This document shows, in pieces, positions 1-39,808 of a stretch of 39,808 nucleotides of DNA (positions are counted from its first letter, which is position 1; each line of letters opens with the position of its first letter). The stretch comes from a bacterium. GTDB taxonomy: Bacteria; SZUA-79; Acidulodesulfobacterales; Acidulodesulfobacteraceae. The stretch is from contig JAJYJI010000014.1 in the NCBI GenBank assembly GCA_021789605.1, positions 1-39,808 on the forward strand, in the 5' to 3' direction. The position numbers were made by a program, and so were the translations under genes. Under the pieces are notes generated by a model that saw only the letters and a program-made list of their open reading frames with translations, was not told the origin of the DNA and ran no database searches.

Positions 1-395
1 ATGGATATGTGGAAGGCAGAGAGATATTTAACGGAAAAGTTGACGTAGTGGTATGCGATGGATTTACCGGCAATGTTATTTTAAAGGCGTCGGAAACTTT
101 AGCCGAGACGATATTTAACCTTTTAAGGGAGGAGATAAATAAAAGTTTTATGGCCAAATTGGGCTTTTTTATGGCAAAAAAATCGTTGAAAAAATTTAAA
201 AAGCTTGTCGACCATAACGAATACGGCGGAGCGCCTCTTCTAGGCGTTAACGGAGCGGCGTTTATAGCTCATGGGGGAGCAAACTCAAAAGCCTTGGCAA
301 GCGCCATTTCGGTTGCGAAAAATTTTGTAGAAAAGGGAATAACCGCCAATATAAGCCATAAAATAGAATCCAACGCAAACAATATAGGGTATTGA
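1..395 (+). CDS. plsX: Phosphate acyltransferase PlsX, C-terminal part (gene begins before the window)
   Basis: PlsX makes acyl-phosphate from acyl-ACP and phosphate, the first step of membrane phospholipid synthesis. The frame is open from base 3 and reads GYVEGREIFNGKVDVVVCDG, the conserved C-terminal half of the family, followed by GFTGNVILK and a final block with GGAPLLGVNG. A GTG at 9 is inside the protein and is not the real start. Only about 130 of the usual 330-350 residues are present. fabH follows after 62 bp, the common plsX-fabH order. Family assignment is secure; the N-terminus cannot be judged. Confidence 0.93.
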   Translation, partial: GYVEGREIFNGKVDVVVCDGFTGNVILKASETLAETIFNLLREEINKSFMAKLGFFMAKKSLKKFKKLVDHNEYGGAPLLGVNGAAFIAHGGANSKALASAISVAKNFVEKGITANISHKIESNANNIGY

Positions 396-457
396 ATTTA
401 ATTTTAATATAATAAAATAAATATACGCATTGTAATGCTTAAGCGAAGGTTTAAACA

Positions 458-1441
458 TTGATATATTCTAAGGTTATCGGAATAGGTTCGTTTGTTCCGG
501 AAAAAGTGCTTACGAACGACGAATTATGCGGTATGGTCGATACGTCGGACGAATGGATTACTTCGAGGACGGGCATCAAGGAAAGGAGAATCGCCGGAGC
601 GGGCTTAACTACATCGGATATAGCCGCATATGCCGCGAAAAAAGCGATTAAGCTTTCGGGATTAAACAATAACGATATCGACCTTGTAATAGCGGGAACG
701 ATTACCCCCGATATGATATTTCCATCGACCTCCTGTATAGTTCAGGAAAAGCTTGGGCTTAAGAATGCGGCGGCATTCGACGTCAGCGCGGGATGCAGCG
801 GTTTTATTTACGGCCTGTCTATCGCCGATAGTTTTATTAAATCCGGAAAATACAAAAATGTGCTGGTTATAGGAGCCGACCTGCTTTCAAGAATTACCGA
901 CTATAACGATAGGGCTACATGCGTGTTGTTCGGAGACGGCGGCGGGGCGGTGGTTCTGACTGCTAATTCAGAAAATTCCAGAGGTATTTTATCGACGCAT
1001 ATGCATTCCGAAGGCGGTCACGACAGCATTCTAATGCTTAGAGCCGGCGGCTCGCTAATGCCCGCGACCCATAAAACAGTCGATAGCGGCGAGCATTACA
1101 TAAAAATGAAGGGTTCAGAGCTTTTCAAATATGCGGTAAACTTTTTAAAAGACGTTGCCGAAGAAGCGATAAGGTTTAACGCCTTAAAACCGGAGGACAT
1201 AGACCTGTTTGTTCCTCATCAGGCAAATATTAGAATCATAGAAGCTACCGCAAAAAAATTGCATTTTCCTATGGAAAAGGTTTTCGTAAATGTAGAAAAA
1301 TACGGTAATACTTCAAGCGGTTCCATACCTATCGCTCTAAACGAGGCTTACGAATCCGGACGCTTGAAAGAAGGGAATATTGTATTGATAGATGCGATTG
1401 GCGCCGGACTTACATGGGCATCCGCTATCATCAGATGGTAA
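458..1441 (+). CDS. fabH: 3-oxoacyl-ACP synthase III (FabH)
   Basis: FabH starts fatty-acid synthesis by condensing acetyl-CoA (or another short acyl-CoA) with malonyl-ACP in the cytoplasm. The 327-residue protein has the normal length. The catalytic triad is visible: Cys113 in VSAGCSGF, His254 in VPHQAN and Asn284 in YGNTSSGS. The start is TTG at 458, preceded by GAAGG at 445-449 with 8-base spacing, and the protein begins MIYSKVIGIGS as the family does. It lies between plsX and fabK in the fatty-acid operon. Confidence 0.96.
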   Translation: MIYSKVIGIGSFVPEKVLTNDELCGMVDTSDEWITSRTGIKERRIAGAGLTTSDIAAYAAKKAIKLSGLNNNDIDLVIAGTITPDMIFPSTSCIVQEKLGLKNAAAFDVSAGCSGFIYGLSIADSFIKSGKYKNVLVIGADLLSRITDYNDRATCVLFGDGGGAVVLTANSENSRGILSTHMHSEGGHDSILMLRAGGSLMPATHKTVDSGEHYIKMKGSELFKYAVNFLKDVAEEAIRFNALKPEDIDLFVPHQANIRIIEATAKKLHFPMEKVFVNVEKYGNTSSGSIPIALNEAYESGRLKEGNIVLIDAIGAGLTWASAIIRW

Positions 1442-1497
1442 ACCGGTTTTGTTTATATATTGCGTTATTTATTTAAGTATGGCGGTGAAACGATAAA

Positions 1498-2442
1498 ATG
1501 ATAAAATCTCCGATATGCGATATGCTCGGGATAAAATATCCCATATTTCAGGGCGGAATGGCTTGGGCGTCTAACTATGAGCTTGCCTCCGCCGTTTCTA
1601 ACGCCGGAGGTTTGGGAATTATAGGCGCCGGACAGATGCCGCCGGAACTTCTCGTTCAGGAAATAAGAAAAGCAAAAGAGAATACCGATAAGCCTTTTGG
1701 AGTCAACCTCATAATTTATTTAACTTATATAGAAGAGCTGGTAGATGCGGTTATTCGGGAGGGCGTTCAGGTCGTAACGACAGGGGCAGGCAATGCCGGT
1801 CCTTACATAAAACGGTTTCACGATGCGGGCATAAAAGTTATACCGGTTATTCCTTCTTCCGCTCTGGCAAAGAGGGTGGAAAAGGCGGGTGCGGATGCCG
1901 TAATTGCGGAAGGAACCGAATCCGGCGGACATATAGGCGAAATTACTACTATGGCAATAGTTCCGCAGGTTGCCGACGCTGTCGGCATACCGGTCATAGC
2001 GGCAGGAGGCATTGCGGATTACAGAGGATTTGCCGCGGCTTTATGCCTCGGCGCAAGCGGCATACAGATGGGTACGAGATTTCTTGCAACCAAAGAATGC
2101 CATGTGCATCAAAACTGGAAAGATATGGTCGTAAAAGCATCGGATAGGGACACCGTAGTTACGGGAAGGCCTACCGGCCATCCGGTAAGGGTTTTAAAAA
2201 ACAGGCTTGCCAAAATGTTTCTCGAACTGGAGGAAAAGTGCGCGCCTGTTGCCGAGTATGAAAAACTCGGGACAGGAAAATTAAAAGCCGCTTCGGTTGA
2301 CGGAGACGTTGAAATGGGTTCTTTAATGAGCGGACAGATAGCAGGGCTCATAAAAGAAGAAAAAACTGCAAAAGAAATCATAGAGGAGATAGTTTCGCAG
2401 ACGGAAGATTTTATTAAAAATACGGCTAAATTCATAAAATAA
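1498..2442 (+). CDS. fabK: FMN-dependent enoyl-ACP reductase FabK
   Basis: This 314-residue protein belongs to the nitronate monooxygenase/FabK TIM-barrel flavoprotein family. It opens with [19 protein letters not shown] and has the flavin-binding segments [21 protein letters not shown] and [13 protein letters not shown]. FabK reduces the enoyl-ACP double bond, the last step of each elongation cycle, using NAD(P)H and FMN. Its place between fabH and fabD favours FabK over a true nitronate monooxygenase. No fabI is seen in the window, so this is probably the operon's enoyl reductase. Such enzymes are not inhibited by triclosan, as known for the family. Confidence 0.92.
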
Positions 2443-2457
2443 TATATAACATAACAA

Positions 2458-3420
2458 ATGGAAAAATCGTCAAATTCCGATATAGCGTTTGTTTTTCCCG
2501 GACAGGGGTCGCAGCATGCCGGCATGGGGAAAGATATTTTTGAGAATTTCAATGAAGCGCGTCTTATATTAGAAGAATCTTCGGATACCTTAGGCTTAGA
2601 TATGAAAAGCTTGATTCTGGGAGACGACGGCGCGGCGCTTAACCTGACGGAAAATACCCAGCCGGCTCTTTTAACCGTGAGCACGGCGATTCTTAGGGTT
2701 ATAGAGAAAGAAACCGGCTTAAAGCCGGTTTGCGTTTCGGGACACAGCCTTGGCGAATATAGCGCCAACGTTTCCGCAGGCTCCGTAGATTTTTCGGATG
2801 CTCTTTTAATCACAAAAAAAAGAGGATTTTTTATGCAGAACGCCTGTCCCGTGGGGTTCGGCAAAATGGCGGCGGTTATAGGGCTTGACGAAAATACGAT
2901 AAAAACTGCGTTAGGCGAATTAAATCATTTAAAAAATGAAGAAGGTGTTTTTATAGCAAATATTAATTCCGAAATACAAACCGTAATATCGGGCATGTCG
3001 TCGTTCGTAGATGAGGCATGTTTACTGCTTAAAGAGCGCGGAGCTAAAAAAATAGCCGTTCTGCCTGTCAGCGCCCCTTTTCATACGCCTTTTATGGAAA
3101 GCGCAAAGGAAAATCTTTATTCGTTTATAGACAAAGGCTGGTTCAGAGATGCGGAATGCGATATATTTTCCAATGCCACGTCGCTGAATTATTCCAAGAA
3201 AGACGACGCGGTAAGGCTTCTTCTGGAGCAGATAGTTTCACCCGTTATGTGGAAAGATATTATTGTTAATATGGAAAAAATATCCGGGGTTTCTAAATTT
3301 ATCGAGATAGGTCCATCGAATGTTTTAAGCGGATTAATTAAAAGGATAGACAAAAATGCGGATATTCTGTCCGTAAATTCCGTTTCGGCTGTTAAGGAAT
3401 TAGAAAGTTTGATGTTCTAA
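2458..3420 (+). CDS. fabD: Malonyl-CoA:ACP transacylase FabD
   Basis: FabD moves the malonyl group from CoA to ACP to supply the elongation units. The 320-residue protein has FPGQGSQ near the N-terminus, the nucleophile Ser97 in GHSLGEYSA, the substrate-binding Arg in KKRGFFMQ and the catalytic His209 in APFHTPFM. The ATG at 2458 is 15 bp after fabK with no obvious Shine-Dalgarno, so translation may rely on coupling. It is followed by fabG. Confidence 0.95.
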   Translation: MEKSSNSDIAFVFPGQGSQHAGMGKDIFENFNEARLILEESSDTLGLDMKSLILGDDGAALNLTENTQPALLTVSTAILRVIEKETGLKPVCVSGHSLGEYSANVSAGSVDFSDALLITKKRGFFMQNACPVGFGKMAAVIGLDENTIKTALGELNHLKNEEGVFIANINSEIQTVISGMSSFVDEACLLLKERGAKKIAVLPVSAPFHTPFMESAKENLYSFIDKGWFRDAECDIFSNATSLNYSKKDDAVRLLLEQIVSPVMWKDIIVNMEKISGVSKFIEIGPSNVLSGLIKRIDKNADILSVNSVSAVKELESLMF

Positions 3421-3437
3421 TAAAAAGGGGGTGGTTT

Positions 3438-4190
3438 ATGTCTATTTGCATTGAACTTACAGGTAAAACGGCTGTAGTCACAGGCGGTTCTTCGGGCATA
3501 GGGCTTTCTATATCTAAAGTTTTGCTTAACGCTGGGGCAAGAGTCGTAATAATAGATATAGACGAAAAAAGATTTTTAAGCGTAAAAGACGAAATAAAAA
3601 AGATTTCTCTCGAGTTTGATTTTTACGAAGCCGATATTAAAAATTCGGAAAAGATATCGGAAATTATTCAGAAAATAATATCCAAAGAATCTAAAATAGA
3701 TATTCTCGTCAATAATGCCGGCATAGTTAAAGACGGCCTTTTAATAAGGATGAGCGACGAAGACTGGCTGGATGTTATAAACGTCAACTTAAACGGCATG
3801 TTTTATATTACTAAAAACGTTCTAAAACACATGGTCAAAGCTAAATCGGGCAGAATAATAAGCATAGCCTCGGTTATAGGCGAAATAGGCAATACGGGAC
3901 AGGCAAATTACGCCGCATCAAAGGCCGGCATAATTGCCCTTACCAAATCCATAGCAAAAGAGTATGCGGCGAGGGGTGTTCTTGCCAATGCTATCGCGCC
4001 GGGTTTTATTAAAACTGTTATGACGGACAAGCTTTCCGAAGATGTCAGAGATGCGATTAAGAAAAGTATTCCGCTGAATAAAATAGCCGAACCTGAGGAG
4101 ATAGCCAATGCCGTCCTCTTTCTTTGTTCGGAACTTTCCGCCTATATTACGGGTTCCGTTTTAAACGTGAACGGCGGGATGTATATGTGA
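3438..4190 (+). CDS. fabG: 3-oxoacyl-ACP reductase FabG
   Basis: This is a 250-residue short-chain dehydrogenase that reduces 3-oxoacyl-ACP with NADPH. The cofactor motif TGGSSGIG is at 15-22, NNAG at 92-95, and the catalytic residues are Ser145, Tyr158 and Lys162 (YAASK). The C-terminal half has LANAIAPGFIKT and the ending ITGSVLNVNGGMYM typical of FabG. The start at 3438 has a strong AAAGGGGG ribosome site. Position between fabD and acpP supports the fatty-acid role over other SDR roles. Confidence 0.95.
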   Translation: MSICIELTGKTAVVTGGSSGIGLSISKVLLNAGARVVIIDIDEKRFLSVKDEIKKISLEFDFYEADIKNSEKISEIIQKIISKESKIDILVNNAGIVKDGLLIRMSDEDWLDVINVNLNGMFYITKNVLKHMVKAKSGRIISIASVIGEIGNTGQANYAASKAGIIALTKSIAKEYAARGVLANAIAPGFIKTVMTDKLSEDVRDAIKKSIPLNKIAEPEEIANAVLFLCSELSAYITGSVLNVNGGMYM

Positions 4191-4234
4191 TATAGTTAAA
4201 TTGTCCAAATTTAAAAAGGAGGGGGTGAAATTAA

Positions 4235-4468
4235 ATGTCCGTAGAAAACAAAGTTAAAGAGATAATTGTCGAACAGTTAGGGGTGACTCCCGATGAAGTT
4301 ACCAACGAAGCTTCATTCGTTGAGGACCTGGGCGCGGATTCATTAGACACCGTTGAATTAGTCATGGCGTTTGAAGAGGAATTCGGAATAGAAATATCCG
4401 ATGAAGACGCGGAAAAAATTAAAACGGTTCAGAATGCTGTTTCGTATATCGATGAACATACAAAATAA
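4235..4468 (+). CDS. acpP: Acyl carrier protein
   Basis: This small acidic protein of 77 residues carries the growing acyl chain on a 4'-phosphopantetheine arm. The attachment site is Ser36 in [13 protein letters not shown]. Length, acidity and the helix II sequence match bacterial AcpP. A very strong ribosome site (AAAGGAGGGGG, about 4217-4227) precedes the ATG, in keeping with the high amount of ACP cells need. It lies between fabG and fabF. Confidence 0.97.
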
Positions 4469-4491
4469 TTCATTTATATCAGATTTTTATT

Positions 4492-5748
4492 ATGAAAAAA
4501 ATTGAATGCGATAGGAGAGTGGTCGTAACCGGATATTCCATGATTACGGCATTAGGCAACGATGCGGAAAGTTCATGGGCGGGTATGATAAAAGGTGAAA
4601 GCGGCATAGGACGCATAACCAGATTTGATACAGAAGGCTATATTACCAAGATAGCGGGTGAAGTTAAAGACTTTAATCCAGAACGCTTCATAGAAAAAAA
4701 GGAAGTGAAGAAAATGGACCAGTTTATTCACTATGCCGTCGCCTGTTCTAAAATGGCCTTGGATATGTCGGGGCTTCAAATAGTCGAAGAAAATGCCCAC
4801 AGAGTAGGCGTTTGGATTGGAGCGGGCATAGGAGGCCTTATGACTATCGAAAAATATCATACCATGCTTTTGGAGGGAGGGCCTAAAAAGATTTCACCGT
4901 TTTTTATACCCATGCTTTTGATAAATCTTGCTCCGGGACAGGTTTCTATAATGACCGGAGCCAAGGGGCCCAATGCAAGCACCGTTTCCGCCTGTTCTAC
5001 CGGCACTAATTCAATAGGAGACGCATATAAAATGATTGTCAGGGGTGATGCCGATGCAATGATAGCCGGCGGGGCGGAATCCACCATAACGCCCTTGTGT
5101 ATTTCCGGTTTTAACGCAATGAAGGCATTATCCGTCAGAAACGACGAGCCGCAGAAGGCTTCGAGGCCTTTCGAAAAAAACAGGGACGGATTTGTAGTCA
5201 GCGAAGGTTCAGGCATAGTTATACTTGAAGAAATGAACTGCGCTATGCGGAGAGGAGCGACAATATACGCCGAAATCGTAGGATACGGGACGTCTTCGGA
5301 TGCCTACCATCTATCAACTCCCGATCCTGAGGCGGAAGGGGCATATTTTAGCATGAAAAATGCCATAGACGACGCCGGACTTGCGCCCTGCGATATCGGC
5401 TATATAAACGCCCACGGAACATCTACATATTATAACGATTTAAATGAAACCAAAGCTATAAAAAGGCTTTTCAAAGAAAAAGCAGAAAAACTTAAAATCA
5501 GCTCCGTCAAATCCATGCTCGGGCACGCCCTTGGAGCGGCCGGCGGAATAGAAGCCGTCGCAACCGTATTAACTGTTAACGCGGGCATTATACCCCCGAC
5601 TATTAATATGGAAGAACAGGACGAGGAATGCGATTTAGATTACGTCCCAAATGTCGCCCAAAAAGCCGATATCAGATACGCGATTTCTAATTCGTTCGGA
5701 TTCGGCGGAACTAACGCCACATTAGTGTTTAAAAAATGGGAGGGTTAA
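4492..5748 (+). CDS. fabF: 3-oxoacyl-ACP synthase II (FabF)
   Basis: FabF condenses malonyl-ACP with acyl-ACP to elongate fatty acids. The 418-residue protein has the Cys-His-His catalytic set: Cys168 in SACSTGTNS, His308 in NAHGTSTYYND and His345 in MLGHALGAAGG. It begins KKIECDRRVVVTGYSM, the usual beta-strand start, and ends FGFGGTNATLVFKKW. It closes the fab part of the operon; rpiB starts 6 bp after its stop. Confidence 0.96.
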   Translation: MKKIECDRRVVVTGYSMITALGNDAESSWAGMIKGESGIGRITRFDTEGYITKIAGEVKDFNPERFIEKKEVKKMDQFIHYAVACSKMALDMSGLQIVEENAHRVGVWIGAGIGGLMTIEKYHTMLLEGGPKKISPFFIPMLLINLAPGQVSIMTGAKGPNASTVSACSTGTNSIGDAYKMIVRGDADAMIAGGAESTITPLCISGFNAMKALSVRNDEPQKASRPFEKNRDGFVVSEGSGIVILEEMNCAMRRGATIYAEIVGYGTSSDAYHLSTPDPEAEGAYFSMKNAIDDAGLAPCDIGYINAHGTSTYYNDLNETKAIKRLFKEKAEKLKISSVKSMLGHALGAAGGIEAVATVLTVNAGIIPPTINMEEQDEECDLDYVPNVAQKADIRYAISNSFGFGGTNATLVFKKWEG

Positions 5749-5754
5749 TGTAAC

Positions 5755-6204
5755 ATGATATTTTTAGGCTCCGACCATGCCGGCTTCGAATTAAAGGAAT
5801 CCATAAAGGACCATCTTGAAAAAAAAGGTTTAAAATATCTCGACCTTGGAACCGATTCTTTAAAAAGCGTGGATTATCCCGATTACGCATTAAAAGTAGC
5901 CGAAAAGGTGATAGGCGAAAAGGATGAGAACTCGTTCGGCATACTCGTCTGCGGAACCGGTATAGGAATGGAAATAGCCGCCAATAAGGTTAATGGCATA
6001 AGGGCGGCGTTGGTTCACGACGAATATACCGCTGAGGTCGCAAAAGAGCATAATAATGCAAATATATTGACTCTTGGCGGCAGAACGACTACGCCTACGG
6101 AAGCCTCAAGATATATAGATAAATTTATGTCTTCCAAATACGAGGAAGGCAGGCATGAAAACAGAATTTCTAAAATTAGCGGCATAGAAAAATTAAAATA
6201 TTAA
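5755..6204 (+). CDS. rpiB: Ribose-5-phosphate isomerase B
   Basis: RpiB interconverts ribose 5-phosphate and ribulose 5-phosphate in the pentose-phosphate pathway. The 149-residue protein begins MIFLGSDHAGFELK. It contains DYPDYA, the phosphate-binding and catalytic segment VCGTGIGMEIAANK with Cys66, and HNNANILTLGGRTT. Length is normal for the LacAB/RpiB family. rpiB followed by glyA is a frequent order, and the product also feeds ribulose 5-phosphate to riboflavin synthesis downstream. Confidence 0.95.
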   Translation: MIFLGSDHAGFELKESIKDHLEKKGLKYLDLGTDSLKSVDYPDYALKVAEKVIGEKDENSFGILVCGTGIGMEIAANKVNGIRAALVHDEYTAEVAKEHNNANILTLGGRTTTPTEASRYIDKFMSSKYEEGRHENRISKISGIEKLKY

Positions 6205-6237
6205 ATAAAATAAATTTTAACTTTAGGTGAAATTAAA

Positions 6238-7485
6238 TTGAATTTTAAGGATTTAAAGGAAGTTGACGGCGAAATCTATGAATTTATAAATAAAGAGCTT
6301 AACAGGCAGAGGCAGTCATTGGAGCTTATTGCCTCCGAGAACTTTGTTTCAAAAGCCGTGATGCAGGCTCAGGGGTCCGTTCTAACCAATAAGTATGCGG
6401 AAGGTTATCCTAAAAAAAGATATTACGGCGGATGCGGTTTTATAGATAACGTGGAACAAATTGCCATCGACAGGATAAAAGAAATTTTTGAAGCCGAATA
6501 TGCAAACGTACAGCCCCATTCCGGTTCGCAGGCCAACATGGCAATTTTTTACGCTTTTCTGAAACCGGGAGATACCGTTCTCGGCATGGATTTATCCCAC
6601 GGCGGTCATTTAACGCATGGAAGCCCGGTAAATTTTTCGGGAAAATATTTTAATATCGTTCCGTACGGCGTAAACAGGGACACAGAAACCATAGACTACG
6701 ACGAATTAAGAAAAATTGCCCTGCAAAATAAGCCGAAGATGATAATATCCGGCGCAAGCGCTTATCCGAGAGTTATAGATTTTAAAAAATTCAGGGATAT
6801 CGCCGACGAAGCGGGATGCTATCTTATGGTTGATATGGCGCATATCGCAGGACTCGTAGCCGCCGGACTTCATCCCAATCCGGTTCCGTATGCTGACTTT
6901 GTTACTACTACTACTCATAAGACGCTTAGAGGGCCGCGAGGCGGAGTCATTCTTGCAAAGTCCAAATACGAAAAAGAATTAAATTCCGCAATATTTCCCG
7001 GAATACAGGGGGGGCCGCTCGAACATGTAATCGCCGCGAAGGCCGTTTCTTTTAAAGAGGCATTAAGCGAAGAGTTTAGAAATTATCAAAGACAGGTCGT
7101 CTTCAATGCCGCGGCTCTTGCAAATACTTTGACGATTAACGGGTTTCCGTTGATATCCGGCGGTACGGATAATCATCTTATGCTTGTCGATTTCAGAAAA
7201 TCGGAAATGACAGGCAAACAGGCCGAAGCCCTGCTGGACGAAGTTGGAATTACGGTCAATAAGAACAAGGTTCCTTTCGACGAAAGGTCGCCGTTCGTTA
7301 CAAGCGGAATAAGGCTTGGAACTCCTGCCGTTACGACTAGGGGCATGAAAGAAGGCGAAATGGTAAAAATAGGCGAGCTTATAGTTGAAATCTTGAAGAA
7401 TTATAACGACGAAACCGTCAAAAATAACGTAAAAAAAGAAGTCGGACTTTTGTGCGATAAATTTCCCCTTTATGAAAATATTTGA
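6238..7485 (+). CDS. glyA: Serine hydroxymethyltransferase
   Basis: GlyA converts serine and tetrahydrofolate to glycine and 5,10-methylene-THF, using pyridoxal phosphate. The 415-residue protein shows LIASENFVS (31-39), [13 protein letters not shown], the PLP-contacting VDMAHIAGL and the Schiff-base Lys228 in [14 protein letters not shown]. The start is TTG at 6238 with AGGTGA upstream. Its methylene-THF product is the substrate of the MetF-like protein encoded at about 24.5 kb, though the two genes are not linked. Confidence 0.96.
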
Positions 7486-7500
7486 TTTTTTATATTGCAT

Positions 7501-7959
7501 ATGAAGTGTCCTTTTTGTTTTAACAGCGACGACAAAGTCGCTGATTCGAGAGTATCGAAAGACGGAAGGTCGACGAGGCGGAAAAGGCAATGCAATGTTT
7601 GCGGAAAAAGATTCACCACCATAGAAACAATCGTTGTTTCTTCTCCCTTGATAATTAAAAAAGACGGGCGAAGAGAATCGTTCGACAGGCAAAAAATATT
7701 GAACGGCCTAATAAAAGCATGCGAAAAAAGGCAGGTTCCATATCAGAACATAGAAGAGATAATTCAATCCGTCGAAAAGTGGATAGAAGAAACAAATTTA
7801 AAGGAAGTAAAAAGCGATGATATAGGAAAGTTTGTCCTTGGCAAATTAAAAAATATAGATGCTATAAGCTATGTTCGTTTTGCTTCCGTTTATCTTTCTT
7901 TTAAGGATATAAACGAACTTTACGAAAATGTCTCCGAACTTATTAAAAAACAGTCTTAG
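7501..7959 (+). CDS. nrdR: Transcriptional repressor NrdR
   Basis: NrdR is a nucleotide-sensing repressor of ribonucleotide reductase genes. The protein has an N-terminal zinc ribbon with Cys3, Cys6, Cys31 and Cys34 (MKCPFC and CNVCGKRF) followed by an ATP-cone domain starting near LIIKKDGRRESFDRQKI. I chose ATG 7501 (152 residues) over the in-frame TTG at 7495 because the family begins M(K/R)CPFC. It sits between glyA and ribD, a common location. No NrdR box pair was recognised in the window. Confidence 0.95.
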   Translation: MKCPFCFNSDDKVADSRVSKDGRSTRRKRQCNVCGKRFTTIETIVVSSPLIIKKDGRRESFDRQKILNGLIKACEKRQVPYQNIEEIIQSVEKWIEETNLKEVKSDDIGKFVLGKLKNIDAISYVRFASVYLSFKDINELYENVSELIKKQS

Positions 7960-7985
7960 TATATTCCGTTCAAAAGATAAGTTTT

Positions 7986-9140
7986 ATGGATAACAGCAAT
8001 AAAGCCGCTGACGAATACTTTATTTCCCGTACCTTTAGCCTTGCAAAAAAAGCAGAAGGACTTACCTCACCTAATCCTATCGTAGGCGCCGTCGTCGTTA
8101 AAGACGGGAATATAGTAGGAGCCGGCTACCATAAAAAAGCAGGTTTACCGCACGCCGAAGCCGCCGCATTGGAAGAGGCTGGCATAAAAGCCAACGGAGG
8201 TACGATTTATGTAAATTTGGAGCCCTGCAGCCACTTCGGGAAAACCCCCCCCTGTGTTTATAAAATAAAAGAATCCGGAATAAAAAGGGTGGTGGCAGCG
8301 GTTAAGGACCCTAATCCTTTGGTGTCGGGAAGGGGATTCGATTATCTGCGGAATAACGGAATCGAAATAACATGCGGAATTTTAGAGGGAAAGGCCCGAA
8401 AATTAAACGAGATTTTTTTTAAATATATAACTGCCGGTTTTCCGTTTATAACAATAAAAGAGGCCTTGACTCTCGACGGCAAGATAGGATATAGGGGCAG
8501 TAAAACAAAATCATATATTTCATCGCCGCAATCTCTTGAACATACCCACCGCTTGAGGTTTATGAACGATGCGGTAATGGTATCGGCTAAAACCGTCATA
8601 AAAGACGACCCTATGCTTGATATACGCATAAACAGGGGGGGCATGAAAAATAAATTTTTAGGCAAAAAATGGACTAAAATAATTTTAGACGCCGATTTGT
8701 CCGTGCCTTTGGATGCAAAAATTTTTAATACCCGCGGCGATGTTTTAATATTTACCTCAGATTGCTACGACGAAGCAAAGAAGCAAAAAAAAATGCTTTT
8801 AAAAGAAAAAGGTGCAATTATACATGATGTATATTATAATAATAATATACAGGAAAATAAGCTCTTGAACATTAAGGAAATATTTAAAAAATGCGCCGGG
8901 TTACAAATTACGAGCATACTAGTGGAAGCCGGGCCTACGCTTTTCAACTCTTTGAACTCGGAAAAATTATTCGATAAGCTTGTTTTTAATATTACCCCTT
9001 ATATTTTAGGCAACGAGAAAGGCGTTAGTTTATTTGAAACGTTAAGTTTGAAAGACGAAAATATTTTTACATTCGGCGGTTTGGATATTAAAAAATTCGG
9101 CGACGAATTGTTTTTGTCGTATTATCCTAAATTCGCTTGA
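7986..9140 (+). CDS. ribD: Bifunctional riboflavin deaminase/reductase RibD
   Basis: RibD carries out the second and third steps of riboflavin synthesis: pyrimidine deamination, then ribosyl reduction with NADPH. The N-terminal deaminase domain has zinc ligands His56 with Glu58 (PHAEAA) and Cys81 and Cys90 (EPCSHFGKTPPC). The C-terminal reductase begins near FPFITIKEALTLDGKIG and contains SILVEAGPTLFNSL. At 384 residues it has the normal length for the fused enzyme. No FMN riboswitch lies before it; only 26 bp separate it from nrdR. Confidence 0.95.
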   Translation: MDNSNKAADEYFISRTFSLAKKAEGLTSPNPIVGAVVVKDGNIVGAGYHKKAGLPHAEAAALEEAGIKANGGTIYVNLEPCSHFGKTPPCVYKIKESGIKRVVAAVKDPNPLVSGRGFDYLRNNGIEITCGILEGKARKLNEIFFKYITAGFPFITIKEALTLDGKIGYRGSKTKSYISSPQSLEHTHRLRFMNDAVMVSAKTVIKDDPMLDIRINRGGMKNKFLGKKWTKIILDADLSVPLDAKIFNTRGDVLIFTSDCYDEAKKQKKMLLKEKGAIIHDVYYNNNIQENKLLNIKEIFKKCAGLQITSILVEAGPTLFNSLNSEKLFDKLVFNITPYILGNEKGVSLFETLSLKDENIFTFGGLDIKKFGDELFLSYYPKFA

Positions 9141-9225
9141 ATTTAATTAGACTATGCCGGCGAGATTTGCCGGACTCCGTCCGTTGCGCCGACGATATCG
9201 GTTAATTAAAATTATTTATATTTAT

Positions 9226-9900
9226 ATGTTTACAGGCATAATAAAAGAACAGGGGGTCGTAAAATCTTTAAATAACGGTATTTTGTCGGTAGCGGTTAAA
9301 ATTACCGGAAAAAATGCATATATAGGACAAAGCATTGCCGTAAACGGCCTGTGCCTTTCCGTAAAAAAAATTAATTATCCCGTGCTTTTTTTCGATTTTA
9401 CTCCCGCAACCTACCTTGCTTCCGCTATGAAATATTTAAAAACCAACGAGAGCGTCAACATAGAACCGGCCCTGTCTGTTAATTCAGATATTTCTGGACA
9501 TTTTGTGCTTGGGCATGTCGATGCCATAGGAAGGCTCGCATTTAAAGAAAGGACCGGAAATTCTATAGTTATAGGCGTAAAGATAATAAATTCGATAGAC
9601 GGCGATATTAACAAATATATAATAAAAAAAGGCTCTATAGGAATCGACGGTATAAGCCTGACGGTAAACGATATTAAGAACGGCGTTTTTTTCGTCAGTA
9701 TAATACCTTTAACATACGGTGAAACAAATTTAAAATTTAAAACGGTAGGAGACTATGTGAACATTGAATCCGACATTATCGCAAAAACTGTCGTGAACGG
9801 CTTAAACGGCATGTACGCCGGAGAAGCCGAAAAGTTAAGAAAATTGAGCGGCAATAATAACCTTACCGTACAATTTTTGGAAGAAAATGGTTTTATGTAA
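9226..9900 (+). CDS. ribE: Riboflavin synthase alpha subunit
   Basis: Riboflavin synthase dismutates two 6,7-dimethyl-8-ribityllumazine molecules to riboflavin. The 224-residue protein begins MFTGIIKEQG, the invariant family start, so ATG 9226 is preferred. A longer in-frame start at 9154 would add 24 residues with no family match. The two lumazine-binding repeats are visible, each with a GHFVLGHVD- or LTVND-like block (NSDISGHFVLGHVDAIG and IGIDGISLTVND). The 85 bp before it contain a small hairpin (CCGGC...GCCGG near 9158-9174). Confidence 0.93.
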   Translation: MFTGIIKEQGVVKSLNNGILSVAVKITGKNAYIGQSIAVNGLCLSVKKINYPVLFFDFTPATYLASAMKYLKTNESVNIEPALSVNSDISGHFVLGHVDAIGRLAFKERTGNSIVIGVKIINSIDGDINKYIIKKGSIGIDGISLTVNDIKNGVFFVSIIPLTYGETNLKFKTVGDYVNIESDIIAKTVVNGLNGMYAGEAEKLRKLSGNNNLTVQFLEENGFM

Positions 9901-9971
9901 TTTTTTTATTCAGAAAAGGTATAAATATAAAATTAATTATTTAATTATTTAATAAAGGACGGTAGATATTT

Positions 9972-11177
9972 ATGAGTTTGGCGACAATAGAAGAAGCCGC
10001 TCTCGATATAAAAATCGGGAAGATGATTATTCTCGTAGATGACGAAGACAGGGAAAATGAAGGGGATCTGGTAGTCGCCGCGGAACATGTAACTCCCGAA
10101 ATAATCAACTTTATGACAAAATACGCAAGAGGCTTGATTTGCTTAACGTTAACCGAGGAAAAGGCGGACAGCTTAGACCTTCCCCCTATGGTTACAAATA
10201 ACGAGTCAAAATTTACCACCGCGTTTACGGTATCGATAGAGGCAAAAGAAGGGGTTACTACGGGCATATCGGCCCATGACAGGGCAAGAACTATATTGAC
10301 GGCGATTAAGGACGACGCAAGACCCTCGGACTTAGTCAGGCCAGGCCATATTTTTCCCCTAAGAGGCAAAAACGGCGGAGTTTTAACAAGAACTGGGCAG
10401 ACTGAAGGCTCGATAGATATAGCGCGCATTGCAGGCTTAAAACCTTACGGGGTTATATGCGAAATAATGCACGACGACGGAACTATGGCGAGGATGCCGG
10501 ATTTAATAAAATTTTCAAAAAAATTCGATATAAAAATATTAAGCGTCAAGGATCTTATAAATTACAGGCTCAAACATGAAAAACATGTTAAAAGGCTCGT
10601 AGAATCCAAAATTCCTACCGGGTTTGCGGGCGATTTCAGAATAATAGTGTATTCCAACGATATAGATTTTAAAGAACATATAGCCCTTGTAAAAGGCGAA
10701 ATTAAGAAAGACGAACCGACTCTCGTAAGAGTTCACTCACAATGCCTTACCGGGGATATATTCGGTTCTATGCGATGCGACTGCGGAGACCAGTTAAAAG
10801 CGGCGATGGAGTCGATAGACAGGGAGGATAGAGGAGTTATTCTTTATTTAATGCAGGAAGGCCGGGGCATAGGACTGGTAAACAAATTAAAAGCTTATAA
10901 TTTGCAGGATGAGGGTTACGATACCGTCGAAGCGAATGAAAAACTAGGTTTTAAAGCTGATTTAAGAGAATATGGAGTAGGCGCTCAAATTTTAGTAGAT
11001 TTGGGCGTAGGTAAAATGCGGCTTATGACCAATAATCCAAAAAAAATAATAGGGCTCGAAGGATACGGACTTAGCGTCGTCGAAAGAGTTCCCGTAGAGA
11101 TATGCCCTAATGATACTAACAAACATTATCTTGAAACCAAAAGGGAAAAATTGGGGCATATATTAAAAATGAAATAA
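9972..11177 (+). CDS. ribBA: Bifunctional DHBP synthase / GTP cyclohydrolase II (RibBA)
   Basis: RibBA supplies both precursors of riboflavin: dihydroxybutanone phosphate from ribulose 5-phosphate, and the pyrimidine from GTP. The N-terminal RibB domain has [16 protein letters not shown] and the C-terminal RibA domain (from about residue 205) has the zinc-binding pattern [17 protein letters not shown] plus [12 protein letters not shown]. At 401 residues both domains look complete. The ribosome site AAAGGACGG lies about 10 bases before the ATG. It is in the ribD-ribE-ribBA-ribH series. Confidence 0.96.
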
Positions 11178-11209
11178 TAGAATTAAAATTAAATTATCGG
11201 GAGCATGAA

Positions 11210-11689
11210 ATGAACAATTTTAATTTAATCGAAGGAGAACTTAAGTCTGCGGGTTTTAGGTTCGGCATAGTCGTATCTAGATTTAACGATTTTATTAACG
11301 GCAAACTTTTAGACGGCGCCCTGGATTATTTAAAAAGGACGGGAGCCAAGGCAGACGATATATCTGTCGTTAAAGTGCCGGGGGCGTTTGAACTACCCAT
11401 GGCGGTAAAAATGCTGTTGGAAACAAAAAAATATAATGCCGTAATCTGTCTCGGAACCCTTATAAGAGGGGAAACCACGCATTTCGACCTTTTGGCTAAC
11501 CAGGTTACTAAATTAATATCCGAGCTTTCGATAAATTACAATATTCCGGTAAGTTACGGGATTATAACGGCGGAATCTATCGAGCAGGCGATATCGCGCG
11601 CCGGCACTAAAATGGGAAATAAAGGTTTCGATGCGGCAATGTCTGCCGTCGAAATGGCAAGCCTATACGCAAAAATTAAAAAAAGTTAG
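11210..11689 (+). CDS. ribH: 6,7-dimethyl-8-ribityllumazine synthase
   Basis: RibH condenses the RibA/RibD pyrimidine product with the RibB product. The 159-residue protein contains FGIVVSRFND, the substrate-binding VPGAFELPMAVK and LGTLIRGETTHFD with the catalytic His. The length is normal for the capsid-forming or pentameric enzyme. It follows ribBA by 32 bp and precedes nusB, a very common order in bacteria. Confidence 0.96.
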   Translation: MNNFNLIEGELKSAGFRFGIVVSRFNDFINGKLLDGALDYLKRTGAKADDISVVKVPGAFELPMAVKMLLETKKYNAVICLGTLIRGETTHFDLLANQVTKLISELSINYNIPVSYGIITAESIEQAISRAGTKMGNKGFDAAMSAVEMASLYAKIKKS

Positions 11690-11741
11690 ATTTTTTAATC
11701 AAAATTGCGCAAAATATTTTAAAAGCCTTTAATTAATTTTT

Positions 11742-12203
11742 ATGACCAAAAGAAGAAAAGCGAGAGAACTATCATTGCAATTTTTGTATGAAGTTGACGG
11801 GGATGCAGGCAATTTAGACTATAAAATAAAATGCTTTTATAATGATTTTGCTTCGGAAAGTCTTATTAGGGACGGATTCATAAAATCAAAAGAAGATTTA
11901 AGCGTAAAAAAGGATGTTTTTCAGATATTTGATTTTTTTGCTAATATCGTACGCGGAACCTTATCTAATTTAACGGATATTGACGGCCTCGTTAAAATCT
12001 TGTCTAAAAACTGGACTATCGATAGAATGTCGAGAGTTGACAGGAATATTTTAAGACTGTCTATTTACGAACTGTTATTCCACCTCGAAATTCCTAGAAA
12101 CGTTATTATTAACGAGGCAATAGAAATAGCGAAAAAATTTGGGAACGACGAATCGCCGGCTTTCATTAACGGCATATTAGATGCGGCGGTTAAGGCTAAA
12201 TAA
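11742..12203 (+). CDS. nusB: Transcription antitermination factor NusB
   Basis: NusB is an all-helical RNA-binding protein acting with NusE (S10) in rRNA transcription antitermination. The 153-residue protein starts MTKRRKARELSLQFLYEVD and contains DRMSRVDRNILRLSIYELLF, IPRNVIINEAIEIAKKFG and FINGILDAA, all family hallmarks. There is no clear Shine-Dalgarno; the upstream sequence is AT-rich. The next gene, a TusA-like selenoprotein candidate, begins 29 bp after its stop. Confidence 0.95.
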   Translation: MTKRRKARELSLQFLYEVDGDAGNLDYKIKCFYNDFASESLIRDGFIKSKEDLSVKKDVFQIFDFFANIVRGTLSNLTDIDGLVKILSKNWTIDRMSRVDRNILRLSIYELLFHLEIPRNVIINEAIEIAKKFGNDESPAFINGILDAAVKAK

Positions 12204-12232
12204 ACTACGATAATGGTAGATAAAAATTAAAA

Positions 12233-12505
12233 ATGGAGATTAAACCGGAATTGAATTACGGCGTTAACGTGCTTGATATCAGGGGGCTTTGCTGAGGTCC
12301 TCCGGTATGGGCGGTCGTCCGTAAACTTAAAACTTTGAAGCGGGATGACGTTTTAATGGCCGTCTCGGATAAAGATTCTTTATTAAACGATATACCCGCC
12401 GCATGCTCTTTGGTTGGCGTGCAATTACTAAACGCCGTCAGTTTAAAAGACCTTTACGTATTTTTTATTAAAAACAAAGACTGGGGGGAATTAAACAAAA
12501 AATGA
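12233..12505 (+). CDS. TusA-family sulfur-carrier protein, candidate selenoprotein (in-frame TGA read as Sec21)
   Basis: This frame is interrupted only by TGA at 12293-12295. Read through, it encodes 90 residues matching TusA/SirA along their whole length: LDIRGLC-U-GPPV aligns with the TusA LDxxGLxCPxPV block, KTLKRDDVLMAVSDKD follows, then NDIPAACSLVG, and YVFFIKNK at the end. The TGA is exactly at the position of the catalytic Cys (Cys19 in E. coli TusA). A SECIS-like hairpin starts 10 nt after it. The final TGA (12503-12505) overlaps the rph ATG at 12502, as expected of an intact translated frame. TusA proteins carry persulfide sulfur; a Sec form could serve sulfur or selenium transfer. 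Residue 22 is Gly, where TusA normally has Pro. TTG 12251 is a possible alternative start. A pseudogene with a nonsense mutation is the main alternative. Confidence 0.8.
12306..12323 (+). promoter_or_regulatory. Putative bacterial SECIS element
   Basis: The stem TATGGGC (12306-12312) pairs with GTCCGTA (12317-12323) over 7 bp, two of them G-U, and is closed by the tetraloop GGTC (12313-12316). The loop begins 17 nt after the last base of the candidate Sec TGA. The E. coli fdhF SECIS also has a GGUC loop, about 18 nt after its UGA; its G and U are read by SelB. The spacing, stem length and loop therefore match a SelB-recruiting element. This was folded by eye and no energy was calculated. Confidence 0.72.
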
Positions 12506-13221
12506 TTAGGAATTATAATAGAGCGGCAGATGAAATCAGGCCTGTTAAAATTACCCCGGGTTATATGAAATATGCCGAAGGTTCGTGCATTTTCGAAGCC
12601 GGCGATACTAAGGTGATTTGCACGGCTTCCGTCGATTATAAAGTCCCTCCGTTTTTAAAAGACAAAGGCGAAGGCTGGCTTACGGCAGAATATTCGATGC
12701 TTCCGAGGTCTGCGCAAAACAGGATACCGAGGGATTCGTCTAAAGGAAAAGTAAACGGAAGGGCACAGGAAATACAAAGGTTAATAGGCAGGTCGCTCAG
12801 GTCGGTTATTAATTTTTCTTATTTTTCGGGAATTACAGTATTAATAGACTGCGACGTTATAAGCGCAGACGGCGGAACGAGAACGGCTTCTATATCCGGA
12901 GCCTATGTCGCCGCCTATCTTGCGTTCTTAAATCTTATAAAACAGGGAAAAATAGAAAAAATGCCGTTTTACGACTCCGTAGCCGCAATAAGCATAGGCA
13001 TAGTAAACGGAGAAATTTTAGTAGATCTAGATTATTCTGAAGACTCTACCGCCGAGCTTGATTTTAATTTTATACTCACCGGCTCTCAAAAAATTATCGA
13101 AATACAGGGATGCGCAGAAAAAACCCCGATAGAATTCGATGTTCTCGGCAGGCTTTACGACCTTTCGAAAAAGGCCGCCGCGAAAATCACCGAATTGCAG
13201 AATAAGGCAATATTTCCGTAA
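12502..13221 (+). CDS. rph: Ribonuclease PH
   Basis: RNase PH trims the 3' ends of tRNA precursors by phosphorolysis. The 239-residue protein begins IRNYNRAADEIRPVKITPGY and has the conserved GWLTAEYSMLPRSAQNR, the phosphate-binding arginine region RAQEIQRLIGRSLR and CDVISADGGTRTASI. Its ATG overlaps the stop of the TusA-like gene (ATGA), so translation is probably coupled. rdgB, its frequent partner, is not next to it here: a 2.8-kb minus-strand block lies between them. Confidence 0.96.
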   Translation: MIRNYNRAADEIRPVKITPGYMKYAEGSCIFEAGDTKVICTASVDYKVPPFLKDKGEGWLTAEYSMLPRSAQNRIPRDSSKGKVNGRAQEIQRLIGRSLRSVINFSYFSGITVLIDCDVISADGGTRTASISGAYVAAYLAFLNLIKQGKIEKMPFYDSVAAISIGIVNGEILVDLDYSEDSTAELDFNFILTGSQKIIEIQGCAEKTPIEFDVLGRLYDLSKKAAAKITELQNKAIFP

Positions 13222-13239
13222 TATTTTTTAACCGTGTTT

Positions 13240-13575
13240 TTAACCGTGGCGGTATCTTATTACCTTAGCTTTTTCAACGGTAATCATTCCGTCTTTCATG
13301 ATTTCGTCAAGAAAAGGAAGCAAAGAATTAAGTTTTTCTTCCGTATCCACTATTTCTACGACGACCGGCATATCTTCCGATAACGCCAGCAGTTTAGCCG
13401 TATGTATCCTGCTGTGAGCGCCGAAACCCATTATGCCTCTTATTACGGTTGCCCCCGCAAGGTTAAGTTCCCGCGCCTTGATAACTATCTGCTCGTACAG
13501 CGTTTTGCCTTTATATGTATCGGATTCGCCTATGAATATTCTTAAAAGCATGCCTTCTTCAGGAAGATTCATCAT
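13240..13575 (-). CDS. DUF190 family PII-like protein
   Basis: This 111-residue protein begins MMNLPEEGMLLRIFIGESD and contains LYEQIVIKARELNLAGATVIRGIMGFG, the DUF190 pattern of a ferredoxin-like, PII-related fold. Its molecular function is not established; family members are often next to CrcB fluoride channels. Here it overlaps the crcB stop codon by 4 bp, so the two are surely co-transcribed. Its 3' end faces rph with an 18-bp gap and no visible terminator hairpin. Confidence 0.85.
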   Translation of the reverse strand: MMNLPEEGMLLRIFIGESDTYKGKTLYEQIVIKARELNLAGATVIRGIMGFGAHSRIHTAKLLALSEDMPVVVEIVDTEEKLNSLLPFLDEIMKDGMITVEKAKVIRYRHG

Positions 13576-13967
13576 ACCGCCCCTTTTATATTAGTCGTAA
13601 GAAGTTTTGCAATTATAAAACCGATAAAAACTAAAGCTATACCTATAATATTAGAAGCGAGAATATTAATCAAAGCAATTTTATATTCTCCATCCCTGAT
13701 TAGGTTAAAACTCTCAAGCGCGTATGTGGAAAAAGTAGTATAACCGCCCAGTAAGCCTATAAATATCGGAGCCCTGAAAGGCGAAGGTATATTAGATTCC
13801 TCAAACAGCCCCCATAAAAAACCTACCGTAAATGCTCCGGAAAGATTTACTATCATGATGCCGGCGGGGAAAACGCCGCCGTAGAATCTATCTCCTATTA
13901 TTGAAACGGCATAGCGCAAGAGGGTTCCAACCGCGCCTCCCAAAGCTATAAACAGCAGTTTAATCAT
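13572..13967 (-). CDS. crcB: Fluoride channel CrcB/Fluc
   Basis: Fluc channels are small dimeric membrane proteins that export fluoride. The 131-residue protein has four hydrophobic segments, the N-terminal GGAVGTLLRYAVS, the pore Asn in the NLSG segment and the signature GLLGGYTTFSTYALES. I prefer ATG 13967, which gives the usual MIKLLFIALGG start; a GTG at 13982 would add five residues. Only 56 bp separate it from fxsA and no fluoride riboswitch is visible in front of it. It leads into the DUF190 gene. Confidence 0.93.
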   Translation of the reverse strand: MIKLLFIALGGAVGTLLRYAVSIIGDRFYGGVFPAGIMIVNLSGAFTVGFLWGLFEESNIPSPFRAPIFIGLLGGYTTFSTYALESFNLIRDGEYKIALINILASNIIGIALVFIGFIIAKLLTTNIKGAV

Positions 13968-14023
13968 AAGCGGCAAGCCCACTAATATTTATTTACTTTA
14001 ATTTTTTTTAAAAGTCGGAGTTA

Positions 14024-14524
14024 TTAAATCAGCCTTTTATGCGTTTTTTCGTCATCGTCCGAATCTTCGGACGGCGTGGCTTCAGCCGTAAATATATGGG
14101 CGCCGCCTTCGTCTTCATCATTGCGGACATTGTCGTAATAATAAGTAAAATTGCCTTTTAACTTATTTTTAAAATATTTGAATATAAAATATACCAGATA
14201 ATAATTTAAAAACGGAATTAAAAAAAGAATTGCTATAAAATCGGTGATAAATCCAGGAATAAAAAACAGTATTCCGGCTATAAAATAAGCGGTAGATTTA
14301 ATTAAATTTTTATTTAAAATTTTTCCGGAGGAAAAATCGTAAAGCGCATTTTGAAAAGCGATGTATTTAATTCTTTTTGTTATTACGTAGCCGGCAATAC
14401 TAAAAAATATCAAAAACCCAGCCGTTGCTGGATAACCTAATCTTTCGGCTATTTTTATAAATACGTAAATTTCTAAAAATATATCTATGACTATCGCAAA
14501 AAAAATTTTCCCGAATAAACCCAT
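14024..14524 (-). CDS. fxsA: FxsA family membrane protein
   Basis: This 166-residue inner-membrane protein shows the FxsA layout: an N-terminal hydrophobic segment with DIFLEIYVFIKIAERLG, a second segment, then SGKILNKNLIKSTAYFIAGILFFIPGFITD and a fourth segment. The C-terminal 40 residues are charged and rich in Asp/Glu (RNDEDEGGAHIF, SEDSDDDEKT) and should lie in the cytoplasm. E. coli FxsA is known for relieving phage T7 exclusion by F plasmid; its cellular job is unclear. It is upstream of crcB on the same strand. Confidence 0.82.
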   Translation of the reverse strand: MGLFGKIFFAIVIDIFLEIYVFIKIAERLGYPATAGFLIFFSIAGYVITKRIKYIAFQNALYDFSSGKILNKNLIKSTAYFIAGILFFIPGFITDFIAILFLIPFLNYYLVYFIFKYFKNKLKGNFTYYYDNVRNDEDEGGAHIFTAEATPSEDSDDDEKTHKRLI

Positions 14525-14917
14525 TTATTTAATATACAACGGTTTTATAAATTAATCAAATTTTAACGCTTAATCGATTAATTTTAGGTATTAATGTCCA
14601 GACGCGGCTTGCATAACCGCCTTGTATAATCACAAAAGGCTAATGCCCCTAAATACATTTTATTTGGAACGGGTTGGCCATGGCCTTATTTTACCGCCCG
14701 GAATCAGCGAAAAAAACATTTCCGATACCGCTTAATCCCCTATAAACACTGGTCAAAACAGCAACGGTAGTAAAATTTTGCAGGAAATAAAAATAGAGAT
14801 GTGCTATTTTATTGACTTTGAACGTGGCGGGGCGTCAAAACGCACTATCCATAAAAACTCTTAAAAATATAGTTACGTTAAAAGAATTTTCCTCAGATTT
14901 TTAATTTATAGCGGCAA
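14525..14917. other. Intergenic stretch without recognised gene
   Basis: About 390 bp between fxsA and the Spy-like gene's terminator hold no convincing coding frame. A 30-codon open frame from ATG 14642 has no family resemblance that I can name. Several short inverted repeats are present (for example GCGG...CCGC near 14613-14629). The promoter of the fxsA-crcB-DUF190 transcript should lie in the left part of this stretch, but I see no strong -35/-10 pair. Confidence 0.5.
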
Positions 14918-14951
14918 AAATGGCGCATCACTAAATAAAGATGCGCCATTT
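14918..14951 (-). terminator. Intrinsic terminator of the Spy-like gene
   Basis: A perfect 12-bp stem (AAATGGCGCATC at 14918-14929 with its complement at 14940-14951) encloses a 10-base AT-rich loop. On the minus strand the stem runs into five Ts ending at 14916. It lies 41 bp past the stop of the minus-strand Spy-like gene, the right place and polarity for a Rho-independent terminator. Confidence 0.82.
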
Positions 14952-14992
14952 CAATATAAAGCGTTTAAATTTGTTTTAAATCATAGTAAATT

Positions 14993-15529
14993 TTATTCGG
15001 CTAGATTTTCTTTCATCATTTTGATTTTTTTGTTTAACATTTTTTTCATAAACTCAAGTCGTTTAATCCTGTTATTAATCATTTTTTTCATAAGAACTAC
15101 AAATCTGCTTCTTTGTTTGGGCGTTAGAACGTTAAAAAATTTTTCAAAAAAGTTTGCCTTAATTTCGGCCATATTTTTAGCTTTACCCGTAATATCCGAT
15201 ATGAATATCTTTTTATTAAATGTTCCTGATTTCATCGCCGAAAACAAAGGATTTCTAAAATGTCCCATATTTACTTCAAAGGCCTTAAATTCCTGACGCT
15301 TAATTGTCGCAATCTGATGTATCTGATTTTTTGTTAAGCCCAGTTCCTTTTTTAACATAAAAACATTGAACATCTCCGTCTCCATTTTCATTTTAGAGCA
15401 ACGCATAAATTTATGCCGCATGAAATTATGGCGATTCATTGATTGAATTGCGGAAGCTTTGCAGGAGAAATACGTTCCCGCAAAGATAAAAACGAATAGA
15501 AATAAAAATAAAATCTTAAACTTTTTCAT
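14993..15529 (-). CDS. Spy/CpxP-like periplasmic LTxxQ protein
   Basis: This 178-residue protein begins with a signal peptide (MKKFKILFLFLFVFIFAGTY...CKASA). The mature part is rich in Lys, Met and Phe, with the two LTxxQ motifs of the Spy/CpxP/zinc-resistance family: LTKNQ and LTPKQRSRF. Spy and CpxP are periplasmic chaperone-like or stress-feedback proteins. A Met/His-rich stretch after the signal peptide (MNRHNFMRHKFMRCSKMKM) suggests metal binding, an inference only. The start has AAAGGAG 7 bases upstream. It is a single-gene unit with its own promoter and terminator. Confidence 0.78.
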   Translation of the reverse strand: MKKFKILFLFLFVFIFAGTYFSCKASAIQSMNRHNFMRHKFMRCSKMKMETEMFNVFMLKKELGLTKNQIHQIATIKRQEFKAFEVNMGHFRNPLFSAMKSGTFNKKIFISDITGKAKNMAEIKANFFEKFFNVLTPKQRSRFVVLMKKMINNRIKRLEFMKKMLNKKIKMMKENLAE

Positions 15530-15545
15530 GGCAAATCTCCTTTTA

Positions 15546-15565
15546 AATTAATTAGCTAATTAATT
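15546..15565. promoter_or_regulatory. 20-bp perfect palindrome in the leader of the Spy-like gene
   Basis: AATTAATTAG is followed at once by its exact reverse complement, making a 20-bp palindrome. It lies 17 bp upstream of the Spy-like start codon, just before the ribosome site and about 32 bp downstream of the predicted transcription start. It could be an operator for a dimeric repressor that senses envelope or metal stress. In an AT-rich genome it could also be chance, although a perfect 20-bp match is long. Confidence 0.45.
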
Positions 15566-15603
15566 GCAATGAACAATGTTTTCACGAACCGTATTTATTT
15601 ATA

Positions 15604-15612
15604 ATTATACCA
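15604..15612 (-). promoter_or_regulatory. Extended -10 promoter for the Spy-like gene
   Basis: On the minus strand the sequence TGGTATAAT gives a consensus -10 hexamer with the upstream TG of an extended -10 promoter. No good -35 is seen 17 bp upstream, which is usual for extended -10 promoters. Transcription would start near 15597, leaving a leader of about 68 nt that contains the palindrome at 15546-15565. Confidence 0.5.
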
Positions 15613-16033
15613 ATGAAATATTAATTAAAAATAAATATTTCATAAACCATAATAAAATAATCCCTGAACTGCATTAGAATTTTTATTTTCCGGATGAGCC
15701 GTCCGAATATGGGCGGCTTTTAACCGTGCCATCTAAGCGGGAAAGGCTTTGCGGGCGTTTGACATTTAAACCGATGGACGCGAAAGCGGATATAAAAATA
15801 TATATTTTTCGTATGTTCAGTATTTCTCGCGCGATACTTTTATCAGGCTTTTCAACGCTCTTAGATATGCGCCAATAATAAATATCCCAGTAAAAATCTT
15901 TATTTCATTATAGCATAGCCGGAACGGGAATTCCTAAAATTCCAAAATTGAATAAATTTTCAATATCTGATAAAGTAAAACTATGACAATATGTCGATTA
16001 AAAATGGTTTAAATATTTAGGATAATAAATTTT
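15613..16033. other. Intergenic stretch with repeat-like hairpin; no gene recognised
   Basis: This region separates the divergent Spy-like gene and rdgB. It contains the hairpin repeat at 15697-15722 and some GC-richer sequence (15690-15800) unlike the AT-rich flanks. The minus strand is open from about 15900 to 15690 (about 60 codons, including KSVEKPDKSIAREIL), but it has no start codon and I recognise no family. Confidence 0.45.
15693..15722. repeat. Short interspersed hairpin repeat, copy 1
   Basis: AGCCGTCC (15697-15704) pairs with GGGCGGCT (15711-15718), and four Ts follow. The block beginning ATGAGCCGTC and its hairpin recur near 21175-21201, and both copies are followed by a segment containing an AAGCGGGAAA- or AGGCGGGAAA-type string. 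This looks like a dispersed intergenic repeat. The hairpin plus T-run could also act as a + strand terminator, but no + strand gene ends just before it. Confidence 0.55.
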
Positions 16034-16684
16034 ATGCCAAATATTCTCATAGCTACCGGCAACGCCCATAAGTTCCAAGAAATTGAAGCTATAATAGGGA
16101 AATTTACCGATTTAAGTTTAAATTTAGTTTATTTGGATAAAAGTTATCGCGTTGAAATAATCGAAGACCGCAAATCTTACGAAGAAAACGCAAAAACTAA
16201 GGTCGAGGGATACCTGGAATTTTTGGAAAAAAATCCGGATTTAAGGGCAGAATTAAATCTCGATTTTATAGCAAGCGAAGATTCGGGGCTCGAGGTAGAG
16301 TGTCTTGGCGGCGAACCGGGGCTTTTTACGGCAAGATACGCAGGCGAAAACGCTTCGGATATTGCCAACATAGAGAAGCTTCTTAACGGCATGAGATTGA
16401 AAAAGGAATGCGCGGAAAACAGGCTCGCTAAATTTGTCTGCCATGCATGCCTTTACGATATTAAAAAAAATAGTTTCGAATATTTTTACGGAGAATTAAA
16501 AGGTTTAATTTCCGAAGAAATAAGCGGCACGAAAGGTTTCGGCTACGACCCCGTTTTTATCGTGCCTGAGTTCAATAAAACGGCGGCTCAGATTGCCCCA
16601 GAGGAAAAAAACGCAATATCTCACAGAGCTGTTGCTTTCGGAAAAGCAGCCGACGCGATAAAGTCAAAAGGAAGACTGATATAA
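16034..16684 (+). CDS. rdgB: XTP/dITP pyrophosphatase (RdgB/HAM1)
   Basis: RdgB hydrolyses non-canonical purine triphosphates (XTP, dITP) to keep them out of DNA and RNA. The 216-residue protein has the N-terminal ATGNAHKFQEI, the metal-binding SEDSGLEVECLGGEPG with TARYAG, GTKGFGYDPVFIVPE and the C-terminal ISHRAVAF. The length is slightly above the usual 195-205. rdgB commonly follows rph; here it stands 2.8 kb away. Confidence 0.94.
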   Translation: MPNILIATGNAHKFQEIEAIIGKFTDLSLNLVYLDKSYRVEIIEDRKSYEENAKTKVEGYLEFLEKNPDLRAELNLDFIASEDSGLEVECLGGEPGLFTARYAGENASDIANIEKLLNGMRLKKECAENRLAKFVCHACLYDIKKNSFEYFYGELKGLISEEISGTKGFGYDPVFIVPEFNKTAAQIAPEEKNAISHRAVAFGKAADAIKSKGRLI

Positions 16685-16898
16685 TATGAAGAAATTGGCG
16701 GATTGGCCTGCTTCGCCTGACCTCGTCCGCCTGCCAAGACTCGCATAACCGTTAAATTTCATACGGCTTTTATTTTCAAAGAATTTGCCGAAATAATAAA
16801 AAAATAAATAAGTTTGCAATGGCCGTTAATGTCGTTGATAGTGGTCATAAACGACGAAGCAATCTTTGCATCAGCGGCGGTAGAATATTTATAAAATT
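16685..16898. other. Intergenic spacer rdgB-glcD, no gene seen
   Basis: These 214 bp contain a GC-richer patch (16693-16740) resembling the repeat-like spacers elsewhere in the window. A loose inverted repeat GTCGTT...AACGAC lies around 16831-16855. No coding frame of note is present. Confidence 0.4.
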
Positions 16899-18272
16899 AT
16901 GAATAAAAAACTTATCAAAGAATTTGAGGCATTGTTGGGAAAAGAGCGGGTTCTGTCGGAAACCGAAGAACTTCTTTGTTATTCTTACGATGCCACGTCC
17001 AAGGACTTTATGCCCGATGTCGTAGTATTTCCGCTTAATGCCGAAGAAATATCCAAAATAGTTAAACTATGTTTAAAATATAATACTCCTGTCGTCGGAA
17101 GAGGCGCCGGAAGCGGATTTTCCGGAGGAAGCCTGCCGCTAAAAGGCGGAGCCGTAGTTTCGTTTACGAAAATGAACCGCGTTCTGGAATTAGACGAAGC
17201 AAATATGTTTGTTACCGTTGAACCCGGTATAATAAACGCCGACCTGAAGTCTTATCTTGCCGAAAAAGGATATTTTTATCCTCCAGACCCCGCAAGTTAT
17301 GAATTTTCGACTATAGGGGGCAATGTTGCAGAATGTTCCGGCGGACCTGTTGCGGTAAAATACGGCGTTACCAAAGACTACGTTGCGGCGCTGGAGGTTA
17401 TAACGGGGGAAGGCGAGATAATAAATACGGGTTCAAAAACCGTAAAAAACGTATCCGGGTATAATCTTACTCAGCTTATGACCGGTTCGGAAGGCACTCT
17501 CGGCCTTTTTTCCAAAATTACGCTTAAAATTTTATCGAAACCGGAAGCAAATTCGCTGATTTTAACGTCGTTCGACGATATTAAGAACGGATTTAACGCC
17601 GCGATTTCTCTTTTGAAACTAAGAAACAGACCGTCTATGCTCGAATTTATGGACAAATCTTCCATAGAATCCGTCAAGGGTTATTTTAAAAGCGATATAA
17701 TAAAAATAAAGGGCAATTTTCTGTTTATTATAGAAGCAGACGGTTCTCAAGAAGAGGTGGATAAATCCATAGGGGAATATGAAAAAATATTAGAAAAATT
17801 TTTACCGGTTTTTCTTTTTGCTTCGGGAAAAGACGAGGATAAAAAAGTAATAATGGATGCGAGAAAAGCCATATCTCCCTCTTTAAGGAAATACGGCGAC
17901 CTTAAAATAAATAACGATATAGCCGTTCCGGTAGATAAGATTCCGCGGATGCTTTCGTTTTTAGGAGAAACTTCGCTAAAATACGATATTCCGATTATAA
18001 ATTTCGGACATTTCGGAGACGGCAATATCCACGTAAATATTATGCTGGATAAAAACGACGGCGGAATGGTTAAAAAGGGCGAAAGGGCAAAATACGATAT
18101 TCTAAAAAAGGCCGTCGAACTAGGTGGAAGCTTATCGGGCGAGCACGGGATAGGACTCGAAAAGAAAGAGTTTATGAAATTAAAATACGGCGAATATTAT
18201 ATGAATATTTTAAAAAATATTAAACAGGTATTTGACCCGCAAAATATTATAAACCCCGGAAAGATTTTTTAG
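16899..18272 (+). CDS. glcD: FAD-linked 2-hydroxyacid oxidase, GlcD-type subunit
   Basis: This 457-residue flavoprotein of the glycolate oxidase/D-lactate dehydrogenase family has an N-terminal FAD-binding type 4 domain. Visible motifs are VVGRGAGSGFSGGS, VEPGIINADL, PPDPASYEFSTIGGNVAECSGG and GSEGTLGLFSKITL. The C-terminal oxidase domain has INFGHFGDGNIHVN and GEHGIGLEKKEFM, with the catalytic His region. It should oxidise glycolate or D-lactate and pass electrons to the Fe-S partner encoded next. The exact substrate cannot be told from sequence alone. Confidence 0.9.
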   Translation: MNKKLIKEFEALLGKERVLSETEELLCYSYDATSKDFMPDVVVFPLNAEEISKIVKLCLKYNTPVVGRGAGSGFSGGSLPLKGGAVVSFTKMNRVLELDEANMFVTVEPGIINADLKSYLAEKGYFYPPDPASYEFSTIGGNVAECSGGPVAVKYGVTKDYVAALEVITGEGEIINTGSKTVKNVSGYNLTQLMTGSEGTLGLFSKITLKILSKPEANSLILTSFDDIKNGFNAAISLLKLRNRPSMLEFMDKSSIESVKGYFKSDIIKIKGNFLFIIEADGSQEEVDKSIGEYEKILEKFLPVFLFASGKDEDKKVIMDARKAISPSLRKYGDLKINNDIAVPVDKIPRMLSFLGETSLKYDIPIINFGHFGDGNIHVNIMLDKNDGGMVKKGERAKYDILKKAVELGGSLSGEHGIGLEKKEFMKLKYGEYYMNILKNIKQVFDPQNIINPGKIF

Positions 18273-18302
18273 TCTGAGCTTTATAGGCTCGTCAATCTTT
18301 CT

Positions 18303-18370
18303 GGATTCCTGCTTGCGCAAGAATGACGCCTTTTGAGTAAAAAGTAAACTCTCATATTTTCATTCCTGCG
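18303..18370. repeat. Short intergenic repeat with inverted ends
   Basis: GGATTCCTGCTTGCGCAAGAATGAC (18303-18327, given here only by its core TTGCGCAA) and the reversed-looking CATTCCTGCG at 18361 bracket a small spacer. The string CTGCTTGCGCAAGAATGAC at 18309-18327 matches 17 of 19 bases at 21211-21229, so it belongs to a dispersed family. It lies in the 151-bp gap between glcD and glcF. Confidence 0.5.
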
Positions 18371-18423
18371 AAAAGCGATATTTTTGTCCTCAAGATTATA
18401 AATAAAAAAGGAGTTTTATTATA

Positions 18424-20046
18424 TTGAAAGAAAAAGATACGACTTATCTTAATTGCGTTCATTGCGGCAAGTGTCTGCCTGTTTGTCCGTCGTATAATAC
18501 CGGTTTAAACGAGTTTTTCAGCCCGAGGGGCAGGGTGCGTTTAGTTTTAACAGATAACGCCGACAAACTTCCATTGAGAGCGTCGAAGGTTGCCGAATCG
18601 ATGTCCGCCTGTCTTTTATGCGGAAGATGCGTTAAAATATGTCCTAACGACGTAAAAATAGACGAATTGGTAATAGACGAAAAAATAAAGCTGAACGAAT
18701 CTGCGGGCAGAGCTTTTTCAATTGACAAATTTGCATTAAAAGCGCTTAAAAGCAAAAGAAAAGTTTTATTAAAATCCGCCTTAAAAATTGCAAATATTCC
18801 GATAATAGAAAAACTGGCCGGCAGATATGCGCCTCAGCCTGAAGGGAAATCTTTCATCGCAGATAGAGACCTTATATTTAATGCCGATGCCGCCGTTATG
18901 CAATCCCCGTCAGGCAACCGCCCCGCCCTACGGGCACCCCTCCTTGAAAGGAGGGGAGTTATAGGAGAATCTATATATACTTCGTTAGAAAACCCGCAGT
19001 CCCCGCGTCTTAAGAAGAGGGGAGTTATAGGAGAATCTATATATACTTCGTTAGAAAACCCGCAGTCCCTGCGTCTTAAGAAGAGAGGAGTTATAGGAGA
19101 ATCTATATATACTTCGTTAGAAAACCCGCAGTCCCTGCGTCTTAAGAAGAGAGGAGTTATAGGAGAATCTATATATACTTCGTTAGAAAACCCGCAGTCC
19201 CTGCGTCTTAAGAAGAGAGGAGTTATAAGGCAATCAGCCGATGAGGACGGTAAAAATATTTTTAAAGTAGGTTATTTCAGCGGATGCGTTTTTAATAACA
19301 TATATCCGCAGATATCTGCCGATACCGTGACTTCCCTGACGAAAAACGGCATCGAGGTTTTTGTTCCAAAATCGCAGGGCTGCTGCGGACTCCCTTTTAT
19401 ATCCAGCGGAGACGTAAAATCCTTTAAAGAGCTTGCGCTGAACAATGCCGCCGCTTTTAGAGGAAAAGATTTAGAATATATTATTACTTCCTGCGCATCG
19501 TGTTCATACTCCATAAATAAACTCTATCCTTTATATTTTTGCGAAAACGACGAAGACCGCGCCGATATTTTGAATTTTTCCAATAAATTGCTTAATATAT
19601 GGTCATTCTTTAAAGAACTCGAAAAAAATGGCGTTAACGTAAAAGCAGGAAAATTAAAACAAGAAACTTCGGCTGTTTTTCATATACCCTGCCATCTTTC
19701 AAATTCTTCGGAATTTAAATCTTCTTCCGAGAATGAAAGACTGATAGGCGAAGCAGGATTAATTATAGATAAAATCGACGGCTTAAAATTAAAGCCTTTA
19801 AAGCATAACTATTGTTGCGGCAACGGCGGAATGTTCAATATAAGGCATTACGACTTATCGAAAAAAATTACAAAACGCAAGTTCAAAGAAATTAGAGAGG
19901 CATCTCCGGAAGAAATCTTAACGTCCTGTTCCGGCTGTATGTTTTCCCTAAAAGACCAGACGGGAACGTTAAAAGAAAATGAAAGATTGCCGGTAAGCCA
20001 CTTAGTTAGCGTTTATGCCCAAAGTCTAAAAGAATTAAAAGAATGA
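18424..20046 (+). CDS. glcF: GlcF-type iron-sulfur oxidoreductase subunit with in-frame repeat insertion
   Basis: The N-terminal ferredoxin domain has two 4Fe-4S motifs, CVHCGKCLPVCP and CLLCGRCVKICP. Two CCG (heterodisulfide-reductase-like) domains follow from about residue 280, with SGCVF, GCCGLPF, SCASCSY, then PCHLSN, NYCCGNGGM and SCSGCMF. It should take electrons from the GlcD flavoprotein and hand them to quinone or another carrier. Residues about 160-268 are an insertion made of a DNA palindrome and four 22-residue repeats. Without it the protein would be about 430 residues, the family norm. The start is TTG 18424, with AAGGAG at 18408-18413. Its stop lies inside the convergent kinase gene's end (12-bp overlap). 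Confidence 0.88.
   Translation: MKEKDTTYLNCVHCGKCLPVCPSYNTGLNEFFSPRGRVRLVLTDNADKLPLRASKVAESMSACLLCGRCVKICPNDVKIDELVIDEKIKLNESAGRAFSIDKFALKALKSKRKVLLKSALKIANIPIIEKLAGRYAPQPEGKSFIADRDLIFNADAAVMQSPSGNRPALRAPLLERRGVIGESIYTSLENPQSPRLKKRGVIGESIYTSLENPQSLRLKKRGVIGESIYTSLENPQSLRLKKRGVIGESIYTSLENPQSLRLKKRGVIRQSADEDGKNIFKVGYFSGCVFNNIYPQISADTVTSLTKNGIEVFVPKSQGCCGLPFISSGDVKSFKELALNNAAAFRGKDLEYIITSCASCSYSINKLYPLYFCENDEDRADILNFSNKLLNIWSFFKELEKNGVNVKAGKLKQETSAVFHIPCHLSNSSEFKSSSENERLIGEAGLIIDKIDGLKLKPLKHNYCCGNGGMFNIRHYDLSKKITKRKFKEIREASPEEILTSCSGCMFSLKDQTGTLKENERLPVSHLVSVYAQSLKELKE
18937..18956. repeat. Perfect palindrome inside glcF
   Basis: CCCCTCCTT and AAGGAGGGG flank a 2-base centre, giving a 9-bp stem. 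Just upstream GCCC-TAC-GGGC forms a second small hairpin (18926-18936). Such CCCCTCC/GGAGGGG palindromes are usually intergenic mobile-like repeats. Here the palindrome is in frame within the coding region and directly abuts the tandem repeats. Confidence 0.7.
18955..19218 (+). repeat. Four 66-bp tandem repeats within glcF
   Basis: Units begin with GGAGTTATAGGAGAATC at 18955, 19021, 19087 and 19153, and a fifth partial unit starts at 19219. The period is exactly 66 bp (22 codons), so the frame is kept. Copies 2-4 are nearly identical and copy 1 differs at a few positions. The encoded unit reads RGVIGESIYTSLENPQS followed by PRLKK or LRLKK. The near identity indicates recent duplication or gene conversion. 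Confidence 0.92.
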
Positions 20047-21000
20047 CTCCGGGTTCACAAGCATAGTTATTGCACCCGGCACCTTTTCTATTTCTACGGG
20101 AAGCGTTCCTGCAAACTCCCCGTCGCACTGGTAAAATATATTTTTATTCTGCGAGGGAATGGAAGACGATACTAGTATTTTATCGGCTTTTATGTAGAAA
20201 TCGGGGTTGTTTCCGTATCGTTTATAAAAAGTCAATGATTTCAATATAGAAAAAATAACATCCATCCTTCCGCCCGCGTTCTTTACCAATCTTATATCAA
20301 ACTTGTCGTTTAACGGAGAATTATTAGGGAATACTTTAAAAGGCCCTCCATAATATCTGATGTTAGATACTATAATCTCTTTGCCGGTGTATTTGCTGCA
20401 AATTTCCGTCTGTTTCGTAAAGTAGTTTTCCGAAACTTCCTTTCCTATCACCTGCAAAGATAAATCTTGGAATTTGTAATTTTTTGCCAGTTTTATTATA
20501 TTTAATATATAAATAAGATATTTTAAAGAGTTATTATATATTCTTTTCTTATTTTTTCTTATTTTTTCCTCCATATTTTTAACTATAAAAGCATCGAGGC
20601 CTATGCCCGTCATAGCTATAAAATATCTATCGTTGGCTTTACCTAAGTTTATTGAGGCGGGCTTATATTTATATATGATTTCGTTAAGGGCCTTCCTTAA
20701 AGAATAAGGCGTTTTATTTTCCAAAGCAAAAAGATTTACCGTTCCCATAGGCAGATGCGCAATTGGAATATTCGTGAAAGCCAAAGCGTTTATTACATAG
20801 TTTAGGCTCCCGTCCCCTCCTACTACTAAAACCATGTCGAAAATATCCGCAATGCTTTTTTCGACGCAATTTTCGATTATATTTAAGGTATCGGCGTAAA
20901 TATTCCCGTTTCTGAAAAAATTTAGTATATAGTAAAATTTCTTTTCGGAAAAACGTCCCGATTTCGGATTGTATATTATTAAAACTTTTTTAAAATTCAT
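20035..21000 (-). CDS. Diacylglycerol/sphingosine kinase-like lipid kinase (YegS/DgkB family)
   Basis: The 321-residue protein has a DAGK catalytic domain: VLIIYNPKSGRFSEKK at the N-terminus, the nucleotide-binding VLVVGGDGSLNYVINAL and PIAHLPMGTVNLFALE. It then has the C-terminal YegS-like beta-sandwich with ATP- and lipid-facing segments such as FIAMTGIGLDAFIV. The family phosphorylates lipids such as diacylglycerol; the substrate here is unknown. It converges on glcF with a 12-bp overlap of the two 3' ends and has no operon partner on its strand. Confidence 0.85.
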   Translation of the reverse strand: MNFKKVLIIYNPKSGRFSEKKFYYILNFFRNGNIYADTLNIIENCVEKSIADIFDMVLVVGGDGSLNYVINALAFTNIPIAHLPMGTVNLFALENKTPYSLRKALNEIIYKYKPASINLGKANDRYFIAMTGIGLDAFIVKNMEEKIRKNKKRIYNNSLKYLIYILNIIKLAKNYKFQDLSLQVIGKEVSENYFTKQTEICSKYTGKEIIVSNIRYYGGPFKVFPNNSPLNDKFDIRLVKNAGGRMDVIFSILKSLTFYKRYGNNPDFYIKADKILVSSSIPSQNKNIFYQCDGEFAGTLPVEIEKVPGAITMLVNPESFF

Positions 21001-21371
21001 TTGGATTCAATTAAATTATTATTTCGACTAGCCGTTTATCGGCGTTAGCTTATAAAACGATAGGCGTTTCAGGCAATTAAATTTTAATAAAAATAAAAAA
21101 TATTTGCAAAAGTTGCGGCGGAGCGCGCCTCCTCCAGCCTCCTGCCAAAATTGTAGGCAGAAAATTAATTCTATATGAGCCGTCTGAATACCGGCGGCTT
21201 TAATACGTATCTGCTTACGCAGGAATGACTTTGCAGGGTTTAGGTTTTCACCCAACGGCCGCTAATCCCGCTTAGGCGGGAAACGGAGTACAGCGAAGCT
21301 CATCCAGCGTTCATATAACTTTAAAGCCGCTTTAGAGATTTATGCCTGCAATTTTCGGCTCCTCCATCAAT
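21001..21371. other. Divergent intergenic region rich in short repeats
   Basis: The region between the lipid-kinase gene (minus) and the activase-like gene (plus) contains no supported gene. It holds the interspersed hairpin repeat copy 2 (21175-21201), the CTGCTTACGCAGGAATGAC string (21211-21229) and a perfect 6-bp hairpin TCCCGC-TTAG-GCGGGA (21266-21281). Its base composition is GC-richer than neighbouring spacers, as at 15.7 kb. Confidence 0.5.
21175..21201. repeat. Short interspersed hairpin repeat, copy 2
   Basis: AGCCGTC (21178-21184) pairs with GGCGGCT (21193-21199) around an 8-base loop. The block ATGAGCCGTCTGAATA matches copy 1 near 15695 with one difference over its first 14 bases. 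The copy lies in a spacer with other small hairpins. Confidence 0.55.
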
Positions 21372-21400
21372 TTGACTTTATTATAATACTTTATTATAAT
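21372..21400 (+). promoter_or_regulatory. Sigma70-type promoter upstream of the activase-htrA-metV-metF-ior gene series
   Basis: TTGACT (21372-21377) and TATAAT (21395-21400) are separated by exactly 17 bp, an almost perfect housekeeping promoter. Transcription would start near 21407, 55 nt before the ATG at 21462. No operator-like palindrome is obvious around it. Confidence 0.72.
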
Positions 21401-21461
21401 GTAAATTAGTAAAAATATTACTATAAAAATAAATACTTCCCGATAGTCAAAGGGTTTTTAT

Positions 21462-22691
21462 ATGCATCATACCAATACAAGCATTTTCGATAAAAAAGTC
21501 TATATACCTTATATGTCTGACGCCGCTTATGCTTTAAGCGCGGCTTTCAGGAGATGCGGCGTGGACTCGGCAGTTATGGATGAGCCGGATGAATCCACGC
21601 TCGATTTCGGGCTTAAGTTCACGAACGGAAACGAGTGCATGCCTTGTTTCGTTACCACCGGAGATATTATCAAAGTAATAGAAAAACCAGATTTTAATTC
21701 TAAAAAATCCGCATTTTTTATGCCCACGTCCCCCGGCCCTTGTAAATTTGGCCAATATAACAGGCTTCACGAATTAGTATTGGACAATCTCGGCTATAAC
21801 GAAGTAGAGTTTTTAGTCCCGAGCGCCGAAAAATCCTATACCGATTTTATAGGAGATAAAGCTACTCTTTTCAGAAGGGTGGCATGGCAGGGTTGCCTTG
21901 CCGTGGATACGCTGGAGAAGGCGCTCTATAGAGTAAGGCCGTATGAAGCTGTCAAAGGCGATTCTATATCCGTCTATAAGGACTGCATAAGTTTGACGGT
22001 CAATGCGATAGAAAAAGGCGGGGATATTTTTAAAACTATGGAAATCTGCGCCAAAAAGTTTGAAAGAATCCCAAAAAACGATGAAGACAGGCCGCTTATA
22101 GGCGTCGTAGGTGAAATATTTTTGAGATTGAATAAGTTTACGAATAATTTTACCGCCGATAAAATCGAAGCGCTTGGAGGGGAGGTTTCCGTCGTCCCTA
22201 CATATAAGTGGATAACTTTTACCGCATACGAATTTGCCGAAAACGCATTTAAGAGCAGAAGGATAAAAGACATGCTCCTGAGCTTCCTCGTAAATTATTA
22301 TCAAAAAAAAGACGAATCAAGCGTTTTTAAGCCTTTTAAAAAACTTCTCAGGAATCATAAAGAAACGGATATCAAGAAAATACTTTCCTATTCGAAAAAA
22401 TATTTAGATTTATCGTTAGGCGGAGAAGCAATCCTGACCATAGGCGAATCGGTCGATTTTGCAAAAAAGGGGTATTCTGGGGTCGTAAGCATTCACCCTT
22501 TTCATTGCATGCCAGGGTCTATCGTTCAAACCGTTTCAAAAAAATTCAGGGAAGACCTCAATAATTTTCCGTGGATTAATTTATGGTTTGACGGTCAAGA
22601 GAGCACAAATTTAATGCTTAGATTAGAAGCCTTTATGCATCAGGCCAGACAATGGAGGGGTGTTAAGAATGTTTTTTCTGAAGCCGCGTAA
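21462..22691 (+). CDS. 2-hydroxyacyl-CoA dehydratase activase-related protein (DUF2229/COG3581-like)
   Basis: The 409-residue protein resembles the large non-ATPase part of CoA-substrate enzyme activases. It has a conserved Cys pair in NECMPCFVTTGD (Cys59, Cys62), then PTSPGPCKFGQYN with Cys94, AWQGCLAVD, VGEIFLRLNKFTNN and VVSIHPFHCMPGSIV. The many conserved Cys suggest an Fe-S cluster, like that of 2-hydroxyglutaryl-CoA dehydratase activators. The ASKHA-type ATPase half (COG3580) is not seen next to it. The precise role is unknown. Its 3' end overlaps the start region of the HtrA gene. Confidence 0.68.
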   Translation: MHHTNTSIFDKKVYIPYMSDAAYALSAAFRRCGVDSAVMDEPDESTLDFGLKFTNGNECMPCFVTTGDIIKVIEKPDFNSKKSAFFMPTSPGPCKFGQYNRLHELVLDNLGYNEVEFLVPSAEKSYTDFIGDKATLFRRVAWQGCLAVDTLEKALYRVRPYEAVKGDSISVYKDCISLTVNAIEKGGDIFKTMEICAKKFERIPKNDEDRPLIGVVGEIFLRLNKFTNNFTADKIEALGGEVSVVPTYKWITFTAYEFAENAFKSRRIKDMLLSFLVNYYQKKDESSVFKPFKKLLRNHKETDIKKILSYSKKYLDLSLGGEAILTIGESVDFAKKGYSGVVSIHPFHCMPGSIVQTVSKKFREDLNNFPWINLWFDGQESTNLMLRLEAFMHQARQWRGVKNVFSEAA

Positions 22692-23760
22692 ATATATATT
22701 TTTAACTTTGCTTCTAGTTTTTTTTGCTCTGTCCGCTGCGAGCATATCCGCAGGTCGTTCCTTTGCCTACGACCCGAAAGGAAGCGGGTCCGTCGTCGAG
22801 CGCCTGTTCAACGAGCTTAAACCCGGCGTGGTGCATATCAGGGTATTGGGAATAGCAAGGCTTAAAAACGGGGCTATAATGCCCGAAGAAGATATAGGAA
22901 CAGGATTTTTTATAGATAAAAACGGCGATATACTTACTAATTTCCATGTTATAGGAAATGCCGGTAAAATCTATATAAGTTTTTTAAAATATAAAGATAT
23001 AAGGGCAAGCATAATAGGAACCGACCCGGCTTCCGATATAGCAGTCATTCATATCAATCCCGCCGGCAAGACTATAATTCCTTTAATTATGGGAGATTCC
23101 GACAGTTTAAGGGTGGGCGAAAGGGTTATAGCAATAGGAAACCCTTACAATCTTTATCAAACCGTTACCACGGGCATCGTCAGCGGACTTAAGAGGTCGC
23201 TTTTTTCGCCTTCCGTAAGGTTTTACGGAAATATAATACAAACCGATGCGGCTATTAACCCCGGAAATTCCGGAGGGCCTTTAGTCGATTATAACGGGCA
23301 TGTTATAGGCATAAATACGGCTAAACTTGCAAATAATGCACAAAATATAGGGTTTACTATACCTATAAATCTTGCAAAAAAAAACATACCTCAGCTTATT
23401 AAATACGGCAGGGTTATAAGGCCGTGGCTCGGCATAGAGGCGATAAAGCTGAACGAGGACTTGTCCGTTCTTCTCGGCATAAAATATGTTAAAAAAGGCC
23501 TTCTGATAGAAAAAGTTTTTCCTGAAAGCCCTGCTTTCAAAGCCGGTCTTGTAGCGGGGAGCAGGTTAATAGCCATGAAGAACATTAATTATTTGACGGG
23601 CGGAGATATAATAACCAGAATAAACAATAAAAAGGTTTATTCTTTTTCCCGTCTTGAAGAGCTTATAAGCACGTTTACGCCCGGACAGGTCGTTATCCTT
23701 AAAGTGCATAAAGGGAAAACGGTAAGGTCTGTTAAAGTTAGATTATCGAGCATGCCTTGA
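22669..23760 (+). CDS. HtrA/DegP-type S1C serine protease with PDZ domain
   Basis: The protein begins with a hydrophobic signal segment (about residues 8-28, LTLLLVFFALSAASISAG), so it acts in the periplasm or as a membrane-anchored protease. The trypsin-like triad is His93 (TNFHVIG), Asp123 (SDIAVIHI) and Ser201 (NPGNSGGPL). One C-terminal PDZ domain follows, about residues 245-355, with GLLIEKVFPESPAFKAGL. I chose ATG 22669 because GGAGGGG lies 8 bases before it; GTG 22660 is in frame but overlaps that site. The start overlaps the upstream gene by 23 bp. Protein quality control in the envelope is the likely role. Confidence 0.9.
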   Translation: MFFLKPRKYIFLTLLLVFFALSAASISAGRSFAYDPKGSGSVVERLFNELKPGVVHIRVLGIARLKNGAIMPEEDIGTGFFIDKNGDILTNFHVIGNAGKIYISFLKYKDIRASIIGTDPASDIAVIHINPAGKTIIPLIMGDSDSLRVGERVIAIGNPYNLYQTVTTGIVSGLKRSLFSPSVRFYGNIIQTDAAINPGNSGGPLVDYNGHVIGINTAKLANNAQNIGFTIPINLAKKNIPQLIKYGRVIRPWLGIEAIKLNEDLSVLLGIKYVKKGLLIEKVFPESPAFKAGLVAGSRLIAMKNINYLTGGDIITRINNKKVYSFSRLEELISTFTPGQVVILKVHKGKTVRSVKVRLSSMP

Positions 23761-23813
23761 TGATGCAGCGAACGATATAGGCAACCAAACAACGCAGGGG
23801 AAGGGGGTTAATT

Positions 23814-24449
23814 ATGTTTTTAACCGAAAAAAAAGATTTAAAAGAAATAGACGAAGCATTAATTAAATATAAAAAGATAGGAATTATAGGATGCGCTTCA
23901 TGCGCTTCAGTTTGTTTGACTGGCGGCAGCAAAGAAGTTAAAGAGATGGAAAAACATCTGGCGGCTTCCGGTAAAGACGTCGCGTTCACTATCTCCATAG
24001 ACGAGCCCTGCGATAAAAGAGTATTAAAAGAAGATATCCGTTTCGTCGAAGACGAAATAGAAGGCGTCCAAGCGGTGGTGGTTTTATCCTGCGGCACAGG
24101 AGTGCAAACCATAGGCGAATTTATAGGGAAAAAAGTTATAGCCGGAACAGACAGCAGATATATTGCCCAGACCGAGCATATAGGCAAATATAACATGCTA
24201 TGCGGCGGATGCGACCAATGCAGGTTAAACTTTACCGGCGGCGTTTGCACGCTCACGCTATGCCCCAAAGGTTTATCGAACGGTCCGTGCGAGGGACACA
24301 AAGGCTTTAATTGCGAAGTTTACGAAGAAAACGAATGCGTATTTATGAAATCTTATAAGCTTTTGTCTAAATATTTTGAAGAAGAAAATCTGAACAAAAT
24401 ATTTGAACCCAGAAATCATAGTTTACCCGTAAAAAGAATAAAAATATAA
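23814..24449 (+). CDS. metV: MetV: methylene-THF reductase C-terminal-type, cysteine-rich partner
   Basis: This 211-residue protein belongs to the MTHFR C-terminal family (MetV of acetogens). Cysteines are grouped as GCASCASVCLTGG (Cys27, Cys30, Cys34) and, later, LCGGCDQCRLN, CTLTLCPKGLSNGPCEG and FNCEVYEENEC, as expected for Fe-S or zinc sites. In acetogens MetV binds MetF and takes part in reducing methylene-THF to methyl-THF in the methyl branch of the Wood-Ljungdahl pathway. The ribosome site GAAGGGGG is strong. metF follows 74 bp downstream. Confidence 0.85.
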   Translation: MFLTEKKDLKEIDEALIKYKKIGIIGCASCASVCLTGGSKEVKEMEKHLAASGKDVAFTISIDEPCDKRVLKEDIRFVEDEIEGVQAVVVLSCGTGVQTIGEFIGKKVIAGTDSRYIAQTEHIGKYNMLCGGCDQCRLNFTGGVCTLTLCPKGLSNGPCEGHKGFNCEVYEENECVFMKSYKLLSKYFEEENLNKIFEPRNHSLPVKRIKI

Positions 24450-24523
24450 ATCTAGAGCCGTATCGAAAAACCGTAAAATAATTTCTATAAGCCTTGTTAA
24501 ATTAATTAAAATACGATAATAAT

Positions 24524-25285
24524 ATGCATATAATACCCCAGCTCGAAACTCCGGCAGGCGAAAATTTTATAAATTTTGAAGAAAATTTAATAAAACTCAT
24601 AAACGCAATAGAAAATTCGGGATTAAACGGGCGCTATAAGCGGCAAGATTTACCCGGCATAGTTCTGGAGCAGAATTTTGGTTTTAACGGTTTGATTTTA
24701 TGCAAAGATTTAAAAGAAAGGCGAAAAAATCTAAATATAATTTATGCATTTAATATGAGGGATAAAAACCGTATATCCATTTTATCCGACCTTATCACGT
24801 TAAAGCAGATAGGAGTGCGAGATATAATAATATCCGAAGGCGTTCACCCGTTAAAAACGGTTTTTAATTCCGCCAAACCGGTTTACGACATAGATGTTGC
24901 AGGCTTATCGTTAATTTTAAAGAAGGACATAGTCGGCGGCATTTTTGACGGGCTCATAAACAATGAAATGCAGGGCTTTTTTAATCTCGGCGTCGTCGCA
25001 GGAGCGTCAACCGAGGCCGACGGTTTAAAAATTAAAAAATTAATCAAAATCGGGGCGGATAAATTTATAATAAATTTTGCGGCCGGAAGTCCCGACCAAA
25101 ACATACTAAATTTTATAAAATCCGAAAAAAAAGATATTTTATTATACATTAATGAACAAGATATAAAAGGTTCTTTGGATAATTTTATAAAAAGCGTGAA
25201 TAAACTGAACTTAGACGGCGTTATAATAAAAATTTCTAATGAAAAGGATAACGTTTTCATGCAATATATCGATAAACATCAATAA
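24524..25285 (+). CDS. metF: MetF-like 5,10-methylene-THF reductase
   Basis: The 253-residue protein is a divergent, short member of the MTHFR TIM-barrel family (usual length near 290). It starts with IIPQLETPAGENF, where the family has an acidic FE(F/I)xPP block. It has NIIYAFNMRDKNRISILSDL, which matches the folate/FAD region H(L/I)xCRDRNRxALQSDL, and IGVRDIIISEGVHP. With MetV it should reduce methylene-THF to methyl-THF. iorA starts on the last base of its stop codon (TAATG), so translation is coupled. The assignment rests on motifs and on the metV neighbour. Confidence 0.75.
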   Translation: MHIIPQLETPAGENFINFEENLIKLINAIENSGLNGRYKRQDLPGIVLEQNFGFNGLILCKDLKERRKNLNIIYAFNMRDKNRISILSDLITLKQIGVRDIIISEGVHPLKTVFNSAKPVYDIDVAGLSLILKKDIVGGIFDGLINNEMQGFFNLGVVAGASTEADGLKIKKLIKIGADKFIINFAAGSPDQNILNFIKSEKKDILLYINEQDIKGSLDNFIKSVNKLNLDGVIIKISNEKDNVFMQYIDKHQ

Positions 25286-27285
25286 TGAATAAAACAAATC
25301 TATTTGTCAGCGGAACCGAAGGCGACAAAGGCATTGTCCTTGGAAATGAAGCGATAGCGCGCGGGGCGTTAGAAGCGGGCATTGGTTATGCGTCGATGTA
25401 TCCGGGAACGCCGGCATCGGAAATTATCGCCGTACTCGATAAAAATAAAAAAAAAATAGAAAATCTATATACGGAATTCAGTTTAAACGAGCACATTTCT
25501 CTTCACGGAGCCATAGGCGCTTCATGGTCGGGCATAAGGTCGCTTTGCGCCATGAAGAACGTTGGGCTTAACGTTGCGAGCGAACCCGCGCAGTTTCTAT
25601 CTTATACGGGCGTAAAGGCGGGATTGGTCGTCGCCATAGGGTCGGACCCCGGCGCGCCGAGCAGTTCAAACGAGCAGGACGACAGATGGTACAGCCTGCA
25701 TACCTATATGCCGATAATCGAACCTTCAAATATTCAGGAAGCAAAAGATTTTACAAAAAACGCTTTCGATATATCGGAAGCGTTTTCTTTCGGCATTATA
25801 TTAATGGCTCCTTCAAGATTATGCCATAATGCTGGAAGACTTTATTTCGGCAGTTTAAGAGGCAGGTCTGATATTAAGGGGAATTTTAAAAAAGACCCTG
25901 AAAACTATTTGAATCTTTTTAATATGGCGGTTAAAAATCATGCTAAATATTTAAAAAGAAACGAAATGCTTAAAAACTTTCTTATAACGTCGGATTTTAA
26001 CAAAATTATAAACTCAAGTTCTTCTAAAATAGGTTTTATATCTTCGGGCGTCATTTATGCCCATTTAATGGAATCCTTGGATATTCTAGGCATTTACGAC
26101 CATAAAATATTAAAATTGGGCTTTACATTTCCCATACCGAACGAACTTATAAAAAATTTTTTTAAAGGACTTGAAAAAGTCGTCATCATTGAAGAAGCCG
26201 AAGGATTTTTGGAATTTCAAATTAAAAAAATAGCTTATGAAACCGGTTTCAGGGGCGAGATACACGGAAAGGATTTTTTTAAACAGGCTGGAGAGCTGAC
26301 CTTGGACGATGTAATCGCCGGTACGGCAAAATTTTTAGAAAAGCCTCCTCCCGTTTTTTTTGATTTGGCGTTAAAAAAGAACAAAGAATTGCTGAATAAA
26401 GATAAAATGCCCCAAAGGTCGGGAACTTTTTGCGTAGGATGTCCCCATCGCGCGACGTTTTATTCTATCCTAAAGGCAGTCGGATATTCAAATACGGAAG
26501 CAAAAGAAAGAGACGTAGTTATAGCCGGAGATATAGGATGTTATACTCTGGGCCTTTTGCCGCCTTATAACGCAATGGATTTTCTTACGTGTATGAATGC
26601 CGGACTCGGTATAGGGCAGGCTATAAGCATTTTCGATAAAAGTAAAAAGGTCATTGCGCTTGTAGGGGATTCGACCTTTTTTCATTCCGGCATTCCGGTA
26701 TTGCTTAATGCGGTCCAAAACAATGCGGATATTTTATATATTATTCTTGATAACAGCTGGACGGCAATGACGGGACATCAAAAGACCCCTTCCACCCGGG
26801 AAGATATAGACGGCACCCCGTCCGCGAACACTTTGAATTTGAAGGATTTAGTAAAATCTCTTGGGGTGGAATATATTAAAAGCATCGACCCTAATAGCGT
26901 GAAAAGATTTGCTTCCCTGATTAAAAGCGCATTGAAAGAACCGGGAGTAAAGGTAATAATTGCCAAGAGAGAATGCGTTCTTCAGGAAATCAGAAGGGAC
27001 AGGCTTTTAGGGAAAAATAAAGGGTCTCTTCATGAAATAGAAGGCTCTCTTTACGAGATTCAAAAGTCGAGGTGCGTAAAATGCGATGAATGTTTCGTCG
27101 AACTTGGCTGTCCTGCTATTATCCTTAAAAAGGATGCGGAAGAAAAGGGCGAATATTATTATATCGACCCCGTTTCTTGCGTAAAATGCGGCGTATGCCA
27201 CGAAGTTTGCCCAAATAGCGCAATACGAAAAGTAGAATTTAATTTAAATTCAAAATTTAAATTAAAACAAAAAATTAATATATGA
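25285..27285 (+). CDS. iorA: Indolepyruvate ferredoxin oxidoreductase alpha subunit
   Basis: IorA is the TPP-containing subunit that oxidatively decarboxylates aryl-pyruvates to acyl-CoA, reducing ferredoxin. The 666-residue protein has the pyrimidine-side domain (GNEAIARGALEAG, MYPGTPASEI, SLHGAIGASWSG), a central domain and the TPP-binding domain. The last has FCVGCPHRA, GDIGCYTLG and VGDSTFFHSGIP with LDNSWTAMTGHQ. At the C-terminus (about residues 596-645) are two ferredoxin motifs, CVKCDECFVELGCP and CVKCGVCHEVCP. The first is of the unusual IOR spacing. It overlaps metF by 1 bp and iorB by 4 bp. Confidence 0.94.
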   Translation: MNKTNLFVSGTEGDKGIVLGNEAIARGALEAGIGYASMYPGTPASEIIAVLDKNKKKIENLYTEFSLNEHISLHGAIGASWSGIRSLCAMKNVGLNVASEPAQFLSYTGVKAGLVVAIGSDPGAPSSSNEQDDRWYSLHTYMPIIEPSNIQEAKDFTKNAFDISEAFSFGIILMAPSRLCHNAGRLYFGSLRGRSDIKGNFKKDPENYLNLFNMAVKNHAKYLKRNEMLKNFLITSDFNKIINSSSSKIGFISSGVIYAHLMESLDILGIYDHKILKLGFTFPIPNELIKNFFKGLEKVVIIEEAEGFLEFQIKKIAYETGFRGEIHGKDFFKQAGELTLDDVIAGTAKFLEKPPPVFFDLALKKNKELLNKDKMPQRSGTFCVGCPHRATFYSILKAVGYSNTEAKERDVVIAGDIGCYTLGLLPPYNAMDFLTCMNAGLGIGQAISIFDKSKKVIALVGDSTFFHSGIPVLLNAVQNNADILYIILDNSWTAMTGHQKTPSTREDIDGTPSANTLNLKDLVKSLGVEYIKSIDPNSVKRFASLIKSALKEPGVKVIIAKRECVLQEIRRDRLLGKNKGSLHEIEGSLYEIQKSRCVKCDECFVELGCPAIILKKDAEEKGEYYYIDPVSCVKCGVCHEVCPNSAIRKVEFNLNSKFKLKQKINI

Positions 27286-27899
27286 AAAAATTTAATATTG
27301 CTATAGTGGGACTTGGAGGCCAGGGCATTATAACGATGGGCACCGTTATGAAAAATGCCGCTTTAAGTTCCGATTTGCTCGATGTGTCCGGTTCGGAAAG
27401 AAGAGGGGGAGCCCAGAGGGAAGGCTATGTAGAAACATTTGTCAAATATATTTTTTACGAAAATGAATCCGAACTGAAAGACCCAAGAAAAAATATGCAT
27501 TCCCCTATGATAGAAGCGGGGGGCGCCGATGTTTTAATATCTTTAGAACCCTTAGAAACATTAAGAGGCGCCTGTTATTTAAACGCAAATTCCACCGTAA
27601 TTTTTAACAGGACGCCTCATATTCCTATAAGCGTAAGGATGGGCCAGTCGTCTTATCCTGATATTTCCTTTATAGATTTAGAGCTCAGAAAAATAACGGA
27701 AAAAATTTTTTCTTACGATTTCGATAAAATATGTACCGATAATTTTAATTCGCTTACGCAAAGAAATATCATTGCGCTGGGCGGGCTGTTTGCCAAGACC
27801 GATATGCCCATAGAGTCTTCGGCCATAGAGGCCATACTGTCCGAAGGCAAAGGGGCATCCGATAATTTAAAAGCTTTCGATTTAGGTTTGAAACTTTGA
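27282..27899 (+). CDS. iorB: Indolepyruvate ferredoxin oxidoreductase beta subunit
   Basis: The 205-residue gamma-type 2-oxoacid:acceptor oxidoreductase domain begins FNIAIVGLGGQGIITMGTV and contains the conserved DVSGSERRGGAQREGYV block. It pairs with IorA to form the complete enzyme. Start and stop overlap both neighbours by 4 bp (iorA upstream, the uracil glycosylase downstream), so it is in one transcript with metF and iorA. Confidence 0.93.
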   Translation: MKKFNIAIVGLGGQGIITMGTVMKNAALSSDLLDVSGSERRGGAQREGYVETFVKYIFYENESELKDPRKNMHSPMIEAGGADVLISLEPLETLRGACYLNANSTVIFNRTPHIPISVRMGQSSYPDISFIDLELRKITEKIFSYDFDKICTDNFNSLTQRNIIALGGLFAKTDMPIESSAIEAILSEGKGASDNLKAFDLGLKL

Positions 27900-28630
27900 A
27901 CGGCGCCGAATTAAAAGAATTAAAACTGTTCATTGAAGATTTAAAATCTTTTATTACAGATTATAAAGAATATTTTACGGTAATGCTTGCAATTTCCGAT
28001 GCAGGCCCTTTAACCATTAATTTAGAAAAATTCGCGGATAAAAAGGAAAAAAACGATTTGGAATCATCCGTACAAGGCAGATTAAAGTTATTAAAAGACG
28101 TAACGGTGAATGACTGCGTAAAATGCAGATTAAGCAAGTCGCGGAAAAACATAGTTTTCGGAGAGGGTAATTATAGAAGCAAGCTGATGTTTATAGGAGA
28201 AGGTCCGGGAGCGGAGGAAGACAATACTGGAAGGCCTTTCGTAGGCAGGGCGGGGATGTTGTTAACTAAGATTATAGAGTCTATAAACCTTAAAAGGGAA
28301 GACGTTTATATAGCAAATATAATTAAATGCAGGCCTCCCGAAAACAGGAATCCTATGGATGACGAGATAGCCGCATGCACGCCTTTCTTAAAAGAGCAGA
28401 TAGCTATAATTAAGCCGAAAATAATTTGCGCTTTGGGCAAATTTGCCGCCGAATTTATTATAGGCAAGGATAAGGGCTCAATATCTTCCGTTAGGGGAAA
28501 GGAATTTAATTACGGAGGCATAACCGTAATACCGACGTATCATCCTTCATATTTATTGAGAAATCCTAATGCTAAAAGGGAAACATGGGAAGATATGAAA
28601 AAAATAAGAGATATATATATTAAGATTTAA
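27896..28630 (+). CDS. Family 4 uracil-DNA glycosylase
   Basis: This 244-residue enzyme removes uracil from DNA in base-excision repair. It has the 4Fe-4S cysteines Cys74, Cys77 (DCVKCRLS), Cys145 (IIKCRPPENRNP) and Cys161 (AACTPFL). The active-site motif is GEGPGAEEDNTGRPFVGRAG and the C-terminal motif is HPSYLLRN with His216. An N-terminal extension of about 60 residues has no motif I recognise. The start is TTG 27896 overlapping the iorB stop; a later start is possible. Family 4 enzymes are typical of anaerobes and thermophiles but are widespread. Confidence 0.92.
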   Translation: MNGAELKELKLFIEDLKSFITDYKEYFTVMLAISDAGPLTINLEKFADKKEKNDLESSVQGRLKLLKDVTVNDCVKCRLSKSRKNIVFGEGNYRSKLMFIGEGPGAEEDNTGRPFVGRAGMLLTKIIESINLKREDVYIANIIKCRPPENRNPMDDEIAACTPFLKEQIAIIKPKIICALGKFAAEFIIGKDKGSISSVRGKEFNYGGITVIPTYHPSYLLRNPNAKRETWEDMKKIRDIYIKI

Positions 28631-28725
28631 TTAATTTTAAATTTAATTTAATGTTGATAAAAATAGTTATATAATAATAACTAAGCCCGGATGCTTTAAT
28701 TTAAATAATTATAATTTATAAAATT

Positions 28726-29181
28726 ATGGCTTATTTTGCTGATGTTTTAATATTTTTTGCTTTTATATTCGTTATAACGGATTTTTTTGCAATGAGTTAC
28801 GGCGTTTTCACCACCGCCGGAGCGGTTTTTTTTGTCGTAGGAACCGTCATTCTTTTCTCTGTTATGCATACCGTTCCTTCTTTCTTTCTTAGAATCGTGC
28901 TGCCTACCTATATTACGTTGACGATTTTTGTATCTATTTTTGTTTATTTGGGATATAAAGCATACAGGTCAAAAGTAAAAATAGGAGGAGCTACTTTATT
29001 GAAAGAGGTCGGAGAGGTCGCCAAAGACATTAAAGCTGGAGGCGAAGGTAAAATTGTTGTTAATGGGGAATTATGGACGGCTTTTTCGGATTATGAAATA
29101 GCGAAGGGTTCCAAAGCTATTATAATAGAAATAGACAAGAGGCTCAGGCTTAAGGTTAAGCCGCATGATAACAGAGAATAG
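28726..29181 (+). CDS. NfeD-like membrane protein, C-terminal OB-fold type
   Basis: The 151-residue protein has three hydrophobic segments in its first 85 residues. A soluble OB-fold domain of the NfeD C-terminal type follows (VGEVAKDIKAGGEGKIVVNGELWTA...KGSKAIIIEIDKRLRLKV; key string VNGELWTAFSDYEIAKG). NfeD proteins are partners of stomatin/SPFH proteins in membrane microdomains, and the next gene encodes such a protein 48 bp downstream. This is the short form lacking the ClpP-like serine protease domain. Confidence 0.85.
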   Translation: MAYFADVLIFFAFIFVITDFFAMSYGVFTTAGAVFFVVGTVILFSVMHTVPSFFLRIVLPTYITLTIFVSIFVYLGYKAYRSKVKIGGATLLKEVGEVAKDIKAGGEGKIVVNGELWTAFSDYEIAKGSKAIIIEIDKRLRLKVKPHDNRE

Positions 29182-29229
29182 ATGCGATGCGGCAAATAAC
29201 ATTTAATCGTTTAATTTGGAGGACGCGTT

Positions 29230-30000
29230 ATGGATTCTGGAGGAATTTTTTTTGCGGTTATAATAATCGTTGCAATAATCGTGGTTTTAAATGCGGTAAG
29301 AATTATAAACGAGTACGATAGGGCCGTCATTTTCAGGCTGGGCAGGGCAATCAGGGTTAAAGGCCCCGGATTGATACTTTTATGGCCGGTAATAGACAGG
29401 ATGGTCAGGGTAACCCTAAGGATAATAACGCTCGACGTGCCGCCGCAGGACGTTATTACAAAGGACAACGTAACGCTGAAAATCAGCGCGGTAGTATATT
29501 ATAAAGTCGTGGACCCGCTTAATGCCATAGTCCAGGTTTACGATTATAATTACGCGGTATCGCAGCTGGCTCAGACGACCTTAAGAAGCGTATGCGGCGA
29601 GGGAGAGCTAGACAAGCTTTTATCGGAAAGGGAAAAAATAAATATGGAGATTCAAGATATACTCGATAAGCATACCGGTCCGTGGGGCATTAAAGTTACC
29701 GTGGTAGAACTTAAACAGATAGACCTTCCGCAGGATATGCAAAGAGCTATGGCCAGGCAGGCGGAAGCCGAAAGAGACAGAAGAGCAAAGATAATAAACG
29801 CCGACGGTGAATTTCAGGCGGCGCAAAGACTTAGCGACGCCGCTAAGATTATAGCCGAAAACCCTATGGCGCTTCAGCTCCGTTATCTTCAAACGTTAAA
29901 CGAGATTTCTTCGACTAATAATACGACGATGATTATGCCTATACCTTTAGACATTCTAAGGGAAGTGGGAAAAAGCATAACAGGCGTCAGCGCAAAATAA
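29230..30000 (+). CDS. Stomatin/slipin-family SPFH protein
   Basis: The 256-residue protein has one N-terminal membrane segment ([18 protein letters not shown]), then the SPFH/band-7 domain with [39 protein letters not shown] and [16 protein letters not shown] charged helix follows ([19 protein letters not shown]), which supports oligomer rings. Prokaryotic slipins are encoded beside NfeD, as here, and are thought to organise membrane domains. The ribosome site TTTGGAGG precedes ATG 29230. Confidence 0.92.
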
Positions 30001-30050
30001 GAAATAACGCAGGCTAATAACGTATAATCGTAAAGAAATGGAGGATTAAA

Positions 30051-30944
30051 ATGGAACTCGGAATGATAGGACTCGGGCGCATGGGTATGAATATGGTGTT
30101 AAGATTATTACAGGACGGACACAGGGTCGTAGTTTTTAACAGGACGGTTTCCAAAGAAGAGATGGTTATAAATAAAGGAGCAATCGGTTCGAATTCCGTT
30201 AAAGAATTTATCGGCAAACTTTCTTATCCGAGAATCGTATGGCTAATGGTTCCAAGCGGGGAGCCGACAGATGATATGCTTAACGAAGTTCTGCAATATA
30301 CGCAAAAGGGCGACATAATAATAGACGGAGGCAATTCATATTATAAAGATTCTATAAGAAGGGCAAAACTTTGCGGCGGAAAAGATATTAAATTTATGGA
30401 CTGCGGTACCAGCGGCGGAATCTGGGGGTTAAAAGAAGGGTATTGCTCTATGATAGGCGGAGAAGAGGACGCGTTCAAATATTGCGAGCCTATTTATAAA
30501 ACCTTAGCTCCCGAAAACGGTTATCTGCATGTAGGAACGCACGGTTCCGGACATTTCGTAAAGATGGTTCATAACGCAATAGAATACGGCATGATGGAGG
30601 CATACGCGGAAGGGTTCGAAATTATGAAGGCAAGCAATTTCGATATAAATCTCGAAAGGGTTTCCGGTTTGTGGAACCATGCTTCGGTGGTTCGTTCCTG
30701 GCTTTTAGAACTTGCAAACAATGCTCTTAGGGAAGACCCCGAACTTAATAATATTAAACCCATAGTGGACGATTCCGGAGAAGGAAGGTGGACTCTGCAG
30801 GAGGCTATAGACAAAGCTATCCCCGCTCCCGTTATCGCCGATTCAGTATTTATGAGATTCAGGTCGAGGCAGAACAATTCATTCGCGGCAAGGATGCTTG
30901 CGGCATTAAGGCATCAGTTCGGAGGGCATCCTATATATAAGTAG
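30051..30944 (+). CDS. gnd: 6-phosphogluconate dehydrogenase (decarboxylating), short GndA-type
   Basis: This enzyme converts 6-phosphogluconate to ribulose 5-phosphate and CO2 with NAD(P)+. The 297-residue protein starts MELGMIGLGRMGMNMVLRLL with the Rossmann GLGRMG at 7-12. It has the substrate-binding DCGTSGGIWGLKEGY and the catalytic Lys/Asn region VKMVHNAIEYGMMEAYAEG. The length matches the short, YqeC-like form rather than the 470-residue enzyme. It heads a pentose-phosphate cluster with zwf, tkt and tal. Confidence 0.93.
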   Translation: MELGMIGLGRMGMNMVLRLLQDGHRVVVFNRTVSKEEMVINKGAIGSNSVKEFIGKLSYPRIVWLMVPSGEPTDDMLNEVLQYTQKGDIIIDGGNSYYKDSIRRAKLCGGKDIKFMDCGTSGGIWGLKEGYCSMIGGEEDAFKYCEPIYKTLAPENGYLHVGTHGSGHFVKMVHNAIEYGMMEAYAEGFEIMKASNFDINLERVSGLWNHASVVRSWLLELANNALREDPELNNIKPIVDDSGEGRWTLQEAIDKAIPAPVIADSVFMRFRSRQNNSFAARMLAALRHQFGGHPIYK

Positions 30945-31103
30945 GTATAAATAATTAATCGGCACCTCATTTTGATTGAGGGTAGCATTTAACAACCGGC
31001 GCAAGTTGTCTTGACGGCGTATGGTAAACACATGTAAAGACGATGAAATGGTTTTGTTTTTTTTTAGTATTCTCTGTCAAAAAGAATAACTAAGGGGTTG
31101 ATT

Positions 31104-31730
31104 ATGCTGATAGATATAAGTATGGATATAGAAGACGGAATGATTCACTGGCCTACAGACCCGGGCGTCTCAATAAGGCATTTTTCTAATATAAAAAACG
31201 GGGACGGTGCGAATAACAGCGAAATTTGCTTTGGTACGCACACCGGGACACATATAGACGCACCCCGCCATTTTATCGACGGGGGAAGAGGCATAGATAA
31301 AATTAACCCCGAAATTTTGATAGGCAGATGCAGAGTTATAGAGGCCGCCGGCGATATTAAATTTATCTCAAGCGATTTTCTTGCCGATAAGGATATAAAA
31401 AACGGCGAAAGGCTGCTCTTTAAGACTAAAAATTCTTTATGGATAAACGGCAAAGATAAAAATTTTCACGAGGATTATGTTTGCGTAAACGCCGACGGAG
31501 CAAAATTTTTGGTCGAAAAAGGCGTAATTTTAGTAGGAGTGGATTATCTTTCGGTAGAGGGTTATCATATCGGACACGAAACTCATAAGACTTTGCTGGG
31601 AGCCAATATCGCGGTAATCGAGGGATTAAATCTCTTTGAAGTTTCGCCGGGAGATTATAAATTAATTGCCCTGCCTATTAAAATAAAAAATTCCGACGGC
31701 GCGCCTTCTAGAGTTTTATTAGAAAAATAA
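31104..31730 (+). CDS. Cyclase-family metal-dependent hydrolase (kynurenine formamidase-like)
   Basis: The 208-residue protein has the metal-binding signature of the cyclase/KynB family, HTGTHIDAPRHF, with His46, His50, Asp52 and His56. It also has VGVDYLSVEGY, HKTLLGANIAVIEGLNL and the C-terminal LIALPIKI. ATG 31104 is preferred over TTG 31098 because AAGGGG is then 6 bases upstream. Family members hydrolyse cyclic or formyl amide and ester bonds; the substrate is not evident here. It sits between gnd and zwf, where a lactonase would be expected, but no tryptophan-degradation genes are near it. Confidence 0.83.
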   Translation: MLIDISMDIEDGMIHWPTDPGVSIRHFSNIKNGDGANNSEICFGTHTGTHIDAPRHFIDGGRGIDKINPEILIGRCRVIEAAGDIKFISSDFLADKDIKNGERLLFKTKNSLWINGKDKNFHEDYVCVNADGAKFLVEKGVILVGVDYLSVEGYHIGHETHKTLLGANIAVIEGLNLFEVSPGDYKLIALPIKIKNSDGAPSRVLLEK

Positions 31731-31814
31731 ATTATCTTAGGCCAAATCTTCATAATTTATAAATTAAATTTTAACAAAAATTTTAACAAAAATTAAAATA
31801 AAGGCGGCGAATAA

Positions 31815-33314
31815 ATGACCGAAATGAAATCTTCCATAATGGTAATTTTCGGAGCAAGCGGAGATTTAGCGCATATTAAAATATTTCCAGCCTTATATAG
31901 CCTGTGGGAAGACGGTTTTTTCCCGGATAAGTTTTTCATCGTAGGATTTGCCAGAACAGATATGGACGATGAAACTTTCAGGAAAACCGTTTTCAGCGCC
32001 TTAAACGTAAATTGCAGGAAAAAACCCATCAGCGAAGATGAGTTTCTTAATTTTTCAAAGCATGTATTTTATTTAACCTCAAAATACGACGACGGTTCAA
32101 GCTACGACAAATTAGGCGGCTTCATAGAATCCAAAGCTAAAGAATACAATATATCCAAAAACGTAATTTATTATCTTTCTACTCCGCCAAGCGTTTATAT
32201 AAATGTTATCGACGGCATTAAGAATGCCAATCTTACGTCTTACGAATATAAAGGGGAAAATTTTTCAAGAATCGTAATAGAAAAGCCTTTTGGTTACGAT
32301 TATGAAAGCGCAAAGAATTTAAACAGCAAGATTCTTTCCGTATTTAAAGAAGAAGAGGTTTACAGGATAGACCATTATCTTGGGAAAGAAACCGTGCAGA
32401 ATATATTTGCGTTCAGGTTTTCAAACGCAATTTTCGAGCCTATCTGGAACAATAAATTTATCGACCATATACAGATATCCTCCCTTGAATCTATTGGGGT
32501 CGGATTCAGGGCGGGGTATTTCGATAAAGCCGGTATTATAAGGGATATGATGCAAAACCACATGATGCAATTGTTGGCGTCGGTTGCCATAGAGCCTCCG
32601 GCCATCTTTGACGCCGACGATATAAGGAACGAGAAAGCTAAACTTTTGAAAAGCATAAGACCGTTAAGTTTAAACGACGTTAAAAATTTTACCGTAAGAG
32701 GGCAATACGACAGAGGAACCTTGGATAATAAACCGGTAATAAGCTATAAAGAAGAAGACGGAATCCCGGCAAATTCAACCACGGACACATATGTAGCCTT
32801 AAAACTTTTTATAGATAATTATAGATGGGCGGGAGTTCCTTTTTATTTGAGGTCTGGGAAAAGATTAAAAAAACATAAAACCGAAATCGCGGTTTATTTT
32901 AAAAAACTGCCTTACAGTCTTTACGGAAAAGACGGAATAGAAAAGATTAAACAAAATTCTATAATAATTACGATTCAGCCGAACGAAGGAATATCCATAA
33001 ATTTCGGCGCTAAAGCGCCCGGTTTTAAAGTGGACATAGAACCCGTAAATATGGTATTTAATTATAAATCGTCATTCAAACTGACCCCTCCCGATGCTTA
33101 TGAAAGGCTTATTTACGATATAATTCTCGGCGACCAGACGCTTTTTGCAAGATACGACGATACGCTTATCGCGTGGCAGTTTATAACGTCAATAATAAAC
33201 GGCTGGTCCAAAACGGAAACACCCGTATTCCCAAACTATGAAGCGGGGTCTTGGGGCCCCGAAGAAGCGGACGGCCTGATTAATGCCGACGGCAGAAATT
33301 GGAATAACGCATAA
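31815..33314 (+). CDS. zwf: Glucose-6-phosphate 1-dehydrogenase
   Basis: Zwf oxidises glucose 6-phosphate to 6-phosphogluconolactone, the entry step of the oxidative pentose-phosphate pathway. The 499-residue protein has the dinucleotide motif FGASGDLAHIKIFPALY, VIEKPFGYDYESAK and the active-site RIDHYLGKE at 184-192. The C-terminal half has SGKRLKKHKTEIAVYFK and DGRNWNNA. The start is ATG 31815 after AAGGCGGCG. It is the last + strand gene of the cluster and faces tkt. Confidence 0.95.
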   Translation: MTEMKSSIMVIFGASGDLAHIKIFPALYSLWEDGFFPDKFFIVGFARTDMDDETFRKTVFSALNVNCRKKPISEDEFLNFSKHVFYLTSKYDDGSSYDKLGGFIESKAKEYNISKNVIYYLSTPPSVYINVIDGIKNANLTSYEYKGENFSRIVIEKPFGYDYESAKNLNSKILSVFKEEEVYRIDHYLGKETVQNIFAFRFSNAIFEPIWNNKFIDHIQISSLESIGVGFRAGYFDKAGIIRDMMQNHMMQLLASVAIEPPAIFDADDIRNEKAKLLKSIRPLSLNDVKNFTVRGQYDRGTLDNKPVISYKEEDGIPANSTTDTYVALKLFIDNYRWAGVPFYLRSGKRLKKHKTEIAVYFKKLPYSLYGKDGIEKIKQNSIIITIQPNEGISINFGAKAPGFKVDIEPVNMVFNYKSSFKLTPPDAYERLIYDIILGDQTLFARYDDTLIAWQFITSIINGWSKTETPVFPNYEAGSWGPEEADGLINADGRNWNNA

Positions 33315-33474
33315 TAACTAAAAAACTACATAGGGAAAATTATTTTTCCGGATAAACGGCATGCGTTTGCATGAGTTTATATCACCATCTTTTGCCAGCA
33401 TCAAAGACAGGACTTGATAAATAAATTTGTTGCTTTCCGGAACGGCTTCTATTTAATAATTTATAATCAAATTA

Positions 33475-35409
33475 TTAAATTTCTTTTTTAACTAGAGTGT
33501 ATAAATCCTGCGGCGATAAGCCTGCCAGCCCGTATAAGTCTTCAGGTTTTCCTGAAGTGTTGTAGAATTTTGCGCCCATTTTTTTGAATTTTACGGTTAT
33601 CCCGTTTTCGGCAAGCATAGAACCTATTGCCGTTCCGACCCCGGTTTTTACGTTGTGGTCTTCTATCGTAACTATGAAACCAGTTTTTGCGGCAAGGCGA
33701 AGGTCTTCCGTGTCTATGTCGCTTGGGCAGGAAACATTTAAGAGCATAGGATTTATACCGTCTTCCTTAAGCATATCGCATCCTTTTAGCGCGTGCGGGA
33801 GCATATTGCCGGCGGATATAACGGCAACGTCTTTTCCATTCCGTATTATATCCATTTTACCGTATTTGAATTCATAGCCTTCGCCAAAGAAGGGATTTCC
33901 GTTTTCGTCAAGTATGACGGGGATGATAGACCTGCCCATTATAAGTCCGAAATTTCCCTTGCTGGATGCTATATAGCGGGTTGCCCTGTCGGTCTGGTTA
34001 GGGTCCGCTGGCAAAATAACCTTAAACCCAAAAGTGGAGTTAAGAAGCGCGAAGTAATCGATGCACTGGTGGGTTTTTCCGTCTTCTCCGACGTCTATTC
34101 CACAATGCGTGCAGACTACTTTTAGATTCGAGGCGTTTATATCGTTCAATCTTTGCTGGTTATAAACCTCGTCTACGCCGAAAACGCCGAAATCGGCAAA
34201 AAAAGTAAGTATATTTTCAGTCGATAATGCGCCGGAAATGACGGCCGTATTATGTTCCTGAATCCCGGATTCAAAAAAGTTGTCCGGAAAGGCCTTTCTG
34301 AACGCACCGGTTTTAACGGAGCCTTCAAGGTCGCAGTCGAACACCGCAAAAGGTATATTTTGGATGTTGTATTTATCTTTATAATTTTTTGCCATATCGT
34401 AAAGGGCATTTCCGAATGCAGACCTGTTATCTGTATTTTTTTCCCTGTTATAGGATATATGCTTATTATCCCGCTCTAATATGAATAAATTATCTTTTCT
34501 TTCGGGTAAGGGCTTTAAAGGCTGTTTTAAATTTTTTTTATTAATAAGTTCATCCAGATTGTCGCGTTCTTTCAATTCTGCCAATCCCTTTTTACAGTCT
34601 TCGACATTTAAAGCCGCCCCGTGATATTTAGCCTGATTTTCCATAAAAGATACGCCTTTACCCATTACAGTATTTGCAATAATTACTACGGGTGAATCAA
34701 TGGAATGGGCTTTCTTTATCGCTCCATAAATTTCATTGAAATCATGTCCGTTAATTTCTATTTCAGCAAACCCGTCGGCTTTAAAGTTATCTTTAATGTT
34801 GTCGGGCATAACTTCCGAAGTTTTTCCGCCGATTTGAAGTCCGTTCTTATCCACTATGACCGTAAGGTTATTTAATTTGTATTTTACCGCAAATCTTCTA
34901 GCTTCTCCAATCTGGCCTTTTGTTTGTTCGCCGTCGCCCATAACGCAGTAAACATTATAATTTAAAGCATTTAGACGGGAATTTAAGGAGAATCCGCAGG
35001 CGGCGGAAAGCCCCTGTCCGAGATTGCCCGTATTCCATTCGACTCCCGGCACCGTTTTTTCGACGTGTCCCTCGAAATGGGAACCCGCAGTCCTAAAATG
35101 CAGGATAGCATCTTCCGTGTCAAAAAAGCCGTAATTTCCAAGAGCCGAATATACTCCGGGCGTGGTATGGCCGTGGCTTATAACTATTCTGTCCCTGTCT
35201 TTCCTAAAGGGGTCGTTTGAAAAAACATTGCAAAAACCGTATAGAACCGCATATATGTCGATAGAGGACATAGAGCCGCCCGGGTGTCCCGAAGCCGCCA
35301 AAGTAGTCATCCTTAAAATATCTCCTCTGCATTTTCTAGCAAAATCCGATAAAAAATCAATTTCTTCGTTAGTAAGGCTTTCTCTGTCAAACCCCTTTTT
35401 AATGCTCAT
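33475..35409 (-). CDS. tkt: Transketolase
   Basis: Transketolase transfers two-carbon units between sugar phosphates using TPP. The 644-residue single-chain enzyme has HPGGSMSSIDIYAVLYG, SHGHTTPGVYSALG and the TPP motif GDGEQTKGQIGEARRFA with KNGLQ. The central domain has SGIQEHNTAVISGAL and FGVFGVDEVYNQQRLND. The C-terminal domain begins near GYEFKYGKMDII. It looks like a fusion of the split two-subunit transketolases, not the closest E. coli TktA type. tal lies 61 bp upstream on the same strand. Confidence 0.93.
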   Translation of the reverse strand: MSIKKGFDRESLTNEEIDFLSDFARKCRGDILRMTTLAASGHPGGSMSSIDIYAVLYGFCNVFSNDPFRKDRDRIVISHGHTTPGVYSALGNYGFFDTEDAILHFRTAGSHFEGHVEKTVPGVEWNTGNLGQGLSAACGFSLNSRLNALNYNVYCVMGDGEQTKGQIGEARRFAVKYKLNNLTVIVDKNGLQIGGKTSEVMPDNIKDNFKADGFAEIEINGHDFNEIYGAIKKAHSIDSPVVIIANTVMGKGVSFMENQAKYHGAALNVEDCKKGLAELKERDNLDELINKKNLKQPLKPLPERKDNLFILERDNKHISYNREKNTDNRSAFGNALYDMAKNYKDKYNIQNIPFAVFDCDLEGSVKTGAFRKAFPDNFFESGIQEHNTAVISGALSTENILTFFADFGVFGVDEVYNQQRLNDINASNLKVVCTHCGIDVGEDGKTHQCIDYFALLNSTFGFKVILPADPNQTDRATRYIASSKGNFGLIMGRSIIPVILDENGNPFFGEGYEFKYGKMDIIRNGKDVAVISAGNMLPHALKGCDMLKEDGINPMLLNVSCPSDIDTEDLRLAAKTGFIVTIEDHNVKTGVGTAIGSMLAENGITVKFKKMGAKFYNTSGKPEDLYGLAGLSPQDLYTLVKKEI

Positions 35410-35470
35410 AATATCAAACGCCTCCCGCCTCCAAAAAATTAATATATATTTTTTAATTTAAACCAAAATA

Positions 35471-36628
35471 TTATACGATATTTGAAATATTTTTGATAGA
35501 ATTAAGAAGTTTTTCATAAGCGTCTTCAAAAGATTTAACTCCGTCAATCTGGAGTTTTTCTCCAACTCCGTTTAAATCTATTCCGAATCCCGACAGTTCT
35601 TTTATTATTCTAAGAGATTCGTCAAATTCTTCAGCCGCGGTGTCGGGGAGTATTTTTCCGTGGTCGGCGATATGCTCGATGGTTTCGTCCGGAAGGGTGT
35701 TTATAGTGTTTTTTCCTATAAACGGCTCTACGTATTTTAAATCGTAATATGCAGGATTTTTTGTGCTTGTGCTGGCGAATAAAAGGCGCTGTATATTTGC
35801 CCCTTTAGATTTTAAGGCGCTAAATCCCGCGCCGCCGAAAATTCCGTTAAATTTATTGAAAATTATTTTGGAATTCGCTACGCCTGCTTTACCCAGTAAA
35901 TTCGTAAGTTTTTCTTTTTTTGCGGGATGGTCTGCCGCGGCTGTTATTAAATCGTTCAATAATTTATCTACGAGGGTATCGACGCGGCTTATAAAAATGC
36001 TTGCGACCGAATTTATCCCCGATAAATTGAATCCGTTTGCCAAAGCCGATTTTATCCCTCTAATATATGCATCGGCAACCGCAACGTAATGATTTAAAGA
36101 AAACATTAGCGTAATATTAACATTTATGCCTTTCGATATAAGTATAGGAATGACCTCTAAACCTTCTTTAGTTGCGGGTATTTTAATCAGCACGTTTTTC
36201 TCATTTATAAGGGAAAAAATTCTGAGAGCTTCATTTGTAGATGTTTCGGCATCCGTAGCTATGTCGGGGGAAACCTCGATGCTTACGAAACCATCGCTGC
36301 CGCCCGATTTTTCGTAAACGGGTTTAAGAATCTGGGCGGCAGATTTTATGTCCTCTGTTGTAATAGCATCGTATATTTCAAAAGGTGTTAATTTTTTTTC
36401 GGAAAGTTTTTTAATTTTTTCCGGATATCCGCATTTTCCGGAATTTATAGCTTTTTCGAATATGGAAGGATTCGACGTTATCCCGGTTATAATACCGTTT
36501 TGAACTAACTTTAAAAGGTCGCCGGAATCTAGCATGCACCGCGAAATATTATCTAACCATGGACTTTGACCGTAAGACAGCATTTTTCTAAATTCGCCGC
36601 TTTTAGATACGACAACATCGATATTCAT
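35471..36628 (-). CDS. tal: Transaldolase (long, actinobacterial/cyanobacterial-type)
   Basis: Transaldolase exchanges three-carbon units between sedoheptulose 7-phosphate and glyceraldehyde 3-phosphate. The 385-residue protein has SPWLDNISRCMLDSG, GITSNPSIFEKAI and VSIEVSPDIATD. The Schiff-base Lys149 lies in NVLIKIPATKEGLEVI, and INVTLMFSLNHY and ASIFISRVDTLVD (visible as VASIFISRVDTL) follow. The length matches the type found in Actinobacteria and some Deltaproteobacteria. tkt follows it on the minus strand with a 61-bp gap, making a tal-tkt pair. Confidence 0.93.
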   Translation of the reverse strand: MNIDVVVSKSGEFRKMLSYGQSPWLDNISRCMLDSGDLLKLVQNGIITGITSNPSIFEKAINSGKCGYPEKIKKLSEKKLTPFEIYDAITTEDIKSAAQILKPVYEKSGGSDGFVSIEVSPDIATDAETSTNEALRIFSLINEKNVLIKIPATKEGLEVIPILISKGINVNITLMFSLNHYVAVADAYIRGIKSALANGFNLSGINSVASIFISRVDTLVDKLLNDLITAAADHPAKKEKLTNLLGKAGVANSKIIFNKFNGIFGGAGFSALKSKGANIQRLLFASTSTKNPAYYDLKYVEPFIGKNTINTLPDETIEHIADHGKILPDTAAEEFDESLRIIKELSGFGIDLNGVGEKLQIDGVKSFEDAYEKLLNSIKNISNIV

Positions 36629-36668
36629 AGCATTAACCCCCTATTTATTTCAGCTATTCCTTATTATT

Positions 36669-37040
36669 TTAATTATTTTTAAAAAACAGCCAGTCGTTTT
36701 CTCCGGCTTTGGCAAATTTTAATAATGTGTATTCTCCCGATAATTTTTTACCCTTGAAATCCAATATATATTTTGATTTATCTTTTTTTATAAGGCTGTA
36801 TTTCCCGCTGTCCCAGATTTTTACTTCTCCCGCTCCGTAATGTCCTTCCGGTATAATTCCTTCAAAGCCTGCATAAGAAAGCGGATGGTCTTCGACTTTT
36901 ATCGCAAGGTTCTTTTTCCCGCGTTCCAACGAAGGTTCCTTGGGCAGGGCAAAAGAACTTAGGATGCCGTTTTCTTCGATTCTTAAATCCCAGTGAAGAT
37001 GGCTTGCGTGATGTTCGTGAACTACAAATATTTTATCCAC
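36669..37040 (-). CDS. Stand-alone LigD-type 3'-phosphoesterase domain protein
   Basis: The whole 123-residue protein is the PE domain of bacterial NHEJ ligase LigD. The metal/active-site residues are His10, His16, Asp18 and Arg20 in HEHHASHLHWDLR, and His52 and Tyr56 in EDHPLSYAGFEG. The conserved IPEGHYGAGEVKIWDSG follows. PE domains remove 3'-terminal ribonucleotides or phosphates from DNA ends. No ligase, polymerase or Ku gene is visible nearby, and stand-alone forms are known. It is 40 bp upstream of tal on the same strand. Confidence 0.88.
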   Translation of the reverse strand: MDKIFVVHEHHASHLHWDLRIEENGILSSFALPKEPSLERGKKNLAIKVEDHPLSYAGFEGIIPEGHYGAGEVKIWDSGKYSLIKKDKSKYILDFKGKKLSGEYTLLKFAKAGENDWLFFKNN

Positions 37041-37211
37041 TTAAAAATTATATCATAAAAAAATTATAATTTATAATTTATCGAGATAGCAGGCCTGATA
37101 AATTTTAGCATAAATTTTATTAATGTCATTTTTGTTATTTTATAATATAATGGCATTAATCGATAATAAAAAATAAAAATATCTAAAACAGGCGAAAAGT
37201 CGAATATTAAA

Positions 37212-37643
37212 ATGGCGGGTAAAAATTCTAATATCTGGAATGCTTTTTTACGGATATACATAGGATTGTTTTTTCTTTATGCGGCGCATTTTAAGTTAAA
37301 CCCCGCTTTTTTTGCAGGACTTCATAATAAACTTGCATATTACGCAAATCATGACCCTTTGTGGTTTTACGGCATATTTCTTAGCCGCGTCGCCGTTCCG
37401 AACGCATTTTTGTTTGCTATCTTAATAGTTATGGGAGAATTGTTCGCCGGCATTTTTTTAACGGCGGGCTTTATTACCAGAATCGCCGCTTTTACCGCTA
37501 TATTTTTAAATTTGAACTATCTGTTCGCCATGTACTGGATAAGTCCGTCTGAATTAGGTATTAATCTTACGTTTATAGTATGCGAATTAGTTATTATATT
37601 TACGGATTCGGGAAAAACGTTGGGCATAGACGCGTTGTTTTAG
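37212..37643 (+). CDS. DoxX/DoxD-like four-helix membrane protein
   Basis: This 143-residue protein has about four membrane segments and the DoxX/TQO-small-subunit pattern: FLRIYIGLFFLYAAHFKLNP at the start, then FGIF-like LWFYGIFLSRV and FAILIVMGELFAGIFLTAGF. Archaeal DoxD is a subunit of thiosulfate:quinone oxidoreductase; the broader family has no single known role. Start ATG 37212 gives the normal length. It stands alone between the LigD-PE gene and tRNA-His, so context does not define its job. Confidence 0.75.
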   Translation: MAGKNSNIWNAFLRIYIGLFFLYAAHFKLNPAFFAGLHNKLAYYANHDPLWFYGIFLSRVAVPNAFLFAILIVMGELFAGIFLTAGFITRIAAFTAIFLNLNYLFAMYWISPSELGINLTFIVCELVIIFTDSGKTLGIDALF

Positions 37644-37725
37644 CCGGAATTTAAACAGGAATTTAAAAATATATTTTAATTTAATCGAAAATCTGATAAA
37701 ATAATAACCAAGATATTCCCTACAC

Positions 37726-37802
37726 GGTGGATGTAGCTCAGCTGGTAGAGCCCCGGATTGTGACTCCGGTGGTCGCAGGTTCAAAACCTGTCATCCACCC
37801 CA
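37726..37802 (+). tRNA. tRNA-His (GTG)
   Basis: The acceptor stem GTGGATG (37727-37733) pairs with CATCCAC (37792-37798). The anticodon loop TTGTGAC carries GTG, and the T-arm GCAGG-TTCAAAA-CCTGT is intact. The extra G at 37726 can pair with the discriminator C at 37799, as is characteristic of tRNA-His. CCA is encoded at 37800-37802. It lies directly upstream of an integrase gene and is a plausible integration site. Confidence 0.95.
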
Positions 37803-37916
37803 CTTAAAACCGCATATTTAATAAGGTTTTTCTGTTTCAAGCACTTATCATATTTAATCAAATAATACCATTTTTTACCCATTTTTGTCTTTTTTATGGC
37901 GAGATTTTCACATAGG

Positions 37917-37925
37917 TGATATAAT
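37917..37925 (+). promoter_or_regulatory. Extended -10 promoter of the integrase gene
   Basis: TGATATAAT gives a perfect -10 hexamer (37920-37925) with the TG of an extended -10 element. No clear -35 hexamer is seen. A start near 37932 leaves a leader of about 37 nt before the integrase ATG. Confidence 0.45.
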
Positions 37926-37968
37926 ATCTTCATATGCTTAAAATGCATGTAAAATATGGAGATATGCA

Positions 37969-38997
37969 ATGTCAATCGTAAAAAACGGCAAATATTACTT
38001 TTATGACTTCGTTTACGAAGGAAAAAGATACCGGAAAAGTTGTCGAACAACCGATAAAAAACTTGCCGAACAGATTGAAATATCAGTTAAAAACGACATA
38101 ATTAAAAGAGAGCATAGCCTTCCTACGAACCAAAATAAAAATCTTTTATTTGAAACTGCTTGGGAAAATTATTTGAAAAATAACGGGAATTCCGAAAAAG
38201 CCATAGAGCGTAAAATTATTGCCGCAAAACATTTTCTTCCATTTTTTAAAAACAAAATATTAACCTCAATAATGCCGCTTGACATTAAAAATTATCAAAT
38301 TGAAAGAAAATTAGAACTGATATCTTTAGAAAAAAATAAAAACAAAAAAGAATCTGAGATAAATTTTAGGTCGGCTAATTATGAAATTATAATAATTTCT
38401 AACTTCTTTAATTTTTGTATAGAAAGAGGATATGCCGAGAAAAATCCCGCGGCTAAAATAAAAAAACTTAATGAACTTAAAAGGCTTAAGACTTTATCCG
38501 ACGGTGACATAAAGAAGTTAATAAACGGCGCTACAAATAAACTTACGAGAGACATCATTACATTTTTAATTTATACAGGTTGCCGCAAAGGCGAAGCGTT
38601 GAATTTAAAGTGGGATGATGTGGATTTACAGAACGATATCATCGCTATTAAAGGTACAAAAACAAAGTACGACAGATATATTCCAGCGTCTAAACCGTTA
38701 AAAGAACTATTAAGCAATATAGATAAAAAATCGGAACACGTTTTTTGCGATAAAACAGGTAAAAAAATAACCGATTTTAAAAAGTCTTTTCATACAGCCT
38801 GTCGTAATGCCGGATTAAAAGACTTACGCATCCACGACTTGCGCCACGTCTTCGCAAGCAAAATGGTTATGAACGGAACGTCGCTTTATATTACAGGTGA
38901 ACTTCTCGGACATAAAACTACGCAGATGACAAAAAGGTATAGTCATTTAGTACCAAGTACGCTGAAAAAGGCGGTTAACGATGTATGGCGGAAGTAG
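37969..38997 (+). CDS. Tyrosine recombinase / phage-type integrase
   Basis: The 342-residue protein has an N-terminal arm-type DNA-binding region (KYYFYDFVYEGKRYRKSCRT), a SAM-like core-binding domain (about 60-165) and a catalytic domain. The catalytic residues are Arg206 (TGCRKGEALNLKW), His289 and Arg292 (HDLRHVFASKM), His315 (LLGHKTTQM) and Tyr324 (KRYSHL). All are present, so it looks active. It starts 166 bp after tRNA-His and points away from it, the usual layout for an element integrated in a tRNA 3' end. GGAG lies 7 bases before ATG 37969. No excisionase or other phage gene follows. Confidence 0.94.
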   Translation: MSIVKNGKYYFYDFVYEGKRYRKSCRTTDKKLAEQIEISVKNDIIKREHSLPTNQNKNLLFETAWENYLKNNGNSEKAIERKIIAAKHFLPFFKNKILTSIMPLDIKNYQIERKLELISLEKNKNKKESEINFRSANYEIIIISNFFNFCIERGYAEKNPAAKIKKLNELKRLKTLSDGDIKKLINGATNKLTRDIITFLIYTGCRKGEALNLKWDDVDLQNDIIAIKGTKTKYDRYIPASKPLKELLSNIDKKSEHVFCDKTGKKITDFKKSFHTACRNAGLKDLRIHDLRHVFASKMVMNGTSLYITGELLGHKTTQMTKRYSHLVPSTLKKAVNDVWRK

Positions 38998-39154
38998 ATA
39001 AAGTAAAACAAATTTGACGATTGCCAGTCGTGGTTATAAAAGGAATTTCCTAAGCAGTATATATTTTAGGAGACTTTAAGAAAGCTGTTGATGGTAAGTC
39101 CGATTAAAAAAGGATAAAATAACCGCAAAATTATCTATGTTGCATAAAAAATCC

Positions 39155-39182
39155 TTGACACTAATTATTTATACATGATAAT
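39155..39182 (+). promoter_or_regulatory. Sigma70-type promoter before the cobalamin riboswitch
   Basis: A perfect TTGACA (39155-39160) and GATAAT (39177-39182) are separated by 16 bp. Transcription would begin near 39189, shortly upstream of the riboswitch, as expected for a riboswitch-controlled leader. Confidence 0.7.
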
Positions 39183-39224
39183 CTTTTAATAAACAGTTCT
39201 TTGTAAATAAATATTAACATTAAC

Positions 39225-39412
39225 CGAACTTTATCTTAAAAGTTTAGGGAAACAGGTGTAAATCCTGTACTGTACCCGCAGCCGTGATAACTTATAACGG
39301 GCTTTTTATTATAAGCCGTTATTAAGAATATTCCGATATGCCACTGGCAAGGTCTATATTTGCCGGGAAGGCGGAATGTTCTAATGTTTAAGCCGGAAGA
39401 CCTGCTTTTAGA
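39225..39412 (+). ncRNA. Cobalamin (AdoCbl-type) riboswitch
   Basis: The leader has the conserved cobalamin riboswitch blocks in order: GGGAAACAGGTGTAAATCCTG, shortened here to AGGGAAACAGGTG, then ACTGTACCCGCAGCCGTGA, GCCACTGG (39340-39347), GCCGGGAAGGCGG and AAGCCGGAAGACCTGC (39390-39405). A variable hairpin, AACGGGCTT...AAGCCGTT, lies between them. It is 35 nt ahead of a NiCoT transporter start, so cobalamin should shut off cobalt uptake. Covering the ribosome site GGGAGGT (39434-39440) would be one way to do so. Confidence 0.93.
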
Positions 39413-39446
39413 TAATATTTTAATTTAATTAGCGGGAGGTCTAATT

Positions 39447-39808
39447 ATGTTTTCACGCCTTTTTTATTCTTTCAGTTTTAAACAGAGAGTCATTCTTCTT
39501 TACGCTTTATTAATTTCCTATCTGTTAATTTCGGTAGTCATCTTAATCGACAGGTCCAGAGTGTTTCCTACTATGCTGAGCCTCGGCGCGCTCGCCTTTT
39601 TCTTCGGTTTAAAGCACGCTTTAGACGCGGACCATATTGCCGCGATAGATAATACGACTAGGAAAATAATGAACGACGGGGAAAAACCCGTCGGTTATGT
39701 ATTTATAATTTTCTTTTTAAATATAGTAACTTTATTCACTTTATATTGTGTTTTTGAATTTAATTCCACCGCCTTTGCGGATGAAAATGTAGTAGTTACA
39801 GCATCAAG
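39447..39808 (+). CDS. NiCoT-family nickel/cobalt transporter (truncated by window end)
   Basis: NiCoT permeases import Ni2+ or Co2+ across the inner membrane. The first 120 residues include a first membrane segment (VILLYALLISYLLISVVILI) and the family signature GLKHALDADHIAAIDNTTR with the metal-binding His-x4-Asp-His. The strong site GGGAGGT precedes ATG 39447. The upstream cobalamin riboswitch points to cobalt. The second family motif, usually LGHS in the next helix, is not recognisable in PVGYVFIIFFLNIVTLFTL, so the transporter is either divergent or damaged here. Confidence 0.82.
   Translation, partial: MFSRLFYSFSFKQRVILLYALLISYLLISVVILIDRSRVFPTMLSLGALAFFFGLKHALDADHIAAIDNTTRKIMNDGEKPVGYVFIIFFLNIVTLFTLYCVFEFNSTAFADENVVVTAS

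Follow-up and report, generated by a model that had tools for sequence, protein, structure and literature searches.

What a palindrome and a run of 66-bp repeats are doing in the reading frame of an iron–sulfur protein, and how they came to be there, is the question raised by the window analysed here, which takes in all 39.8 kb of contig C14 from the draft genome G000 (2.0 Mb, 87 contigs). Our reading, to which we give a probability of roughly 0.78, is that a genus-wide two-hairpin REP-like element entered the hinge of a GlcF-like protein in frame and that a 66-bp unit then expanded to about four copies. The locus comprises the following features, in order along the window.

18424–20046, plus strand: GlcF-like iron–sulfur protein with a Fer4 and two CCG domains and an in-frame insert (540 aa, TTG start)
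18448–18654, plus strand: Fer4 (4Fe-4S dicluster) domain match, aa 9–77, N-terminal of the insert
18916–18960, plus strand: complete two-hairpin REP-like element, AACCGCCCC-GCCC TAC GGGC-A-CCCCTCCTTGAAAGGAGGGG-AGTT, translated NRPALRAPLLERRGV
18925–18935, no strand assigned: stem 1, GCCC-TAC-GGGC, a hairpin that covaries among copies
18937–18956, no strand assigned: stem 2, the perfect palindrome CCCCTCCTTGAAAGGAGGGG
18957–19022, plus strand: 66-bp unit 1, a 46-bp spacer and the degenerate palindrome CCGCGTCTTAAGAAGAGGGG
19023–19088, plus strand: 66-bp unit 2, the spacer as in unit 1 and CTGCGTCTTAAGAAGAGAGG
19089–19154, plus strand: 66-bp unit 3, identical to unit 2
19155–19220, plus strand: 66-bp unit 4, identical to unit 2
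19221–19239, plus strand: right border of the insert, containing GTTATAAGGCAATC at 19222–19235
19267–19515, plus strand: first CCG (HdrB-like) domain match, aa 282–364, C-terminal of the insert

The open reading frame has no stop anywhere across the insert, which lies between the ferredoxin and first CCG domains, as an earlier note on this DNA had described, and likeness of the product to solved HdrB structures starts at aa 281. In relatives without the insert the GlcF-like protein is 423–437 aa long, so that taking out about 113–120 aa gives the normal length, again in agreement with that note. Because the NCBIfam GlcF model scored the product at 117.7 bits, under its cut-off of 333, 'GlcF-like' is the safe name; the upstream open reading frame (16899–18272) is GlcD-like (433 bits versus a cut-off of 567.9). 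In the intergenic gap between these two genes, on the minus strand, lies a CGTC-type repeat, CGTCATTCTTGCGCAAGCAGGAATCCA (18302–18328), from a separate palindromic repeat family. Tandem Repeats Finder placed an array at 18951–19227 with a period of 66, 99% match and 4.2 copies, matching the four units and partial fifth first noticed beside the palindrome; this is the count in one fragmented assembly in which three units are identical, and the true number hangs on reads. Unit 1 differs from units 2–4 at two bases. The right-border sequence GTTATAAGGCAATC resembles GTTAT-GCAATC on the left side (18895–18905), possibly as a target duplication or a copy of the flank.

The palindrome, previously taken for the element itself, proved to be dispersed but to be just one half of a larger REP-like element, which begins at 18916 and has two hairpins. 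The expected number of palindromes, from 100 dinucleotide shuffles, was 0. With the loop allowed to vary, it occurs 11 times at five sites in G000; exact palindromes are also present in 11 of the 15 other genus genomes examined and number 1–26 per genome in 12 of 16, and the reversed pattern, used as a control, had zero occurrences in the genus genomes scanned for the palindrome. We retrieved, oriented and stacked roughly 75 palindrome loci, and their consensus reads AACC(A/G)CCCC, stem 1, A or T, stem 2 (the palindrome) and AG(T/C)T. Complete copies, 45–53 bp long, occur at dozens of loci across the genus. Folded as single-stranded DNA, the copy at 18916–18960 forms two adjacent hairpins (z = −3.1). 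Stem 1 starts with GTC, GGC or GCC and exists as GTCAGGC/GCCTGAC, GGCAGGC/GCCTGCC, GTCGGCC/GGCCGAC and GCCC/GGGC, with compensatory, two-sided changes at positions 2, 4 and 6. Among 34 distinct sequences chosen regardless of pairing, 95% of stem-1 cells pair, as against 81% in shuffles (0 of 2,000 as high, with kinship of the copies ignored). Only a minority of the roughly 75 loci lie inside long open reading frames, and the element is thus mostly extragenic, which bears out the intergenic character first ascribed to the palindrome; as in REPs, a short imperfect palindrome is present in many dispersed copies per genome. Rfam 15 returned no relevant match for the five loci submitted (L020, L167, L168, L192 and L208). 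Outside the genus, a distant genome (G033, L171–L175) holds 21 identical palindromes, CCCCTCCTTACGAAGGAGGGG, several of them close to contig ends, and a Pontibacter genome (G041, L192) holds 31 palindromes, many paired 153–158 bp apart, like a fixed-length non-autonomous element.

We then scanned the retrieved loci for long open reading frames running through the element. Besides the GlcF-like protein, four or more further protein families of the genus contain in-frame copies, with interior copies in PMT_2 glycosyltransferases (two sites), AAA_33-domain kinases, HsdM and HsdS. At PMT_2 site 1 the element is present in G001, G010 and G015 and missing from G011, and at site 2 it is present in G001, G010 and G011 and missing from G015; in G010 the PMT_2 domain match is interrupted by the insert. 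The PMT_2 orthologues at L096, L106, L147 and L160 gained two different in-frame sites in different species, and the G015 protein possibly has a third. The peptides encoded by the element (NRPALRAPLLERRGV, TPLLKRRGVGRRPTG, TPLLFKEGSQASPDGVV, PPRPSGTPPSKEGK and LPSFQGGEL) are unlike one another, since the element is read in both orientations and in several frames, many of the frames, though not all, being free of stops. The in-frame palindromic RPE of Rickettsia proteins (Ogata 2000, reviewed in PMC2229807), which had been offered as an analogy, is therefore an apt one: here too a palindromic element lies in frame in several unrelated proteins, as it does for intragenic GTAG/CGTC REPs, of which clusters in Thauera and R. 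conorii code for 43–82 aa (Di Nocera 2013, PMC3733652). The element differs from RPE in sequence, host lineage and want of a CGTC tag, and at 45–53 bp is shorter than RPE at 105–146 bp, the two being set apart here by length and tag rather than by alignment. With the present case, in-frame entry of a palindromic element into proteins extends to a lineage outside the Rickettsiales.

To follow the insert at one site, glcF relatives were aligned as protein and as DNA. The window carries the element and four units, G013 the element and two diverged units, G008, G010 and G015 the element and one unit, and G004 and G011 the element with 0 units; in G002, G005 and G014 only the right part of the insert is left as a remnant, and in G001, G003, G007 and all other genera the linker has no element. 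The copy-number variation that the earlier note had anticipated is thus present among relatives. This series of 0, 1, 2 and 4 units in sister species makes a 66-bp expansion traceable at one protein site, a point of difference from RPE and intragenic REPs, and offers a natural record of how insertions are tolerated and expand. The G015 unit, which is older, has CCCTACTTCTTAAGAAGGAGG where the window has CTGCGTCTTAAGAAGAGAGG, supporting the earlier proposal that the unit end is a degraded palindrome arm and, with it, the derivation of the array from the palindromic element. A protein tree built with the linker removed, many of whose inner branches are weak, places insert-bearing G010 and insert-free G001 as close sisters (support 96/90). 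Since this near-sister pair differs in presence and absence, the insert looks tolerated and dispensable, and the G001 protein suggests that the GlcF-like protein does not need it. The simplest reading of its history is early gain with several losses, or recombination.

The same comparison bears on another reading, in which selection has long maintained the array as a protein domain, a repeat linker tuning GlcF function, and the palindrome is incidental. The insert has been kept in seven species with a recognisable peptide, and its codon differences have not accumulated faster than those of the CCG domains, as a selected domain would lead one to expect. However, a shared unit count together with a conserved linker peptide, which the earlier note would have read as an old functional domain, is not what the relatives show: the unit number differs in almost every lineage and the near-sister G001 has none, and the DNA of the element also occurs between genes and, differently framed and oriented, within unrelated proteins. 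We regard a selected domain as most improbable. The insert codons carry no clear selective signal in either direction, and the peptide is probably selectively neutral. Purifying selection on it was considered and rejected, as the counts were too few and did not differ from those of the CCG domains.

Arrays are not special to glcF. All six element loci of G000 (on C2, C3, C14, C25, C60 and C77) are arrays of at least three copies, compared with 2 of the 74 element loci in the other genus genomes; at C3 an array of the element and four units stands against a single element at the matching G010 locus (L109). The arrays share a plan of palindrome and spacer in which the spacer is constant inside a locus and different between loci, with periods of 63–69 at many loci and of about 118–128 and 157 at others. 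The spacer may be a copy of the element's own flank. Local alignment of spacers with the stem-1-side flank gave mixed, mostly weak results, with p values of 0.02–0.04 at two loci and 0.003 at one and no signal at glcF or most other loci. A CRISPR array was considered and rejected, as spacers are identical or nearly so inside an array and different between arrays.

Every array was counted in a draft assembly; an assembler could have created or miscounted the multi-copy array around an element that is itself real. The G000 arrays all have about 3–4.5 copies of the main unit, at C60 the right flank is duplicated and there is an N gap, and three glcF units are identical, all of which an artefact could produce. 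Against this, unit 1 is unlike units 2–4, a unit-to-unit junction is impossible with a single unit, and multi-unit arrays occur in the separate assemblies G013, G015 and G003, so that an artefact is improbable. The element is present at the glcF site in seven separate genome assemblies, which answers the earlier concern about an artefact for the element, though not for the exact copy number. Assembly quality may contribute to the contrast between 6 of 6 and 2 of 74, and some palindromes of other genomes sit near contig ends. At C60 (about 24973–25720, L169), a 157-bp unit array is followed by the N gap and the second right-flank copy, which are likely a scaffolding error.

Palindromes and direct repeats favour replication slippage, and, with no partner protein involved, plain slippage at the palindrome and at the degenerate copy next to it could have built the array; three identical glcF units are what a recent event of this kind would leave. 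Slippage may well be the physical step by which copies are made, but it leaves unexplained both a dispersed family with a covarying stem 1 and the occurrence of all six G000 element loci as arrays, and as the whole account we consider it rather unlikely.

A candidate for a partner, absent from the earlier note, is a DUF559 nuclease gene, which the palindrome family flanks in many phyla. An intact DUF559 gene is present in three genus genomes (G000, G003 and G015), in each of which the element lies on one or both sides of it; the protein was assigned to the family by Pfam PF04480 and by a sequence match to PDB 3hrl. A scan of GTDB genomes with a five-member alignment yielded 80 loci with relatives of that gene (L178–L257) from Bacteroidota, Acidobacteriota, Verrucomicrobiota, Marinimicrobia, Nitrospinota and others. 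At 62 of these 80 loci the DUF559 gene has a GC-rich hairpin (stem 9 or longer) no more than 200 bp away on either side, often on both (upstream 44 of 79, downstream 47 of 80), as against a background farther away of 4–15% per 500-bp bin (for example, 4 of 75 and 7 of 76 at 500–1,000 bp). Hairpins of the CCCCTCC..GGAGGGG type, present at 41 of the 80 loci, are commoner beside DUF559 genes than in neighbouring sequence. Within the genus, arrays of at least three copies occur at 8 of 22 loci in the three DUF559-bearing genomes and at 0 of 58 in the nine genomes that have the element but no DUF559 gene (p about 1e-5 by locus, 0.005 by genome), a contrast that comes from three genomes and mostly from G000 (6 of 6 loci), the genomes being related and incomplete; without G000 it is 2 of 16 versus 0 of 58. 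We take this correlation as a lead rather than proof, and consider the DUF559 (Vsr-like) gene to be the likely partner of the element. We know of no transposase activity in DUF559 proteins.

In classical REP systems the partner is a RAYT, a Y1 tyrosine transposase, whose gene lies between two inverted REPs and, in one third of cases, next to BIMEs (Nunvar 2010, PMC2817692). The present element resembles RAYT-associated REPs, REPINs and BIMEs (PMC2817692; Bertels and Rainey 2011, PMC3116915) in its short hairpins dispersed mostly between genes, its compensatory changes, its inverted copies around a small nuclease-type gene with arrays beside it, and its regularly spaced clusters, in which inter-palindrome segments are unrelated and which have arisen repeatedly. 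In a REPIN the mobile unit is two inverted REPs with a short spacer between them; here inverted pairs occur at L104, L107, L108 and L156, but most loci hold single copies, and glcF holds the element with its units. As in E. coli BIME-2 (PMC2817692), a palindrome–spacer unit is repeated in tandem; unlike there, the array lies in frame within a protein gene. The element also departs from RAYT REPs in its pair of adjoining hairpins, the second of them almost invariant, and in a copy number in the tens rather than hundreds. No GTAG or CGTC tag is present, CCRCCCC preceding stem 1 and A or T preceding stem 2, and the gene flanked encodes a DUF559 PD-(D/E)XK nuclease in place of a Y1 tyrosine transposase. 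CGTC REPs, two RPE families included, are said to have no dedicated transposase (PMC3733652). The element is thus REP-, BIME- and RPE-like, though it has neither a GTAG nor a CGTC tag and DUF559 replaces RAYT. Movement by a RAYT in the cell would agree with the one Y1_Tnp match in G000; that copy, however, has an internal stop, and neither such a palindrome nor an AACCRCCCC motif lies within 1.5 kb of it. With its sole Y1_Tnp copy broken and not flanked by the element, and with DUF559 genes flanked instead, we rejected a RAYT as mobiliser, a very improbable one here.

Together, these observations allow us to propose a course of events. The element would have landed in frame in the ferredoxin/HdrB-like hinge in an ancestor of part of the genus, where it was tolerated because this copy is stop-free in the frame read and because extra length can be accommodated in the hinge. 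Together with the 46 bp adjoining it, a degenerate second palindrome would then have become the 66-bp unit, which would have multiplied to about four copies in the lineage of the window. The DUF559 protein, a Vsr-like PD-(D/E)XK nuclease, would most likely recognise single-stranded hairpins and nick or cut them, leading to mobilisation, array expansion or both; repair by copying, or slippage and recombination between neighbouring palindromes, could spread and multiply the element. The mobility of the element is suggested by comparison of genomes rather than by an event caught directly. More tentatively, and at somewhat less than even odds, a second, phylum-spanning class of REPs, with two hairpins and a CCCCTCC..GGAGGGG core, may have DUF559 nucleases as its cognate enzymes, which would cut the hairpin DNA, spread copies through genomes and into protein genes and drive the arrays.

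DUF559 as a class of partner enzyme for a REP-like element is possibly new. The closest functional report concerns VsrA of Caulobacter, a DUF559/Vsr-like protein, which is proposed to act in the repair of TG mismatches in connection with cytosine methylation (PMC12907096), and the literature found on DUF559, YcjD and Vsr-like proteins mentions neither flanking palindromes nor a dispersed repeat family. The literature searched, thin on subscription journals and preprints, held no description of DUF559-linked repeats. DUF559 is a very common but uncharacterised nuclease family, and its link to one specific repeated hairpin makes its function testable. At one G000 locus (C25, L070 1228–1887), the DUF559 gene is preceded by an array that stays open in the frame of the gene and encodes three 22-aa repeats, so that a nuclease with a repeat N-terminus could be produced there, a downstream ATG being the likelier start.
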